From the IMG/VR virus record IMGVR_UViG_3300037346_000668, positions 1-64,000 of that record: a stretch of DNA of 64,000 bases. One strand, given 5' to 3'. A model generated the notes under the pieces. The model was not told the DNA's origin. It ran no database searches and was given only the letters and a program-made list of their open reading frames with translations. How positions within the stretch are numbered: the stretch's first letter is position 1; each line of letters opens with the position of its first letter. Below are positions 1 to 64,000 of the stretch, piece after piece. Source of the DNA: a virus. Position numbers and translations under genes: made by a program.

Positions 1-52
1 CTAATTTTTTAGCCTCCCCTAGTAAATCATCATCATTTCCAATGTTTCCCAA
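1..52 (-). CDS. possible 5' end of the next minus-strand gene (partial)
   Basis: A reading frame without stops runs off the window edge, starting about 10 nt after the stop of the preceding gene. The only usual start is TTG at 50-52; an ATT lies just upstream. The peptide would begin MGNIGNDDDLLGEAKKL. The fragment is too short to recognise, and the start is a guess. Confidence 0.25.
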   Translation of the reverse strand, partial: MGNIGNDDDLLGEAKKL

Positions 53-62
53 AATAGGTAAA

Positions 63-980
63 TTATTTATCTATATATAATTTATGATTCATAGAAATTG
101 AGTTAATTATATCATCATGAATATCATCTACACCTGTTACCAAATCACCAAGGAATGAATCCTCAACGTCCTGGCTCCTCTTAATATCATTTTTAAATCC
201 CCATACATGAAAGAATCCCATATCAGCAATTATATCAACATTAGAATCCTCGAATGACGGTAGGCCTAAAGAATGATTGGTTGGAACATAATTTCCACTA
301 ATTAAACAATTTATAATCTTTCCCCTGCTCATTGCCAGATCATAAAGAAACCTTTGCTCTATTAGAACAATATATGACACATTACTAAATGAAGGATTAA
401 GCTCATATAAATCATCAATAAATTTTAAAGCCATACTTGCATATTCCCTAGCAAAATCAATGTCATTAAAAGCAAGTAAACAAGTGTTACACGCTTGGTC
501 GCTCCATGTTATATTAAAATTATTTGCTATATAATTTTCAGGATCGAGATATTCAGGATTTGGGTAGAATTTAAGATCATCGGAAATAGCTTTCTCCAGA
601 TGTGTACAATAAATATCGCAATCGCCAAAATCTATTTTAAATCTAACCTCTGCATCAAGATCTATCAGAATGAAAGGTTCATCACAGTCTAATATAGCAT
701 AAAATTTTCCAGCTGCCCAAAATATGGACGTGTCGAAATTTGTATTAGCCGGAAGTATTGATTTAACCTCGTCGAAATGATTTAATAACCCAATCTCATC
801 GTAATATGAATATGTATCGGGGTCGCAATAGAGAATAGGTGATAGATCGTTATATTTTCTTGCAAAATGTGTTGAGCGTATAATCATAGCAATCTCCCAT
901 GGTCTCTTCTCAGGAACCATTTTTCCAGCATCCCTTTTAGGCATGTGCCAATCAACATATATTGCTTTAGTTGGTTTCAT
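63..980 (-). CDS. putative GT-A-like glycosyltransferase (DUF6734-like)
   Basis: This 305-residue soluble protein has features of a GT-A glycosyltransferase. A central hydrophobic strand ends in a DxD-type motif (FILIDLDAEV, near residue 105). An earlier ILYCDPDTYSYY segment resembles nucleotide-sugar folds, and later EQRFL and FFHVWGF segments resemble those of DUF6734-type Bacteroidota proteins. The substrate is unknown; virion protein, host surface sugar or phage DNA are all possible. It has its own leader and is the last complete gene on this strand before the window edge. A second glycosyltransferase lies at 14578-15837. The family assignment is from motif impression only. Confidence 0.5.
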   Translation of the reverse strand: MKPTKAIYVDWHMPKRDAGKMVPEKRPWEIAMIIRSTHFARKYNDLSPILYCDPDTYSYYDEIGLLNHFDEVKSILPANTNFDTSIFWAAGKFYAILDCDEPFILIDLDAEVRFKIDFGDCDIYCTHLEKAISDDLKFYPNPEYLDPENYIANNFNITWSDQACNTCLLAFNDIDFAREYASMALKFIDDLYELNPSFSNVSYIVLIEQRFLYDLAMSRGKIINCLISGNYVPTNHSLGLPSFEDSNVDIIADMGFFHVWGFKNDIKRSQDVEDSFLGDLVTGVDDIHDDIINSISMNHKLYIDK

Positions 981-1045
981 TTGTTTTTAATTATATCGCA
1001 AATATATGAATATCATGCGAATTTAAAAAATTATTTATGAAAAAT

Positions 1046-1357
1046 TTACCAAAATCTTGTTAATTGATCAATGTCTCTAGATTGAAATTGCGCATCGGGA
1101 GCCATAACAACGGATAAGCCATCACCCAATAGATATAATTCCTCAAGATATTTAATAACAGAATTTGTTTTAGATTCATCTATTCCTGTTTGCTCCATGA
1201 CATCAGAGGAAAGTTGATCGATCAAGGATTCAAAATTATCACCGTTATGAAAATTAAAATATTTTTCATATTTTTTAATCCAATCCTTAATTTGATTCAT
1301 TTCTTCCACACTAAGATCATCCTCAATAAACTCGGAAAATTCCAATATAATAGACAT
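1046..1357 (-). CDS. hypothetical protein, 103 aa
   Basis: An acidic, mostly helical small protein (MSIILEFSEFIEDDLS...) that I do not recognise. It starts MSIILEFSEFIED, faintly like the F-x-x-F-(I/L)-x-E peptide found on many proteins here, but without the usual Lys. It is divergent from the plus-strand acidic gene at 1414; the 56-bp spacer between them contains an alternating TA run (1381-1391) that could serve both directions. Confidence 0.6.
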   Translation of the reverse strand: MSIILEFSEFIEDDLSVEEMNQIKDWIKKYEKYFNFHNGDNFESLIDQLSSDVMEQTGIDESKTNSVIKYLEELYLLGDGLSVVMAPDAQFQSRDIDQLTRFW

Positions 1358-1380
1358 AATAATTACTTTTTTTTATCGTA

Positions 1381-1388
1381 GATATATA
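1381..1388 (+). promoter_or_regulatory. GATATATA motif, candidate late promoter
   Basis: The octamer GATATATA ends 25 nt before the ATG of the acidic protein at 1414. The same octamer precedes about ten other genes of this window at short distance. Promoter function is inferred. Confidence 0.45.
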
Positions 1389-1413
1389 TATTCTAATTAT
1401 AAAAATTAAATCT

Positions 1414-1761
1414 ATGAAGCATTTAAAAGAAGAAGACGAGTTTATTAATGATGATTCTTATCTTACTAATCAGGAACAAGAATCGGAAGGTTATGATGAT
1501 GACTATGATCAGGAGGTTGATTCAGAATATGATGAGGATGGGGACAACTCAGACTATGAAGATTCCGATGAAATTGAAAATCCAGACGAGGAATATGATG
1601 AGGATGACGAAGTTGAAAATCCAGATGAGGAATATGATGAAGATGATGAAAATTTATCGGAGCCAGCTGACTCAGAAATAGAATCTGATAATCAAGAAGA
1701 AACCCCACAATCTAATGATCGCAGGGTTTTATCATATACTGATTTCTTTACTAAGAATTAA
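1414..1761 (+). CDS. highly acidic repeat protein, possible prohead-core or internal head protein
   Basis: A 115-residue protein made largely of Asp and Glu, with two tandem 13-residue units (I/V-ENPDEEYDEDDE). It starts MKHLKEEDEFIND, like the capsid-targeting-type N-termini elsewhere in the window, and ends RVLSYTDFFTKN, an S-Y-x-x-F tail also seen at the end of the protein at 24464. T4 gp67, a prohead core component, is also small and very acidic, so a role in head assembly is a reasonable inference but not shown. It is one of few plus-strand genes, and its stop overlaps the convergent RHH gene stop in the tetramer TTAA. A GATATATA motif lies upstream. Confidence 0.7.
   Translation: MKHLKEEDEFINDDSYLTNQEQESEGYDDDYDQEVDSEYDEDGDNSDYEDSDEIENPDEEYDEDDEVENPDEEYDEDDENLSEPADSEIESDNQEETPQSNDRRVLSYTDFFTKN
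1573..1650 (+). repeat. two tandem 39-bp units in the acidic gene
   Basis: Two in-frame copies (1573-1611 and 1612-1650) encode IENPDEEYDEDDE and VENPDEEYDEDDE. The copies differ at a few bases, mainly in third positions, so the duplication is recent or maintained. Confidence 0.85.
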
Positions 1762-1985
1762 TCCTTAGTAGTTTTACCAAGATCTCTTCTAATTAGTGAT
1801 CTAACATAATGAGATACAGATTCAGGGGCTTCGCCTTTAGATAAAGCTTTTTTCGCTATCTTTCTTGTTAGATCACTTAAATCTTCACCAGAAAGTAAAA
1901 CTTGTATTTTCTCATCTTTTTCTGCTTTTTCTTCAGATTCAATTAGCTTAGAGCTAACCTTACCGAATTCTTTCAAATTTTCCAT
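1758..1985 (-). CDS. ribbon-helix-helix-like DNA-binding protein
   Basis: A 75-residue protein. A charged N-terminal tail is followed by a short strand (KIQVLLSGE) and two helices ending in SVSHYVRSLIRRDL, the usual look of CopG/MetJ-type ribbon-helix-helix repressors. Such proteins bind operators as dimers; here the target could be phage or host promoters. It lies directly downstream of the ATP-grasp ligase gene (stop overlap with the convergent acidic gene), so the two are probably co-transcribed. The N-terminus MENLKEFGKV is weakly similar to the targeting-type peptides. Confidence 0.55.
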   Translation of the reverse strand: MENLKEFGKVSSKLIESEEKAEKDEKIQVLLSGEDLSDLTRKIAKKALSKGEAPESVSHYVRSLIRRDLGKTTKD

Positions 1986-1990
1986 TCTAT

Positions 1991-3466
1991 TTATTTATTT
2001 TTATTTTTAAATTTTATTCCTGCATGAGGATTACCTTTTGCATTTTTTAAGCTAAATTTATTTTCCGGATTTTTAGTTACTACAAAAGCTTGATCTGCAT
2101 TAACAGATAATCCAGCTCTTCTCATAAATTCACGATTTACTAAAAATGGTGTGCTCTTATCTGTTCTATCATCAGGAGAAATCCTTACCTTTGGTATCAA
2201 AATCCCATTAAATTCAACATCAAGTTCTATAATAGGTCTTTTATGTTTTTTGGTTCCAATTTCAGCCTCAGAATGGTCAACTATTGGATCTATAAACTTT
2301 TTACCGCCTAGAGTCCAGTGAACCTTTCCACCTTTTTCCTCAACTTTATCTGCATGTAATGTACATGATTTAGATCCATTGCCAGTGTCAAATTTTGATA
2401 TAATTTCGCCAATTTTAGATATGCTTAATGTTTCTAGATACCCAACTTCCATATTAGAATAGCTCCAGCTATTTTTATCCAATATATAATCGATAACATC
2501 ATCAACAATAGGTTTACCTATTGCTTTTGATATACCTTCCGTTCCTGGAGACGAGTTAACCTCTAGTATATATGGCTTTTTAGTTTTTGCATCTATCATT
2601 ATATCAACTCCACACCAGTGACAACCAACAGCATTAGCTGCTTTTATTGCTATGTCGGAAAGCTCCTTAGTTATCTTAAATTTATTTACTGTTCCACCCA
2701 GTGAGTAATTAGTTCTAAAATCTTTTTTAACAGCTCCTCTTTTCATAGTTCCAAGTATAAAGGAATTATTATTGGCAACTTTTCTTGGATCTGGATTGAA
2801 TTTTTTGATAATCACCTGTATTCTAAGATCATAATTGGAATCAATTTTTTCCTGTATTAATATCTCGTTGGCTGAATCAAGTTTTCTTATTGTTTGATAA
2901 ACAGATTTAAGAGATGCGTATGAATCTATTATAGAAACTCCGATTCCCTGTGTTCCCGAAAGAAGTTTCATTATAACAGGAAATTTCCCACCTACCGCTT
3001 CCAATGCCCTATCCAGTGAATTTTCATCAGGTACTAATGCAGATTTAGGAACAGGAAGATTATTAGCTTCCATTATTTGTGATGTTATAAATTTGTTCTC
3101 GCAAGCTTCCATAGAAGCTATTGTATTAACGGTAAAATATCTGGCGGCTTCCAAGTTTAAAAGAATCTGTCTGGTGTGTGAATTTTCTAGTACACCTCTT
3201 CTTGGTATTATAACGGTGGAATTTGGATCTATTAATATTTTTTCCTTGCCAGTCTTAAGTAAATGTCCATTATATACTTTCTCAAGAACAACATCATTTA
3301 CATCTATTATATAGCATTTAATGCCTCTTTTTTTACATTCCTTTGTGAATGATTCTGAAGTTTTACTTCCTGTAACGTTACCAGTAAGAACCACAACCTT
3401 CGTTGTTTCAGTTTTAGCTTCATTAAGGAAGGAAGAAAAATCCAGCACATTGTTTGATATCATCAT
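1991..3466 (-). CDS. RimK-like ATP-grasp ligase fused to retropepsin-like protease domain, with targeting-type N-terminus
   Basis: A 491-residue fusion. Residues 23-330 form an ATP-grasp ligase of the RimK/glutathione-synthase type: a phosphate-binding loop KLLSGTQGIG (168-177), GVDIM near 286, and the Mg-binding LEVNSSPG (301-308). RimK adds glutamates to ribosomal protein S6 in bacteria. Residues 340-491 carry KFDTG (358-362) followed by SCTLHADKV, the layout of the small retropepsin-like RimB/ATP-dependent zinc-protease family that is often encoded next to RimK. The N-terminus (VLDFSSFLNEAKTE) fits a T4-like capsid-targeting peptide with a cut after Glu16. A GATATATA motif lies 19 nt upstream. 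It may modify and trim a host target soon after infection; the substrate is unknown. Confidence 0.8.
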   Translation of the reverse strand: MMISNNVLDFSSFLNEAKTETTKVVVLTGNVTGSKTSESFTKECKKRGIKCYIIDVNDVVLEKVYNGHLLKTGKEKILIDPNSTVIIPRRGVLENSHTRQILLNLEAARYFTVNTIASMEACENKFITSQIMEANNLPVPKSALVPDENSLDRALEAVGGKFPVIMKLLSGTQGIGVSIIDSYASLKSVYQTIRKLDSANEILIQEKIDSNYDLRIQVIIKKFNPDPRKVANNNSFILGTMKRGAVKKDFRTNYSLGGTVNKFKITKELSDIAIKAANAVGCHWCGVDIMIDAKTKKPYILEVNSSPGTEGISKAIGKPIVDDVIDYILDKNSWSYSNMEVGYLETLSISKIGEIISKFDTGNGSKSCTLHADKVEEKGGKVHWTLGGKKFIDPIVDHSEAEIGTKKHKRPIIELDVEFNGILIPKVRISPDDRTDKSTPFLVNREFMRRAGLSVNADQAFVVTKNPENKFSLKNAKGNPHAGIKFKNKNK

Positions 3467-3485
3467 TCTTGATTATTTTATTATG

Positions 3486-3493
3486 TATATATC
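3486..3493 (-). promoter_or_regulatory. GATATATA motif upstream of the ATP-grasp fusion
   Basis: On the minus strand the octamer GATATATA ends 19 nt before the start codon of the ligase-protease fusion. Candidate late promoter by recurrence. Confidence 0.45.
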
Positions 3494-3511
3494 TCAATGT
3501 TAGTAGTAATT

Positions 3512-3700
3512 CTAAACAGAACCTAATGGCAATTCGCATTTTTTACACCAATCATATCCTCCATCGCCTAAATTTGGTGGATATACTTCTTTGTCTTCAC
3601 ATTTACAAGTGATGAAATTAGTTTCAAAGTCAAAAGCACTACTACTAACATCGGTTTTGTTCAATTCCTCGTTTTCGGTAATAACAAATTCTGTTTTCAT
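3512..3700 (-). CDS. small putative zinc-binding protein, 62 aa
   Basis: Unrecognised. The C-terminal half has CKCEDKEVYP and then WCKKCELPLG, two Cys pairs (CxC and CxxC) about 20 residues apart that could hold one zinc ion. It lies upstream of the ATP-grasp fusion gene on the same strand and is separated from it by the GATATATA-containing spacer. Confidence 0.6.
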   Translation of the reverse strand: MKTEFVITENEELNKTDVSSSAFDFETNFITCKCEDKEVYPPNLGDGGYDWCKKCELPLGSV

Positions 3701-3774
3701 AATTACTTTATTTTAAGTTAAAAGTCTAGTTTTCAAAAGTCGGCACTAAACAAAGCCTATAAACGATAATACAA

Positions 3775-4044
3775 TTATATAAGATCAGATGCGCTACATT
3801 CTATATATTTTTTGAGAAGTATCATATTACTTATGTTCCAAAGATCATCATATATTACCATATGATCCTCAAGAATGAAAAAATCCATTAGCTCACTAAT
3901 TCTATCGATCTTTTCATCCTCAGACATTGTTCTATCCCTAAGATATTCCATCCTATTATTAATTATATAATCGGCTTCTTCTATCAGAAGGATAGCATAA
4001 TCAGCAAAATCCTCAGAATCAAGATTATCAAAAAATGAATTCAT
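3775..4044 (-). CDS. hypothetical acidic protein, 89 aa
   Basis: An acidic, helix-rich small protein of unknown function. Its start lies 1 nt from the stop of the polymerase C-terminal half, so it is probably translated from the same message. No motifs recognised. Confidence 0.6.
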   Translation of the reverse strand: MNSFFDNLDSEDFADYAILLIEEADYIINNRMEYLRDRTMSEDEKIDRISELMDFFILEDHMVIYDDLWNISNMILLKKYIECSASDLI

Positions 4045-4045
4045 A

Positions 4046-5200
4046 TTAAAATAAAGCGTTAACCATAAATAGATTTGGACTTATCTGATTGTATCCCATT
4101 ACCTCAATGAACCTATTTATTGGATCAAGAATTGTTTTCGTGAATTGCTCATCATAGTCCAACGGGGGAGCAAATTCATAGGGAAATGTCCCCTGTGGGT
4201 AAGCAAAGATGTTACTATCATTAATATTTTTAGTTTTAACAAAATATAAATTTACTTTGTCACCCGCTCTGATAAGGGAATATTTTGTTTTATATGTTGA
4301 ATTATTTAAAAGGTAGTTATGATAGCCAGATGCTCTAACGTGTATAGGACATGCCTTAGCAACTTCAAATCCGGTAGTATCATTTAATATCTTATCATAA
4401 TTATTAATATTTATTGATGCGGATATGTTTTGTGGCTCCTGTAATTTGAATTCCCTCTTTATTGATTTTAATTCCTTCACAAATTCCCTTATGTCAAAGG
4501 CCCTACCTTTAGTAAAAATAAGCTTCGTTAGATATACCAATTTTTCTCTAACAAAAGGAGGTGTTCCGCCCTTTATCATCTCAACTCCGGTAAATTTAAG
4601 TTGGGTCAGAGGTTCCATATGTAGTCCTGAATCGTAAACGAGATTTGCTACATATTTTTTCTTTCCAAGAAATATAGCATTTATAGCAAGTGTTTCTAGC
4701 TCAAAATCCTGATAGTTTTCGGTTCCCCATTTTTTTGAATAGATATCAAAGCATTTTCTAAGATAATCATTTAATCTATATTCGTTTATTTTTATGATGA
4801 GATCCTTGGCATCCCCTGCATAATCGCAGGAGTCAACAACTTCCTGAAAAGTAACATAATTAGAATCGGTATCACCATAAACAACCAGAGGATTAGTTAC
4901 CCTTTTAACGTGTTTCAATCCTAGCTTCTCATGAAGCTCTGTGTCGAGATGCCAATGTTCATGAAAATATTTATGCAATATCTTCTCAGAATATTTAATA
5001 AGATCCTGACCCTGCAGAGTTACTGCTTCAGCAACATCCGGGTTGAAGCAAACAAAGTAGTTATTTCCGATAGCTCCATAGATAGAGTTCATTGTTAATT
5101 TTACTGCTTGCTCCTCATTCTTATATTCATTCTTAAGAGCGGTAAGTCTCTCTATTTTTTCTTCAATCCCTTTAATTTCTTCCTGTGTCATTAATATCAT
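4046..5200 (-). CDS. family B DNA polymerase, C-terminal half (split gp43-like)
   Basis: This 384-residue protein carries only the back half of a family B polymerase. Motif B, KLTMNSIYG, is at 34-42; motif C, YGDTD, at 108-112; a KKY motif and the thumb region follow. Exonuclease motifs and motif A are absent here but present in the separate gene at 21257-22663. The first 33 residues are a charged helix that would be one of the two antiparallel helices of the fingers domain, so the break falls near the fingertip. All catalytic motifs survive across the two proteins, whose summed length (852 aa) is close to T4 gp43 (898 aa). A working two-chain replicase is likely. Start ATG at 5200; a second Met lies at residue 4. 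Confidence 0.9.
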   Translation of the reverse strand: MILMTQEEIKGIEEKIERLTALKNEYKNEEQAVKLTMNSIYGAIGNNYFVCFNPDVAEAVTLQGQDLIKYSEKILHKYFHEHWHLDTELHEKLGLKHVKRVTNPLVVYGDTDSNYVTFQEVVDSCDYAGDAKDLIIKINEYRLNDYLRKCFDIYSKKWGTENYQDFELETLAINAIFLGKKKYVANLVYDSGLHMEPLTQLKFTGVEMIKGGTPPFVREKLVYLTKLIFTKGRAFDIREFVKELKSIKREFKLQEPQNISASININNYDKILNDTTGFEVAKACPIHVRASGYHNYLLNNSTYKTKYSLIRAGDKVNLYFVKTKNINDSNIFAYPQGTFPYEFAPPLDYDEQFTKTILDPINRFIEVMGYNQISPNLFMVNALF

Positions 5201-5262
5201 ATTTGAATATTATATGGCAATAAAATGAAAGATTTCATGGATTTTCTGTATAATATATGAAA

Positions 5263-5270
5263 GATATATA
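5263..5270 (+). promoter_or_regulatory. GATATATA motif upstream of the homing endonuclease
   Basis: The octamer lies 36 nt before the ATG of the plus-strand endonuclease gene. Same motif as before other late-type genes; function inferred. Confidence 0.35.
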
Positions 5271-5306
5271 TGGGGCAATAATAAAGTTAACTTTTAAGAT
5301 TCAAAG

Positions 5307-6959
5307 ATGAATATAGATAATTTCATAGGAAATAATGGAAATGTTTCTTCAGCAAAAACAACAGAAAAATACGTTAAAAAACATTTTGTTGAGGAATACA
5401 TAAAAATAGATGAACATGCAAACAGAATAGGACTCACTAATTGCATATACTCGGAAAAAATATATCATTATCTAAATGATCTGAAAGAAGTTGTTGCCTG
5501 TAGAAATTGCAAAATCGTAAAGACGAAATTTAAGGGGCTCGTTCGGGGATACCAAGATTATTGCAGTTCCATCTGTTCGAATTCTTCAGACGAGGTTAAA
5601 AAATTAAAGGAAGCCTCATATATTGATAAATTCGGAGTAAATAATCCATCCAAATCAGAGGAAATAATTCAAAAAATTCAAAAAACCTTCGATGAAAAAT
5701 ACGGTGGAAATCCATTTACACTAGATTCGTTTAAAACGAAAATCAAGGCTACCAATATTTTAAAATACTCAGCTGAGTATCCGATGCAGAAAAATAGCAC
5801 ACTCAGAAAATCAATCGACGAGAAAAATATAAAAAAAGCAATTTTTAAGTATAAGGAGCTTAAAATTATAGGCATTGAAAGTAAAAAATACGGAGACGTA
5901 AAAATAGAATGTGATAAATGCAATTCGATTTTTACTATAAGCAAATGGAATCTTCATCAGAGAACAAATAGCAAATTAAACCAATCACCTTGTACAATAT
6001 GTTACCCAATAGGTGATAAGCAAAATTCAATGCAAGAAAGATTCATAGAAAAATTACTAATTGATAATAACATTCCCTACAAAAAAGGAGATAGAAAAAT
6101 ACTTAAAGGTACTGAAATTGATTTCTATATAGAAAAATATAGAATAGGAATAGAAATAGATGGTCTATATTGGCACTCTGATAAATTTAAGGATAACGAA
6201 TATCACCTAAGAAAAACGGAAGAAAGTAAAGAATCAAATATAAATCTAATTCATATTTTTGAAGATGAGATAAACAATAAGCCCAATATTGTTTCATCCA
6301 GGCTTCTATCAATATTTGGAAAATATGAAAATACTATATTTGCCAGAAAATGTAAAATAATCCCGCTAAACAGCAAGGATAGCAACGATTTTTTGGATAA
6401 AAATCACATGCAAGGTAAATGTGGGGCTTCCTTCAGATATGGTCTCGAATACAATGGCGAATTAATTTCAGTAATGACCTTTGGAGAATTAAGGAAAAAT
6501 CTTGGTAATAAGAAAGAAGAGGGATCTTACGAACTTATTAGATTCTGTACAAAAACTAATACAAGTGTAATAGGTGGAGCTTCTAAATTATTGAAACATT
6601 TCATCAATAAAAATTCACCAAAAAAAATAATATCATATTGTGACAGAAGATGGTCTAATGGTGAATTTTACGAAAAAATAGGATTCAATACTGATCATGT
6701 AACAAAACCAAACTACTGGTACACTAAAAATGGATTTAGAGAAAATAGGTTTAAATACAGAAAAGACATTCTAGTAAAAGAAGGATATGATACAAACAAA
6801 ACAGAATCCTCAATCATGAAAGATAGAGGATTCCTAAGAATATATGACTGCGGAAGTTATAAATATACTATGCAGCCCTCTTATTTTTCAACTAACCCTA
6901 TTGCTATTGATGTTGCTGACTGCTCAGAAAATAGAACTAGCCTATTATCATGTACATAA
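5307..6959 (+). CDS. VSR-like (EDxHD-type) homing endonuclease
   Basis: A 550-residue free-standing endonuclease on the strand opposite to its neighbours. The N-terminal part holds Cys pairs (ACRNCK, YCSSICS, ECDKCN) and repeated Lys-rich segments that probably bind DNA. Residues 270-330 hold the restriction-like fold TEIDFYIEKYRIGIEIDG, YWHS and LIHIFEDE typical of Vsr-related phage homing enzymes. A C-terminal domain (GASFRYGLEYNGELISVM, CDRRWSNGEFYEKIGF) is the conserved companion domain of such proteins. It sits between the polymerase C-terminal half and the clamp gene. The last 26 codons overlap the clamp gene antisense, as if the insertion abuts it. Confidence 0.85.
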   Translation: MNIDNFIGNNGNVSSAKTTEKYVKKHFVEEYIKIDEHANRIGLTNCIYSEKIYHYLNDLKEVVACRNCKIVKTKFKGLVRGYQDYCSSICSNSSDEVKKLKEASYIDKFGVNNPSKSEEIIQKIQKTFDEKYGGNPFTLDSFKTKIKATNILKYSAEYPMQKNSTLRKSIDEKNIKKAIFKYKELKIIGIESKKYGDVKIECDKCNSIFTISKWNLHQRTNSKLNQSPCTICYPIGDKQNSMQERFIEKLLIDNNIPYKKGDRKILKGTEIDFYIEKYRIGIEIDGLYWHSDKFKDNEYHLRKTEESKESNINLIHIFEDEINNKPNIVSSRLLSIFGKYENTIFARKCKIIPLNSKDSNDFLDKNHMQGKCGASFRYGLEYNGELISVMTFGELRKNLGNKKEEGSYELIRFCTKTNTSVIGGASKLLKHFINKNSPKKIISYCDRRWSNGEFYEKIGFNTDHVTKPNYWYTKNGFRENRFKYRKDILVKEGYDTNKTESSIMKDRGFLRIYDCGSYKYTMQPSYFSTNPIAIDVADCSENRTSLLSCT

Positions 6960-7648
6960 ACGTCACAAGACTCAGATTCCATATAGCCTAACTGACTCTT
7001 ATAAATATTAGCAATTTCTTTCTCACTGTCATCAAGTATAATTTCGCTTGATCCTATATTCAGTTTATAATTGAAAGAATTACCTACTGCATGAGCAGTT
7101 TTCTCTTCAATTTCAAAACAAAGTATTTCTTGATTATCACTTTCCATACCACAAAGAGAAGCTATTGTAGTAAAATCGGACTGATACATTTTAAAATTAA
7201 CCAGACAATCTTCCTTGCAATGTACCATCGATAATATTTTATCCTCTACATAGGAAAGCATCGTAAGATCTGAGCATCTTAATCTAATTGTCAGGGAGGG
7301 AGAAACCAATCTCAATTCAGTAGAAACACTTGAATCATCAACATTTGCAACATCAAGCTCCAAATTAACCTCCTCCTCGGGTCTAAAGTGTTTAAAAGCC
7401 TCCATTAATCTAGTAACGTCATTTAATCCAATCTTAACACGATCGTGCTTTATTGAATCCCATTTGAAATCAGTTTCAAAAACTTTATCCAATTCAACAT
7501 TTGAATATTTCATGGTAGCCTTATCCGGCGTATGAACCTTACAGAAAATACGATCTCTGGTTATTTCTAATATTACACTCTTCTCGACTGCTTTTAGTCT
7601 TTTCAAAAAGACAATTAAATTGGGTATGCTTGTTATTCTTAACCTCAT
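6881..7648 (-). CDS. DNA polymerase sliding clamp (gp45-like)
   Basis: A 255-residue protein with the two-domain, beta-rich layout of phage gp45 clamps (T4: 228 aa). It tethers the polymerase and, in T4, also activates late transcription. It lies just downstream of the topoisomerase subunit gene (18-nt gap) and near the polymerase C-terminal half. The C-terminal 26 codons overlap the convergent endonuclease gene. Assignment rests on length, fold impression (repeated strand patterns such as VILEITRDRIFCKVHTP) and context rather than on a catalytic motif. Confidence 0.7.
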   Translation of the reverse strand: MRLRITSIPNLIVFLKRLKAVEKSVILEITRDRIFCKVHTPDKATMKYSNVELDKVFETDFKWDSIKHDRVKIGLNDVTRLMEAFKHFRPEEEVNLELDVANVDDSSVSTELRLVSPSLTIRLRCSDLTMLSYVEDKILSMVHCKEDCLVNFKMYQSDFTTIASLCGMESDNQEILCFEIEEKTAHAVGNSFNYKLNIGSSEIILDDSEKEIANIYKSQLGYMESESCDVYVHDNRLVLFSEQSATSIAIGLVEK

Positions 7649-7666
7649 TATTAAAATATTTAATTA

Positions 7667-9070
7667 TTAAAATTCTTCATTTTCTTCCACTTTTGTTTCC
7701 TCGAATTCTTCGTCACCGACCTGAAATATTTCTATTCCATCATCATGCTGTGTTTCAAATAAACTATTTTGTATTTTCTTCGATGCGCCGTCTCCTAACT
7801 TTTCAACCTCAATCGATGCTTTATTATACACTTTCTCTTGTATAGATATGGTCTTCTTAACTTTTTCTATCTCTTTTTTTATAGAGTCGATGGCATTTTT
7901 GGTTTCCTTGATATATTCAGGTGAGAGCTTAACTATCTCTATTCTCTGCAACCTCGGGGATATCCAGCTTGAAAAATCGGAGAGAAATTTGATAATCTCG
8001 TCATTCTTTCTTTTTTTCTCTATCATAAAATTAAGAAATAGAAATTTAGCTTCTAGAAATTCTAATTCCTTTAAATTGTCATCATTGTCTCTAACCAGTC
8101 TTTTAAGCTTTACTAATTCTAAATGCTGCTTGAAATGATCAAGGTATTCTCTAACAGATCCAAATTCCATAACATTACCATCCCTCACGAATATAACATC
8201 CTCTTTAACGATGATCTTGGTAAGTTTAGAAATATGATCCGCAATATAAATAAATGATTCTGGTGTTACGTTACCTTTTATCTGAACAGCTAATTCACAT
8301 TTACTTTGTGATTTATTCTCTATTCTATAATCATATCCGGATCTCTCCAATTTAGACTCCAGCTTATTAATAAAGCTATCATATCTCATCACCGGAGGGA
8401 GGTCGAATATTCTTATTATTTTTCTGTTTGGATCTACCTCTAAACCGCTCTCTAAAAGCCATGAATTATCCTCATTCATATATTTGCTTATCTTTCCACT
8501 AAAGTCCTTAAAATACGGCTTTAAAAGCTTCGTAGAGCCCTGCAAATATTCAACAACGTCCTCGAACTTTCTGGGAAGTATATTACTTCTATAGCCAACA
8601 GCTATACCAACTATATGTGTAAGTAAACCAACAGGGACTTCAACATGGATCCAATTATGTCCACCCTCCTCATTCTTCTCGTTGAGATCGGAATTTTTTG
8701 TTATAATGTCACGTATTTTTGAGTTTATCTTAACAGCGGTATATCTAGGTGCTGATGGGGAAGGGTTCACTGGAGATCCAAAAAAACCATCTCCCTCGAG
8801 TATTCCGTACGAACAGCCGAACGGCCTTGCCAATTTAGAAATAGCTCCTGCAAGAGATGAATCGCCATGATGATATAAACCGGTTTTTATTACCTCACCA
8901 ACAAGACCAACGGTCTTACTGAATCTGCTTGGGGAATTTTCCAATATCAGTCTCTGTACCGGTGTTAATGAATCATAAAAGTTGGGTATACCCCTGCTCT
9001 GTAAAACATAAAGAGCATAGGACCTATACTGGGTGTTTATCTGATCCGTGATGGTTAAATGCTTGTTCAT
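7667..9070 (-). CDS. type II topoisomerase cleavage subunit (gp52-like)
   Basis: A 467-residue GyrA/ParC-type subunit, close in length to T4 gp52. It carries the active-site tyrosine in SAPRYTAVK (Tyr110), preceded by YHHGDSSLAGAI and ARPFGCSYGI typical of the winged-helix cleavage domain. The C-terminal third is a coiled coil rich in Lys and Glu, followed by an acidic tail. It would pair with the ATPase subunit at 12126-13910. No gyrase-type DNA-wrapping domain is present, so it should relax rather than supercoil. Confidence 0.9.
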   Translation of the reverse strand: MNKHLTITDQINTQYRSYALYVLQSRGIPNFYDSLTPVQRLILENSPSRFSKTVGLVGEVIKTGLYHHGDSSLAGAISKLARPFGCSYGILEGDGFFGSPVNPSPSAPRYTAVKINSKIRDIITKNSDLNEKNEEGGHNWIHVEVPVGLLTHIVGIAVGYRSNILPRKFEDVVEYLQGSTKLLKPYFKDFSGKISKYMNEDNSWLLESGLEVDPNRKIIRIFDLPPVMRYDSFINKLESKLERSGYDYRIENKSQSKCELAVQIKGNVTPESFIYIADHISKLTKIIVKEDVIFVRDGNVMEFGSVREYLDHFKQHLELVKLKRLVRDNDDNLKELEFLEAKFLFLNFMIEKKRKNDEIIKFLSDFSSWISPRLQRIEIVKLSPEYIKETKNAIDSIKKEIEKVKKTISIQEKVYNKASIEVEKLGDGASKKIQNSLFETQHDDGIEIFQVGDEEFEETKVEENEEF

Positions 9071-9126
9071 TTAAGTATTTTATTATTTTATGTTCATTTT
9101 TGATATTGTTTCTTAAGTTTTTGATA

Positions 9127-9468
9127 TTATTGAGAATCTTTATTATTGTTTAAAATAACAGTATTTCTACTATGGAGAAATACTACAAAGGATTCAATCA
9201 TAACACCGCCTGAACTTTGAACAAACGGGAATATAAAATAATTAACCCATAGAGGAAGTCCAAAAAATTGATTAAGCTCACCATTATAGTTTATGACACC
9301 AAAAATTAAAAAACCAACCCAGAAGCCAAGGCACCTAACGCATGTCATTAGCTTAGATAGCTTTGGTGTTTTTACTAATAGATAGTTTCTGATAGGATCC
9401 AGGATGTCGGAATTTACAATAGTTGATGTTATACACCATCCGACAAATATTATTAAGAGTATATTCAT
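9127..9468 (-). CDS. small integral membrane protein, DUF1360-like
   Basis: A 113-residue protein with an N-terminal hydrophobic segment ([18 protein letters not shown]), a central CVRCLGFWVGFLIFG segment and a third hydrophobic stretch (WVNYFIFPFV). The CxxCLGFWVG signature resembles DUF1360 membrane proteins, which are common in phages. Its start overlaps the DnaJ stop as TAATG, so translation is probably coupled. Function unknown. Confidence 0.6.
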   Translation of the reverse strand: MNILLIIFVGWCITSTIVNSDILDPIRNYLLVKTPKLSKLMTCVRCLGFWVGFLIFGVINYNGELNQFFGLPLWVNYFIFPFVQSSGGVMIESFVVFLHSRNTVILNNNKDSQ

Positions 9469-10502
9469 TATGAAAAGTATTCGAGAGCATTTATTTGCTC
9501 TTCCGTTAATTCAGTTGGTATTTTTATATTGGCTTTAACTAGTATGTCTCCATTTCCAAATCCATTAAATTCAGGTATTCCCTTACCAGGTAATCTAAAT
9601 ATCTTACCAGCTGAAGTTCCTGCAGGTATCCTTATTCTATATGCGGATCCCCTCAAATTTGTTAGTTCTATTTCTGTTCCTAAGCAAGCATCCTTGAATG
9701 ATATGTTTGCCTCATGAACCAGATTATTCCCATCCCTGGTATATGTTGAATGAACATATTCATTAATATTGACTATAAGATCACCAGGATTGCATGGGGA
9801 TTTAACCCAATCTCCCTTTCCTATAACCATATACGAAACCCCGGATATAGATCCTTTTGGTATATTTATATCCATTTCTTCCTCTCTTCTGATAGTTCCA
9901 TCGCCATAGCAAACCGGACATTTGACCTCAGCAATTTTTCCACTGCCTGTACATTTAAAACAATCCTCAACAACAGACATATCGCCAAAAGCATGTCTTA
10001 CTGTCCTGGTTTTTTTACCAAGCCCGTGACATTCGTCACAATCCTTGGAGTGTCCAAATTCTGCGCCTGACCCACTACAATCAATACATTGTGCTGCCCT
10101 ATTTACTTTAACTTTCTTTGCTACCCCAGTCATCATCTCCTCCAAGGTAATAGTAACATAAACATTTATATTATTACCTTTTCTTATTGTCTGATTTGGT
10201 ACATTTCCTCTACCTGGGCTCCAAAAGTTTCCGAAGTCAGCATTCTGGAATGGATTTCCCTGGTTTGTTCCTCCCCAGTTAAAACTTCCGCTGAATACAT
10301 TTGGATTATCATATTTTTCTCTCTTCTTCTGATCTGAAAGTGTCTCATATGCCTCGTTTATCTCCTTGAATTTTCCTTCCAGTATCGGATCGTTACCTGT
10401 CTTATCCGGATGATACTGGACAGCTAATTTCCTATATGCTTTCTTTATCTCTTCCGGTGTTGCATTTTTTGACACACCTAGAGTTTTATAGTGATCCGCC
10501 AT
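9468..10502 (-). CDS. DnaJ/Hsp40 co-chaperone (type I)
   Basis: A 344-residue, complete type I J-protein. The J-domain is at 1-65 with HPD at 31-33. It is followed by a Gly/Phe-rich linker and four CxxCxGxG zinc repeats ([32 protein letters not shown]), then the substrate-binding C-terminal domain. It should stimulate the host DnaK ATPase and hold unfolded clients. T4 encodes a different folding helper (gp31), so this may serve phage capsid or tail folding or replication. The start overlaps the upstream gene by 17 bp. Confidence 0.93.
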
Positions 10503-10839
10503 TATTCAAAGTTGATTTAAAAATATCCTTTATTTTTATTGAGGCCTCACCCGGATCAATAGCTCCACGAGTTCTTAATTTATTTCTAAGAGGTAAAGAA
10601 AGATTTTTTATTTCCATACAAGTTTCATATTTTTCTATACCTTCCCAATATTTTAGCATCCTATTTATAAACAAATCTATTTGTTCATCATTATCAAAAA
10701 CATATACAAGATCATCAGATCTCTCTCTCAGGGAATTAAGAAATATGTCCTGTATGCATCTTTCAATATGTTTTTTTAATATACTATGCTGTGGGTGTGT
10801 GGGTAATCCACTCATTCCAGATCCATTGAGACTAATCAT
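10486..10839 (-). CDS. hypothetical protein, 117 aa
   Basis: Unrecognised soluble protein, mixed charge, probably helical. Overlaps the DnaJ start by 17 bp and the upstream small gene by 8 bp, so all are in one tight operon. Confidence 0.65.
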
Positions 10840-11065
10840 TTTTCTCTTCGTGTAATTTTTCTTTTATCGTGGTGAAGAAATCAAAATCTGCTAAAAATAG
10901 GAAATCTGATACTAATACATCAACTTTAGCCTTCCCGAAAATTTCAACTAAATATCCATATTTAACTTCACCGTCTATAAGCTTATCTAGGCTATATTTT
11001 ATATCCGGGTTTTTTATATTGTCAGATAATGAATCTTCAAATTCTTCTACTACATTATTATTCAT
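10832..11065 (-). CDS. hypothetical acidic protein, 77 aa
   Basis: A small acidic protein (MNNNVVEEFEDSLSDN...) with no recognisable motif. First gene of the short operon leading to DnaJ and the membrane protein. A 79-bp A/T-rich spacer separates it from the UvdE gene. Confidence 0.6.
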   Translation of the reverse strand: MNNNVVEEFEDSLSDNIKNPDIKYSLDKLIDGEVKYGYLVEIFGKAKVDVLVSDFLFLADFDFFTTIKEKLHEEKND

Positions 11066-11144
11066 TCTATATTAATTATGATTTAATATTATACACTGAT
11101 ATATTCTATGGTTTCATTATTAATATTTTTGACACCAATCTTCA

Positions 11145-12077
11145 TCAATCACATATTAACCCAGATTTAATATCATTAATATATTTTAGAAGTGCTTTCT
11201 CCTTCATCTTTACTTCAAATTCTATAGAAAAATCAAGACCATAAGTTTTAGGTCCTCTCCAGATCCAATCAGAGTGAGCAACCTCCTTCACTGATGAATC
11301 CTCAAATAATTTTTTAGAATCGGAATAATGTGTTATTGCAGGTATTCCATCGGGCCATGTGGACAGGCAAACCTCAAGTGATTCTTTCTCGCTTAACTTG
11401 GGTGGATTACATTCATTGTGAAGATAATCGAAAGTGACAGGTATACAGATTTTTTGATAAACCATAGAATATAGATCAAGCGAGGTATATTGTGATTTTT
11501 TATCATCAACCTCCACAACTAATCTACTCTTAACAGATTCTGGTAACAAAAAGAAATTTTCACAGAATCTATTTGCTGCGGTTTCTTTATCTGGTTTTGT
11601 CGTGTTGATGTGTATATTTATTGGATAATAAACGGATCTATCTAATCCCATCATATCCATTATCTCTCCGTGCTGCGATAATTCCTTTATTGCCTTAACG
11701 ACAACATCGGGTCTCTCCGATGCAAGAACTCCATATGGGGAAGGGTGGAATGTTATTCTCTGATCAACAGATTTAGCAAAATCACCACACTCCTTAAGTA
11801 TCTCGCATATCTCTGCATAATCATTAAGATCCGATATTTCATACTCGGAGCACCAAGGGAAAATATCACTTGACATTCTGTACATCTTTATAGAATTAGA
11901 TTCGTTCCATTCTAGTATCGTTTTAAGATCCTTAACATTTTGTAAAGAAAGTTCAGAAACATAATTAAGTCCCCTCTCAAGAAATGTTTTCTTAACCATT
12001 CCCCTATTCGTAGTGACCTTATTCTTACCCTCAGAAAGAGTCATGTTGATGCAGCAGTAACCTAATTTTCTATCCAT
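11145..12077 (-). CDS. uvsE: UV damage endonuclease (UvdE/UvsE family)
   Basis: A 310-residue TIM-barrel nuclease. It begins KLGYCCINMTL, as UvdE proteins do. ITFHPSPYGVLAS, YYPINIHIN, LVVEVDD, TFDYLHNECNP and HYSDSKK supply the His/Glu/Asp metal ligands in the family order. UvdE nicks 5' of UV photoproducts and some abasic sites to start excision repair. It replaces the role that DenV has in T4. It is a single gene with spacers on both sides. Confidence 0.88.
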   Translation of the reverse strand: MDRKLGYCCINMTLSEGKNKVTTNRGMVKKTFLERGLNYVSELSLQNVKDLKTILEWNESNSIKMYRMSSDIFPWCSEYEISDLNDYAEICEILKECGDFAKSVDQRITFHPSPYGVLASERPDVVVKAIKELSQHGEIMDMMGLDRSVYYPINIHINTTKPDKETAANRFCENFFLLPESVKSRLVVEVDDKKSQYTSLDLYSMVYQKICIPVTFDYLHNECNPPKLSEKESLEVCLSTWPDGIPAITHYSDSKKLFEDSSVKEVAHSDWIWRGPKTYGLDFSIEFEVKMKEKALLKYINDIKSGLICD

Positions 12078-12125
12078 GTTATTTTTTATGCAAATATAAA
12101 ATATTTATTCGAGATTAAAAAATAA

Positions 12126-13910
12126 TTACATTGAACTTAGCCACTTTTTTCTCTCGCTTGCCAATTTACCAAATGCCATCTCTAAATGCTTTTTAGTTCC
12201 AGGATCTTCACGAAGTACTGTTACCCTCCTATTAGACATAACGTGATCCCAGTCTTCCAATGATAATGAACCGAGACCCTTAAGATACCTAACATTATTT
12301 TTGTCGCCTTTAGCTTTCTTAAATTCATCCATTGAGTAGTAATATTTTTTAACTCTATCGCCCACAGTAACTAAAGGGGTATCAAGAAAATGGATTCTAT
12401 TCTGTTTTATCATCCAAGGGAACCAGGTATAAAAAAGATTTATCAGAAGGGATGTGATATGTGCTCCGTCGGGATCCTGATCAGTAGCAATAACGACCTT
12501 CTCAAAGGGGCATGTTAAATTTTGTCCCTCCGGATCCAGATTTAATATTTGCATAAGTTCTAATATCTCTCTATTATCGGATAGATCAGAAAGACTCCTT
12601 GCATTTTTAATTTTTCCCTTCAGTGCATAAACACCATCCTTTTTAGGATCCCTCTTCTGTAATATAGATCCCATCGCGCTTAATCCCTCGACTATAAATA
12701 GATTCTCCGCTCTCATGGCTGTTGGTGGAAAATATTTATTAGAATTCTTTATTCTAATTCCTTTCTTCTCCTTTCTTATTTTTTTTAATTCTGACTCTTT
12801 TCTTCTATCATCTACCGACTTCTTAATTTTTTTATAAACATCGCTCTTAAAGAATTTATTGAGGACTGAATCAAAATGTCTCATTATAGTAGGCTCCACC
12901 TCCTCCCTTTTGGAAACAAATTTAGTTTTATTCTGATCACCAAATCTAACTATACTAGGAGACATATTTAGAATAATAAGGGTATCATAAAAGTGATGTC
13001 CTAGTGTATCATCAAGCTCTATGTTTATTTTGTCTTGTATAATTTTCTGATGTATCCCCGTACAAATGGCACTATTAACGAAAGAGAAAGTCCCGGATTC
13101 TGGTCTTTTCTCCCATATTAGTATTTCGCCAATGTTTGCTTTTGCTGACCAATCAGGATTAAGTCCAGATTGTATAGTTTCACTTTTGCCATTCCATATA
13201 AATTCTATTTTAAGAGATGCAGTTTTTTCCTCAGTTTCGAGAACTCTCTTCTTTAAACAAAGATATGATATTATTGTTGAATAATCCCATTTCGAATTGT
13301 CAAAGACCAATGAATTTGGTATAAATGAAACTCTAGTCCCAGTTTTTGTTCCCCTCTTCTTTGTAGTTATTGTTGGTTTATTGGACTTAAAAGAAATCCA
13401 TGTTTGTAAATAGGTCTCAGATGGATTCGTAGTTTCAATCTCAAACTTGTTTGAAAGTGCATTAACTAAAGAAACACCCATACCATTTGTACCAACTATA
13501 GATTCAGCTATATCATCATTATCGAAATTAGATCCGGCTCTAAGCATGGATACCGCGGTCTCAATATTAGTAAGCTTACTCTTCTTGTTTATGGTTGATC
13601 CGTTAGTGAATCCATCACCAGTATCTGTTATAGAAACAAGATTTTCTTTACTATCAACTTCAACTATTATGGTCTTCATCGGCGTAGACATCCTTTTCGC
13701 TTCGTCTACTGAATTTGCAAACACCTCATCGAACAATTTATACATTCCTATAGAATGTTCCTTATTCACAGCCTTAATGAAGCCATCACCGATTATTGGC
13801 AATGTCTCCTCACTCTTCTTTACTGATCCAACATACATAGTTGGTCTTTTTATGATGTGCTCAAAATCAGTAAGTACCTCTATGGTTTTATTGACCTTCT
13901 TATTATCCAT
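12126..13910 (-). CDS. type II topoisomerase ATPase subunit (gp39/gp60-like)
   Basis: A 594-residue GyrB/ParE-type subunit. The GHKL ATPase domain shows ELFANSVDEA-like FDEVFANSVDEA, TDTGDGF and GTNGMGVSLVNALS. The TOPRIM domain shows FIVEGLSAMGSI and ATDQDPDGAHI. The gene is whole, unlike T4 where the equivalent is split into 39 and 60. Partner of the gp52-like subunit at 7667-9070. An intrinsic terminator lies upstream, so it has its own promoter in the 13911-13963 region. Confidence 0.92.
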   Translation of the reverse strand: MDNKKVNKTIEVLTDFEHIIKRPTMYVGSVKKSEETLPIIGDGFIKAVNKEHSIGMYKLFDEVFANSVDEAKRMSTPMKTIIVEVDSKENLVSITDTGDGFTNGSTINKKSKLTNIETAVSMLRAGSNFDNDDIAESIVGTNGMGVSLVNALSNKFEIETTNPSETYLQTWISFKSNKPTITTKKRGTKTGTRVSFIPNSLVFDNSKWDYSTIISYLCLKKRVLETEEKTASLKIEFIWNGKSETIQSGLNPDWSAKANIGEILIWEKRPESGTFSFVNSAICTGIHQKIIQDKINIELDDTLGHHFYDTLIILNMSPSIVRFGDQNKTKFVSKREEVEPTIMRHFDSVLNKFFKSDVYKKIKKSVDDRRKESELKKIRKEKKGIRIKNSNKYFPPTAMRAENLFIVEGLSAMGSILQKRDPKKDGVYALKGKIKNARSLSDLSDNREILELMQILNLDPEGQNLTCPFEKVVIATDQDPDGAHITSLLINLFYTWFPWMIKQNRIHFLDTPLVTVGDRVKKYYYSMDEFKKAKGDKNNVRYLKGLGSLSLEDWDHVMSNRRVTVLREDPGTKKHLEMAFGKLASERKKWLSSM

Positions 13911-13963
13911 ATTTAATTTTTATGTTTATTATTATATGCTCTTTCAAAAATTAATTTCAATAA

Positions 13964-13992
13964 AAAACCCTCAATGTTTAATTGAGGGTTTT
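13964..13992. terminator. intrinsic terminator (usable in both directions)
   Basis: Perfect 12-bp arms AAAACCCTCAAT / ATTGAGGGTTTT with a 5-nt loop. It follows the stop of the minus-strand gene at 14010 and insulates the topoisomerase ATPase gene. The A-run and T-run flanks allow function on either strand. Confidence 0.88.
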
Positions 13993-14009
13993 AATTTATA
14001 TGTTTTATA

Positions 14010-14543
14010 TTAAGAATAAAATACTTCTTCTATTTGTCTAGGTTCAATAAATGTAGAAAAATAAGCAACTGACTCAGGTGTTGCAAAAGCTTCTTTTTTC
14101 TTGGAAACGGGAAGACCTATGATAAAATCAACGCCATCCAGATTGGTAATACCAGTAACTATATACTCGCTATCTATGAAAAGATTTCTACCTTCACCAC
14201 CATAGATATTATCCCCAGGAGCTACATCAGCAGCTTCTACTCTGCTTCCTCTTATGCTATGTTGCTCTTTTTCTATTCTTTTTCTTTCGATATCAAGCGT
14301 ATCAAGAACATGTTGAGGAGCTTTTTTCCCCTGCATCGGAAGATCAACAGTCATTGTTATTTCCTGGACCTGGCCAGTTTTTTGCTGATCTAAAAGGTCG
14401 CTTATATAAGAGAATATTTTTGTAGTAGATACCTCATCCTCCGGTTCAGCAGAAGGGCTCCTTCTAAAATCATCCATATTATAGACAGGAACTCCAGATT
14501 CGTTCAAACCCTCATAGGATTCAAATTCTAAAAGATGTTTCAT
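14010..14543 (-). CDS. hypothetical protein with capsid-targeting-type N-terminus, 177 aa
   Basis: Unknown function. It begins MKHLLEFESYEGLNES, one of the shared N-terminal peptides; a T4-type cut would fall after Glu15. The rest is soluble, with a helical middle and a beta-rich C-terminal part. It is a single-gene transcription unit, with a GATATATA motif 17 nt upstream and a strong terminator directly downstream. Probably a late, virion-internal protein by inference. Confidence 0.75.
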   Translation of the reverse strand: MKHLLEFESYEGLNESGVPVYNMDDFRRSPSAEPEDEVSTTKIFSYISDLLDQQKTGQVQEITMTVDLPMQGKKAPQHVLDTLDIERKRIEKEQHSIRGSRVEAADVAPGDNIYGGEGRNLFIDSEYIVTGITNLDGVDFIIGLPVSKKKEAFATPESVAYFSTFIEPRQIEEVFYS

Positions 14544-14560
14544 TTATTAAATTTTTATTC

Positions 14561-14568
14561 TATATATC
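14561..14568 (-). promoter_or_regulatory. GATATATA motif
   Basis: Minus-strand octamer ending 17 nt before the start codon of the 177-residue protein at 14010. Candidate late promoter. Confidence 0.45.
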
Positions 14569-14577
14569 CGATAAAGA

Positions 14578-15837
14578 TTACTTTCTTTTATTCTTATCTG
14601 TCCCCATTTTAGCTAGCTGCGATTGCTTTGCTTTTTCCTGTGCACCTTTCTTATAGAAGTCCATGTTCTTAAGAAGTCTATTTTGTTCATCGCTAGGTAA
14701 GCTCTCGAAGAAAGGGGCGTTCAAGATAGCATTGGTTTTTTCCATAGCTATTTCTGGATTTCCTATATAATGTGCTGCTAGTGAATATTCATCCAATAAT
14801 CTCCATTGCCATATCTCAGCCTCTATGAACAGTATATCCTGAGTACCTCTGGTTTTTATTGCTATATCACCATATGAAAAAGCAATCAGATGCCTTTTCT
14901 GCTCCCTATATTTTCTCATTGTATGAAAAACAGCTTCAAGTCTTGATGGTCTATATTCCCATGCTCTAGAATAAAGCTCAGTAACCTCCGATATAGGTGC
15001 TCCTAATCTTTCCTTCATCTTAGCAATCATATACATGGAGTAATAAACTTCCTCCTCCCATCCACCCATTGCAATTCTTTTACCATAGGCTTCTATCGAT
15101 TTTTCAAGCTGGTTTGAATCCCTATAACTCTGAGCAAGATAGAACATATATCTTTCATTACCTGGTTCCTTCAAAAGTGCTTCCTCCAGGATCTTAGCAT
15201 CATTCGAATATTTTTCCTCCAATGAATCCGCTCTCTTAAGTGGAGAGATGTCAGCTATAACAAAGGAATTTGGAACAGGAGCTTGAAAAATTTGCTCCTT
15301 CTCTTCGTCCAAATGTAGGAATTCGTGTAATACCCCCTTATAAACCCAATTCTGTTCAGATTTAACGATCTGTGCCCTGTGATATTGAAGATTATTCAGT
15401 TTGTATAATATCTGATAACAATCTGGTCCTTTATCTAATCCAGCAAAAGGATTGATATTAGGATTCTCAGGGACAAAAGTGTCATCCGCATCTATAATCC
15501 ATCTATAATCACACTTTCCTTTAGCAAGATTTAAACTTTCGGTTCTATTAACCTCAAAATTTACCCAAGGTCTCTCGTGTAATTCGCCAGGAATGCCTAG
15601 GGATTCCATTGTTTTATTTATCACACTAATTGTGTTATCTGTAGATCCAGTATCTACTATTACCCAATATTTAATATACGGAGCAACAGCTCTAATACAT
15701 CTTTCCATTGTGTCCTCTTCGTCCTTAACGATCATAACCAAACAAAGATCTATCATCTGAACGTTATTAGGAACAGGTCTAGCAACATTAATTGGAGCTG
15801 CAACCTTTTTTTGTTTCTTTTTATTCTTAATACTCAT
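14578..15837 (-). CDS. family 2 glycosyltransferase with TPR-like C-terminus
   Basis: A 419-residue protein. After a basic N-terminal tail, residues 30-210 form a GT2 domain: LCLVMIVKDEEDTMERCI, VIVDTGSTDNT and the metal-binding WIIDADDTF. The C-terminal half has helical repeats around EEALLKEPGNERYMFYLAQS, like the TPR region of SunS-type and related glycosyltransferases that often modify proteins. In a phage it could glycosylate virion proteins or host surface components. The substrate is unknown. Confidence 0.85.
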   Translation of the reverse strand: MSIKNKKKQKKVAAPINVARPVPNNVQMIDLCLVMIVKDEEDTMERCIRAVAPYIKYWVIVDTGSTDNTISVINKTMESLGIPGELHERPWVNFEVNRTESLNLAKGKCDYRWIIDADDTFVPENPNINPFAGLDKGPDCYQILYKLNNLQYHRAQIVKSEQNWVYKGVLHEFLHLDEEKEQIFQAPVPNSFVIADISPLKRADSLEEKYSNDAKILEEALLKEPGNERYMFYLAQSYRDSNQLEKSIEAYGKRIAMGGWEEEVYYSMYMIAKMKERLGAPISEVTELYSRAWEYRPSRLEAVFHTMRKYREQKRHLIAFSYGDIAIKTRGTQDILFIEAEIWQWRLLDEYSLAAHYIGNPEIAMEKTNAILNAPFFESLPSDEQNRLLKNMDFYKKGAQEKAKQSQLAKMGTDKNKRK

Positions 15838-15854
15838 TTAAAACTTTTTAAATA

Positions 15855-16508
15855 TTATAGTTTAGTTACTAGTTTTGCTCCTCTTTTTTTAGAGATTTTT
15901 ATGCATTCAACCTCGCCCACAAGATCAAAGATTATCGATGCCTTATATTTATCATCAAGTTCCCTTGTTATTCCTCTTTTATTTCTGGATATATTTATTA
16001 GTGGTATTTCATACTTATTAAAAATTCCATCCTCGAATATCCATACCTTTATATTGAAATACTTATTCTCATATAATGAGTAATCGATCGGACCAATTTT
16101 TGGCGATATTCTACACTCAAATATATGCTTACCCTTAAAATTAAATTCAAGGAATATTAAATTATCATCATAAGGCGATGATAATATATTTCTACCAAAA
16201 TTAACACAATAGACCATTTTTTTAGCATCAAGCTCTAGAACTTTATACTCTAATTCATTGCTGGTTAGTATCGAATTTATATGGACAGGTATAGAATCAC
16301 TCTCACAATATAATCCTAAAAAACAATTCAATTCACCGGAATCAAATTTTTTCTGATTCCTAACCTCTATTTCACCATCTTTGGATAACATTAAAGAAAA
16401 ATAATCCAGGGAATCATGGAGTAGATTCCTCTGGATTATTTCTATATTTTTCTGTTGTGTTACTTTTTCCTTTATTGATTTTACAAAGTCCTCACTAGAT
16501 TTTTTCAT
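15855..16508 (-). CDS. hypothetical protein, 217 aa
   Basis: Unrecognised. A helical N-terminal 50 residues precede a beta-rich remainder. The start overlaps the adenylate kinase stop by 14 bp, so it is co-transcribed and probably translationally coupled to that gene. No signal peptide or membrane segment. Confidence 0.65.
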   Translation of the reverse strand: MKKSSEDFVKSIKEKVTQQKNIEIIQRNLLHDSLDYFSLMLSKDGEIEVRNQKKFDSGELNCFLGLYCESDSIPVHINSILTSNELEYKVLELDAKKMVYCVNFGRNILSSPYDDNLIFLEFNFKGKHIFECRISPKIGPIDYSLYENKYFNIKVWIFEDGIFNKYEIPLINISRNKRGITRELDDKYKASIIFDLVGEVECIKISKKRGAKLVTKL

Positions 16509-17163
16509 CTTTTTTCTTTTTAACTTCTTTAAGCCCGAGTTTTTTTACTATCGCTTTAAGAACCCCTTCCATCCCCAGATCGGCATCAATTTTTATTAAT
16601 TTTCTGCTTTTCTTATAAAAATCAACTAATGGAAACGTTTTCTCGTTATATTCAGCGAATCTTTTATCTATAACCTCATCACTAGCATCATCCTTTCTAC
16701 CTTCCTTCTTAGCTCTATTTCTTATTCTTTCCTTTGCTTTCTCTTCAGGAAGATCCATAAATATTGCGTGATTTAGACCAAGGCCAAGTTTGCCGAGTAG
16801 GGAATCCAATTTTCTAGCTTGTTTTATTGTTCTTGGATATCCGTCAAATATTATACCCTTATTAAGATCCAATTTTTTCATCTCTTTTCTTAACATCTTA
16901 AGCATCATAACATCAGATATGAATTTTCCTTCCTCTATAATCTTTTTTAAATCAGGATCGTCGGATTTTCTGATTAAATCTCCAGTAGAGATATGATTTA
17001 TACCAAATTTATCATTTAATTGTTTTGATAATGTTCCCTTACCAGATCCGGGTGCTCCTAGCATCACCAGAACATCACCTTGTGAATCTGGTAGCTCTCT
17101 TTCATTTAAAAATTCATCAAATTTTTTAATGACATCATCAGTAAACAGCTTCTTATTATTCAT
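16495..17163 (-). CDS. adk: adenylate/nucleoside monophosphate kinase with N-terminal targeting-type extension
   Basis: A 222-residue kinase. The P-loop GAPGSGKGT begins near residue 36, followed by STGDLIR, FDGYPRT and a short LID region (RAKKEGRKDD). It converts AMP or another NMP plus ATP to diphosphates and fits beside the ribonucleotide reductase genes. Unusually, about 29 residues precede the kinase fold, including FDEFLNEREL, the F-x-x-F-L-N-E pattern of the putative capsid-targeting peptides. The kinase may therefore be packaged, or the peptide has another role. The downstream gene overlaps by 14 bp. Confidence 0.88.
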   Translation of the reverse strand: MNNKKLFTDDVIKKFDEFLNERELPDSQGDVLVMLGAPGSGKGTLSKQLNDKFGINHISTGDLIRKSDDPDLKKIIEEGKFISDVMMLKMLRKEMKKLDLNKGIIFDGYPRTIKQARKLDSLLGKLGLGLNHAIFMDLPEEKAKERIRNRAKKEGRKDDASDEVIDKRFAEYNEKTFPLVDFYKKSRKLIKIDADLGMEGVLKAIVKKLGLKEVKKKKDEKI

Positions 17164-17177
17164 TATATCTTATTTTT

Positions 17178-19670
17178 TTATGATCCACACATATCACATT
17201 CGTCCGGATTGTCCAAACTACATGCAACCCCAGAGAGGACCTCTTCCGCAGCCTTGCTTAATTCCTCGCTGGTCATTCCATTAATTGTAACAGCAACAGA
17301 CTTATTAACTTCAGCAGGTGTTGTTTTTATTTCAGATCCACTCATGGATTTTTTAGTTTTTTCCATATCTATACCGAGTCCTGCAAGAGCATCAACTGCT
17401 GATTTAGTTCTTAGATAGTACATACCAGTCTTAAGACCAGCTTTCCATGAATAGAAGTGAGCAGAAGTTAATTTAGCAGAATTAACATTCTCTATAAATA
17501 AATTGAGAGACTGCGATTGACATATAAATTTACCCCTTCCCGCCGACATATCTATAAGATCCTTCTGTTTTATTTCCCAAACGGTTCTATAAATCTCTCT
17601 AATGTTCTCAGGTATCTGTTCTATGTTCTGGACGGACCCTTTGTGATAAACTATTAGATTTTTCATATCCTCACTCCATAAGCCAAGGGAAATAAGATCT
17701 TTTACTAGATGCTTATTTATTATAATAAATTCACCACTTAGAGTTCTTCTTGTGTATATATTTGAGGTGAATGGTTCAAATGCTTCGTTGTTACCCATAA
17801 TCTGAGCTGTCGAAGCTGTTGGCATCGGAGCTAATAGTAAAGAATTCCTTGCACCGTTCTTCATCACATCCTTTCTAAGTTTATTCCAATCCCATCTTCC
17901 TGATAACTGGTCATCATTAAATCCCCACATATTGAATTGGAATTCACCATTAGATAGAGGTGATCCTTGGAATGTCTCATAAGCTCCCTCTTTTTTAGCA
18001 AGTGTCATAGAAGAAGTCATTGCAGCAAAATATATCGTTTCGAATACTTCCTCATTGATTCTTTTAGCCTCTGGTGAAGCAAAAGGGATACCAAGAATTG
18101 CAAATAAATCAGCAAGACCCTGAATACCTATACCAATGGGTCTATGTCTCATGTTTGATTTTTTGGTCTCTGCTGTTGGGTAATAATTAACGTCTATAAC
18201 TTTATTAAGATTAAGAGTTGTTTGGTATACAACGTCATAAAGAGCCTGATGATCAACCTCGCATCTTCCTTTTGATATTTTTGAAGTTCTGTTATCTGTA
18301 GATTTAAGGAATTTATTAACCGGGATCGAAGCAAGATTACAAACAGCTTGCTCGTCCTTATCGGTATATTCCATGATTTCAGTACATAAATTGGAGCTTT
18401 TAATTGTACCTAAATTCTTCTGGTTTGATTTTTTATTAGCAGCATCCTTATATAAAATATACGGTGTACCGTTCTCTATTTGAGCATCGAGTATTCTAGT
18501 CCAAAGATCCCTAGCTTTCATAGTCTTTTTAGCTTTACCTGCAGCCTCAGCAGCTTCGTATGCAGCTTCGAATTCATCGCCATATAATTCCCAAAGACCA
18601 TGAACATCAGAGGGTGAAAATAAACTCCATTCTTTATCCTCCTCTACCCTTTTCATAAATAAATCTGGTGTCCATAAAGCTAAGAAAAGATCTCTAGCTC
18701 TAAATTCTTCCTTACCGTGATTTTTTCTAAGTTCTAGAAAATCCTCAATATCAGAGTGCCATGGTTCTATATAAATAGCAAAAGATCCTTTTCTTTTACC
18801 CCCACCCTGATCGACATATCTAGCAGTTTCATTGAAAACTTTAAGCATTGGAATTATACCATTAGAGGTACCATTCGTACCTCTAATATAAGATCCAGTA
18901 CCTCTCACATTATGCACTGCAAGACCTATTCCACCAGCATTTTGAGATATAGCAGCTACATCAGCTAGCGTTTTATAAATTCCAGTAATAGAATCATCTG
19001 ACATCATCAGAAGGAAACAAGAAGATAATTGGGGTTTCTTAGTACCTGCATTAAATAATGTAGGGGTTGCATGTGTCATCATGTGATTTGATAAAAGCTC
19101 GTAAGTTTTAATAACGCTCTTTATATCCTCACCCCATATTCCAGTGGCTACTCGCATGTACATGTGCTGTGGTGATTCGCACACTTCACCATTAGTCTTT
19201 AATAAATAACTTTTCTCAAGTGTTCTAAATCCAAAATATTCGAAATCAAAATCCCTTTCATGTATAATTGCTCCGTCAAGCTTCTGCTTGTTTTTCATAA
19301 CAACCTCATACGTGAGGTCATTTATAATACCAGCAGGTTCATTGGTTTCGGGATTTATATAATCATATAGATCCTGTATGGTCTCAGAGAATTTTTTCTT
19401 GGTCGTTTTATGTAATCTTGATACAGCTATTCTTGATGCTAATATAGAATAATCAGGATGTCTTGGTATTAACGAAGCAGCAGTCTCAGCAGTAAGATTG
19501 TCTAATTCCTGAGTTGTTATTCCATCATAGATACCAGCAATAACTTTCTGCGCTACCTCCATTGCATCAACATAATCGGTGTTTAATCCGTATGTCATTT
19601 TTCTTATTCTATTCGAAATTTTTTCAAACCTAACAGCTTCTTTCGAGCCATCTCTTTTAGTTACAAACAT
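17178..19670 (-). CDS. nrdA: ribonucleoside-diphosphate reductase alpha subunit, class I
   Basis: An 830-residue catalytic subunit. An N-terminal ATP-cone (residues 1-90) implies allosteric activity control. The catalytic cysteines are in LSSCFLL, SSNLCTEI and QAVCNLASI, the radical-path tyrosines in GMYYLRTK, and the C-terminal redox pair in DECDMCGS. The tail is of the eukaryote/Bacteroidota type (CxxCGS) rather than the E. coli type. It reduces NDPs to dNDPs for phage DNA synthesis. It lies 16 nt downstream of nrdB in the same operon. No intron or intein interruption is seen. Confidence 0.97.
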   Translation of the reverse strand: MFVTKRDGSKEAVRFEKISNRIRKMTYGLNTDYVDAMEVAQKVIAGIYDGITTQELDNLTAETAASLIPRHPDYSILASRIAVSRLHKTTKKKFSETIQDLYDYINPETNEPAGIINDLTYEVVMKNKQKLDGAIIHERDFDFEYFGFRTLEKSYLLKTNGEVCESPQHMYMRVATGIWGEDIKSVIKTYELLSNHMMTHATPTLFNAGTKKPQLSSCFLLMMSDDSITGIYKTLADVAAISQNAGGIGLAVHNVRGTGSYIRGTNGTSNGIIPMLKVFNETARYVDQGGGKRKGSFAIYIEPWHSDIEDFLELRKNHGKEEFRARDLFLALWTPDLFMKRVEEDKEWSLFSPSDVHGLWELYGDEFEAAYEAAEAAGKAKKTMKARDLWTRILDAQIENGTPYILYKDAANKKSNQKNLGTIKSSNLCTEIMEYTDKDEQAVCNLASIPVNKFLKSTDNRTSKISKGRCEVDHQALYDVVYQTTLNLNKVIDVNYYPTAETKKSNMRHRPIGIGIQGLADLFAILGIPFASPEAKRINEEVFETIYFAAMTSSMTLAKKEGAYETFQGSPLSNGEFQFNMWGFNDDQLSGRWDWNKLRKDVMKNGARNSLLLAPMPTASTAQIMGNNEAFEPFTSNIYTRRTLSGEFIIINKHLVKDLISLGLWSEDMKNLIVYHKGSVQNIEQIPENIREIYRTVWEIKQKDLIDMSAGRGKFICQSQSLNLFIENVNSAKLTSAHFYSWKAGLKTGMYYLRTKSAVDALAGLGIDMEKTKKSMSGSEIKTTPAEVNKSVAVTINGMTSEELSKAAEEVLSGVACSLDNPDECDMCGS

Positions 19671-19686
19671 ATTTTAGATTAATTTT

Positions 19687-20670
19687 TTAGAAATCCTCGC
19701 CAAAAGCAAAGGTATCGGTATTTTTATTCATTATTCCTGACTTTTGGTAGTCACCAACCTTTTTCTCGAAGAAATTAGTTTTTCCCTGCAAAGCTATATT
19801 CTCCATAAAATCGAAAGGACAGGACACATTATAAACCTTAGAACATCCAAGATCAACTAATAATCTATCAGCAACAAATTCAAGGTACTGTTTCATAAGA
19901 TCCTGATTCATTCCTATCAATCTAACAGGAAGAGATTCTGTTATAAATTCCTTTTCTATCTCAAGCGCACTGAGAATTATTTCTTTTATTCTTTCCTCCG
20001 ATACTCTATTAGCTAAGTGCTCGTTATGAAGGAGAACAGCAAAATCACAATGCATTCCCTCATCCCTAGAAATCAATTCATTAGAAAAACAAAGACCAGG
20101 AAGCATACCCCTCTTTTTCATCCAGAAAATAGAACAAAATGACCCACTGAAGAATATACCCTCGACAGCAGCAAAAGCTATAAGTCTTTCCTGAAAACTT
20201 GCATTTCCTATCCAGTTTAATGCCCATTCAGCTTTTTTCTTAACTGCCGGTATATTATCAATAGCATTGAATAATCTATCTTTTTCAACTGGATCCTGAA
20301 TATAGGTATCTATAAGTAGAGAATAGGTCTCGGAATGGACATTCTCCATCATGATTTGGAAACCATAGAAAAATTTAGCCTCAGCATATTGAACCTCAGA
20401 GAGAAAATTTTCGGCAAGGTTCTCATTAACGATACCGTCAGATGCAGCAAAAAACGCCAGAACGTTCTTTATGAAATATCTCTCGTCGTCATTCATTTTA
20501 TTTCTCCAATCGTTAAGATCAGCAGATAGATCAATTTCTTCCGCTGTCCATATTGATGCTTGTTGTTCTTTGTACCTCTCCCAAATATCGTGATGTTCAA
20601 TTGGGAATATTACAAATCTATTGGGATTATCCGTCAGAATTGGTTCTGGTAAAGAGTATACGTCTTTCAT
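19687..20670 (-). CDS. nrdB: ribonucleoside-diphosphate reductase beta subunit, class I
   Basis: A 327-residue ferritin-like radical subunit. Iron ligands occur in the [24 protein letters not shown] and later EGMHCDF segments. [19 protein letters not shown] matches the eukaryote-type R2 radical-site region. It generates the tyrosyl radical used by NrdA. Operon order is dUTPase-like gene, nrdB, nrdA, adenylate kinase, a compact dNTP-supply cluster. Confidence 0.96.
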
Positions 20671-20687
20671 TTTTGTTTTGTTTTTTT

Positions 20688-21155
20688 TTAATAATTGTTT
20701 TGTTGTCTTCTTCTATTTTCCTGATTTTTACTCATATACATGTTGTACATTTCGGAAGGTGTCATACCTATAGATATTGCGTAGTTCATGAAGAAATGAA
20801 GCATATCTATAACTTCAAATTTACATTCTAGTTGATCGTCTATAGTAAGATCCGAAAATTTCTTAGATCCATATGTATCATAAGCTAATTTCCATTTTTT
20901 CCATATAGCGTTTCCGTTTCCGTCCTTGATACCGCCAAGTGCATCGGTAGCTTCGTGAATTTCGTCTATCATTGCATGGGTGTTCATATGCCAGAATCCC
21001 ATAACTTCTCTTAGATTCATTTCCTCAAAATTGTAGCCATAAACATTCCTCTGTGTATCAGCTTGTAGATTTAGTATGTCCCCGAGGGTGTCACTACTTT
21101 TTGAATAAAGATCATCAATATTTAACTCAGAGCAACTGTTGTCAATGTTAGCCAT
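20688..21155 (-). CDS. dUTPase/dCTPase-like all-alpha NTP pyrophosphatase
   Basis: A 155-residue all-helical protein with the metal-binding pattern of the MazG/dimeric-dUTPase superfamily: [12 protein letters not shown] and, after a spacer, [15 protein letters not shown]. The C-terminal [20 protein letters not shown] is typical of dimeric dUTPases. It would hydrolyse dUTP, or dUTP and dCTP as T4 gp56 does, to keep uracil out of phage DNA and feed dTMP synthesis. First gene of the RNR operon. Confidence 0.75.
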
Positions 21156-21216
21156 TTTATTTAATTTTAGTTAATTTTTAGTTTTTATTACTAGACTCCA
21201 GATCGTTCTTGGATTT

Positions 21217-21224
21217 TATATATC
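21217..21224 (-). promoter_or_regulatory. GATATATA motif, distant from start
   Basis: Minus-strand octamer 61 nt before the dUTPase-like start codon. It is farther away than at other genes and precedes a metabolic gene, so it is weaker evidence for a late promoter. Confidence 0.25.
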
Positions 21225-21256
21225 AACATCAATTCGGATCTATTGAGGGTAATCCG

Positions 21257-22663
21257 TTAATTTTTCTCTTTCTGTAATACCTTTTTCAAACCATCTATTT
21301 CTAGCTCCAATTCAAGCATTTTATCCTTGGTTTTTCTTCTTCTTGCATACAGATCCTTAATTATTATCTTAAGTATTGGGTTTTCATCATCATTACCAAA
21401 ATAAGCTCCAGATGCACACTTAATCCAATTTTCCTTGGGGTTCAGTAGATTCTTTCCCTTATATGATTCAGGGGAAATCCCCCACTGAACCATTGCGTTA
21501 GGATACAGAGAAGCAAAATCATAACATGCTACCCAACCATGTAGACCCTTTATGGGATCCTTAACATACCCACCAGCAAATTTGACATGTACTTCCTCCT
21601 TTCTCTCCGCAGTAAGAACCTGTTTTCTATCTAGAAATTTCTTCATCATAAGAACTTCTGTTGACCAAACGGGTGAAAGACATCTGTTTATTTCAACACC
21701 AGATATCATGGCAATCTTGAAGAAGGTTTGCATAGTTTTAAGCTTTTGATCTATATAGTGAACAAGAGCACAATCGACAGCATTATAATAGATAAAATCT
21801 TCGAAGTTGGATTGATATAAATCTCTAAGAGTTCCGTCGTAAGCAATCTTTTTAAACCCAACAGCTTTATCAGCAACATAATCAAGTCTATTACTTTCCT
21901 TAATCTTTATAACCCGATCCCACTTTTTATAAATCTCCAAGTAATCAAACATTAATAAATGTTGAGGTAATTGGCCTTTACCAATCAGTGTTCTTCCTGG
22001 AGATATAATTTTGGGATCTATACCAAGTCTTTTAGCCCTATTCAGGAGATATGGCCAGTCGTATCCTAACCAGTTCCATCCAGTCATTGTTGCCATTTTC
22101 GGGCCAAGTTCACGGAAGAAAGTGTACATCATATCATATTCGGTTTCGAATTGCTTATACTTAAAGCTCCACTCATCACCGGTTTTTTCGAAGTATTTGT
22201 TTATCTTATTAAATATACTTCCCTGCTGTTCTGGAGTTAGTGGATCTAAACCAAGAATCAATAATTTTCTTTTGTCCGTACCAATCCCTATGGATAGTAC
22301 ACGGTTTTTTGCATTTTCTGTATCAAGTGATGCAGCCTTATCCTCAGTTATCTCAACCTCTATATCGACAAAGTATTTCTTTGGCTCCTGGTACTCCCAT
22401 AATGGCTTTGTTAATTCATCAGGAGCTTCCATTAAAATCTGAGCCATTCTATATTTGTCATATCTCTCGGATTTTACTTTCTTAACAGGTTCTCCCTTCC
22501 AGTTTGTCCATTCTTTATCCCTCTTAGGATCTCCTGGGTTGCACCTTTCCCAATTGAATCTTTCGCTCTCCAGTATGGGCACATGTAGAAATGCAAGTTC
22601 TCCCTCAGGACCAAAGTGAGATACGTTTAAGTAGCTTCCCTTATTCTCTATATCAATAATCAT
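21257..22663 (-). CDS. family B DNA polymerase, N-terminal half with 3'-5' exonuclease (split gp43-like)
   Basis: A 468-residue front half of a T4-type polymerase. Exo I is YFVDIEVEI (Asp100, Glu102), Exo II GWNWLGYDWPYL (Asn198, Asp202), Exo III YYNAVDCALVHY (Asp297). Polymerase motif A, YDFASLYPNAMVQWG, is at 381-395. It ends in a charged helix (RRRKTKDKMLELELEI...) before motif B, which lies in the separate gene at 4046-5200. On its own it lacks the catalytic motif C aspartates. Transcribed ahead of the C-terminal half but about 16 kb away. Divergent from the plus-strand genes at 22733. Confidence 0.93.
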   Translation of the reverse strand: MIIDIENKGSYLNVSHFGPEGELAFLHVPILESERFNWERCNPGDPKRDKEWTNWKGEPVKKVKSERYDKYRMAQILMEAPDELTKPLWEYQEPKKYFVDIEVEITEDKAASLDTENAKNRVLSIGIGTDKRKLLILGLDPLTPEQQGSIFNKINKYFEKTGDEWSFKYKQFETEYDMMYTFFRELGPKMATMTGWNWLGYDWPYLLNRAKRLGIDPKIISPGRTLIGKGQLPQHLLMFDYLEIYKKWDRVIKIKESNRLDYVADKAVGFKKIAYDGTLRDLYQSNFEDFIYYNAVDCALVHYIDQKLKTMQTFFKIAMISGVEINRCLSPVWSTEVLMMKKFLDRKQVLTAERKEEVHVKFAGGYVKDPIKGLHGWVACYDFASLYPNAMVQWGISPESYKGKNLLNPKENWIKCASGAYFGNDDENPILKIIIKDLYARRRKTKDKMLELELEIDGLKKVLQKEKN

Positions 22664-22718
22664 TCAGAAATATTTTAATGTAGATGTTTTACACCATAAT
22701 AAACATATGTTCCGATTA

Positions 22719-22726
22719 GATATATA
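22719..22726 (+). promoter_or_regulatory. GATATATA motif very close to a start codon
   Basis: The octamer, here GATATATAAATAAT, ends 6 nt before the ATG at 22733; TATAAATA, the T4 late-promoter core, is contained in it (22723-22730). If it is a promoter the message would be nearly leaderless. Confidence 0.45.
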
Positions 22727-22732
22727 AATAAT

Positions 22733-23038
22733 ATGAAAAATTTACAAAAATTCAAAGGTTTCGTTAATGAATGGATCGACTCTCCGGGAAGCGTTGATGT
22801 CCCTGGCCAATCATACGAGACAAAGGTAAACAGGAGAAACTACCAAAGTGCTGATCCAACAATGCCAGAAACAATAGACGCAATGTACGAGTCTTCATAT
22901 TTCCACGACTTCCTAGATGATGCGGGAAGATCTGAGGAATTCAATAAATTCATAGGCGAAGATAAAAAATCGGGGTCAGATATAACTGAATATTTAAAGA
23001 TTTCGTTTCAAGAAAAAAACTCAAAAAAGAAAGAATAA
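22733..23038 (+). CDS. hypothetical protein with capsid-targeting-type N-terminus, 101 aa
   Basis: Unknown function. Starts MKNLQKFKGFVNEWID, fitting the shared peptide with Glu at position 13. The body is hydrophilic with no recognisable domain. First of two plus-strand genes, each with such an N-terminus, separated by 8 nt and preceded by a GATATATA motif. Likely a late virion-internal protein by inference. Confidence 0.75.
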   Translation: MKNLQKFKGFVNEWIDSPGSVDVPGQSYETKVNRRNYQSADPTMPETIDAMYESSYFHDFLDDAGRSEEFNKFIGEDKKSGSDITEYLKISFQEKNSKKKE

Positions 23039-23046
23039 CGGAGAAC

Positions 23047-24012
23047 ATGCAAAATTTTAAAGGGTGGATCAACGAGGCAAGATTGTCAATAAAAGTTGAT
23101 GTAGAGGAGCTAGAAAAAATATATACACCAGAAAACATAGTATTTCCTAACATATTATCAAAATATTTTAATAATATCAGAATAGAGGAAATAAAAAAAG
23201 AATGCTCTAAGTTACTTACAGAGGAGTATGATACTAGGCTAAATGAGAAACTTAAATGGCTAAAATTTTCAGATAAAATAGCAACAGGATATCCAATTAT
23301 GGAGGCACATTTTAGATTCATGGGTAAATTTTATCCATTAAATGTTGACATACCCGCGGATTTAAAATCTAATCAACCATCAAAGGAGGGTAATCAAATA
23401 TACATTCCTATAATTGAAAATATAGCCAGAACGATAAAGATATTCAAGGACGAGGAATCACACGAGGAAATAAACAAATCCATAGAATTTCATGCTGGTA
23501 TAAATAAGGTGAAATATGACGAGGAAAAACTTAAATATGTCGTAACAAAACCTAATGATGATTATGGCTACCGAATAGTTATACAAACCGACGGAACTGT
23601 TTTAACTGAAGAGGAGTCAAAAAAAATACCAAAAGACAAAACTTCAGCATTTGAAGACTCAAAGATACAAAGCTATAATCTAAAAAAAGGTAAGCCTATA
23701 AGATTTACATCAAAACTTGGAAGCGATGGGTTTGTTACAGGAAAGGTATTCAGAATAATTAATAAGAAGTTCAAAAAATTTGGAAGAACAGACAATTGGG
23801 CTATATTCGACGATCATATAGAAATGGATCTTGAGTTTGAAAGAGACGGAAAAACAATGAAGATCCACAAGATGTTCAAACCTAATGATATAATATACCT
23901 GCCATTAGGTGAGGATAAGAAATTTGTAAAGTGCGAGGTTCAAAAGCCCTTCTACGTTTCAAATCCAGTACTTAAGGAACCAATAAATCTAAGGATCAAA
24001 GTTCTAAAATAA
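23047..24012 (+). CDS. hypothetical protein with capsid-targeting-type N-terminus, 321 aa
   Basis: Starts MQNFKGWINEARLS, the closest match here to T4 IPIII (MKTYQEFIAEA), with Glu10 before Ala. The remainder is Lys-rich: a helical region to about residue 90, then a beta-rich region. No family recognised. Second gene of the plus-strand pair. It converges on the MBD4-like glycosylase gene with a 9-bp overlap of the two 3' ends. Confidence 0.75.
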   Translation: MQNFKGWINEARLSIKVDVEELEKIYTPENIVFPNILSKYFNNIRIEEIKKECSKLLTEEYDTRLNEKLKWLKFSDKIATGYPIMEAHFRFMGKFYPLNVDIPADLKSNQPSKEGNQIYIPIIENIARTIKIFKDEESHEEINKSIEFHAGINKVKYDEEKLKYVVTKPNDDYGYRIVIQTDGTVLTEEESKKIPKDKTSAFEDSKIQSYNLKKGKPIRFTSKLGSDGFVTGKVFRIINKKFKKFGRTDNWAIFDDHIEMDLEFERDGKTMKIHKMFKPNDIIYLPLGEDKKFVKCEVQKPFYVSNPVLKEPINLRIKVLK

Positions 24013-24393
24013 AACAGCATCTAAGTAGGCTCTAAGCTTACCGTCAGTTGGCTTTATATCGAGATTACCATTAACGAATATTTCCCAGGATTCATTAGCA
24101 TATATGCCTATTCCTGGAAGTTCGGTAACTCGAGTAAAGCCTTCTTTGTATGCTCTGCTCATAGCTATTATTCTTCTGGCCTTGATATTATACAAGCCTG
24201 TTGTTTTTATGATCGCTGCTAGACGTTCGACGTCGCAATTGATTGCAGAATGGTAATCAGGAATAATTTCAAATACGGAGTCTAAAATAGGTCGCACCGA
24301 CCTATTATGGGTCTGGTTCAATAATATACAGCAAACTAACATTTTCCATTTATCATTAGGGTAATCCTCCTGTATTAATATCTCTCTATTCAT
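24004..24393 (-). CDS. MBD4-like HhH-GPD DNA glycosylase
   Basis: A 129-residue minimal HhH-GPD domain. DKWKMLVCCILLNQTHN matches the start of the MBD4/EndoIII fold. TTGLYNIKARRI and the hairpin ELPGIGIYANESW follow, then DIKPTDGKLRAYLD, in which the Asp is at the catalytic position of MBD4. No iron-sulfur cluster cysteines are present. MBD4-type enzymes remove thymine or uracil mispaired with guanine, so a role against deamination in phage DNA is likely. Exact base specificity cannot be read from sequence. The start ATG at 24393 gives the whole fold. Confidence 0.8.
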   Translation of the reverse strand: MNREILIQEDYPNDKWKMLVCCILLNQTHNRSVRPILDSVFEIIPDYHSAINCDVERLAAIIKTTGLYNIKARRIIAMSRAYKEGFTRVTELPGIGIYANESWEIFVNGNLDIKPTDGKLRAYLDAVLF

Positions 24394-24431
24394 GGTTATA
24401 ATTTTTTATCGCAATTTAAAAAAAAATCACG

Positions 24432-24462
24432 AATAAAAAAAAATCACCCGATTGAGTGATTT
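24432..24462 (-). terminator. intrinsic terminator after the small-protein operon
   Basis: On the minus strand, 7-bp arms AAATCAC / GTGATTT with an 8-nt loop are followed by a T-run. It begins 2 nt after the stop of the gene at 24464, ending the operon that starts near 26291. Confidence 0.85.
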
Positions 24463-24463
24463 A

Positions 24464-24931
24464 TTATTTCTTTTTCTTTCTATTTTTTTGGACAAATTCC
24501 TTGTATGAAATCATCTTCTTCTTACTCCTGCCTTTTTTATTAGCAGCGTTAGTTCCAGCACTCATCATAGTGAACTTATCACCACTACCAATTTTTGTAG
24601 TATCATAAAATCCAGAATTTGTTCCATCGTTGGTAGGCGCAGTGGGATTTCCCATTCCACCAACGTTTCCTAGTGTAGAAAGACCGGGGGCTGGAGACGC
24701 TCCTCCGTCCATATCCTCATCAATCTTTCGGACATCGGATTTATTACCATTTAGATAGTTTCTCAATTGCCATTTTTCAACACAATAATCATTCTCGCCC
24801 AGCCAATTTTCTATACAATTGCATGACTCGTTACATCTGCATGTTTCAAGACAAGAATCAATATTTTTTCTTTCATCATCAATACAAACTAATTTTCTTC
24901 CGTTTGTACTATTTCCAGTTGGATAAAACAT
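24464..24931 (-). CDS. Cys-rich protein with C-terminal SYKEF tail, 155 aa
   Basis: The N-terminal third has eight Cys in a row of short spacings (CLETCRCNESCNCIE, DYCVEKW), which may bind metal. The middle is Gly/Pro/Asn-rich and probably disordered. The C-terminus is basic and ends KKMISYKEFVQKNRKKKK. SYKEFVQKN resembles the aromatic-x-x-Phe core of the targeting-type peptides but sits at the C-terminus, as at the end of the acidic protein at 1414. Last gene before a strong terminator. Confidence 0.65.
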   Translation of the reverse strand: MFYPTGNSTNGRKLVCIDDERKNIDSCLETCRCNESCNCIENWLGENDYCVEKWQLRNYLNGNKSDVRKIDEDMDGGASPAPGLSTLGNVGGMGNPTAPTNDGTNSGFYDTTKIGSGDKFTMMSAGTNAANKKGRSKKKMISYKEFVQKNRKKKK

Positions 24932-24932
24932 A

Positions 24933-25160
24933 CTATTCCAATATTTCTTTTATATTCTTAGAAAATATTCTTACAACATTTCCAGATTCATTTTTTGTCA
25001 CATACCCTATTATATCATTATAGGCATCATATATTGGACTCTGCACTAACAACTTTCTATTCATATTGTCAATAATCCAAGAATTCAATATTCTACTTGT
25101 TTCCTTGCTATGAGTCATTGTTCTGATCTCGCTAGAATTTACTGATCCGCATCCACACAT
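24933..25160 (-). CDS. hypothetical protein, 75 aa
   Basis: Starts MCGCGSVNSSE, with two Cys near the N-terminus; otherwise unremarkable and unrecognised. One nt from the downstream gene, in the same operon. Confidence 0.6.
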   Translation of the reverse strand: MCGCGSVNSSEIRTMTHSKETSRILNSWIIDNMNRKLLVQSPIYDAYNDIIGYVTKNESGNVVRIFSKNIKEILE

Positions 25161-25162
25161 AA

Positions 25163-25576
25163 TTATCTATAATCTCCTCTAGCCTCTTTTCTCTTCAGAT
25201 ATTGCCAAAGAAAATTTAATCCCTTAGCATAATCCTTAGCGGTTTTAAAAGGTTCGCTGAATTTTTTTATATCGTTACCGTTTCCCTCACCAATTTCTTT
25301 AGACTTTAATGGGTTATATCTTCTGACCGTTCCTGATGGATGTATAGTATAAAACACATCACCATGACCGAGTTCTTTTTGCTTTTTAACTCCTCTAACG
25401 AACTTCAACGTGTTGTTTATTTCCTGCTGATGTGAAGTATCATCATCAAAACCAAGAGATAATATTCTTCTATATTCTCTTGATTTTCTTACCCTATCCA
25501 ATTCAATTTCTCTTCTATATTCGGTTTTATATTCATATTCCGGAGAATATGACTTAAAATCAAGAAGATGTTTCAT
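25163..25576 (-). CDS. hypothetical basic protein with targeting-type N-terminus, 137 aa
   Basis: I choose the Met at 25576 because the product then begins MKHLLDFKSYSPEY, like the other tagged proteins; an upstream Met adds MKKQ. The body is rich in Arg and Lys (RREIELDRVRKSREYRR), compatible with nucleic-acid binding inside a head. No glutamate-alanine cut site as clear as in others. Unknown function. Confidence 0.65.
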   Translation of the reverse strand: MKHLLDFKSYSPEYEYKTEYRREIELDRVRKSREYRRILSLGFDDDTSHQQEINNTLKFVRGVKKQKELGHGDVFYTIHPSGTVRRYNPLKSKEIGEGNGNDIKKFSEPFKTAKDYAKGLNFLWQYLKRKEARGDYR

Positions 25577-25589
25577 CTGCTTTTTCATA

Positions 25590-25970
25590 TTATTTATTGG
25601 AAAGCCAGTCCCTATAATCCTTAAGATTTGATAGGTTCTTTTTACCTTTTTTTAATTTCTTAGAATCAGTATTCAGAAACGGGACAATATTACTAGGTCC
25701 ATTAGGATAAAATTTAGGAATCGTTGAAGATCCAACAGGTTCCAAAATTACAGGTATGTCCATCTCGTCGACATGATCAGGTAGCTTCTTATTCATATTG
25801 CTATATTTCGTAGATGCAAAGGCTTTCAATTCCCTTTCAGTCATCTCTTTAGACAATCTAACTATCTCGTCTTTATACCTAGGATTAAGTTCAGAAGGTT
25901 TCAATTTACCTATCTTAACACCGTAGGCTTGAGCCATTAATCTTTGTTGAGCTATACTTGAGGAAGGCAT
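25590..25970 (-). CDS. DUF3008-like phage protein, 126 aa
   Basis: The first 55 residues (MPSSSIAQQRLMAQAYGVK ... LSKEMTERELKAFASTKY) follow the DUF3008 pattern of T4-like phages and cyanophages, where AQQRLM and a late FASTKH are conserved. Function unknown. The C-terminus NLKDYRDWLSNK is another Y-x-x-W/F tail. In the operon between tagged proteins. Confidence 0.7.
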   Translation of the reverse strand: MPSSSIAQQRLMAQAYGVKIGKLKPSELNPRYKDEIVRLSKEMTERELKAFASTKYSNMNKKLPDHVDEMDIPVILEPVGSSTIPKFYPNGPSNIVPFLNTDSKKLKKGKKNLSNLKDYRDWLSNK

Positions 25971-25982
25971 ATCCGATTTATT

Positions 25983-26291
25983 TTATTTTAATTTTTCCCA
26001 CTCTGGTGTGAATCTATTAACCATGGCTGAATGTATTAATTGAGGAACACCCGGTTTATACCACATATCTGCAACATAGATACAGTCACCCTCCTTTCCC
26101 CCCTCTATTATCTCAACGACATTATAAGTAGCACTTCCCATACCTGCTATATTACCAGTTTCGATTTCACCAATAATGGGCATTTTTGTTACGTCACCAC
26201 CACTATATCTAAGTACTTTTCCAGGTCTTCTTGGTCCATCCATTAATATATCCTCAGATATAAAATTAGAGAAAGGTTTAACATTTTTCAT
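25983..26291 (-). CDS. hypothetical protein with targeting-type N-terminus, 102 aa
   Basis: Begins MKNVKPFSNFISEDILMDG, fitting the shared peptide with Glu13. I reject a longer TTG start at 26309 because it would run through the GATATATA motif and the terminator A-run. The rest contains a beta-rich stretch (VLRYSGGDVTKMPIIGEI, GKEGDCIYVADMWYKPG), perhaps a small barrel. First gene of an operon that ends at the terminator near 24450. Confidence 0.7.
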   Translation of the reverse strand: MKNVKPFSNFISEDILMDGPRRPGKVLRYSGGDVTKMPIIGEIETGNIAGMGSATYNVVEIIEGGKEGDCIYVADMWYKPGVPQLIHSAMVNRFTPEWEKLK

Positions 26292-26295
26292 AATG

Positions 26296-26303
26296 TATAT
26301 ATC
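26296..26303 (-). promoter_or_regulatory. GATATATA motif very close to a start codon
   Basis: Minus-strand octamer ending 4 nt before the ATG at 26291 and lying just after a terminator hairpin (26308-26342). That is where a new promoter would be expected. Confidence 0.45.
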
Positions 26304-26307
26304 TAAC

Positions 26308-26342
26308 AAAAAAAAGACTTATAAATATAAGTCTTTTTTTTT
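26308..26342. terminator. bidirectional terminator overlapping a gene end
   Basis: A near-perfect inverted repeat: eight A, GACTTATA, two-base centre AA, TATAAGTC, nine T. The stop codon of the gene at 26319 lies inside the left arm, so the final codons of that gene double as terminator stem. Confidence 0.85.
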
Positions 26343-26579
26343 CTTCTCCCAGTCAGAGTCTGACGTTGGTTTCTTATTAAGATCCCAATTTGTATCCGGA
26401 TTGATTATCTTCTTTTTCTTCTTTTGCCAATCTCCAAATGTCCATATAAATCTATTATATGCCTTACCTACGGTAGCAAATCCAGTGTCTCCTGGCTGTA
26501 TAGCTATGGGGGATTGAGGCGGAACATAGGAATCGGTATTTGAGGATTTAGATCGAGTCTTCGTATCTTTCTTTGTCAT
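26319..26579 (-). CDS. hypothetical basic protein, 86 aa
   Basis: Rich in Lys, Thr and Ser with a short central segment (IAIQPGDTGFATVGKAYNRF). Probably largely disordered. Its start overlaps the DUF4494-like gene by 32 bp in another frame. Its last codons form the terminator stem. Function unknown. Confidence 0.55.
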   Translation of the reverse strand: MTKKDTKTRSKSSNTDSYVPPQSPIAIQPGDTGFATVGKAYNRFIWTFGDWQKKKKKIINPDTNWDLNKKPTSDSDWEKKKKDLYL

Positions 26580-26781
26580 ATATGACTGTTTCTATTTTTG
26601 TTTTTGTAACCTGGATGGTTTCAAAGTCTCCTAGAGTTCCCTCCATATAAGACGCAACTTTCGTTTCAACGTCCAATACAGATTCTGCTGAAACTAGAAA
26701 TTGTGATATTGTATAAACTGGATCACCATTCTTTTTAACTTCTCCCGATTCGAATCTTACTTTTGCTAAGTAGTAGCTCAT
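26548..26781 (-). CDS. DUF4494-like protein, 77 aa
   Basis: Opens MSYYLAKVRFESGEVKKNG and continues ISQFLVSAESVLDVETKVASYM, the strand-strand-helix pattern of DUF4494, a small family common in Bacteroidota genomes and their phages. Function unknown. Supports a Bacteroidota host. 27 nt downstream of the Hc1-like gene. Confidence 0.55.
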   Translation of the reverse strand: MSYYLAKVRFESGEVKKNGDPVYTISQFLVSAESVLDVETKVASYMEGTLGDFETIQVTKTKIETVIYDKERYEDSI

Positions 26782-26807
26782 GTTATGTTTTTTTTAAAAA
26801 TTAATAA

Positions 26808-26987
26808 TTATGCTGTTTTGTTCTTAGAGTCCTGAACATCCGTTCTTACTTCCTGAGCAAGAGCTTTCAATTCCTGCATAGCTTTTCTAACTCTTGTACC
26901 AGCTGCACTGTTACCTTTACTAAAGAATTTTTCAGCATCACCTTGTGTTTGCTCTAATAGAGCCTTAATTTGTTCGAATTTTTCCAT
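26808..26987 (-). CDS. histone H1-like Hc1 protein, 59 aa
   Basis: A short gene in the gap between the DUF4494-like gene and the gene at 27041. The product begins MEKFEQIKALLEQTQGD and contains FFSKGNSAAGTRVRKAMQEL and LKALAQEVRTDVQDSKNK. This closely follows the 58-60 residue Hc1/histone-H1-like proteins found throughout Bacteroidota, where KGN-AAGTRVRK and LA(Q)-EIR-V are conserved. Such proteins are thought to bind DNA and shape the nucleoid. A phage copy could compact or protect phage DNA, or alter host chromatin. The start and stop are clear (ATG at 26987, TAA at 26808). Confidence 0.88.
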   Translation of the reverse strand: MEKFEQIKALLEQTQGDAEKFFSKGNSAAGTRVRKAMQELKALAQEVRTDVQDSKNKTA

Positions 26988-27040
26988 TTTAAATTTAATT
27001 TTAATTTATTATTATATCAACGATTTTTAAAAAAGTTCCC

Positions 27041-27586
27041 TTATCTGCTTATAATTAATGATTTTTCATCCGTACCGTTCTGGACTGCCCAATTTTTACC
27101 AAGTTCTGATATACAAATAGACTTCATATATTCTATATATTCACCCTTTCCTTTATATTCAAGATTGTCCTGGAGCTCGTCATATATTCTTATCACCTTT
27201 GGATTAAGGGAAAGATAATCGAGCACACATCTGAATATGTATTCCATTAAGCGGGAAAGCTCGTTACCATCAACCAGGAATTTACTTTCATCAGGAGATG
27301 GTATATCCTCTTTATTAATAGCGATATCCTCTATAACCTCGTGACCTATTTGATTTATATTAAGTACACAATATGAATTTTTGGCTCCCTCTATAGCTTC
27401 ATTCTCAGAATACTTCCCTATTATAAGATGGTATCCCATTTCTTCCTCCCCGTCCTCGCTATCCAATGTGAAAAAATAATGATGAACATCACTAACTTTC
27501 TTCATTAAAAAGGACGAAGTCCCAAATCCATCATTTTCATTTATCGGATTAGTAAATTGCTCAAATGATTCAATAAACTTTTTCAT
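27041..27586 (-). CDS. hypothetical protein with targeting-type N-terminus, 181 aa
   Basis: Begins MKKFIESFEQFTNPINENDGF, with the F-x-x-F core followed by N-E (Glu17). The rest is a soluble alpha/beta domain (HYFFTLDSEDGEEEMGYHLI...) with no recognised family. One nt from the stop of the ligase-NMNAT fusion, as last gene of the operon 31134 to 27041. Confidence 0.7.
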   Translation of the reverse strand: MKKFIESFEQFTNPINENDGFGTSSFLMKKVSDVHHYFFTLDSEDGEEEMGYHLIIGKYSENEAIEGAKNSYCVLNINQIGHEVIEDIAINKEDIPSPDESKFLVDGNELSRLMEYIFRCVLDYLSLNPKVIRIYDELQDNLEYKGKGEYIEYMKSICISELGKNWAVQNGTDEKSLIISR

Positions 27587-27587
27587 T

Positions 27588-29627
27588 CTATTCTTGATTA
27601 TTTTTTTCTATATTCTGAAAAATTTCACATTCGGCTATAAGATCAGAATCTACAAAAGTAAGATCTTGATTCTCTTTAATACCTGTTCCTCTCTGTGAAT
27701 CTATCAATGAATTATAAACATTTGCAACCGCTTGTGGCACAAGTTTTTTAAATCCAGTATAGTCTTCAGAATCTATTTTTTTCCTAATGTCACTTCCACT
27801 GGAAGATCTCTTAGTTTGAATTATTTTTATATCATCAGGAAAATCCCCTCCTGCTTTCTTAAGGTATTCAACTTGCTTATTATAATCCTCTATCCTATCA
27901 TCACCAGCACCTATTACTTTAGGAAGAAATCCATATTCCTTAGCCTTTCCGTAAATAGGACCAAGTAATCCCCGATTAACTATAAAATAACCAGATATTT
28001 TACCAGGATTATCTCTAACTATTCCTTCCATATATCTCGATATTAATTTTTCATCATATGGTGATTTGCCAGATTTGTTATGTCCATGATGGACAACAGC
28101 TATTATGCTAGGAAGATCGTTTTCCTTATATAATTGATCAACCATCTTAAGGTGGCCATTATGGAAAGGCTGGAATCTACCAACTAATAAATTAACAGGC
28201 TCCAATTTTTTTACGTCATCGGAAGAGTCCTCTTTTATTTCCTTTGTCTTATCTTTCTTTGTGGTATCTATAGTTTCTAATGTTGATATAAACTCATTAT
28301 AGGAATAGAACGGATCGTCAACATCATCAGAGGTGTCATCCAAATTTTCGGATTCAACTGTAACATAATCTATTTTCTTCGAGGATATATTACTTTTCTT
28401 AAAATCCATGAAAGATGGGATAGATTCGGATTCTTGTATAGCTGGCTTAATCTCCTTGGCAACAACACCCTCTATATCACTTACCACTATATTAAATTGA
28501 TCTATTATACCAGCAGTTATTATTCCGCTAGCTCTTTTTCTTATTTTTCTAAATGAGTTAAGCATAAGCTTAAAAAGTGATTCATAAGAATCATCGGTAT
28601 CCAAATACTTAAGTACTCTTTTATCCTTTATCATGTTCAAATTCAATCTGAACTCATCCTTTTTTAAATAATCAGGTTCCTGAAAATCAGCACCTCTATA
28701 TTTATATGCGTATTCTCCAAGGAATTTAACAAAAACGTCGGACATGAAGGAGATATATCTTTCATCGTCGCTATCACCGGCAACGTTAAATGACTCAACA
28801 CCTTCCTCGAGAATATAATTCATTATATCCATTATAGTTAGACCCAGAAAATCGCTAGGCTTTTCCTCAGATCTTTTACTATATTTCTCCTTGGCCATCT
28901 CAGTAAAAACTGGATCAACCATTTTGGATAATATTGGTTCCTTACCATTATCTTCCTCACCAAATCTAAAAACTATTCCTTCTATCGGCTTATCAAGGTC
29001 ATTGTTAAGTGCACTTGTTTTTGAGGAAGGATTAAGAACACCTATTATGTACCTAACAAAGCTCTTTGTCTTATACTCAGCAACCAGCTGATCGAATGGT
29101 GTTCTTAGAAAATCCAATATTTGATTCTTCTGATCATCAGTTAGCATGCCCTGAAATACTATAGGTGGTCTTTCGACACCCAGAAGATCCGCCCAATTAT
29201 TTAATTGTTCCTGATCCTGTATTGTTGATGAGGGGCTTCCGTTTTCGTTCTTTGTATGGATATATGATAATATTAGATTATTCTTAGGTAATCTATCATA
29301 AGCAATCTCAACCGGTTGGTTGTTTGAAAAATACTCAAGACCAAATCTCCAACCCCTAGGTATATCATTAAGAATATGTGGTGGGAGTGACTCTATATAG
29401 TTTATCGGCTTTTCGTAATATTTCATAAGAGTACGATCAACAAGAGTTATTGGGTATCTTTGATCTCTTTTATAAAAATTAAATCTACCAGTTTCAGGGT
29501 CTCTTTCAAAAACAAAAGCAGAGCCATCCATTTTTTCATTAATGGTCACATAAGAGTTAAAGAGATTATCAATAAAATCTTTACCTTTTTTGTTATAAAT
29601 ATCATATAAATGACTAATTCCTGCCAT
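27588..29627 (-). CDS. RNA/DNA-ligase-like domain fused to NMN adenylyltransferase-type nucleotidyltransferase
   Basis: A 679-residue fusion. The N-terminal domain has the covalent nucleotidyltransferase motifs: motif I EKMDGSAF (Lys32 as adenylation site), WRFGLEYF as motif IIIa-like, PIEGIVFRF as motif IV and SKMVDP as motif V-like. A long helical and acidic middle (about 250-475) contains SFMDFKKSN and SYNEFIST, internal echoes of the targeting peptide. The C-terminal 197 residues have GRFQPFHNGH (483-492) and SSSGSDIRKKI, the signature of HxGH nucleotidyltransferases of the NadM/NadR group. It may ligate nucleic acid and make NAD or a related dinucleotide. It lies between a nucleotidyltransferase gene and a tagged unknown. 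Confidence 0.82.
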   Translation of the reverse strand: MAGISHLYDIYNKKGKDFIDNLFNSYVTINEKMDGSAFVFERDPETGRFNFYKRDQRYPITLVDRTLMKYYEKPINYIESLPPHILNDIPRGWRFGLEYFSNNQPVEIAYDRLPKNNLILSYIHTKNENGSPSSTIQDQEQLNNWADLLGVERPPIVFQGMLTDDQKNQILDFLRTPFDQLVAEYKTKSFVRYIIGVLNPSSKTSALNNDLDKPIEGIVFRFGEEDNGKEPILSKMVDPVFTEMAKEKYSKRSEEKPSDFLGLTIMDIMNYILEEGVESFNVAGDSDDERYISFMSDVFVKFLGEYAYKYRGADFQEPDYLKKDEFRLNLNMIKDKRVLKYLDTDDSYESLFKLMLNSFRKIRKRASGIITAGIIDQFNIVVSDIEGVVAKEIKPAIQESESIPSFMDFKKSNISSKKIDYVTVESENLDDTSDDVDDPFYSYNEFISTLETIDTTKKDKTKEIKEDSSDDVKKLEPVNLLVGRFQPFHNGHLKMVDQLYKENDLPSIIAVVHHGHNKSGKSPYDEKLISRYMEGIVRDNPGKISGYFIVNRGLLGPIYGKAKEYGFLPKVIGAGDDRIEDYNKQVEYLKKAGGDFPDDIKIIQTKRSSSGSDIRKKIDSEDYTGFKKLVPQAVANVYNSLIDSQRGTGIKENQDLTFVDSDLIAECEIFQNIEKNNQE

Positions 29628-29650
29628 AAGTAGCTTTTTTTTAATGTTTA

Positions 29651-30583
29651 TTATTGTATTCTATTAATCTCAGTAGGTATTTCTAGTCCAACCCTTTGCA
29701 AAAATTCCAAAAATCTTTCCTTTATTTCTGGTAACTTATCACTTAATTCGAAATCTGACGACATTATTACAGAAAACAGTTGTTCAAAGGTTTTAACATC
29801 GTCTATATTATAACCAGGGCCTAGTGCAAAATTAATAAATTCCTGAGGATTATTAGTAACAAATCTCTCACTTCCTTCTATTTTTTTAGGATTTTTCAAT
29901 CTATCTTTGATTTTTCCCCTGTATGATTTTGTATGCCAATATAAACCATCACTTAAAATAAGGACTGGTGTATTATAATCTAATACCTCGCCTGTATCAC
30001 CAAGCTCAATTATTTCCTTTCTTGAAGATAATATGGCTGCTAATAGCCAATTTCTATGAGCTGATTTATATTTGCTTTCCCTTATTTTGTAATTTGGTGA
30101 ATAGTATATAAAATCTGCCCATTTCATATCTGATAGAGGTATAAGATCAAGCTGAACTATACCTTTATCTATATTACCATCTATTGGCCACCCAATACTA
30201 ACTATATTAAGTCCCTTCAAATAATTTATTTCAGGTCGGAACCCTATAATATCACCAAGATCATTTTTTATCTTATCGTATATAAATCCAGAGCATTCCT
30301 TCATTGTTATGCCATTAGTGTCAGAATACCATTTAGCATCATAGCCAATATCAAGATCACCAGAGGTATCATCAGGATTTTCTTTTTTTCCTATACTTCC
30401 TATTATCACATATTGATCATTGATTCTCGATTGATCTATACCAAGAATCGGAAAAAGCTTTTCTTTTATCGATAATAGGGTTCCTGGAAATTCATCCTCA
30501 CGTATTCGTCTAGATGTTTTTATTGCGGATCCTCCCTCAAACAAGGCTTTAAAATTAGAAAAATTAAGGATACCATTACCCAT
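29651..30583 (-). CDS. pol-beta-fold nucleotidyltransferase with targeting-type N-terminus
   Basis: A 310-residue protein. IIGSIGKKENPDDTSGDLDIGY has the G-S...D-x-D layout of the pol-beta nucleotidyltransferase superfamily, and GIVQLDLIPLSD supplies the third carboxylate. Relatives add nucleotides to RNA, small molecules or proteins; which applies here is unclear. The N-terminus GILNFSNFKALFEGGS fits a capsid-targeting peptide cut after Glu16 before Gly. It shares one base with the stop of the gene upstream, so they are translationally coupled. Confidence 0.72.
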   Translation of the reverse strand: MGNGILNFSNFKALFEGGSAIKTSRRIREDEFPGTLLSIKEKLFPILGIDQSRINDQYVIIGSIGKKENPDDTSGDLDIGYDAKWYSDTNGITMKECSGFIYDKIKNDLGDIIGFRPEINYLKGLNIVSIGWPIDGNIDKGIVQLDLIPLSDMKWADFIYYSPNYKIRESKYKSAHRNWLLAAILSSRKEIIELGDTGEVLDYNTPVLILSDGLYWHTKSYRGKIKDRLKNPKKIEGSERFVTNNPQEFINFALGPGYNIDDVKTFEQLFSVIMSSDFELSDKLPEIKERFLEFLQRVGLEIPTEINRIQ

Positions 30584-31134
30584 TATGCTCTCTTTTTTGT
30601 TTTTTTATAGTAGGTACCCATTATATCTTTAAGATAATCCCTATAAATTTCTTGCTCCTTATCCTTAGGGTTCTGTGGGGTAAAATCATCACCGAAGTAT
30701 TTTTTACCTCTAAGGACACCCGATTTATAAAATTCCTCAGCATCACCATCAGTAACTCTTCTATTTTCTATATGCTCACCCTCCCACTTTTTGATTATCT
30801 CATCTTTTCTTCTCTTTATCTCTTCCTTATCAAGATCCTTCCACGATTTAGTTTCTTCGCCTGGCGAAAGAAAATCTATAAAAGCAGCAGCTCCCTTAGT
30901 AAGTCCCTTAACTGCTAAACCTATAACGCTAGAAGCACTCTTTATGGTTGACATATTAGGGTCAGCGTCTGTATAATAACTACTATATCCGCCGTCTCCA
31001 ATACCTATATTATTTCCTATTCTTCTAAGCCATCTCGAGAATGAAGTTTTACCCTCCGCTTCGAGATAGTCAGAATTGCGATAGGATTCCTGAATTTTAT
31101 AATTATTAAATTCATCAAAAGATTTTATTGTCAT
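30583..31134 (-). CDS. hypothetical protein with targeting-type N-terminus, 183 aa
   Basis: First gene of the operon that encodes the nucleotidyltransferase and ligase-NMNAT fusion. Begins MTIKSFDEFNNYKIQESYRN, with SFDEF and Glu16. A short Gly/Ala-rich hydrophobic helix (SSVIGLAVKGLTKGAAAFI, about 66-84) could touch a membrane, which would suit a protein ejected with DNA. The C-terminal part is charged and helical. Unknown function. Confidence 0.7.
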   Translation of the reverse strand: MTIKSFDEFNNYKIQESYRNSDYLEAEGKTSFSRWLRRIGNNIGIGDGGYSSYYTDADPNMSTIKSASSVIGLAVKGLTKGAAAFIDFLSPGEETKSWKDLDKEEIKRRKDEIIKKWEGEHIENRRVTDGDAEEFYKSGVLRGKKYFGDDFTPQNPKDKEQEIYRDYLKDIMGTYYKKTKKRA

Positions 31135-31152
31135 TAGTCGAAAATGTTTTTC

Positions 31153-31160
31153 TATATATC
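31153..31160 (-). promoter_or_regulatory. GATATATA motif heading the ligase/nucleotidyltransferase operon
   Basis: Minus-strand octamer ending 18 nt before the start at 31134. The four genes that follow are spaced by 23 nt or less, so this may drive all of them. Confidence 0.5.
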
Positions 31161-31171
31161 CTTAATATAAA

Positions 31172-32713
31172 TTAAAGTTTAACGCTATATATTTTATATT
31201 CGAATCCTTCCTTCTTATAAATCTCTATCCTCTCGATGCTATGTTTTGCCAAATAGCTTTTATATTTTTTGGTACTGAAGTCATCAACAAAATCTATAAC
31301 ATTAACCTTCTCCTTACCTTCCATCTTACGCATACCCCTACCCAAACTTTGTTTTATTAAAATCTCACTCTTGTAGGATTCAACAAGAAATATATTATGC
31401 AAATTGTTTATTGATATACCAGTTGAGAATGTTCCGTATGTCGCAATTAGAACCTTATTAGAGCCAATCGACATTCTTCTCTTATATTCCTCTCTTAATG
31501 CCTCACTAGTGTCACCATCAACATAAAACACCTCTCTATCGCCATTTAATTCTCTCAAAAGGTTCCATATCTGTTTACCATATTCCTCTTTAACAGACTG
31601 GAATAAGACAAGTGAATTTTTTGAGGTTTTGTTTATAAAATCAGTAACATAGTTTAATCTTTTTTTGCTTTCTATAACTAGCTTTCTCTCAAGATTGTAT
31701 ATCTCGTTACCTTCCACGTTATTATCACTTAATTTAAGATCAGCTAGTTTTTCCTTATATATAGGATCAAGCCAATCCATAGTAACGACCTTTATAGAAA
31801 CAGGTGTAGCATATCCATTATCGAAAAGAAAACTAGGGGGTATCTCCATAACAAGGGGGCCAAGAAATTGCTGTATAGTTAAATAATCTGCAGTTCCTCT
31901 TTTAGTTAATGTTCCTGTTAATCCAAATCTCCATTTAGAGTGCATACATTGGGCAACTATCTTTTTTATCGATGTGCTATTAGTGTGATGTGCTTCATCT
32001 ATAAATACACAATCCACTTCCTCGAAAAAATCAGATTCTCTTTTAACCAAAGATTGGTATGTGCCTATTATTATATCACACCCATCCTTTATTTTACTTC
32101 CCCCTCCAATTTGCTGTATCTTAACACCATCAAGTTTATCAAGTCCATACTCCTCAAAATCATCATTACCCTGAAATACAAGATTGGAATTAGGAACGAT
32201 CATAAGTATCTTTCTTACCATCCCCCTTGATTTTAAATAAGCAAATATCATAAACGATATGAGGGTTTTGCCTGATGAAGTTGCAACCTCAGAAACAGAA
32301 TATCTATATCTTAGTATCTTCCATGCTGTTTCTATCTGATAATCCCTAGGCATCTTGTCAGGATTTCCTCCTATACCTCCTTCGAAAAATTCATTAACCC
32401 ACACAGTAAACTCGTCTAATTTAACATCATCAGTTATGACTTCATTTAGGCCTTCTATATTAATATCAATTTTATACTTTTCACCTATATCTAGTAGCTC
32501 TCGCCAGAGACCTATTGGTACCTTCCAAAATCCACCTCTCTTCTCTATAAAACATATAGATCCATCCCAGATTTTTTTCTTCACGAGAGGATGGAAAAAA
32601 TGATTATGTATCTTCTGTGTCAAAGAAATTTCAACTTGTTTTTTCTCCACCTCGTCGGCTGCTTCTAATAAAAGCATCCACTGTTGGTCGTCAGTTACTC
32701 TAAATTTTAACAT
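31172..32713 (-). CDS. uvsW: UvsW-like SF2 helicase
   Basis: A 513-residue helicase, close to T4 UvsW (503 aa). Motif I ATSSGKTLISF, motif II VFIDEAHH, motif III FGLTGTL and motif VI QSLGRGMRK are all present, after an N-terminal DNA-binding domain of about 110 residues. UvsW unwinds branched DNA and R-loops and drives the switch from origin- to recombination-dependent replication in T4. It is followed upstream (9 nt) by the UvsY-like gene, as in T4. Confidence 0.92.
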   Translation of the reverse strand: MLKFRVTDDQQWMLLLEAADEVEKKQVEISLTQKIHNHFFHPLVKKKIWDGSICFIEKRGGFWKVPIGLWRELLDIGEKYKIDINIEGLNEVITDDVKLDEFTVWVNEFFEGGIGGNPDKMPRDYQIETAWKILRYRYSVSEVATSSGKTLISFMIFAYLKSRGMVRKILMIVPNSNLVFQGNDDFEEYGLDKLDGVKIQQIGGGSKIKDGCDIIIGTYQSLVKRESDFFEEVDCVFIDEAHHTNSTSIKKIVAQCMHSKWRFGLTGTLTKRGTADYLTIQQFLGPLVMEIPPSFLFDNGYATPVSIKVVTMDWLDPIYKEKLADLKLSDNNVEGNEIYNLERKLVIESKKRLNYVTDFINKTSKNSLVLFQSVKEEYGKQIWNLLRELNGDREVFYVDGDTSEALREEYKRRMSIGSNKVLIATYGTFSTGISINNLHNIFLVESYKSEILIKQSLGRGMRKMEGKEKVNVIDFVDDFSTKKYKSYLAKHSIERIEIYKKEGFEYKIYSVKL

Positions 32714-32722
32714 TATATAATT

Positions 32723-33166
32723 TTATTTTACAGTAGAACCCCTTAAGTAGTCCTCCAGTGATATTCTTTGTCTGACACCATATAACATATGATCAACAGT
32801 TTGTATTGTTTGGTCTATAAATTTTCTATGATTCTCAACAAGCTCAGTTTTTTCAGATATCTCGATTAGATCCCCTTCTATTAGAATCATTTTTTCCGTT
32901 GCCCCGTATCTGACATTCATTTGCTCTGAATACTCCCTCATTTTCCTAGCTTTATCTGACTTATATTTAGAATTAAGCTTAGACACTATACCAGCTAATT
33001 TATAGCTATATTCCAAAAGTACCTGTCTATAACTAAACATATCTACCTGTGCTTTAGCTAATGTTTTTATATCCTTCATATTAAGAGAAAGAACTTGTAT
33101 CTTTTCTTTCCATTCTTCCCTCTCGGTTTCGAAAACTTTTACGAAATCGGTTTTTTGTTCAGCCAT
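32723..33166 (-). CDS. UvsY-like recombination mediator (probable)
   Basis: A 147-residue, helix-rich, highly charged protein, similar in length to T4 UvsY (137 aa) and next to UvsW, as in T4. The C-terminal pattern (IDQTIQTVDHMLYGVRQRI followed by SLEDYLRG) resembles the end of UvsY proteins, where a helix is followed by a short capping motif. UvsY loads the recombinase on gp32-covered ssDNA. The assignment rests on context and weak similarity. Confidence 0.55.
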   Translation of the reverse strand: MAEQKTDFVKVFETEREEWKEKIQVLSLNMKDIKTLAKAQVDMFSYRQVLLEYSYKLAGIVSKLNSKYKSDKARKMREYSEQMNVRYGATEKMILIEGDLIEISEKTELVENHRKFIDQTIQTVDHMLYGVRQRISLEDYLRGSTVK

Positions 33167-33167
33167 A

Positions 33168-33413
33168 TTAAAATAATTTTGGTTTGTTTTTTGTACCTCT
33201 TTTTTTAGGAAGATCTAATACTTTAATTTCATTTTTATTCTTGGGACTCTGCTTAACCTTTGGCTCATTTATCTTTGGATCCGAAAAATCCAAATTTACA
33301 TGTAGATCATCGTCGCCAGAAACCACAATAGGGAATTTTATTTTGGACTCTTGATTTCTACTTATCTCGCTTTCCCAGTCCTCTATTAGATTTTGTTGAT
33401 CAATCTTAGTCAT
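33168..33413 (-). CDS. hypothetical protein, 81 aa
   Basis: Start chosen at the Met giving MTKIDQQNLIEDWESE, 8 bp inside the primase 3' end; the longer version at 33461 begins with an odd hydrophobic stretch read out of the primase frame. The C-terminal tail is very basic (PKKRGTKNKPKLF). Placed between primase and the UvsY-like gene, so a small replication or recombination accessory factor is possible. Confidence 0.5.
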   Translation of the reverse strand: MTKIDQQNLIEDWESEISRNQESKIKFPIVVSGDDDLHVNLDFSDPKINEPKVKQSPKNKNEIKVLDLPKKRGTKNKPKLF

Positions 33414-34470
33414 TAATAAAATATCTGAGGTCAAGTACATCATTTGTAAAATAATTATCAAGTCTTTTAACTTTCTTTCCTGTTGCTCTTAGATGTATAA
33501 CGAGATCATTCAAATCCCATTTCCTATTCTTTGTTATTCCGTTATCCTCCAGAAATTTACCCCAATTAAAAACAGTTTCGCCCTTACTTAATAAATCCAT
33601 ACTCTTTCCAATTCCTGCTTTATCCCAGTCATAAAAATATTTCTTATTCTCCACATCAAATGGAAATCTATTTTCTAGTGAACAGAGACCAACGGAATTT
33701 GGCCAAAAAAATGAATCCATGGGCCCTTCAAAAACGGTTATATCATTAGAGAAATCAAGATTACCAATTCCAAAAACATTTGATATCGGATCCACATCCC
33801 TAGCTCTATCAAGGAATTCTTGATCCTTAACGTTAAGCAGCTTCTCGTATATTCCACTAAGTTTATACGTTAGGTATTTTGAACTACCCTTTATTGATTG
33901 CATATTTCTAACCTGCAATCCAATTATTTTCTCATCCGGAGTTAGATTAAATAAGAAAAGCCTCTCCTTTTTTGGATCCCATGCAAACTTTATATCAGGT
34001 TTTTGATGTCTCCTTGTTACATATCTATGTATGGAAGAACCAAACACCTCCTGCAATCTGAGCTTCTGCATAAAATCAGATCTTAATATAAGCAGATCAC
34101 TTATATCATTATCAAAAAAATAGCTTATATCTATTTTACCTATTGCAGATCTTCTCTTTGTTTTATTTGTATCTATTATTGATCTTAATTCCTCCCTTTC
34201 GTCTCCATTGAACTTTCCATAAACTGAAAAATCTCTGAAAAATGAAATTGAATCCTTATAGATACCACATCCACCATTGTAACATTTGTATGCTAGAGTA
34301 TCCATATAGAAGTTACCCCTTTTTTTTCTAGCGTCATTCGAATCTCCACAATAAGGACACGAGAAATTCAAACGATTACCCGCTTTATAAACTATTTGTT
34401 TATTAGGGTCTCTAGCAAATTCCTTTGCTAATACCTCTCTTACTGTTCTTTCGATTTTTTCTAGCTGCAT
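33406..34470 (-). CDS. DNA primase (TOPRIM type)
   Basis: A 354-residue primase. An N-terminal zinc finger (FSCPYCGDSND ... YKCYNGGCGI, about 34-70) is followed by a TOPRIM core, with the Glu in ITVFEGPMDSFF and the Asp pair in FYDWDKAGIGKS. It would make RNA primers for lagging-strand synthesis with a helicase not in this window. It sits between the gp32-like gene (upstream, after a terminator) and the UvsY-like gene. Confidence 0.85.
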   Translation of the reverse strand: MQLEKIERTVREVLAKEFARDPNKQIVYKAGNRLNFSCPYCGDSNDARKKRGNFYMDTLAYKCYNGGCGIYKDSISFFRDFSVYGKFNGDEREELRSIIDTNKTKRRSAIGKIDISYFFDNDISDLLILRSDFMQKLRLQEVFGSSIHRYVTRRHQKPDIKFAWDPKKERLFLFNLTPDEKIIGLQVRNMQSIKGSSKYLTYKLSGIYEKLLNVKDQEFLDRARDVDPISNVFGIGNLDFSNDITVFEGPMDSFFWPNSVGLCSLENRFPFDVENKKYFYDWDKAGIGKSMDLLSKGETVFNWGKFLEDNGITKNRKWDLNDLVIHLRATGKKVKRLDNYFTNDVLDLRYFIND

Positions 34471-34481
34471 CTTTATATAAT

Positions 34482-34516
34482 AAAAAAGGACAACCCTTCT
34501 AAGGAGATGTCCCTTT
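34482..34516 (-). terminator. terminator between gp32-like and primase genes
   Basis: On the minus strand GGACA(TCT)CCTT-AG-AAGG(GT)TGTCC forms two stacked stems, flanked by AAA and a run of six T. It lies just after the stop of the gp32-like gene, so that gene can be made as a separate abundant message. Confidence 0.8.
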
Positions 34517-34527
34517 ATTTTTAATTA

Positions 34528-35517
34528 TTATAGGTCGCTATAAAGATCCTCTAATGAATTTGTTGCACTAGGTGTGCTTGGGGAAGAAGCTGTAGCTGTA
34601 TTCTCGTATCCACTTACCTTAGTATTACTAACCTCATTATAAAGATTATTAGATGGATTGCTTGTTTGCGAAGCTTGTTGGCTCGGAGCAGGTCTAGAAG
34701 CCTGTGGTGCTGGTCTAGACGGAGCTGATGCTGAGCTACCAATGATTTCATTAAGAACTCTTTGCTCCGGTACGCTGTTTCTGATTACATTCATGATCTT
34801 ATCAGTAAGATCATCGTCCCAATCTTTATAATCAAAGCTTGTTAGATTCTTAGGTACTGCGTTTAAATATGAAAGAATAACCTCCATATCTTTCTGATTC
34901 TTCTCCATCGATTTACCATCAACTTTGATCGAAGTTTTCTCTCCCACAAAAGAGCATAAATCATAGTTATTCCACTCGCCAACTTTTCTTACACTTACTG
35001 AAAATTCCCTACCCTCGAAAAGATCGAAAGGATTGCACGGAGCTCCGTATTCTGGTTGTAGTTGTGCCTCGATCATATCATTAAGCTTTTTACCAAACTT
35101 AAAGATCATAACCTTTCCTTCCAATTCCGGTTTATTCTTATCCTGTACAATCTGAACAAGAGAATAGAAATCTTCCTTTCTTGCGAAGTTTTTAGATAAC
35201 TCCTGGTCAGCAGCAGAATGTGAATTTTTAAGTTTCCAGAATAAATCCTTTAATATTGATTTTTTACCAACAGTCGAAGGACAATCTGCAGAAAACCCAT
35301 CACCACTTACTGGATCTTTTAAATACACATAATATTTATGTATTTTTGATTTTGCTGGATTCTCTGGATTTGGCAGGAATCTAATTAATGATTTATAAAC
35401 TCCATCCTTACCATCTTCCGGGTATGGCTTATAAAAATCATCCTTGTCCCCACCTGTTGTTGGAACTTTTGTTACGAATGCCTCTGCATCCAAATTGAAA
35501 ATGTCTAAATTACTCAT
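34528..35517 (-). CDS. single-stranded DNA-binding protein (gp32-like)
   Basis: A 329-residue SSB, close to T4 gp32 (301 aa). The core includes SLIRFLPNPENP and KSKIHKYYVYLKDP, the early strands of the gp32 OB fold, and GREFSVSVRKVGEWNNYDLC. A flexible Ser/Pro/Ala-rich linker (about 265-310) leads to an acidic tail ending SLEDLYSDL, the usual docking tail for other replication proteins. The T4 zinc-binding residues are not evident. The leader and terminator suggest independent, self-regulated expression. Confidence 0.85.
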   Translation of the reverse strand: MSNLDIFNLDAEAFVTKVPTTGGDKDDFYKPYPEDGKDGVYKSLIRFLPNPENPAKSKIHKYYVYLKDPVSGDGFSADCPSTVGKKSILKDLFWKLKNSHSAADQELSKNFARKEDFYSLVQIVQDKNKPELEGKVMIFKFGKKLNDMIEAQLQPEYGAPCNPFDLFEGREFSVSVRKVGEWNNYDLCSFVGEKTSIKVDGKSMEKNQKDMEVILSYLNAVPKNLTSFDYKDWDDDLTDKIMNVIRNSVPEQRVLNEIIGSSASAPSRPAPQASRPAPSQQASQTSNPSNNLYNEVSNTKVSGYENTATASSPSTPSATNSLEDLYSDL

Positions 35518-35581
35518 CTTTCTTAAATTTTTTTAATTTGTTTTTTAATTTGTTTTTTAATTCTTTAAATTTTACTTCCAT
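35510..35581 (-). CDS. possible 23-codon leader peptide overlapping the gp32-like start
   Basis: An ATG at 35581, preceded by GAGGA about 15 nt earlier, opens a frame for a Lys-rich, amphipathic peptide, MEVKFKELKNKLKNKL and so on. It ends at a TAA that overlaps the gp32-like start region (ATGAGTAA). It may couple or tune SSB translation. It could equally be a chance reading of the A-rich repeat. Confidence 0.3.
   Translation of the reverse strand: MEVKFKELKNKLKNKLKKFKKDE
35529..35563 (-). repeat. 12-bp tandem repeat in the gp32-like leader
   Basis: Nearly three copies of the unit CAAATTAAAAAA (minus strand) lie 12-46 nt before the gp32-like start codon. The mRNA leader is thus unstructured and AU-rich, like the gp32-binding operator of T4 gene 32. 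Confidence 0.75.
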
Positions 35582-35663
35582 TTTTACTTTTGTTTCCTCT
35601 AATCTTATAATATTACATTTTTTTTATTTTTATTGACCTATTTCTTTAATACCGTACACTAAA

Positions 35664-35694
35664 ATAACACACGAATATATTTATTGTGTGTTAT
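35664..35694 (-). terminator. hairpin, possible weak terminator or regulator upstream of the gp32-like gene
   Basis: Perfect 9-bp arms ATAACACAC / GTGTGTTAT with a 13-nt loop. On the minus strand it is followed only by TTTTAG, so it is a weak terminator for the resolvase message or an RNA element of the gp32-like leader. Confidence 0.4.
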
Positions 35695-35763
35695 GTTGTA
35701 TATGTTAAAATTGTGATTGTATGTTCTATGAATTGGGTAGACCCTGATAAGGTCACAAGAAAA

Positions 35764-36480
35764 TTACACCAATTTCTTTGTAGTCTTTTTACTTTTAGAT
35801 TTCCCTTTAATAACTTCATTATTTCCTCTTAATTCCTCTTTTAAATACAAATTAATCCAAGTTGAATCAACAACATCGTCTATTGGCTTATTTATTGCCT
35901 TAGCTCCTGTTATCCATTCGTTTTTATTCTCTTCTAATATCTTACAGAATACATTTAAGTTTGTTTCATTCTCCCTTAAATTATATAATGCGTGGTATAA
36001 TTCATCCTTCTTAAATGTCCCCTTACCAGCAAATTTTTTAATTGTTGTTGGCGAAAAGACATAAAAATTTTCACTACCTATTTTTTCTATTATTCTCTCT
36101 CTTAAAAGCGCCGTTGCCATAGATATATCAACAAGTGAATTACCATTTGAAGAAAAACTTAGACCCTCCATTGCTACGTAAAATGTATCATCCCCCATAA
36201 CATCCAGGATAGAGCTCCAAAGTAATTCAACTATTTCTAGGAAATAACCCATTTTTTCCCTTTCCTTTGCAGAATATTCATCAGAAAATTCCTGCTTCCC
36301 TAATATTTTAATAATAAAATTATCATCAGAATCAAGTATAAAATATGGTTTTTTCTTATTTTTCAATAACGATTCAAATGTTCTATCAGATCTAGAAATT
36401 GATCCCCACACATATCTATTATTTTTCAAACAACAGAAAGAAGGGGAATTTAGTGAAAAATCGATTCCGACTAAATTCAT
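35764..36480 (-). CDS. RuvC-like Holliday junction resolvase (RNase H fold)
   Basis: A 238-residue nuclease. The acidic quartet of the RuvC type is visible: Asp in LVGIDFSLNSP, Glu in YVAMEGLSFSSNG, and the Asp pair in KPIDDVVDST. SPTTIKKFAGKGTFKKDEL is the substrate-facing segment common to phage RuvC-like proteins. It would resolve branches before packaging, the job of endonuclease VII (gp49) in T4. The basic C-terminal tail (KGKSKSKKTTKK) probably binds DNA. Confidence 0.82.
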   Translation of the reverse strand: MNLVGIDFSLNSPSFCCLKNNRYVWGSISRSDRTFESLLKNKKKPYFILDSDDNFIIKILGKQEFSDEYSAKEREKMGYFLEIVELLWSSILDVMGDDTFYVAMEGLSFSSNGNSLVDISMATALLRERIIEKIGSENFYVFSPTTIKKFAGKGTFKKDELYHALYNLRENETNLNVFCKILEENKNEWITGAKAINKPIDDVVDSTWINLYLKEELRGNNEVIKGKSKSKKTTKKLV

Positions 36481-36490
36481 ATATTTAACT

Positions 36491-36727
36491 TTACTGGTTA
36501 ATATCCTGTTTTTGTCCGGTCGAACCGGTTGTTCCGTAAACCTTAGCTAGTTTACTAAAGCATGACTTAACCTGCTCTTCACTAAGACAATCTATAATAT
36601 CATCTAAAACTCTTCTATCGTTACCACAAGCAGCAATTAATAGATTTTTCATATGATCTTTTTCACTATATAGTGGTTGTCCGTATTTTGCCTCGTTTAC
36701 CTCTTTTAAATTTGAGAATGTTTTCAT
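36491..36727 (-). CDS. hypothetical protein with targeting-type N-terminus, 78 aa
   Basis: Begins MKTFSNLKEVNEAKYGQP; E-V-N-E|A is an ideal T4-type prohead protease site. The rest has a helical pattern (NLLIAACGNDRRVLDDII) and no known domain. Its GATATATA motif abuts the stop codon of the neighbouring tail gene, making it a separate late unit. Confidence 0.7.
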   Translation of the reverse strand: MKTFSNLKEVNEAKYGQPLYSEKDHMKNLLIAACGNDRRVLDDIIDCLSEEQVKSCFSKLAKVYGTTGSTGQKQDINQ

Positions 36728-36747
36728 TTTTAATTTGTTTGTTTAAG

Positions 36748-36755
36748 TATATATC
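36748..36755 (-). promoter_or_regulatory. GATATATA motif
   Basis: Minus-strand octamer ending 20 nt before the start at 36727 and touching the stop of the gene at 36755. Candidate late promoter. Confidence 0.45.
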
Positions 36756-37303
36756 TACTTTGCTTCCAGAACTATATCGATATAGTTACATTTGAATCCA
36801 AGTGTAAATGGTGTAAATTGATTTGTATTTGAAGCATAACTAAGCTGTAATTCGGAATATGACGTCAATATTGTTCCCTGAAATGTAACAGACATCACTA
36901 TATTTCCCTCATTATCCATGATTCTCAATGGGAGATCTTGTAGATGTAGCTGCGGATTTTCGAAATTCAAAAAATGAAGTATTGTATCTAACATTATAAA
37001 ATAGTTTATAAATCCATCAGCATTCTTGAAGCCAACAGTAAAATCTTGTGAAAATAGATCCTGAACAGGCGTTGAACTTTTATATGATATTTTCTTCCCA
37101 AGATTTCTAACTTGCTCAACCGAATCTATATTCATCCCAGGAAATCCGATAGTTTGAATGGTACTGTTCATATAATCATTTATATTATCAAACGGTATGG
37201 GCTGTTTTTTAATATATGGCAGGTATTTATCAACGACAACAGGTGGGAAGAATCCCCTAGGAAAAACAAAATAAAAACTATTACCTTTCGGATTTAATAA
37301 CAT
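36755..37303 (-). CDS. tail-tube or baseplate-type structural protein, 182 aa (probable)
   Basis: Beta-rich, 182 residues. FTVGFKNADGFINYFIMLDTI followed by LPLRIMDNEGNIVMSVTFQG and FTPFTLGFKCNYIDI resembles tail tube/hub proteins of contractile phages, where a barrel strand pair ends in a conserved F-x-(C/V)-x-Y. It lies at the downstream end of the tail gene block. Inference from pattern and context. Confidence 0.5.
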   Translation of the reverse strand: MLLNPKGNSFYFVFPRGFFPPVVVDKYLPYIKKQPIPFDNINDYMNSTIQTIGFPGMNIDSVEQVRNLGKKISYKSSTPVQDLFSQDFTVGFKNADGFINYFIMLDTILHFLNFENPQLHLQDLPLRIMDNEGNIVMSVTFQGTILTSYSELQLSYASNTNQFTPFTLGFKCNYIDIVLEAK

Positions 37304-37324
37304 CTTCTAATCAATTTTTTTAAA

Positions 37325-39679
37325 TTAAATACCAAAAATACCTCTTCCACCCAACTTTCTTAGTGTTGCTGGTGCTAATATACCTTTACCTGCTTTAATA
37401 ACATCAGCCTTGGTTATTTTAGGATATTTGATTCTTCCTGGTTTTCCAGGATTAAGGAAATAGTTAGTTATCGTTTGATCTGCCCAACCGATAGCTTTAT
37501 ATCCCCGCATTTCAGCACTAAGAGATGCTATCATAGCACTTCCCATTAGTGTTTGATTTGTTGATACAGATGCTGGAGCTCCTATTCCTTTAATTCCTGA
37601 ACCTGAGGTAGCAGGAAGTATAGATCTTATTGAAGGAATAGGCGCATTTAGGGTTTCTAGAATGTCTACACTAGCTCCGGTAGCTCCAGTCGTAGATAAA
37701 TTAGTAGATCCAGTAGCTCCTGTAGCAAAATCTTCTTCACCATTCTTTTTCCAATATCCCCAATACATAACGGAGTTTGAATTATTGACAGGTGTTAATA
37801 TATTATTATGAGCAGCAGTATTAACATAATTGTTTGCCCCTTTTATATTATTATTTGAATCTCTCCTGTCAGAAATAACATTTTCTATTGTTTTTTCTAA
37901 AACATTATTAGTAACACCACTATTAACAGTTACAGTGCTTTTATCCGTTGCTGAAAGAGATGTTTGGTTTATAGATACACCATTAGTTATAAAGAATCTT
38001 CTATCGCTTAGCTGTAGAATCCTACTGGCAGCAGATTCATCAATCTTAAATGCAATCTCACCTAATGCTGGACTTGCTATATTATTATCCTTCAGAGATG
38101 GCATCTGTATTTTACTTCCACTAAGATATATAAACGAGATATTAAATTCACCAGAACTAGTAAGATCTATTGGTACAGGATCTCCAGAGGGTCCGCTTTT
38201 TATAAATTTGAATTTTATATAGGTGTCAAATGGGGATATAGCTATCGTCAATTTACCAGTGCCAACAGCGGTACTAGTAGAAGCACCTGTATCAACTCTT
38301 AGTGAATTATTAGTAAAAGTGAGACTATCCATACTCGCTGTAACATAGTTCTGATTTATAAAAACGTTAGTATATTTCAATATTTCCCTAGGAGCAGGTG
38401 AATTACTTCCCATGTTTATTGATGGCTGTGAGTATATTCTATTGTATATTTTCTGTACCTGTGGGAATGTGCTCAGCTGTATGGGCTTTATTTTTAATCC
38501 CCATTCGGAGGGATTACTAGATGAATATGATGATATTCTTATAGTTCTACTCTGATCTGCACTGTTAATTAATGTCATAGTATATCTCAAGGTAAAACTT
38601 ACAGCAACACCGGCATTTCTAACTATTGGTCTATAATAATTTGGTGAATCGTATGCAGTTGTTTGAATTGAATCAAAATATGAAGTTCTTATAAGTGAAG
38701 CACCTATCTGTTCAAGTACTTCTATCTGATGACCTATATAATAAGCATTACCAAGTGAATTTTGAAATAATATAAAATCCTCAATAAATCCCTCATTGTC
38801 AGTTGCATAAAATTCAAAGAATTCCCCTCTATCTGAGGGTCTTATCGTTGCACCTATGTTTGAAAATTGATCCTCCTGTTCAAGAGACAATGTTGCTATC
38901 TTTGATGAATCATATTTAGCATAACCTGCATAATCAACAGTACTCTGAATCTGCCATGCTGATATTCTGATTGGTGCATTATAAACAAAACCAAATCCAC
39001 TATGACTTATTAAGCCAGCTAGAGTCTGCGGTTTAAATCCAGGTGATGATGCCTGATATTTATTGTTCATATCCCTAAGATTAGGGATCTTTATTTCTAT
39101 GTACTTATCATAGATATTTGAACCTATAGTAACAGGGTTTGGGTTTAGATTATAATCATCATTAGTTCCCTTTTTTATTAATATTTGGGAAACCGTGACC
39201 AGAGTTGTATCAACATCTTCATAATCAACGGACATTATTAATCCATCAGTATTACCAAGATTATAACCTGCTCTTATGTGATATCTAATAGAATCATAGA
39301 TAACGAGAAGATTTGAAGGAAAGACCGTAGGTAAATTGATACTGTTTGTTAGCTCATCAGAATAGTCATTGAAGGGTATAATAAGATTTGAATCAAGCGT
39401 AACAAATGAATTTTCGCCGATCTTAACAACACTATTTTGTGTCGTGTTATGAGTTATTTGATAATCATTATTAGGATTGAATATCTGAACCGCACCTGAT
39501 CTGAACCCATTTATAAGTTTATCGTAACCAACAGTCGATGGACCACTATTTACGAAATGTGTTTCCGGTTGAGGTTGGTCCGCATACATATACTCCATAA
39601 GTAAATATGGTGTTATCTGAACGAACTTAGAAGATGTGCTAAATGCCATTTTATTTTTTATTTTCCAAATTGAAGCCAC
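37325..39679 (-). CDS. large virion structural protein, 784 aa
   Basis: Beta-rich, Ser/Thr/Asn-rich throughout, with a GATGSTNLSTTGATGAS patch near residue 650 and a basic, Gly-rich C-terminus (ATLRKLGGRGIFGI). No catalytic motif. Probably a tail, baseplate or fibre-connector protein. The start overlaps the membrane-anchored gene upstream by 22 bp, implying coupled translation. Confidence 0.7.
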   Translation of the reverse strand: MASIWKIKNKMAFSTSSKFVQITPYLLMEYMYADQPQPETHFVNSGPSTVGYDKLINGFRSGAVQIFNPNNDYQITHNTTQNSVVKIGENSFVTLDSNLIIPFNDYSDELTNSINLPTVFPSNLLVIYDSIRYHIRAGYNLGNTDGLIMSVDYEDVDTTLVTVSQILIKKGTNDDYNLNPNPVTIGSNIYDKYIEIKIPNLRDMNNKYQASSPGFKPQTLAGLISHSGFGFVYNAPIRISAWQIQSTVDYAGYAKYDSSKIATLSLEQEDQFSNIGATIRPSDRGEFFEFYATDNEGFIEDFILFQNSLGNAYYIGHQIEVLEQIGASLIRTSYFDSIQTTAYDSPNYYRPIVRNAGVAVSFTLRYTMTLINSADQSRTIRISSYSSSNPSEWGLKIKPIQLSTFPQVQKIYNRIYSQPSINMGSNSPAPREILKYTNVFINQNYVTASMDSLTFTNNSLRVDTGASTSTAVGTGKLTIAISPFDTYIKFKFIKSGPSGDPVPIDLTSSGEFNISFIYLSGSKIQMPSLKDNNIASPALGEIAFKIDESAASRILQLSDRRFFITNGVSINQTSLSATDKSTVTVNSGVTNNVLEKTIENVISDRRDSNNNIKGANNYVNTAAHNNILTPVNNSNSVMYWGYWKKNGEEDFATGATGSTNLSTTGATGASVDILETLNAPIPSIRSILPATSGSGIKGIGAPASVSTNQTLMGSAMIASLSAEMRGYKAIGWADQTITNYFLNPGKPGRIKYPKITKADVIKAGKGILAPATLRKLGGRGIFGI

Positions 39680-40506
39680 TTAGGGGAGTAGCTTATCCCA
39701 AATCCTACATAATATCCAGGGTATATACCAGTGGTATTTCCATGAAGACCATATCCAACCTGAAGTCCAAGGCCAAAAGGTTTTCTTGCTGCTTTTAAAG
39801 CTGCTCTTGTATCAGGATCGTCAGTAATATCGAAAGAATTAACGTCACTAAAAGTCATGTCTGGAAATGTCGTACTAACTCTAGTCATAAGCCTCTTAGA
39901 CTTTGGCTCTCTATAAATACCAGTAACTATATCAATTTTTTGATTAACCGACAATTCAGTTTCACCTGGAATGACTTTTCCTATATACTTTGTAGAATCC
40001 GAAGGATCCCTATTTATCTCCAATCTGTATCCCGTTTTACCTGCTATTTTAAGCTGATTGTTACCTACTAATTTTGGATTATAAGTAAAAGTTATATATT
40101 CATTCCCATTTGGGTCCTTAACTATAGTAGAAGGTATGGATTTAAAATTTCCATCATATTGTCCTGTTGTCTGTATAACTATATTAGGCGTCGTACCTCT
40201 TCCATTAGACTTCAACCCAAGTTGATGTATAAGTTCTTTCTGATCGTCGCTTAATTCAGCTACAGTGAGCTCGTACGCGGACTTCTCAACTATAGCGTGA
40301 TTAAGATCTCTCTTTATAGTTCTAACAGAATCCTGCGAAGCAAGATAATTATTATGCTGTCTTTTAGCTTCTGCTTTAGCGGCATCAGCAGCTCCGCATT
40401 GTTTCAGCAAAGACATTACAACAATTGCAAGTGTAGCAATAAGAAATATTCTGCTACCCATCACGTCGGTAATTTTTTTAAAATTTCCTCTAGTAAAATA
40501 ATTCAT
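39658..40506 (-). CDS. membrane-anchored coiled-coil protein, DUF6808-like (possible spanin)
   Basis: A 282-residue protein. An N-terminal transmembrane segment (IFLIATLAIVVMSLL, about 20-34) is followed by a Lys/Glu helical region, then a beta region. The C-terminus GLGLQVGYGLHGNT ... YYVGFGISYSP has the Gly/aromatic alternation of DUF6808-type proteins of Bacteroides phages. Its layout suggests an Rz/i-spanin-like envelope protein or a membrane sensor. Function not established. Confidence 0.5.
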   Translation of the reverse strand: MNYFTRGNFKKITDVMGSRIFLIATLAIVVMSLLKQCGAADAAKAEAKRQHNNYLASQDSVRTIKRDLNHAIVEKSAYELTVAELSDDQKELIHQLGLKSNGRGTTPNIVIQTTGQYDGNFKSIPSTIVKDPNGNEYITFTYNPKLVGNNQLKIAGKTGYRLEINRDPSDSTKYIGKVIPGETELSVNQKIDIVTGIYREPKSKRLMTRVSTTFPDMTFSDVNSFDITDDPDTRAALKAARKPFGLGLQVGYGLHGNTTGIYPGYYVGFGISYSPKWLQFGK

Positions 40507-40512
40507 CTTGAT

Positions 40513-40755
40513 TTATTCTTTTTTCCATGTTAGAGTAAGTGGATCTAATGATCCATTCCCATATTTTTTGGTTAAATCCTTTATAAAAGATTTCTCAGAT
40601 TCTCTGCATTTTTCAAGATCAGATATTAATTTGAATGATCGATCATCCATAATCTTAATAGATTCCTCTATTTTAAAAATTTCCTGGTGGACTTTTATGA
40701 ATTTTTTGGATAATCTTAATAATCTTTCCTTTTCTTGGTCTGTTAGATCTTTCAT
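40513..40755 (-). CDS. small coiled-coil protein, 80 aa
   Basis: Almost entirely helical with heptad-like spacing (ERLLRLSKKFIKVHQEIFKI) and ending LDPLTLTWKKE. Six nt from the membrane-anchored protein gene downstream, so probably its partner, for example an envelope or baseplate component. GATATATA lies 15 nt upstream. Confidence 0.6.
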   Translation of the reverse strand: MKDLTDQEKERLLRLSKKFIKVHQEIFKIEESIKIMDDRSFKLISDLEKCRESEKSFIKDLTKKYGNGSLDPLTLTWKKE

Positions 40756-40770
40756 AATTTATTGTTTTAT

Positions 40771-40778
40771 TATATATC
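40771..40778 (-). promoter_or_regulatory. GATATATA motif
   Basis: Minus-strand octamer ending 15 nt before the start of the coiled-coil gene at 40755. Candidate late promoter for the genes down to 37325. Confidence 0.45.
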
Positions 40779-40799
40779 AATTTTTTTATTAATCTATAT

Positions 40800-43700
40800 T
40801 TATGGTTCAGCAATGTATAGTATTTTATTATGGACTAATATACCATTAGCATAATAGGTATGGTTACCTTCTATTTCTAAATTATATACTTTAATTGGTT
40901 TATCATAACTTATTTCAGTAATTCCTTCAATAACTACTTGTTTATCAAATTCGTTTAATGCTATGTCACCTTCAATCAATTGAGATACTTCTAAATCATG
41001 TAATTGTAGTGAAGTACTTGGATCGAATGAGCTCCAACCTTTATCAATTATCCAAAATGGATGTTCTGGCGTACATTGTATAGAAGTTCCATCCGCAAAA
41101 TCTAATAATATAAGATTAACAGCAAATGGTTGTATTAAAGCTTTTACTATGCCAATTTCATTTTCTTCGTATTCTTCATTATAAGTTAAAATTTCATTTT
41201 TAACTTTAACTTCTTCAATTAACATCTTAATTCCATCCGGCAATGTAATGTACGTTCCTTCTACAAAACATCCACCACCATTACTACCGGATGATATAGA
41301 CTTAGATTGGGCCACGCATGATATATCATAGCTAAATCCGCTTTCTATCGTAATAGGATTTGAAAAATTATTAATTGTACCGCTCTCTGTTGTATTACCC
41401 GAAAATAAAACGGCAGTAATGCCGGTAGCCAATGATGTTCTAGTTATTAGAAGAGATGCATAAATACCCATGTATGTTGAACTACTACCGGAAGAAACCG
41501 ATGCATATATTTGATCGCCGACAGAATACGAAAGAGTACCATTACCTGAGATTTCTCTAAGAAGTACCCTATTAATAGTGGAAGTACCATTCTTGAATAT
41601 ATTACAGGATCCAGTTTGATTTCTATTAAATTCCCACGTAACAGTAGCACTTTGGCTTGTATTTGTTACTGGCGGTCCAGCTACTGAATAAACTCCGTTA
41701 CTGCCAAAATCAACATATCCGCTAATACCCTGACAATTTTTATAAAAAAGACGGGGAACAATATTAGCTGTGCTTGTTTTCGAAACCCACATAAGATCCA
41801 CATATTGGCATCCGGTAACACCAGTAGAGAAATTAACATACGATGTTACTGCTGTTGGTAATCCGGTATCAAATACCAATCCACTTATATAGCGAAGTTT
41901 AGGATCATTACCAGGATCATTTAGGAAAACTCTATAATTTGTTGTTGTACCGTCAGTATACACCGGGATATAATCACTGGATAGCGAGGATGGAACCTTA
42001 AGGTATACTCCGCCAATAGCACCAGATCCCGAAAATATAGTATTTAGAAATCCACCAACATAGGTAAATTTATTATTTACACTATCTAGTAACATTTTTT
42101 TGACCAGCCCTATAGGATAGGTATAGCCTGAATTTATAGTTCCGGGGCTTACCGGATTATGATATATCGATGCTGTAGTATCAATCATGCCAGTATTAAA
42201 CAATCTTACATATCCAGGTGTTGTGCTTCCATTATAGGTACTAAATCTACCGCCAACATAAACATAATCGTTTGTAAAATCAGTAGTAAAAATAAGATCA
42301 TTCACAATATCATTAAATCCGGTACCTGTTGAAAATGTAGTATCGAGATAAAAGTTAGATGCATTCTCATAATATCTCGCTATTCTGTTTCTTGGTGTTG
42401 AATTTATGGAGGTGAATGTTCCGCCTATATATACATAATAATCGATAGGGTTATATTTTACAACCGAAATTGCGGCATCGCTACTTATAAATGGTGAGAA
42501 TGTCATGCTACTAAATCCAGTACTAATATATTTGTTTGCAGTTGTTGCATTTATTTGTATTAGATTTATTGTCGGAAATGATGTTCCTGTTGAATTATTA
42601 TAGGTTGAAAAAGTTCCACCTATAATTATATTTCCTGATGGCATTATATCCAAACAGTATGGTATATTTGATCCTCCAATAAATCCCTGTCCGGAAAGCG
42701 AGCAAAATGGGGATATAAGCTGTCCCCTAGTTGCACCTACACCAGTTATTTTTACTAATTTATTTCGTGATGTGGTGTTATATGATGAGAAATTACCAAC
42801 AGCTATTATATTGTTACTTCCATCGAGTATTGCTTTATTAATAATAGCACCAGAATTGAATCCACCGTTTAAATTACTATTAAATGTCGAATCAATTTCA
42901 CCATCAAGATTCATTGATATGATTGACCACTTATTACTACTGTGCAAAAATGATCCATATACAAATATTTTACTTGTTGAATATGTGCCAGTATTATATA
43001 ATAATATACCATTAACGCTTAATACTGTATTTATGCTTATAGCGGAAATATTAGTTCTAAAAGTTGTGTTCAGTGACCCATTAGAATTAATTTTACATAT
43101 ACCTAATACTGTAGTAAGAGAACCGGTTTTAATTGGTTGTTCGTTATAATATTTGAAGTTACCAACACATATGATGCTACCGTCGGATAGTCTCACTGCA
43201 TCATTAACTATAGCATTATATTGATTCAATCCAGTTAAATCCACCTTAAAACCACTACCAAATATATTGAGTGGTGCAGAGTAATTAAAATTCATATCAG
43301 TCTCGCCAATCTTATAACTGTTTATAGAATCGCTTGTTGCACTACCATATGCAGTAGGTGTAGCAATTATATTATCATTTTCCCATGTTGTATTTGATGA
43401 TAGATCAAACACATCAACAAGATTACTGGTTGTTGTGGTTAGATATGCTCTAGCACTCAAACTTGTTGTCGATTGTCTTATTTCTTTAACTTTTTTAACA
43501 TGGTACGAAAAAGGTCCACCGGTTCCACCTGTATAACCTCCTGTTGATCCGATAATAGTTTGTGCAAAATTACCACTAGAAACAGATCCACTTGGTTTAG
43601 CAGATAGTATAGGATTTCCAGTATAATCATTGAATGTAAATGCAGTAGAATTCCCTGATATCACATCAGCAGAAATACCATTTTGATATGAAGGTGATGA

Positions 43701-44627
43701 TGGATTAGAACCCAATATATAGGTCGAACTTAAAGGTGATGTTATAGTTACACCGCCAAGATGACTAACAGATCCATTGGTTATTGCAAAATTAGTGGTT
43801 AATATATTTAAAAATCCACCAACACCAACAGTAATATTACTGGAGAAACCAAAATCTCCATCACCATGAACAGTAAACCCACCAAGATTGCTCCTCATTG
43901 TACAATATTCAGAGGTTATAAGGGTTCTAGCTAAATCGCTATCTATTAGGAAATCAAGATTTGTTGTAATATAGAAAGATCCACCACTATCAAACTTTAA
44001 ATCTGGATTACTGCCAACTGAATTCCAATAAAAAGAAGGGACGTCGGCTGATATTGCACCATTTTTAGAAAATGCCATTATGGGCCTATCAATCTGATCC
44101 AATGTTGACACTAAAACCTTCGAGTTATTTACATTTACCGTCGATGATGGTAAATATGAATCGTTTATAACTAGTGATGTATCAGCAGATCCTGTTATAC
44201 CTCCTGGATATTTAAACCCAATAACATATTTATCAATGGCTCCACCTGGTCCAAGAATATTGGAATACGATTTGAAATATTGTGAATTTAAAAATGTATA
44301 ACCACTATCATTCCACGTATTACTAGGAATTGGATAATTAAAAACTTTTATATTCCCATCCGTTATTGAATTATCAATCCATACATCATTAGTGTTTGGT
44401 GATAATGGCTCTGTTGGCTGCTTATACCAATTCGAGGCTCTAATACCGGATTCACCGGTTACCCCTCTTTTTCCAGCAGGTCCATATATACCAGTCGCTC
44501 CAATAGCTCCCTGATGTCCATCCTGTCCAACAGCAAAAGATAATATCTGATCAAAATTATAATTAATTTTTTCTGCTATATCTTTTTTGGTGTCTCCCTT
44601 AAATATGTATTTAGTATTGAAATGCAT
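40800..44627 (-). CDS. tail fibre/adhesin with collagen-like, delta-60-repeat and C-terminal Hint domains
   Basis: A 1275-residue virion protein. Residues 1-30 (KINYNFDQILSF) match the N-termini of the two fibre genes next to it. Gly-X-Y repeats follow at about 34-65. About 440-900 holds repeated I-x-(V/I)-G-(N/G)-x-F-(S/T)-x-(Y/I)-N units (such as YVYVGGRFSTYNGS), the DUF5122/delta-60 beta-propeller pattern. Residues 1120-1267 are a mini-intein-like Hint domain: Cys1 in GGGCFVEGTYI, block B TPEHPFWI, block F/G NHTYYANGILVHN. Only eight residues (KILYIAEP) follow, starting with Lys instead of Cys, Ser or Thr. It should self-process, but not by the standard splicing route. Confidence 0.85.
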   Translation of the reverse strand: MHFNTKYIFKGDTKKDIAEKINYNFDQILSFAVGQDGHQGAIGATGIYGPAGKRGVTGESGIRASNWYKQPTEPLSPNTNDVWIDNSITDGNIKVFNYPIPSNTWNDSGYTFLNSQYFKSYSNILGPGGAIDKYVIGFKYPGGITGSADTSLVINDSYLPSSTVNVNNSKVLVSTLDQIDRPIMAFSKNGAISADVPSFYWNSVGSNPDLKFDSGGSFYITTNLDFLIDSDLARTLITSEYCTMRSNLGGFTVHGDGDFGFSSNITVGVGGFLNILTTNFAITNGSVSHLGGVTITSPLSSTYILGSNPSSPSYQNGISADVISGNSTAFTFNDYTGNPILSAKPSGSVSSGNFAQTIIGSTGGYTGGTGGPFSYHVKKVKEIRQSTTSLSARAYLTTTTSNLVDVFDLSSNTTWENDNIIATPTAYGSATSDSINSYKIGETDMNFNYSAPLNIFGSGFKVDLTGLNQYNAIVNDAVRLSDGSIICVGNFKYYNEQPIKTGSLTTVLGICKINSNGSLNTTFRTNISAISINTVLSVNGILLYNTGTYSTSKIFVYGSFLHSSNKWSIISMNLDGEIDSTFNSNLNGGFNSGAIINKAILDGSNNIIAVGNFSSYNTTSRNKLVKITGVGATRGQLISPFCSLSGQGFIGGSNIPYCLDIMPSGNIIIGGTFSTYNNSTGTSFPTINLIQINATTANKYISTGFSSMTFSPFISSDAAISVVKYNPIDYYVYIGGTFTSINSTPRNRIARYYENASNFYLDTTFSTGTGFNDIVNDLIFTTDFTNDYVYVGGRFSTYNGSTTPGYVRLFNTGMIDTTASIYHNPVSPGTINSGYTYPIGLVKKMLLDSVNNKFTYVGGFLNTIFSGSGAIGGVYLKVPSSLSSDYIPVYTDGTTTNYRVFLNDPGNDPKLRYISGLVFDTGLPTAVTSYVNFSTGVTGCQYVDLMWVSKTSTANIVPRLFYKNCQGISGYVDFGSNGVYSVAGPPVTNTSQSATVTWEFNRNQTGSCNIFKNGTSTINRVLLREISGNGTLSYSVGDQIYASVSSGSSSTYMGIYASLLITRTSLATGITAVLFSGNTTESGTINNFSNPITIESGFSYDISCVAQSKSISSGSNGGGCFVEGTYITLPDGIKMLIEEVKVKNEILTYNEEYEENEIGIVKALIQPFAVNLILLDFADGTSIQCTPEHPFWIIDKGWSSFDPSTSLQLHDLEVSQLIEGDIALNEFDKQVVIEGITEISYDKPIKVYNLEIEGNHTYYANGILVHNKILYIAEP
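40827..41270 (-). other. Hint (intein/BIL-like) domain, about 148 codons
   Basis: It runs from Cys1 to the terminal His-Asn, has no endonuclease insert and contains the TxxH motif. Lys at +1 and the tiny C-terminal flank fit an A-type bacterial intein-like domain that cleaves, or attaches its upstream protein to another nucleophile. Confidence 0.85.
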
Positions 44628-44635
44628 GTTTTATA

Positions 44636-46318
44636 TTAATTTGCTATTGAATTATAAGTTGATATAACACCACATTGTGGTGTTATTAATGTTCCGCCCC
44701 AAGCTGAATAATAAACCCTGAACCATCTATTATTTTGTGAGGTTCCTCCTGATCCAGTCATATTTATTATAGTTATATCGATTGTTGATGCATATCCGTT
44801 TAATATAACATCAGATTGATAACCAGAAATAACAGGCGGGGTTTGTTCGTAATAGTCAGTATTTAAACCTATATATTTGAAACAGCTTCCTGTAGCACCA
44901 GGATTGTCGCTATGCACAGTAAAACTTATTGATTCGTAATTTTCCAGAAGATTTAGCCACCCACCGTTTTCACTATTAAGATATCCACCAGTTGCAGGTG
45001 TAAATATAGATATACCTCTATTCCCCGATGCTGCCAATGTGGATTTTCCTATAATGTGGTTTGATCCATTATTAACATAGTAGCAGCCATTAATAAACCC
45101 AGTTGTTGTTATTGATGGTATTACAGATACCCAATTAACAACACCGAATGGCGTTGGACTACTTCCACTTTCAGTAAGACTTTGAGATTCCTGGACAGAT
45201 CTTACTATCTTATCGCTATATGTTATACCATCTCCAGTTACAGTAAACAATTGGTAATAGGGGGAGCTTTGATAGAAATTCATCAGTACAGCATCGCTCA
45301 CCCCAGGTGAATTATAAAGGTATCTAAGATTTCCTGAATTTGTATCGCTGGAAATTAATTTTAATGCATATTCTGTTTCTGTATTTAATGTCTCTATATT
45401 TAATGAAGAATTAAAATAAAACTTATCAATATTCCATGATGCATTTTTGGTTGAAAATATAACTTTACCAGATCCGAGATTAAAAATTATATCACCACCA
45501 GAAACAAACTTTGCTATCTGTGAGGAATTTGAGAAGTAATTAAAACCCTCGCAATTTACTAGAAAATTGCCGACATTTGATTTTATACTAAAATATCCAT
45601 CTGAACCAGTGCCTCTCAGATTTACATTCAGTACTGAATTTTTCCATAATAATCCATAATCACCTCTTTCCGCAGTTGGACCAGGATTCCAAAAAATTCT
45701 TGGAGTTCTGCCAGTAAAATTTAGATCGTTTGTATGTTCATATTTACTAAATTCTAACAGATTTTTATCGGTTATGTTGCTGCCAGTCGCTATTACAAAT
45801 TTTGAATACTGCGGATTAACCGCTACGTTTGGTACAGTTGAGGAAGTCCCGCTTGAAAGTTGGGCATCACTTATAACTACAGTATAATTTAGAGGGGTCT
45901 GTGACGATATGAAATATCCGCTATATAAACTTGGTCCACTAAGAGTTGATAATGGGCTAAAGACATCAAACAAATCGGTTGATTTTATATTAAATCCATA
46001 ATATCCCCATCCGCTCGTTGTTGAAAATTGATAAACTAGATTTTCGGAATTTGTATCCAGCCAATAATCTCCATTAATAGACGATGCTAATGATGGCTGA
46101 CAAACGCCAACTGTCCATTTAGTTCCTCTGTATCCAGCACCACCATATGATCCAATAGGACCAGTTAGTCCTTTCGGTCCAATGGGACCTTTAGATCCTC
46201 TTCTGCCATAAGGTCCACCATCAAAACTAATAACTCTTTCAAAGTTATAATTTACCTTGTCAGTTAGATTTTTTTGAGAGTCGCCGTCCTCTATTCTTAG
46301 TAATTTTATAAGAGCCAT
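44636..46318 (-). CDS. tail fibre paralogue with collagen-like repeat, 560 aa
   Basis: N-terminal KVNYNFERVISFDGG matches the anchor region of the two neighbouring fibre genes. Gly-X-Y repeats (GRRGSKGPIGPKGLTGPIG) follow at about 35-68, then a beta-rich shaft and a C-terminal module around SCFKYIGLNTDYYE and NRWFRVYYSAWGG shared with the 509-residue paralogue. Collagen stretches trimerise fibres. A GATATATA motif lies 24 nt upstream. Confidence 0.75.
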   Translation of the reverse strand: MALIKLLRIEDGDSQKNLTDKVNYNFERVISFDGGPYGRRGSKGPIGPKGLTGPIGSYGGAGYRGTKWTVGVCQPSLASSINGDYWLDTNSENLVYQFSTTSGWGYYGFNIKSTDLFDVFSPLSTLSGPSLYSGYFISSQTPLNYTVVISDAQLSSGTSSTVPNVAVNPQYSKFVIATGSNITDKNLLEFSKYEHTNDLNFTGRTPRIFWNPGPTAERGDYGLLWKNSVLNVNLRGTGSDGYFSIKSNVGNFLVNCEGFNYFSNSSQIAKFVSGGDIIFNLGSGKVIFSTKNASWNIDKFYFNSSLNIETLNTETEYALKLISSDTNSGNLRYLYNSPGVSDAVLMNFYQSSPYYQLFTVTGDGITYSDKIVRSVQESQSLTESGSSPTPFGVVNWVSVIPSITTTGFINGCYYVNNGSNHIIGKSTLAASGNRGISIFTPATGGYLNSENGGWLNLLENYESISFTVHSDNPGATGSCFKYIGLNTDYYEQTPPVISGYQSDVILNGYASTIDITIINMTGSGGTSQNNRWFRVYYSAWGGTLITPQCGVISTYNSIAN

Positions 46319-46342
46319 TTATATAGTTTAATTATCTTAGAC

Positions 46343-46350
46343 TATATATC
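46343..46350 (-). promoter_or_regulatory. GATATATA motif
   Basis: Minus-strand octamer ending 24 nt before the start of the 560-residue fibre gene at 46318, at the 3' end of the 509-residue fibre gene. Candidate late promoter. Confidence 0.45.
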
Positions 46351-47878
46351 AAACTACAAAAGATCCTCCAGATCCTCCCGCATTTGTATATGCCTTATAA
46401 TAAACTGTGGTGTTTCCACCAGTTACTCCTTTTGTTATGGTAAAATCAACAGCAACAGCGGGAGATGGGAGGGTTGCCTTCAGAGATACGCCTGAGGTTG
46501 TTCCTACCCCTATGTATTTAAAGAGACTTTTAGACTCTGTTGGTAGATCGGGGCTGCAATATACACTTATGTCTATGGATTGACCTGGCTCAATTGAACC
46601 TGGGCCCCACCAAGAATACAGGGGATCATCATAGAGGCCAATTCCTATAAAATTTCCAGGACCTGGCTCGATCGGTGTTACTATTACTGTATTACCATTC
46701 CTAATAACGGTAGATTGTATTGGTGCTCCGTTTCTTGATATAAAATACCAATTTCCAGACATTGCATTAACTAATGGTGACTGGTAACTCTGGTACGTTA
46801 CGCCAGATCTTGTTTTTTTGGTTCTTATCTTACCCTTTGTATTTATATAAAATTCTTTGCTACCTAATGTTTCTAGCGAAACGTTATAAACTGAATTTGA
46901 TAATGTATTAAATGTATCAGCGGTTCTTTCCGTTCTTAATCCAGCAGTTCCCCCTATTTTCAATGAGATCGACGGAACAGTTCCTGAAGGGCTACCGTTT
47001 AATCCGACATTACTCTTAAATGTTGCATGCCCACCAGTAATACTTAAATTATCACTAAGTATCGAAAAAGTTCCTGACGGTGAACTTGTAGCTATCTGTA
47101 TACCGCCGGTAGCTGATATTCCAGATCCTGCGGTTACACCATAATTTATATCAACAATATTACCACCTGATGCTTCAAAAGATTGTGAATTTGAATTAAA
47201 TCCACCAGATGCACCTATCAATAGTGATCCGTCGGGAATATCAAACTTCAAGGTATTATCAGTAGGCAGACTACTTGCCCATGTTATTATAGGATGTTTA
47301 GCATAATCAACGCCAATATTAAGATCACTCTTCATAAATTCCAATATCGGTGCCGGATTACCTGAGGTATCTGTTGAGATGAGGAATTTTGCTAATTTTT
47401 CATTTATTATCCCAGATTGTGGTGATTTGTCAGATATTATGAATGTATAATTTTCTGGTGAAATCTGATTAAATCTAACGGATACACCGGTCCCCCCATT
47501 TGTAAAATTTGATTCAATATCAGAAAAAAGACTCCCCGATGCAGATAGATTATATCCGGTGTCTGTCCACCCGGAAGGGCCAAATATATTTATTGTACCA
47601 TCATTGCTATCAACCCAATAATCACCATATATTACAGAATCACCAGATCCAGAAGGTAACACTGTCTGTATAAACCATCTGGTTCCTCTCTGACCCTGGT
47701 TACCAGTCGGACCTATTTGTCCATTAGCCCCTATCGGACCTCTATCACCGCTAGGACCAGTTTCACCTATCGATCCACCGTGATATTCAACAACCTCGTC
47801 AAAATTATGATTTAGCTTATCAATGGAAAGATCCTGACCATCGCTGTAATTTATAAATTCTATATTAGTTATTGGCAT
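46349..47878 (-). CDS. tail fibre paralogue with collagen-like repeat, 509 aa
   Basis: Same plan as its neighbours: KLNHNFDEVVEYHGG anchor, Gly-X-Y repeat (GETGPSGDRGPIGANGQIG) at about 36-66, RGTRW junction, beta shaft, and a C-terminal module (SLFKYIGVGTTSG, TTVYYKAYTNAGG). The C-terminus ends Gly-rich (AGGSGGSFVV), reminiscent of phage tip proteins whose loops contact receptors. Confidence 0.75.
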   Translation of the reverse strand: MPITNIEFINYSDGQDLSIDKLNHNFDEVVEYHGGSIGETGPSGDRGPIGANGQIGPTGNQGQRGTRWFIQTVLPSGSGDSVIYGDYWVDSNDGTINIFGPSGWTDTGYNLSASGSLFSDIESNFTNGGTGVSVRFNQISPENYTFIISDKSPQSGIINEKLAKFLISTDTSGNPAPILEFMKSDLNIGVDYAKHPIITWASSLPTDNTLKFDIPDGSLLIGASGGFNSNSQSFEASGGNIVDINYGVTAGSGISATGGIQIATSSPSGTFSILSDNLSITGGHATFKSNVGLNGSPSGTVPSISLKIGGTAGLRTERTADTFNTLSNSVYNVSLETLGSKEFYINTKGKIRTKKTRSGVTYQSYQSPLVNAMSGNWYFISRNGAPIQSTVIRNGNTVIVTPIEPGPGNFIGIGLYDDPLYSWWGPGSIEPGQSIDISVYCSPDLPTESKSLFKYIGVGTTSGVSLKATLPSPAVAVDFTITKGVTGGNTTVYYKAYTNAGGSGGSFVV

Positions 47879-47880
47879 AA

Positions 47881-50800
47881 TTATATTTTAGTTATTCCTA
47901 AATTGAACAATAATGAATACTCGTAATTATTATCGAGATTATATTCAAATGTATATATTAGATTAGTTACTTTTGTTAATTTAAAGTCGGATTCATTATA
48001 ATAACCAAGCTGATATTTATCGGAAGTAACTAAGTCACCTCTAACAAGTATATAGTTATTACTAGAATTTAGATTCGGTACAGCAGTTTTTTTGACATAT
48101 AAATCAGTAATATCACCCATATAAAGGGGTGCTACGTTATTTTTAACATATTCGGAAACATCATCCTCTATAGAATCTGGGTTACCAACGCCAAATTCAG
48201 TTATTATATTATCAATAAAAACCTGTTTTATACCATCATTAAGGAGATATCTACTAAGCATTCTATCAAGTCTTATTATACCTCTAACCTTATTCACATC
48301 GGAAAAATATTGCCATACTAATTCAAGATTAGGAAATAGGCCAAGATCCAATTTATCATAATCAACCCCCGAATTATATGGTTCAGATCTTCCTATTCCT
48401 GTACCAGAATTTGCGGTATCTATATTCTGTATAGGTTTAACGAATGAATTTATCTGTGAATTTATAACAGAAACATCTGATGTTCCATAAGTGGTATTAC
48501 CCCTGATTACCTGCATAGTTATATAATTATCAAATTCAAGAGGATCCGGGGTTTTCATAATTTTAGAACCTAGAAATCCCCTGTATTCTTTCATAGATCT
48601 GGTTCCTGCAACCTTATCATAGACAAGGGGACCAGTGAATCTATAATAATAACCAGGATCCCAAGAGGAGGAAAATACATTAAAGTCCTTTCTCCATATG
48701 GGTGACTGTCCAACGAGAGGATAAACAGGACCCTCTGGTAAATCATGACTTAATGAAAGTATATTTTTATCCGGTGAAACCTTAGTGAATGATAAATTCC
48801 TTGATATTCCAAAATATCTTTTATCCGGTGAAAAGTTACAATTTCTAAACGATAAATCAAATAAAGGGTATTGAGATATGGAATCATTTTTATCCCTATC
48901 GAAATGTAATATTTTTCTAAATATCGGTTCATATCCTCCCGAATATCTAAGAAGTGTGGAAGGTAGATTCAAATCACTATCTATAGTATAAGCAGTAGGT
49001 ACCGATTCACCCAAAGTTTGTGGACCTCCATAATACTTATCAGATTTAGATCCTCTAGATTTTACTATTCTGGAAGGTCTATCCATATGTAGTTCAAAAT
49101 CATTAACAATCACATCAGAATCCTTATACGTTTCATATATAATATACTTTGAACCAACATTAACTCTATCAGAAATACCGGATAGAGATATTCTCTGTAA
49201 AATTGAGCTATAATAACTAAATCCTCCGGATTTTTGGAAAACTGGTTTATTTCTATAAACTGATTGAGGCCCAGCAGGTACAACGACAGGATTAGCTGTA
49301 GAAAAGGGTATAGAGAAACTATATTCAGGTCTAGGTGAAAGATCGACTATCGTTCCAGATGGAACTATTTTAGCAAAATCTAAATAGTCGGGACCAACCC
49401 CTATAGGCCAAGGATATGTTACCAACGAAGAAAACTGGTTAATATAAAAACTTCCCGGACCTGTTGCAGAAGGTCCAGATGTTGCACCGCTTGAATTCTG
49501 ACTAAAAAACGTATGTACTTCCTCTCTAAGATCGGTGTCGTATAATGAGCTAGATATTATTCCGATTTTTCCTCCCGTATTTGTATTAACAACAGACCCA
49601 GATCCAACAGAAATATCTAATGCTGCACTTAATTTAATATCAGATATCTCATAAAGAAATGATTCGTCTACTAAAGGATATCTTAATTTCTCCTTGCTAT
49701 TAACTGAATATAATAGTGTATAATCCAATATAGGATCTCCGCCGGTTCCTCCTGTATATCCAACACCCAATGATTTATAATCTCTCATCACGACATCACA
49801 AACAAATAATATGAATCTTTGATTCTGATTTTCTATTATTCTATATTTAACTGGCTCCTGTATATAGGAATCGTCCTCCGCAACAGGTCTTAATATTGCA
49901 GCAAATTTATAATCCTCATAATTTCTATATTTAGGTATATACTTATCTAGTGAATTTTCGACACTATTTGAGAGATTTGATCTTTTTTTAAGTACAACCT
50001 TAGCACCTCTAAAAAGAGTCTCGTAGAAGCCACTAGATTTGTTATACGTAAAAGTAGTAAACAATTCTTTAGTATATGCACTATCATCCCTAAATTCAGG
50101 ACTATAATCAGATGGTTCGACAGTAAAATATGATGCAAGGTAATTCCCACTCGTATCTATAGCAGAAGATAAATTTATTTTCCCAGAGAGGTAACTATTT
50201 TGATCCTTCATCGAGTCAATAGGGAAATCCCTAGGTGGTTGTTCCAGAAGAAACCATTCATGGGTAAGATATCTTGAATCCGAGCTATTTTTATCAAAGC
50301 TAGGAGAAAAATTAGTTGGTGTGAATGCAGGACTTGAATTTAATCTATATTGATTTCCTCTTGCATCGGTACCGTCAGTGTATCCCCATTTATTTATAAA
50401 TGGTACAATTCTAGAAACATTTGCAACATCAGCATTATAATTCTCATTTAGGTATTCATATTCAGTTGACAGCTTGCCTCTATTAAATATTTCTATTTTG
50501 GATGCATTAGCGGAAACTGGATTAGGAGATAAATCCTGGATCCCTATAAATCCATTAAATGTATCCAAATCGTTATTATATCCTATCTGAAATTGGGAGG
50601 GACCTGTAGTTCCACCGTATATAACATTAGGAAGCATACTATAATAAATATCAGAATATTCAGCAGGCATAACTACAAGCTCCTTAAAAAGATCCGGGCT
50701 TGCGTTTTTTATAGATGTTGATCCGCTAACGCCATAAAAAAGATTTGATGTTATTGCAATAGATGCTGAGACCTGTGGATATACAACGCCGTTATATTCA

Positions 50801-53439
50801 GCCTGTCCCTGCTTAACTATATATGGCACATTCTCATGTATCACCCCAGTTACATCGGTTGGTATCTGAAAATATTTATATGTTTCTGGTGTCGGTGTAT
50901 ATGCATAATCGGAGCTCCAAAAATCAAAATCAAATTCTTTAACATCAAAGAAACTAAAAACCCCAATTGACATTTTCGCTGACTTATATACATTAAACGA
51001 TCTATCATATCCTAAATCAATAACTATATTATCGTCTATATTTAGAACCGCACTATATGTAAAATTTTCAAATCCTGTAATTTTTGAACTTATTGGATCT
51101 ATCTGTGGACTGTCCACATATTTTGTTAATGAATTTATCTTAGTATACCCAGACTTAGTATTTATAAAATCACCAGGCTTTATAAAATCAAGATATTCTA
51201 CAGGAAAAATTAATCTACTATCAGCTTTTTTTGTACCGCCTATAAATTTGGCAGGTCCATCAAGAGATGATGCATCAGTACCATTAATTTTCAGATATCC
51301 ATCATTAACAAATGTAGCATATATCACCCAATTTGTAGATGATGTAGCATCATTGGGTGGATAATATGAAGGGGAAGACGTATTAATAGCAGAATAATAT
51401 ATTCCCATATACATAACGACATCGGAAGTATTATATGTCTTGCTATTTGACCATTCGCCTCTAAATTTAGATACAAAGTATTCATAGTCATCAAATACAC
51501 CAATCGAATATACATTATTTCCATATTCGCCATAATTCCTAAGTCTTATTATAGTAGAATTCAGATTTACACCAGCATCCCATGTTACCGTATCAACTTC
51601 ACCAAGTACACCAGAAAAAGCTGTAGCAATGTCACTATTCTGCCCAGCAGCAGCATTAAAATAAAAGGAAGACCCAGTTGAATAATACGAACCGTTAATC
51701 CAAACTAGCACAGCAGAGAGATCAGCAGAAGATATTATATCATATTTCTTTGTCCCCTCACTATTATTACCATTTGGCCAGTAAAGTTTAAATACTAGCG
51801 GTTTAGGTTTATCGTAATTTTTAAGAAACTCTATCTCAACATATGCTCTACCAGGAGTAGTTGCACGGGTTGCAGGAACTGTTGATATCTTTTCAGTTAT
51901 ACCTGTAAAATTAAGAAGATCAACTTTTGTATCATGAAGTACAAGACTACCCTTAGCCGATACGAAATTGGATCCAGTTGTTCCAAACGCTCCTGATGTT
52001 TCATCGTATGGCCCATATGTATATTTTGGCGAGTTACCGCCAAATTCAGTGTATCCTTCATCTCTTTTAAGACTATAGAAATTGTCATTCTTGTCAGTTA
52101 TATAATAAAGCTTTTCCGAATCTAATATATTGACATTATCAGATCCCGGTAACAATCCAGGGCTAGCTCCATCTGCAATATTCTTCTCATAAAATAATCT
52201 AACACCAGAATCAGCTGTTATACCATAGCTATCATTACTATAATAATATCCAACTGAATCTCTAGTAGGTTTAGGCAGATTTTCATTTCCATCAAGATCC
52301 CTAAATTTATAATAAAATTCACCATTAGATCTAAATTCGTTTATATCATTTCTGGAAACATACATACCGAAATATCTGTTTATTGAATACATTTCAGCAT
52401 CCTCATCATCAAAAAGAAATTCAAGATTCAATATATTAGGAGGAATTATACCATTTCTTGAGAATCCACCAGTCATATAGGATTCGAAGTCCAACATTCT
52501 ATCAGATGCATCACTAGAAAAATAGCCTGAAAGTATTTCCCCCTTTTTGGTGTATATTCCTTCAGCTACAGAAACCCCGTTATAATATGTGTATGAATCC
52601 GGACCCCAATTTACATCAACCGGTGAATTTGTAAAGTTTTTATCAGCTACTATATTTCTTATGTATTTACCAATTTTAGATTTCTCAGTAAGGTTAAAGG
52701 TTTTTACTACTGAGCAATTAGGTAATATTTTATTTTTGAATGTTGTCGAAACGTCATCAACTAAATCTATGTTATATAGCTCATCAAATACGCAAACTAT
52801 ACCAGATCCACTAATAATATCATATGATGAATATTCACTGCTTCCAATAAATACAGATCCGGAATTTATAAATATAGGCTCGCCAGATCCGGTTTTTCCG
52901 TAGGATATTATAAAATCGGAATCGCTATCATAATACTTAACAATCTTATAGTTTACACCAGGGTTTATAATTGTTTCGTTTTTTGAATATACATAACTAA
53001 GAGGTCCGGGAACTCTGAATATAACAAAATAGTCAGGTATCTCATTTTTTATCCATAGCGGTGCAAAATAACTGAAAGATTCGCTATAATTTTTATCAAC
53101 CAAAGCCGATGCTCCGCTTCCATAGAAAAAATCATACTGATCGGAAAATATTCTGGATACTTCCCTATCACCTCTAGTAAATCTTACAGTATCAAATATT
53201 ATATTACTTGCTAATTTACCCTTATCGAAAAAATTAAATACGTCAAGTGCAAATGAATTCTCACCAGTTATATTAAAATTTTTAAATCTGTCGTTACTAA
53301 GAGTTTGATTAGCATCCATAGAATTAAAAGAAACCTTACTTTCCGAATCCACGGTTATCCTCAGATTTCCAGTTATTTTAGGATTTGTTCTTATAACAGA
53401 AAAGGAAGAATTATAATCAAAAAGTTTTGATTGAGACAT
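47881..53439 (-). CDS. very large virion structural protein, 1852 aa
   Basis: The largest gene in the window. Rich in Tyr, Ser, Asp and Asn, and beta-rich throughout, with no enzymatic motif seen. The opening (LFDYNSSFSVIRTNPKITGN) and the regular spacing of strand-turn segments suit a baseplate wedge or tail-shell protein. It shares a two-nt junction with the fibre gene downstream. Relatives probably occur in other large Bacteroidota phages, but I cannot name the family. Confidence 0.7.
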   Translation of the reverse strand: MSQSKLFDYNSSFSVIRTNPKITGNLRITVDSESKVSFNSMDANQTLSNDRFKNFNITGENSFALDVFNFFDKGKLASNIIFDTVRFTRGDREVSRIFSDQYDFFYGSGASALVDKNYSESFSYFAPLWIKNEIPDYFVIFRVPGPLSYVYSKNETIINPGVNYKIVKYYDSDSDFIISYGKTGSGEPIFINSGSVFIGSSEYSSYDIISGSGIVCVFDELYNIDLVDDVSTTFKNKILPNCSVVKTFNLTEKSKIGKYIRNIVADKNFTNSPVDVNWGPDSYTYYNGVSVAEGIYTKKGEILSGYFSSDASDRMLDFESYMTGGFSRNGIIPPNILNLEFLFDDEDAEMYSINRYFGMYVSRNDINEFRSNGEFYYKFRDLDGNENLPKPTRDSVGYYYSNDSYGITADSGVRLFYEKNIADGASPGLLPGSDNVNILDSEKLYYITDKNDNFYSLKRDEGYTEFGGNSPKYTYGPYDETSGAFGTTGSNFVSAKGSLVLHDTKVDLLNFTGITEKISTVPATRATTPGRAYVEIEFLKNYDKPKPLVFKLYWPNGNNSEGTKKYDIISSADLSAVLVWINGSYYSTGSSFYFNAAAGQNSDIATAFSGVLGEVDTVTWDAGVNLNSTIIRLRNYGEYGNNVYSIGVFDDYEYFVSKFRGEWSNSKTYNTSDVVMYMGIYYSAINTSSPSYYPPNDATSSTNWVIYATFVNDGYLKINGTDASSLDGPAKFIGGTKKADSRLIFPVEYLDFIKPGDFINTKSGYTKINSLTKYVDSPQIDPISSKITGFENFTYSAVLNIDDNIVIDLGYDRSFNVYKSAKMSIGVFSFFDVKEFDFDFWSSDYAYTPTPETYKYFQIPTDVTGVIHENVPYIVKQGQAEYNGVVYPQVSASIAITSNLFYGVSGSTSIKNASPDLFKELVVMPAEYSDIYYSMLPNVIYGGTTGPSQFQIGYNNDLDTFNGFIGIQDLSPNPVSANASKIEIFNRGKLSTEYEYLNENYNADVANVSRIVPFINKWGYTDGTDARGNQYRLNSSPAFTPTNFSPSFDKNSSDSRYLTHEWFLLEQPPRDFPIDSMKDQNSYLSGKINLSSAIDTSGNYLASYFTVEPSDYSPEFRDDSAYTKELFTTFTYNKSSGFYETLFRGAKVVLKKRSNLSNSVENSLDKYIPKYRNYEDYKFAAILRPVAEDDSYIQEPVKYRIIENQNQRFILFVCDVVMRDYKSLGVGYTGGTGGDPILDYTLLYSVNSKEKLRYPLVDESFLYEISDIKLSAALDISVGSGSVVNTNTGGKIGIISSSLYDTDLREEVHTFFSQNSSGATSGPSATGPGSFYINQFSSLVTYPWPIGVGPDYLDFAKIVPSGTIVDLSPRPEYSFSIPFSTANPVVVPAGPQSVYRNKPVFQKSGGFSYYSSILQRISLSGISDRVNVGSKYIIYETYKDSDVIVNDFELHMDRPSRIVKSRGSKSDKYYGGPQTLGESVPTAYTIDSDLNLPSTLLRYSGGYEPIFRKILHFDRDKNDSISQYPLFDLSFRNCNFSPDKRYFGISRNLSFTKVSPDKNILSLSHDLPEGPVYPLVGQSPIWRKDFNVFSSSWDPGYYYRFTGPLVYDKVAGTRSMKEYRGFLGSKIMKTPDPLEFDNYITMQVIRGNTTYGTSDVSVINSQINSFVKPIQNIDTANSGTGIGRSEPYNSGVDYDKLDLGLFPNLELVWQYFSDVNKVRGIIRLDRMLSRYLLNDGIKQVFIDNIITEFGVGNPDSIEDDVSEYVKNNVAPLYMGDITDLYVKKTAVPNLNSSNNYILVRGDLVTSDKYQLGYYNESDFKLTKVTNLIYTFEYNLDNNYEYSLLFNLGITKI

Positions 53440-53459
53440 ATGCCATTTATTATTTATTA

Positions 53460-56400
53460 TTAATTGGTACTAAGACCGCTATCGAAATTAGGAGCTACTA
53501 GAGTGTCATTTTTATAAGATCCTGTAACCTGTATATCAAATGAGAATGTATCCTCATTTTGTACCTGTATATCAACACCGATTTTTTTAGTGTATGTTAT
53601 ATTTGATAAATTTCCGGATTTTCTCCACCCCCCAATATATCCAAGTTTATCTACTGCTCTAAATTGAAATATTATAGGAACATTTATAGCGTTAGTTTCT
53701 CCAGTTCCCAGTGATAATGTTGATAGTGCTGTTGATCCCGATACTTGTAGGGATGAGGCTGATTGTGGTGCAAGATATAAATATGCTCCACATGAATACT
53801 TGCCTATAAGAAATTGATCATTAACGGTAAATCCTAATTTATCAGAATACATCATATCAGTTCTAGCGTCGGTTGAGGTCTGAGCAAAATTAACAGGTTC
53901 CCTATATGATTGTTGAACCCAATAATAATTCAGTGTTGTATCTCCCCAGAAAGTTTGGGTGTGTCTGAATGGAGGATAAACCTTACCGCCAGAAACGAAA
54001 GGTTTAACCATTTTAGAATAGCCAATATAACCGAAAGTATTACCGATATTAATCAGATATGGATGGTCTTTATGTATACAGAATTCAGTTATATACCCAC
54101 CACCATTAGGTGCTCCTCCAGTACCAGATGAATATGTCCCGTCCCAGATTGCACTATTTACCGGTCCAGATTCTGGAGGTGGTTGATTAGAGGTTGGGTC
54201 ATACGGTATCATACAAGATCCACTCTGTGGATAAGTTGCTGCCGGTGTACTTTTAGTAACACCAAAATTTGTTGCAGAAACACCGCTGTATGAATCGTTC
54301 TGTCCTGGATTTGAAAATAATGTTGCTATATTAGGATCACTCTGATATAGCGGCTGGTCGTAACCAACTGTTTTATATCTAGGATATACATACTGGGAAA
54401 ATGCATTGGCGGAAGCAAATGGAGGAGCTTGTCTGAAAGATTTGTTGTTTACTATTGAAGGATCCGCTAATGTTAATGCAGTTATTGAGATTGGACAATC
54501 ACCATATTTAAGATTATCGTTATATCCAACAGGATAAGCTGCGCTTGTAGTTGAAGGAGCTCTCTGTGCTAGTCCACCAGGTATAATTGAAGCAAGTTCA
54601 ACGCTGGATGCCTGTTGATTAAAAAGCTGCAAATTATAGGTGAATGAAGCAGTTTTACCTGCATCAAACCCAAGCGAATCTGAAAATATATCGGCATAGA
54701 ATCCAGCAGTTATTTTAACAGTTGATCCCTTAGAAACTTTAATTTTATTATTATTGGAATCAAGTATATAAACCTCCAAAACCCCCTTGGCTTTAGATAT
54801 CTGAGATGTTAGAAGTGTTATTTGATTCTGTAGATCTGTTATCTTATCAAATAGACTTATTACCGTACCTGCACTAGTAAAAAACCCACTGGCTATACCA
54901 GTAGTATCATGATAATATGTGTTATCTCCAGCAGTAAACTGCTGCGAAAGATGCGAAGGTAAACCTTGTGAATCAAGACTTCTTTGCATTTTAACTACTG
55001 CAGCGTCCTGTGTATTTGCATTAAGTGTAGCTGCAACGCCAGTAACGCTTAGACTATCTGGGAATTGTATGATAACGGACTCCGAATAATCAGAGACAAG
55101 TGGATTTTCTGGCCAACCAGCCTCGGATATGGATGATATTTGAATTTCAACCCTTTCACCCTTTGTTATTGCTATGTCTAACTGATTGACGTTCTGAATA
55201 TTAGCATCCGATGTTACTTCAGCAGACCAAACGTATATTCCTCTTGTTTCATCATATACTTTTTTTCTAATGTCAGTTTTAAACTCAGTCCAGTTTGAGA
55301 ATGCAGCATTCTTTTTTGCACCGTCATTATCAACAAATTCTATCTGTTCAGCTGGCTGAGATGCTCCGCCATTACTAAGATATCTATATTTAATATTGAA
55401 TTGTATAACCTCCTGTGGTCCCGTTGTTTGATCTACCTTAGGAGCAGGGAATGGCCAAAAACCTCTAACCCTATATTTTGGTGCTTCTATTATCTGCGGA
55501 ACGTCCTTTACAAGGACATTAACCTCATCAACGAGAGAAGCATACAATTGTGATTTTTTTGTTCTTTCGTCAATTAGACTGTTTAGATTAGCTTTTATGG
55601 AAGAAACATCAACGCCAGGTGGTGTTGTTATATTGCTATTATTTATAATATAATCAAAATTTCTATTAGGTACATTTATACCATTATCCGACGAATTACC
55701 ATAATCACTGGAAGATTCTAATCTAGGTCTTTTTCTGTTACCGGTAACACGTCTGGATAGACCAGCATTAAGTTCAAGTCTAGTTTCTGCTATGGCCTGA
55801 TCTAATGCATCAATTTCGCTTTTTAGAGTGGTTTTAAGGTTCAATTTATCCTCAACCACTTTAACCGATGTTGAATCAGTAACCTGTTTGTTTATCTGAA
55901 CGACCTTGAAGCTATTAGCAGTAACAAGCGGAGCATCCGGACTGAGTCCTTGTATTGCTGGTATTTTATTTTCCTTAGCAGTACCAAGAAAAACCTTACC
56001 TAGATCAGAAACTTCGTTTAAATAATAGGTTTCAAGAGTTACTAATTCACCATTTGAATTTTTAGTTTTTAGCTCATTACTCCAGAATACAATTCCAGTT
56101 GACCAATCAGCGCTAACTATATTAAAATTATCGTCTATAGTTTTGAAAAATATACCTTGTCTCTCATTATAACCAACATTAACCTGAACATATCTAGGAC
56201 CAAAATCAGTAGATGATATCGATATACTATTTGCTCCAATCTGTATTGGCTGATAACCAGAAACTCTTTTAGCCTGTATAGAAGCCTGATCTTTATTAAC
56301 AGAGGTTATCTGATATAAACTACCATCTTGTGTTGCTATCTTATCATTAAGATCTAATGTTCTACCATTCTTAATATTGGTTAATGTGTCTGTATATGCT

Positions 56401-57137
56401 AACTTATCAAGTTTATAATTTCTTCTAGTCTCCTGGAAAGAGTTACCGTTTTGATCGGTCGTTGTAACAGAATCATCATAATAGCTTATAACACCAAAAT
56501 TACCAATATATCTTATACTTCTCAGAGGCAGTTGAACTATATCCTCATCAACAAAATATCCTATACCATTATCGCCTAATATTTTTAAATATTGGTTATA
56601 TGTTAGGTCATTTCTTCCCTTTATATTTGCGTCGAAATATGCTTTCTGATCATCAGTCTGAGTATTTGCTATTACTCTTTTAACTACAATTCTATCAGCA
56701 GAATCAGATATTTGGCCAGTTACATTTATGTTTATATAAAGCAGTGGACTTAGAAAACTTTCAAAGAACCAATTATCCTTAACTGAAAACGTGCTAGGTA
56801 TTGCAAGATTAGACAAGCTAGGTGGATTTTTCAAGGTCTCAACTTTAAAAACCTGAGAATAAGTACCATCTGGATTTCTGACCGTCGATGATGAATCACC
56901 TATACCTGCAAGTGATTTTATATTGGTGTCAAGTCTATCTATTTCGCCTCTAAGAAACCCATATGATGGTATATTTGCGATTTTTGGTAATCCCTGCTCG
57001 TCAAGTACTTCTATTGATACAGTATTATTTGTAGATACAGCAACCTGATTTAAGCCATTGATGATCTCGAGTGAATTCTTTTGGAGTCTTAAAAACTGAG
57101 CTACTAAAGAACTTATTGTATTTTGTGTTCCTGCCAT
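53460..57137 (-). CDS. large baseplate-type structural protein, 1225 aa
   Basis: The N-terminus is helical (ISSLVAQFLRLQKNSLEIIN), followed by beta regions. A fibronectin-like stretch occurs near 555-690 (VIQFNIKYRYLSNGGASQP, VWSAEVTSD), a coiled coil near 445-530, and another short one near 775. The layout suits a baseplate wedge component or a fibre-attachment protein. No specific T4 counterpart could be assigned with confidence. Confidence 0.65.
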   Translation of the reverse strand: MAGTQNTISSLVAQFLRLQKNSLEIINGLNQVAVSTNNTVSIEVLDEQGLPKIANIPSYGFLRGEIDRLDTNIKSLAGIGDSSSTVRNPDGTYSQVFKVETLKNPPSLSNLAIPSTFSVKDNWFFESFLSPLLYININVTGQISDSADRIVVKRVIANTQTDDQKAYFDANIKGRNDLTYNQYLKILGDNGIGYFVDEDIVQLPLRSIRYIGNFGVISYYDDSVTTTDQNGNSFQETRRNYKLDKLAYTDTLTNIKNGRTLDLNDKIATQDGSLYQITSVNKDQASIQAKRVSGYQPIQIGANSISISSTDFGPRYVQVNVGYNERQGIFFKTIDDNFNIVSADWSTGIVFWSNELKTKNSNGELVTLETYYLNEVSDLGKVFLGTAKENKIPAIQGLSPDAPLVTANSFKVVQINKQVTDSTSVKVVEDKLNLKTTLKSEIDALDQAIAETRLELNAGLSRRVTGNRKRPRLESSSDYGNSSDNGINVPNRNFDYIINNSNITTPPGVDVSSIKANLNSLIDERTKKSQLYASLVDEVNVLVKDVPQIIEAPKYRVRGFWPFPAPKVDQTTGPQEVIQFNIKYRYLSNGGASQPAEQIEFVDNDGAKKNAAFSNWTEFKTDIRKKVYDETRGIYVWSAEVTSDANIQNVNQLDIAITKGERVEIQISSISEAGWPENPLVSDYSESVIIQFPDSLSVTGVAATLNANTQDAAVVKMQRSLDSQGLPSHLSQQFTAGDNTYYHDTTGIASGFFTSAGTVISLFDKITDLQNQITLLTSQISKAKGVLEVYILDSNNNKIKVSKGSTVKITAGFYADIFSDSLGFDAGKTASFTYNLQLFNQQASSVELASIIPGGLAQRAPSTTSAAYPVGYNDNLKYGDCPISITALTLADPSIVNNKSFRQAPPFASANAFSQYVYPRYKTVGYDQPLYQSDPNIATLFSNPGQNDSYSGVSATNFGVTKSTPAATYPQSGSCMIPYDPTSNQPPPESGPVNSAIWDGTYSSGTGGAPNGGGYITEFCIHKDHPYLINIGNTFGYIGYSKMVKPFVSGGKVYPPFRHTQTFWGDTTLNYYWVQQSYREPVNFAQTSTDARTDMMYSDKLGFTVNDQFLIGKYSCGAYLYLAPQSASSLQVSGSTALSTLSLGTGETNAINVPIIFQFRAVDKLGYIGGWRKSGNLSNITYTKKIGVDIQVQNEDTFSFDIQVTGSYKNDTLVAPNFDSGLSTN

Positions 57138-57150
57138 TTTTGGTTATTTT

Positions 57151-59367
57151 TTATTGATTATTTGTTAAACTCTTTCCTATTACATCAACCTGGAATTTAA
57201 GATTATTTGCATCTATGCAAACTATATCGAAAACAGGTTCATATTCATGGGAAGCAAATATAGCATCGTCAAAAGATATTATAGTTGTTGAATATGGGGA
57301 CATTGTTGGATTTGAAATAGGATATTTACCAAGTGAATTAGTAAGAACCTTCATTATATAACTTCCAGGATATATCTTATCGCCAAATGATAATCTAAAT
57401 CTTTGTCCGTTTTTCCAATTAATAACACCATCACTGATTCTTATTGTCAAATCCCCAGTTAGTGTTAATGGGGTTGAATTATTTACGTGCTTATAATAAT
57501 TGGAAAAATCCAAAAGGTTTATTATATTGTCGCCATTCTGTGTAAATGTACCAACACCTAATGTGTCCAGCATATTAAAGTCCTGGCTAGAATTAACAAT
57601 AGTAACCTGATTCGGTGTCGATCTATCTAATATAACTCCAGATCCTTGTTTTAGAAGATCCAAATTATAGGAAACTTCCACGCTTGTTTCGTTATTAATA
57701 ACAGCTCTTATTAAATCATAATTTTGATTTATAAGACCCATAACTGCTTGTGTATTATTAAAAAGAGCCTGATTAGCTGCAAATGCTTGTTCTAGCTGGA
57801 ATATTCTTCTATCTATATTTGTTGTGGTCGAAGACGATAATGTTATATTTTCCAGATTAGTAACTCTATTACTAAGATCTATAAATTCGGTTGCAGCATT
57901 ATTCAATGTTGAGCTTGCATCTTGTAGCACATTCATGGAGTCCATAAACATCGATAAAGAGAATGGAGAATAATCATTTATTGCTTGCTCGACACCAGTC
58001 TGATCTATGTCTGTATCGAATTTAAGATTTATTTTAAATCCATATGAATTACCATTCAGTTTGGTTACTGGATTAGGCCTATATTTATCAAGTCTCGGTA
58101 TAAATACATCACCACTGGAGCTGTTAACATCATCAAGGAATAATACACCATATAAATTCGTTGCTGCTGTTGCCGGTGTTGCTGGATCATATACATCATA
58201 ATATATAAGGATAGCGTTAAATTCAAAGTCAGTAGAATCTGCTGTTGCGTTAAATTCTTCGAGTGTAGATATATTAGGATTACTGATTATACCTTGATAT
58301 GAGCTTGGATCAAAATCTATACCAATCGAATCAAGCTTACTTCTAACATATGTTACATCTATAAGACCAGTGGATTTATTTATAATATAATTTGATGGAT
58401 CGGTAAAAGCTGATTGCGAGTCAGTAAAATATGTATTTGCGGTATCCCTTGGTGAATACCAATTACCTGCATATCCTGTTCCTGTATATGTGTCAATATA
58501 TGATGAGGTTGGTGAACCAAGTACATCATCATCAAATATAGCAAGATTAGTAAGTCCGCTAGGATTAGTTTCATCATAGTTTCTACCAAATAAATACTCA
58601 TCATTTAAAGGATTTGATGGATTGTTTGTCCATTGATAATCCGGGTAATAGTTTGTATCGACCACATTTTTAAATAATACTGTTGGTGAATTACCATCCT
58701 TGGTTGGTATATACACATAAACTTCCGAATATGTATTGGTTGAATTTTTTACTGAATTCACAATATCGAGACTACCGACATATTGTACAACCCTATTATA
58801 TCCAGCACCAGTCATACCATAAGATCCAGTTGTTCCCGCGGGAGCATCACCTTCAACATACCTTTTCTGCGTTACTGGTAATCCTGCAGAATCATAGGTT
58901 ACATTCGTCTGATTCAATGATCCGGAAACCTCGGTTGGATTTGCATTTCTCCATCTGATAGCTCCAATCTCCTTTAGCCATTTAAAGAATATTCTTTCCG
59001 ATACATTTTGCTTAAGAGTGGAATCGTATTCATCAGTTCCTGTTATGGTAGATTCTACATTCAAACAATAGCTTTGAAAACTCTGGGAAAAATCTATATT
59101 TCCATTTCCTGTTATAATTATACCGGTAGTATTTGCATAATCAAGGAATGCACTATCCGGTGCATTCAATTTAACATAATTAGAAAATCCACCAGTAGTA
59201 CCAGTACCGTCATCAAAGTTAGGTATATTTAGAAGTGCAAACTTAGAAAATCTAAATTTATTGGATGTATTATTAAACGTGAAAGAAAGATCCTCAGCAG
59301 AGGAAGAAAAACTGTAAAATGTACCACCCTGTACCTGGAGTGGTCTGATAAATGGGGTTTTTGCCAT
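57151..59367 (-). CDS. virion structural protein, 738 aa
   Basis: Opens MAKTPFIRPLQVQGGTFYSF and is beta-rich with a central coiled coil (VTNLENITLSSSTTTNIDRR and the helices after it, about 505-565). Ends in a compact beta module. Probably part of the baseplate or tail; co-transcribed with the 1225-residue gene (13-nt gap). Confidence 0.65.
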   Translation of the reverse strand: MAKTPFIRPLQVQGGTFYSFSSSAEDLSFTFNNTSNKFRFSKFALLNIPNFDDGTGTTGGFSNYVKLNAPDSAFLDYANTTGIIITGNGNIDFSQSFQSYCLNVESTITGTDEYDSTLKQNVSERIFFKWLKEIGAIRWRNANPTEVSGSLNQTNVTYDSAGLPVTQKRYVEGDAPAGTTGSYGMTGAGYNRVVQYVGSLDIVNSVKNSTNTYSEVYVYIPTKDGNSPTVLFKNVVDTNYYPDYQWTNNPSNPLNDEYLFGRNYDETNPSGLTNLAIFDDDVLGSPTSSYIDTYTGTGYAGNWYSPRDTANTYFTDSQSAFTDPSNYIINKSTGLIDVTYVRSKLDSIGIDFDPSSYQGIISNPNISTLEEFNATADSTDFEFNAILIYYDVYDPATPATAATNLYGVLFLDDVNSSSGDVFIPRLDKYRPNPVTKLNGNSYGFKINLKFDTDIDQTGVEQAINDYSPFSLSMFMDSMNVLQDASSTLNNAATEFIDLSNRVTNLENITLSSSTTTNIDRRIFQLEQAFAANQALFNNTQAVMGLINQNYDLIRAVINNETSVEVSYNLDLLKQGSGVILDRSTPNQVTIVNSSQDFNMLDTLGVGTFTQNGDNIINLLDFSNYYKHVNNSTPLTLTGDLTIRISDGVINWKNGQRFRLSFGDKIYPGSYIMKVLTNSLGKYPISNPTMSPYSTTIISFDDAIFASHEYEPVFDIVCIDANNLKFQVDVIGKSLTNNQ

Positions 59368-59384
59368 TTTGTTTTTTTATTTTA

Positions 59385-60290
59385 TTATGCTGTTATATTA
59401 CTAGATCCAAGAACTATCCAAGATCCATTTTGCGACGTTTGTCCTTTACCAACTCTAGGCTCCCATTGAAGAGATATAGAAGATCTATATGCCTTACCGG
59501 CAGGAGAAGTTATACCAAGTGAATTAAATCCACCATATAGAGCGGACGTATTAAATCCTGTATAATAACTAGTAGATCCAGTAACACCAGTTACAATATA
59601 TCCAGCGGATGCTGATGTGTTAATAATCGTTATTCTTGTTCCTGCAGCTATATTAGGAACTGTTCCGCCTACAGGCGAAACACCATCACAAACTTTCATA
59701 TAAAACCCAGGGGAAGCGCAATTAGCATATATAACGTCCTCCAATCCGGTTATTGCATAAGGCGCATTCACACTGGAAACTACACCACCGCCACCTGACG
59801 CGTTATTAGGAAATAACTGACCAACAGTAGCACCATTAACAAAGGTTGTATTTTGGCTTGTTATTCTACCTTGTGGACCTAATAAAAGAGCACTATTTAC
59901 TCCTAATTGACCATTATAAGATGCAGTTCCCCCAATAATAAAAACTGAGCCAGATCCAAATGTAACAGTTCCGTTTGCGACTAAAGTCCCCGATGCTGTA
60001 AATGTTGTTGTTTGAATGCTTGCAAATGATGCCGCTCCTGTGCTATTAATAGAAGCTGTTGCTGTTCCACTCGCAGGTAACGATAATGAATCAAATCTTC
60101 CTATCTTTGCTTGTACTTTACCAGTAGATGCAGCGGAAAGATCCAATATTCCATTCGTTGTGTCTATACCAAAAACACTAACATATCCGTTTATCCAATT
60201 TTGGAGTGTAAGAAAGTTAGAATTTAGGGTTACTCTTGATCCCGAAATAGCATCGGATCCTAAGATTTCATTAATGTTTACTGTTGCCAT
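59385..60290 (-). CDS. Gly/Ser/Thr-rich fibre-like structural protein, 301 aa
   Basis: The N-terminus VNINEILGSDAISGSRVTLN with SNFLTLQNWIN is followed by a repetitive Ser/Thr/Ala/Gly region (ASGTLVANGTVTFGSG) typical of fibre shafts. The C-terminal domain (WEPRVGKGQTSQNGSWIVLG) is globular. Probably a short fibre or whisker-like protein. First gene of the structural operon; a GATATATA motif lies 28 nt upstream, divergent from PhoH. Confidence 0.65.
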   Translation of the reverse strand: MATVNINEILGSDAISGSRVTLNSNFLTLQNWINGYVSVFGIDTTNGILDLSAASTGKVQAKIGRFDSLSLPASGTATASINSTGAASFASIQTTTFTASGTLVANGTVTFGSGSVFIIGGTASYNGQLGVNSALLLGPQGRITSQNTTFVNGATVGQLFPNNASGGGGVVSSVNAPYAITGLEDVIYANCASPGFYMKVCDGVSPVGGTVPNIAAGTRITIINTSASAGYIVTGVTGSTSYYTGFNTSALYGGFNSLGITSPAGKAYRSSISLQWEPRVGKGQTSQNGSWIVLGSSNITA

Positions 60291-60318
60291 TTTTTTTTTA
60301 TTTGTTTTTTAAGTGAAA

Positions 60319-60326
60319 TATATATC
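60319..60326 (-). promoter_or_regulatory. GATATATA motif heading the large structural operon
   Basis: Minus-strand octamer in the divergent spacer between the fibre-like gene (60290) and the PhoH gene (60359). Candidate late promoter for 59385 down to at least 47881. Confidence 0.45.
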
Positions 60327-60358
60327 TATATTCAAATCAACACTGCAATTAAACTTCG

Positions 60359-61177
60359 ATGTTATTTGAAAAAGTTCTTATTAAACAAAAAAACAAGAAA
60401 AAGATGCCAAGAAAAAAAGCAAAAAATGAACAGATCCAGGTTAAAGTTGAGAAAAACCAAGCTAAATCAACAAAGGTTGTAAAAGCAGAGGGTTTACCAA
60501 AAGGACCAATTCTTCAGAAGGATGATTTCAATCACATTAAATTCACAGATTCTCAGCTAAAGTTTTTTAGGACAATAGAGAATAACTTTCTAACAGTTTG
60601 CACAGGTCCAGCAGGGACAGCAAAAACATTTGTGGCATGTTATGCAGCTCTTGATCTAATAAGAAAGGGTGAGCATTCAAAAATAATTCTGGCAAGACCA
60701 GCTGTTGAATCTGGTGAGAATTTAGGGTTTCTACCAGGATCCGTTGACGAGAAAATAGCTCCATATATGGAGGGTTATATTTCCAATATGGAAAAAATAC
60801 TTAAAACTAAGGAAAAAATAAAGTTGATGACAGACACGAAAACTATCGATATGCAGCCCTTAGCCTTTATGAGAAGTAGAACATTTGATGATACGATATT
60901 AATCCTGGACGAAGCACAAAATGCAGATCTTAGACAAATAATGCTTGTATTAACAAGGATGGGACACAATTCACGTATAATTATATGTGGTGATATAACA
61001 CAATGGGATTTAAAAGCAAGAAAAAAGGACCTACTTACATTTTCAGAAAAGGTAGCAAAAGGAGTAGGTCAATGTGATTCTTTTGTTTTCACCAGGGAAG
61101 ATATAGTTAGAAATCCAATACTTATAGAGCTTACTGATAATTATGAAAAATACAAGGAGGAAAACAATTTGGATTAA
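60359..61177 (+). CDS. phoH: PhoH-like ATPase
   Basis: A 272-residue P-loop ATPase. Walker A is GPAGTAKTF (about 81-89), Walker B ILILDEAQNA, and RMGHNSRIIICGD follows, all typical of the helicase-like PhoH family. A basic N-terminal tail of about 45 residues precedes the fold; a second Met at 60404 is an alternative start. PhoH is widespread in large phages; it has nucleic-acid-related ATPase activity, but its role is unsettled. It is on the plus strand inside a minus-strand virion block, with its own terminator inside the convergent gene. Confidence 0.92.
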   Translation: MLFEKVLIKQKNKKKMPRKKAKNEQIQVKVEKNQAKSTKVVKAEGLPKGPILQKDDFNHIKFTDSQLKFFRTIENNFLTVCTGPAGTAKTFVACYAALDLIRKGEHSKIILARPAVESGENLGFLPGSVDEKIAPYMEGYISNMEKILKTKEKIKLMTDTKTIDMQPLAFMRSRTFDDTILILDEAQNADLRQIMLVLTRMGHNSRIIICGDITQWDLKARKKDLLTFSEKVAKGVGQCDSFVFTREDIVRNPILIELTDNYEKYKEENNLD

Positions 61178-64000
61178 TTATTTATCATCTCTAAATGTTG
61201 CATCAGGATTATTATATACAGTAAATTCAGCTCCAAAAGGAATAACCCCATCTCTAAGTATGGCAGCTTGCTCAGCAGCAAGATCCTTGGATAATTTATG
61301 AACCTGATAATCTCTTCCAGGAAAAACTTCTGGCTCACCATAATCAAAAGAATTAACAAAATCCGGACGTCTATCGTCCGGATTTTTTTGTTTATGATCT
61401 ATAACTTCTATATAGCCAGGATTTGTCTGTATGTACACGTTACCTGCCGCGTCCTCAACGCTATTATAAATTGTATAGTTACCAGGGGTTGTGAAAGTAT
61501 AGATGAAATAAGGTGTGTTCTTTACGTTTAAAATCTCATCCCCTGTTATAGAATTACTAAGTATCCACTTATTATTTTGTTTTCCATAAATGTTTGAAGC
61601 ATAATTATTAAAAACCACAGTGGTCATAAGAGGTATTTGCATCCCACTGTCCGTTGAATGAACATCGCACCATGTCCATGCCCCCGATCCAGGTCTGGAT
61701 ATGATTTGTCCCATATTGAGTCCAAGCTCAGCTTTATATTTTTTACTTAATAAACTAAAACCAGTATTTGATGGTAAAAAGATATAGCTATCACCCTGAA
61801 CATCCTCATAATTAGCATAATAACCAGACATAAAAAGATTTCCACCCTCATCAGAAGATAGCGTAAATGATGTAACATCGGCTTCACCAAAATTAATAGC
61901 ATTTAATATTATTCCATTCAAATCAGTTTTTATAACATGTCTATATGCGTCTATGAATTGAGGGGCATCAGACCTTCTATATGCTATATAATATTGATCA
62001 TCACCAGATAGAGCAACATCGGTAAGATATGTGGTTGATGATGGGATATCAATAAATGTAGTATAGAATGTTTTTGGTGTTCCCTGCTCTGTTATACCTG
62101 ACGTTAAAAAATAAGTTCCTTCTGTTGACGTATCTGCAACGAAATTGTTTCCGAAATAACTACCTGATGCACCAAATTCAGTAGTTATATAATATATTGA
62201 TTGATTATTGGAAACTTTTGGTAGATACAAAGATCCGGTTTTACCGTTCAGATACCCACCGGTTAAACCAGTTCCTGTACTGTCAACTATTAAATAAAAC
62301 TGTGTATAAGTATTCTCAGTAGCAATGAAATCAACACCACACATATTAAAGGATCTATTAGAGTTCCCGGTTATTAATGTACTCGAATCATTATGCATCG
62401 ATTTGGTACTGCTTATATTTTTAATCGATTGTATAGAAGCTCCTGTCTGATAGGTTGTTGAATCGGCAGTGGTCATTAGTGATAGATCCTCAGCCGACAA
62501 ACGAACATAGGATAAAACGCTGTCACCAGACCAGGTTTGTGATATATTATAAGGGACACCTAATATTTTTTCAGATGTATAATAGTCATCATTACTTCTT
62601 TTCCATAAATTCTTCAGTGTAGAAACATCCGCAGTTTGTATGGCTGGCCTACTGGCTGATAAGTTGATGTACGATTTGATGATGAGGTTTATTGAATACT
62701 TAGTTATATCAATTTTTGTTTCCTTCAAATCGGTTCTTCTTGATTCATATTTTGCTGGAAAATGACGAAATCCTAATCCTCTATATGATTTTCTAATATC
62801 GCTAAGATAATTAGAATTAATTCCTAGACCTGTAAACGATGTAGTATTCCCAAGATCTCTACCAATTTTAGCAACAAATGGACTGTTACAAATTATCAAA
62901 CTGGTATCCCAGTATTGTGTTCTTGTATTTAATAAACTAACGCTCGGAAAAACACCGCTCTTTGTAGAATAGAAAAGAAAATCTGAAACATCACCAATAG
63001 TGGGTATAAATGATCCTGTTGCACCTGATGCATAACTAACATTGAATTTAAGTCCAGAAATACCAATAATACTCTCAATAGATTCTATAATATAGGAAAC
63101 CCCACCAACAACACTTGTTATACTTATAACGTTTCCAGTAACAAAATTCTGGAGTTGTAATGCTTGATTGCCATTAATGTCGATATAATTGAATGTTATT
63201 GAAGCAACATCCTCAAATGTTTGATTTGGACCCTGAGCTATAGAAAAACCTGCTGATATAGGTGGATATGCGGTTCCAAATTCCCACGAGCCACCTGTTA
63301 TCACACTATCCAAAGATACCCACGGGAATTCAGAGGCATATTGATTATAATAATTGACATTTGTTAGCCCAGCTGGAGCTCCGGTCGGGCCACCTCTTGA
63401 TATATTTTCACTCTCTAATGAATCCCAAATATATGGGCCATCCTCGATAAATCTTGAGAAATATCCAGAAACCGCTACAAAATTATCATTCTCAGAAGGA
63501 GCTATATCTTGTACATAAGTTCTATATCCTCTAAATGGTAGCATAGTATCAACCGCTCCATATTCATTATAACAAACAACAAATCCCATTACACCATAAT
63601 CAAGAGAGCTTAACCCAGCACTCGAATAATATGTCTTACCTCCCAGAGTTGGATTTAGATTTTTTAAACTTGCTGGATTCCCATTATAATCATATCCAAA
63701 TATTGCTTCAACATTTCCAGTTAAATTACCACCAATATAATATTTTATTCCATGTCTCGTTTTAATAGTAGTCGAGCATGTTATGGACATACTCCCTGGA
63801 CTAATCCCGGTAAATGGATTAGGCGGAGAAAATTTATTTAATTGTATCTGTTCATTAAAATATGGAGAATCTATATTATCAGAAAGTTGCTTTTCCTCAA
63901 AAGTTTCAATTGGCCAATTGTTCCAATATGGTTGCTTTCCTGCGCTACCGTCAGCTATATCGCTAAGCTTAGTTGTAAGGAAAAGGTTTCTTTCATCCAA
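61178..64000 (-). CDS. large virion structural protein, 5' end outside the window (partial)
   Basis: At least 940 residues, open to the window edge, so the start is unknown; the TTG at the edge is not evidence of a start. Beta-rich, Tyr/Ser/Gly-rich, with repeated short strand-turn units like the other tail proteins (GGNLFMSGYYANYEDV, NVYIQTNPGYIEV resemble propeller-type blades). The C-terminal 60 residues are charged and probably helical. Its stop is adjacent to that of the convergent PhoH gene, and a strong terminator hairpin is encoded within its last 70 codons. Confidence 0.75.
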   Translation of the reverse strand: MDERNLFLTTKLSDIADGSAGKQPYWNNWPIETFEEKQLSDNIDSPYFNEQIQLNKFSPPNPFTGISPGSMSITCSTTIKTRHGIKYYIGGNLTGNVEAIFGYDYNGNPASLKNLNPTLGGKTYYSSAGLSSLDYGVMGFVVCYNEYGAVDTMLPFRGYRTYVQDIAPSENDNFVAVSGYFSRFIEDGPYIWDSLESENISRGGPTGAPAGLTNVNYYNQYASEFPWVSLDSVITGGSWEFGTAYPPISAGFSIAQGPNQTFEDVASITFNYIDINGNQALQLQNFVTGNVISITSVVGGVSYIIESIESIIGISGLKFNVSYASGATGSFIPTIGDVSDFLFYSTKSGVFPSVSLLNTRTQYWDTSLIICNSPFVAKIGRDLGNTTSFTGLGINSNYLSDIRKSYRGLGFRHFPAKYESRRTDLKETKIDITKYSINLIIKSYINLSASRPAIQTADVSTLKNLWKRSNDDYYTSEKILGVPYNISQTWSGDSVLSYVRLSAEDLSLMTTADSTTYQTGASIQSIKNISSTKSMHNDSSTLITGNSNRSFNMCGVDFIATENTYTQFYLIVDSTGTGLTGGYLNGKTGSLYLPKVSNNQSIYYITTEFGASGSYFGNNFVADTSTEGTYFLTSGITEQGTPKTFYTTFIDIPSSTTYLTDVALSGDDQYYIAYRRSDAPQFIDAYRHVIKTDLNGIILNAINFGEADVTSFTLSSDEGGNLFMSGYYANYEDVQGDSYIFLPSNTGFSLLSKKYKAELGLNMGQIISRPGSGAWTWCDVHSTDSGMQIPLMTTVVFNNYASNIYGKQNNKWILSNSITGDEILNVKNTPYFIYTFTTPGNYTIYNSVEDAAGNVYIQTNPGYIEVIDHKQKNPDDRRPDFVNSFDYGEPEVFPGRDYQVHKLSKDLAAEQAAILRDGVIPFGAEFTVYNNPDATFRDDK
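61358..61389 (+). terminator. terminator embedded in the 3' coding region of the convergent gene
   Basis: Perfect 12-bp arms AAAATCCGGACG / CGTCCGGATTTT with a 5-nt loop, followed on the plus strand by further T. It ends PhoH transcripts about 180 nt after the PhoH stop, while on the minus strand it encodes NPDDRRPDF of the structural protein. Confidence 0.85.

Follow-up and report, generated by a model that had tools for sequence, protein, structure and literature searches.

Organization of the Locus

The cluster described here lies on the minus strand of the window, the whole 64,000-nucleotide stretch of viral DNA that was analyzed, whose source contig is 82,935 bp long (an approximately 83-kb fragment of a giant phage genome). 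It comprises four ORFs at 27041–31134, gA, polB, a ligase-HIGH fusion, and gD (Table 1), flanked by uvsW on one side and a run of small genes on the other. The genes are closely packed: gA runs 1 nt into polB, 23 nt separate polB from ligase-HIGH, and 1 nt separates ligase-HIGH from gD. The ORF coordinates and the octamer GATATATA upstream of gA agree with the arrangement given in the initial annotation, that of four tightly spaced genes behind a single motif. With 13 copies observed in the window and 10.4 expected, GATATATA was ruled out as an over-abundant octamer and its enrichment is positional only; it is the top upstream-enriched octamer of the 82,935-bp contig, where 14 of its 17 copies have a same-strand ORF beginning within the next 80 nt, compared with 7% when every permutation of the octamer is counted. 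It is read from its sequence context as a putative late-type promoter element.

Table 1. Features of the four-gene cluster and their positions in the window
Feature	Position	Strand	Basis
Late-promoter-like motif GATATATA	31153..31160	-	26 nt upstream of gA
gA, 183 aa, N-terminal tag, protein without assigned function	30583..31134	-	ORF
gA predicted capsid-targeting propeptide MTIKSFDEFNNYKIQE, cut before S	31087..31134	-	Orthologue N-termini
polB, 310 aa, divergent pol-beta-superfamily nucleotidyltransferase (probable)	29651..30583	-	Invariant residues, AlphaFold, fold matches
polB predicted propeptide MGNGILNFSNFKALFE, cut before GG	30536..30583	-	Orthologue N-termini, MGG homologues
Ligase-HIGH fusion, 679 aa	27588..29627	-	ORF, Pfam, predicted folds
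RNA-ligase-type (KxDG nucleotidyltransferase) domain, aa 1–392; K32, E98, E216-G217, K235	28452..29627	-	Foldseek, alignment
KMDG motif I (Lys32), aa 32–35	29523..29534	-	Sequence
Disordered linker, aa 393–475	28203..28451	-	pLDDT < 50 at 395–403 and 413–472
Internal tag-like motif ESESIPSFMDF, aa 399–409	28401..28433	-	E399, F406, F409 invariant, 33 sequences
HIGH-superfamily (NMNAT-like) nucleotidyltransferase domain, aa 476–646	27690..28202	-	Foldseek, sequence match
GRFQPFHNGH motif, aa 483–492	28152..28181	-	Sequence
gD, 181 aa, N-terminal tag, protein without assigned function	27041..27586	-	ORF
gD predicted propeptide MKKFIESFEQFTNPINE, cut before (N/S)DGFG	27536..27586	-	Orthologue N-termini

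Searches with gA gave no significant match in Pfam, NCBIfam, or PADLOC, and gD matched nothing in the named phages. No useful match to the known defence families of PADLOC was obtained for the cluster products, and no tRNA genes were found in the window or in the other stretches scanned.

A protein search of IMG/VR identified 78 loci on contigs of up to 434 kb, and the order gp32-primase-uvsW-gA-polB-ligase/HIGH-gD is held in most of them; the gene set, which the initial annotation had proposed to look for in other phages, is therefore conserved. When polB was used as the basis of the search, 80 loci were returned with ligase-HIGH as the next gene in 78, and the remaining two contigs stop 14–16 nt past polB, such that the two genes are adjacent in 78 of 78 cases where the contig continues. 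Variations on the order were observed downstream of the fusion. Two loci (L063, 8037–11518, and L065, 8028–11569) carry a tagged metallopeptidase-like gene (DUF2201), a VWA-like gene, and a tagged AAA/MoxR-like gene between ligase-HIGH and gD, and a third, from a phage without polB, has a metallophosphoesterase-like gene in the same place (L054, 7979–9481; PF12850, 5e-4, below the cut-off). A single 855-amino acid ORF at 6001–8568 of L019 joins ligase-HIGH to gD, which may be a genuine fusion or come from an error in the sequence.

The Ligase-HIGH Fusion

The AlphaFold model of ligase-HIGH contains two confident domains separated by a disordered linker (approximately residues 395–472). The N-terminal domain matched T4 Rnl2 (2hvr/1s68, Foldseek probability 1.00) and other RNA ligases, and has an Rnl2-like fold with motifs I, III, IV, and V all present. 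The C-terminal domain matched an archaeal NMNAT (1f9a, TM 0.72) and has a HIGH fold with GxFxPxHxGH and SxxxxR motifs; its sequence match is the NMNAT of M. thermautotrophicus (E 1.2e-4). Both motifs that the initial annotation had placed in one chain, KxDG and GRFQPFHNGH, are present as described, and the structure prediction that it proposed for each domain returned an RNA-ligase-2-like and an archaeal-NMNAT-like fold.

PF01467 matched ligase-HIGH above its cut-off (25.4 bits, cut-off 21), and PF09414 (RNA_ligase) fell just under (24.7 bits, cut-off 27), reaching 27 bits in relative G003 when neighbouring frame segments were included. The curated NMNAT cut-offs were missed by a wide margin (28.3 versus 181.2 for TIGR01527 and 35.1 versus 127 for PRK01153.1). 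Further, stronger RNA_ligase matches are encoded elsewhere in the genomes of the jumbo relatives, and the ligase of the cluster is therefore not their sole one.

The polB Nucleotidyltransferase

The GS...GDxD...D set of polB (Ser63, Asp76, Asp78, and Asp146) is invariant in 32 of 32 sequences. The AlphaFold model has a pLDDT of 90.4 with residues 1–17 disordered, and at least 11 of its 12 best PDB matches belong to the pol-beta superfamily (CutA, TdT, poly(A) polymerase, and ILF2/3), all of them weak (E of at least 0.0095, E-values as printed). The pol-beta triad recognized in the initial annotation is upheld by these results, and polB is probably a divergent pol-beta-superfamily nucleotidyltransferase, with which the GS-x(n)-DxD-x(n)-D pattern and the predicted fold are consistent though the matches are weak.

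No Pfam, NCBIfam, or profile match was found for polB, which is thus not detectably a CCA-adding enzyme, a type mentioned in the initial annotation. RlaP was likewise ruled out, with no match to the profile PF10127 in G000–G009, X1, or Marzo and an hhalign probability of 0.1% against one Lak RlaP sequence. Profile comparison (hhalign, values as printed) did link polB to Lak proteins (99.8%) and to proteins of Rhizobiales phages (98.9%), and linked the latter in turn to proteins of X1, Marzo, and phiKT1024 (91.6%); the direct comparison of polB with this last group is weak (32%). A cellular source was rejected after 84,980 cellular genomes were scanned with polB and yielded no relative.

The Same Enzymes in Unrelated Large Phages

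The ligase, the HIGH nucleotidyltransferase, and polB are found again in large phages unrelated to this one, in some as fusions and in others as separate genes. In X1 and Marzo, polB, a gene without assigned function, the ligase, and HIGH lie in a row, unfused and with a baseplate hub gene nearby. Vibrio phage phiKT1024 has polB followed four genes further by a ligase-HIGH fusion with a degenerate HIGH motif, and Microcystis phage Mel-JY01 has the fusion in the reverse order, HIGH-ligase. The ligase and polB adjoin in Phosso and Atu_ph07, being CDS 65–66 in the latter (numbering checked against the MCP, 215, and the portal, 198). These two fall inside a cluster rich in products detected by mass spectrometry (CDS 31–76), of which 29 were found in virions, a figure for the cluster as a whole (PMC6102473). 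Downstream of polB in the same phage is a run of genes with tag-like starts, M[RK]WxQLxE or similar (L094, 7591–12523).

Phage RNA ligases accompany another pol-beta family, RlaP, in a described RNA-repair pairing (PMC7824862). Because a ligase together with a nucleotide-restoring pol-beta enzyme corresponds to this pairing, repair of RNA is the preferred function of the cluster, and RNA is a more likely substrate than DNA. The alternative, in which polB and the ligase would form a minimal end-joining pair that is packaged in the head and repairs the entering DNA at restriction or CRISPR breaks or at genome ends, has several observations on its side: the best fold matches of polB include TdT, a DNA polymerase X; the adjoining genes uvsW, primase, and gp32 serve replication and recombination; and genes that appear PD-(D/E)xK-like by eye lie between polB and the ligase in X1 and Marzo and after the fusion in L033. 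This last assignment has no family match behind it, however, and the fold matches on the ligase side that reach E ≤ 0.001 are all RNA ligases or a tRNA ligase, with no DNA ligase among them, such that repair of DNA is considered unlikely.

The HIGH domain raises a second alternative, also part of the initial annotation, in which it is a true NMNAT that acts with a phage NadV to rebuild NAD depleted by host defence, the linkage to the ligase being secondary. The fold and motifs speak for it, the nearest solved relatives being archaeal NMNATs by both sequence and structure. A point against it, treated as a lead only, is that the tryptophan stacking against nicotinamide in archaeal NMNAT aligns with a residue other than Trp in the HIGH domain. 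Also against NAD restoration, canonical NadV and NadM/NadR genes are located elsewhere in X1, Marzo, and Ps15, NadV is absent from the cluster in every locus read, and the HIGH domain travels with the ligase and polB. The position of NadV elsewhere in the records checked weakens NAD synthesis as a function, and what probability it keeps comes from three relatives (G001, G002, and G005) that have an NAPRTase (NadV) and no other PF01467 protein. Even here, the NadV gene of G005 adjoins a gene that is Prs-like by eye, an arrangement resembling NARP1, and such a NadV-Prs arrangement would not require an NMNAT (PMC12774641). NAD restoration is thus the weaker branch of the earlier proposal and appears improbable as the main role.

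Conservation and Loss of the Active Sites

Lys32, Glu98, Glu216-Gly217, Lys235, His489, His492, and Arg615 of the fusion are intact in 28 of 28 aligned main-clade sequences. An outgroup clade of five loci (L060, L062, L065, L068, and L099) retains ligase-HIGH with substituted active sites, where Lys32 is replaced by Asn, Glu98 by Ala, Val, or Gln, Glu216-Gly217 by Asp-Ser, and His489 by Asn or Thr. The initial annotation had named inactive catalytic residues in homologues as evidence against its reading; such residues occur in this clade and in none of the 28 main-clade sequences. Judged by these substitutions, the clade shows that the fusion can apparently persist without catalysis. Beside its Asn-for-Lys fusion, L099 encodes a second ligase-like protein (KLDG; 3267–4532) with the tag MKFLKSYEEFLNENLILE before GG.

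No polB was found in those loci of the outgroup clade and the L053 group whose ORFs were read. A strict rule of joint loss of polB, ligase, and HIGH activity was nevertheless rejected, being broken by L018, which has no polB and intact ligase and HIGH motifs, and by L053, which keeps the ligase residues including Lys32 and has lost the HIGH histidines.

A structural or scaffold role, in which enzymes recruited as head-core components would have only incidental catalysis that is lost in some lineages, is made possible by the outgroup clade, with its substitutions at Lys32, Glu98, Glu216-Gly217, and His489, and by linker residues (Glu399, Phe406, and Phe409) that are invariant across 33 sequences including the outgroup, but is unlikely given that every catalytic residue checked is intact in all 28 aligned main-clade sequences, as selection on activity predicts.

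Predicted Capsid-targeting Sequences and Processing Sites

Three of the four proteins, gA, polB, and gD, begin with a targeting-type sequence of F-x-x-F followed by [LIVM]-x-E. Their orthologues share two aromatic residues three apart, [LIVM]-x-E, and then a conserved mature start (GGxA, SDGFG), and the stretch ahead of the Glu is variable in sequence and length. Scored on distinct orthologue N-termini as F-x-x-[FY] plus [LIVMF]xE, the tag and cleavage pattern is present in 36 of 36 for polB, 40 of 41 for gA, and 28 of 30 for gD, whereas nine families of neighbouring genes gave 0 of 299 and two other neighbours gave 2 of 24 and 1 of 23. The N terminus of the ligase matched the pattern in 9 of 35 cases, which were discarded as catalytic sequence (INEKMDG).

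The polB site is the best defined. [LIVM]xE directly precedes GG in all 79 polB loci scored, with V or M in place of L/I in a minority; in addition to these, L210 has LFE followed by GG. Untagged homologues of polB (X1, Marzo, Atu_ph07, Phosso, and phiKT1024) begin with MGG, and in the profile alignment Gly17 of polB pairs with Gly2 of the Atu_ph07 protein. The predicted cut would expose GG, exactly where the untagged homologues start.

A related motif is found inside the fusion, where Glu399, Phe406, Phe409, and Phe446 of the linker are invariant in the 33 sequences. A matrix built on the tags scores residues 403–411 above every other internal site of the contig proteome, at 13.2 against shuffled-proteome maxima averaging 12.5, which alone is not significant; the case for a tag-like motif in the linker is made by its conservation and not by this score. 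The linker also has a cleavage-type Glu; neither this nor the tag-like motif appears in the initial annotation.

In T4, residues 4 and 7 are key to capsid targeting and gp21 cleaves after L/I-X-E (PMC9026906). The aromatics of the present tags have the same spacing as these two residues. A gp21-type protease (PF03420) is encoded in 9 of 12 long relative records and a T4-type major capsid protein (PF07068) in 8 of 8, approximately 2 kb from the protease; neither was found in the 83-kb contig, itself a genome fragment. As address tags of the head-packing type, the N-terminal sequences suggest that the products are probably injected along with the DNA.

Similar starts were seen at other genes of the window. 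An adenylate kinase (16495–17163, minus strand; PF00406, 2.8e-38) has the tag-like N terminus MNNKKLFTDDVIKKFDEFLNE and is possibly also head-packaged. A RimK-like ATP-grasp protein (1991–3466, minus strand; PF08443, 3e-34) carries the tag MMISNNVLDFSSFLNE with GATATATA 27 nt upstream of its gene, and tag-like N-termini are found on four products without assigned function (14010–14543 and 36491–36727, minus strand; 22733–23038 and 23047–24012, plus strand), three of which lie behind GATATATA.

A Proposed Head-packaged End-repair Kit

Taken together, these data are best read as a late-made, head-packaged, and protease-trimmed end-repair kit, a conclusion that we hold with moderate confidence. 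The late operon would produce a set of end-processing enzymes, which T4-type capsid-targeting sequences would bring into the prohead. There the phage gp21-type protease would trim them, leaving polB with its native Gly-Gly start, before injection with the genome; the linker sites could let the same protease split ligase-HIGH into two enzymes. In the newly infected cell, polB would restore missing nucleotides and the Rnl2-like ligase would rejoin strands that nucleases of the host defence had cut, with RNA or tRNA as the likeliest substrate. The HIGH enzyme may contribute an accessory nucleotidyl transfer, either from NMN to NAD or as an end modification. A more specific form of the proposal is advanced only tentatively, that the kit of terminal nucleotidyltransferase, ligase, and HIGH enzyme is virion-borne and activated by the protease, the internal tag and cleavage sites of the precursor splitting the fusion during head maturation, and that repair precedes phage gene expression.

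The injected or late RNA-repair kit of the initial annotation thus gains from the late-type motif, the tags, the folds, and the conservation of the gene set; packaging, cleavage, injection, RNA as the substrate, and the role of HIGH are inferred from these. Phage repair of tRNA cut by host defence is usually credited to enzymes made after infection. A kit packaged in the head would act from the first minute, which would explain why such enzymes lie behind a late-type promoter motif. No injected RNA-repair set was found named in the literature examined. More broadly, the recurrent linkage of a ligase, a HIGH enzyme, and a non-RlaP pol-beta protein marks out a pathway, as yet uncharacterised, that is shared by several large phages unrelated to one another.

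Comparison with Known Systems

The predicted processing resembles that of the T4 internal proteins (IPI–III and Alt), which have a short N-terminal propeptide with aromatics three apart, an L/I-x-E cut, and a gp21-type protease. The cargo differs, consisting here of ligase, pol-beta, and HIGH enzymes, and one of the tag-like motifs lies within a chain, in the stretch that joins its two enzyme domains. With the T4 Rnl2 family the ligase shares the fold, motif I KxDG, the Glu of motif III, the EG of motif IV, and the Lys of motif V; it differs in falling below the Pfam cut-off, in its C-terminal HIGH domain, and in having a clade where the active-site residues have been lost together. As with RlaP, large phages encode a pol-beta nucleotidyltransferase next to an RNA-ligase-type protein, but polB has no detectable sequence relation to RlaP and has its own conserved N terminus, GG-x-A-[IV].

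The HIGH domain has the fold and the GRFQPFHxGH and SG(T/S)-x-[IV]R motifs of archaeal NMNAT/NadM, from which it is set apart by its fusion to a ligase, its distance from NadV, and scores far under the equivalog cut-offs. It is also held in common with the phage 'cytidyltransferase' families phrog_3041/phrog_395 and phrog_27149, which are without assigned function, as is their polB partner in Vibrio phages (phrog_19290). In phiKT1024 (phrog_27149) and Mel-JY01, as in the present locus, the HIGH domain is fused to a KxDG ligase.
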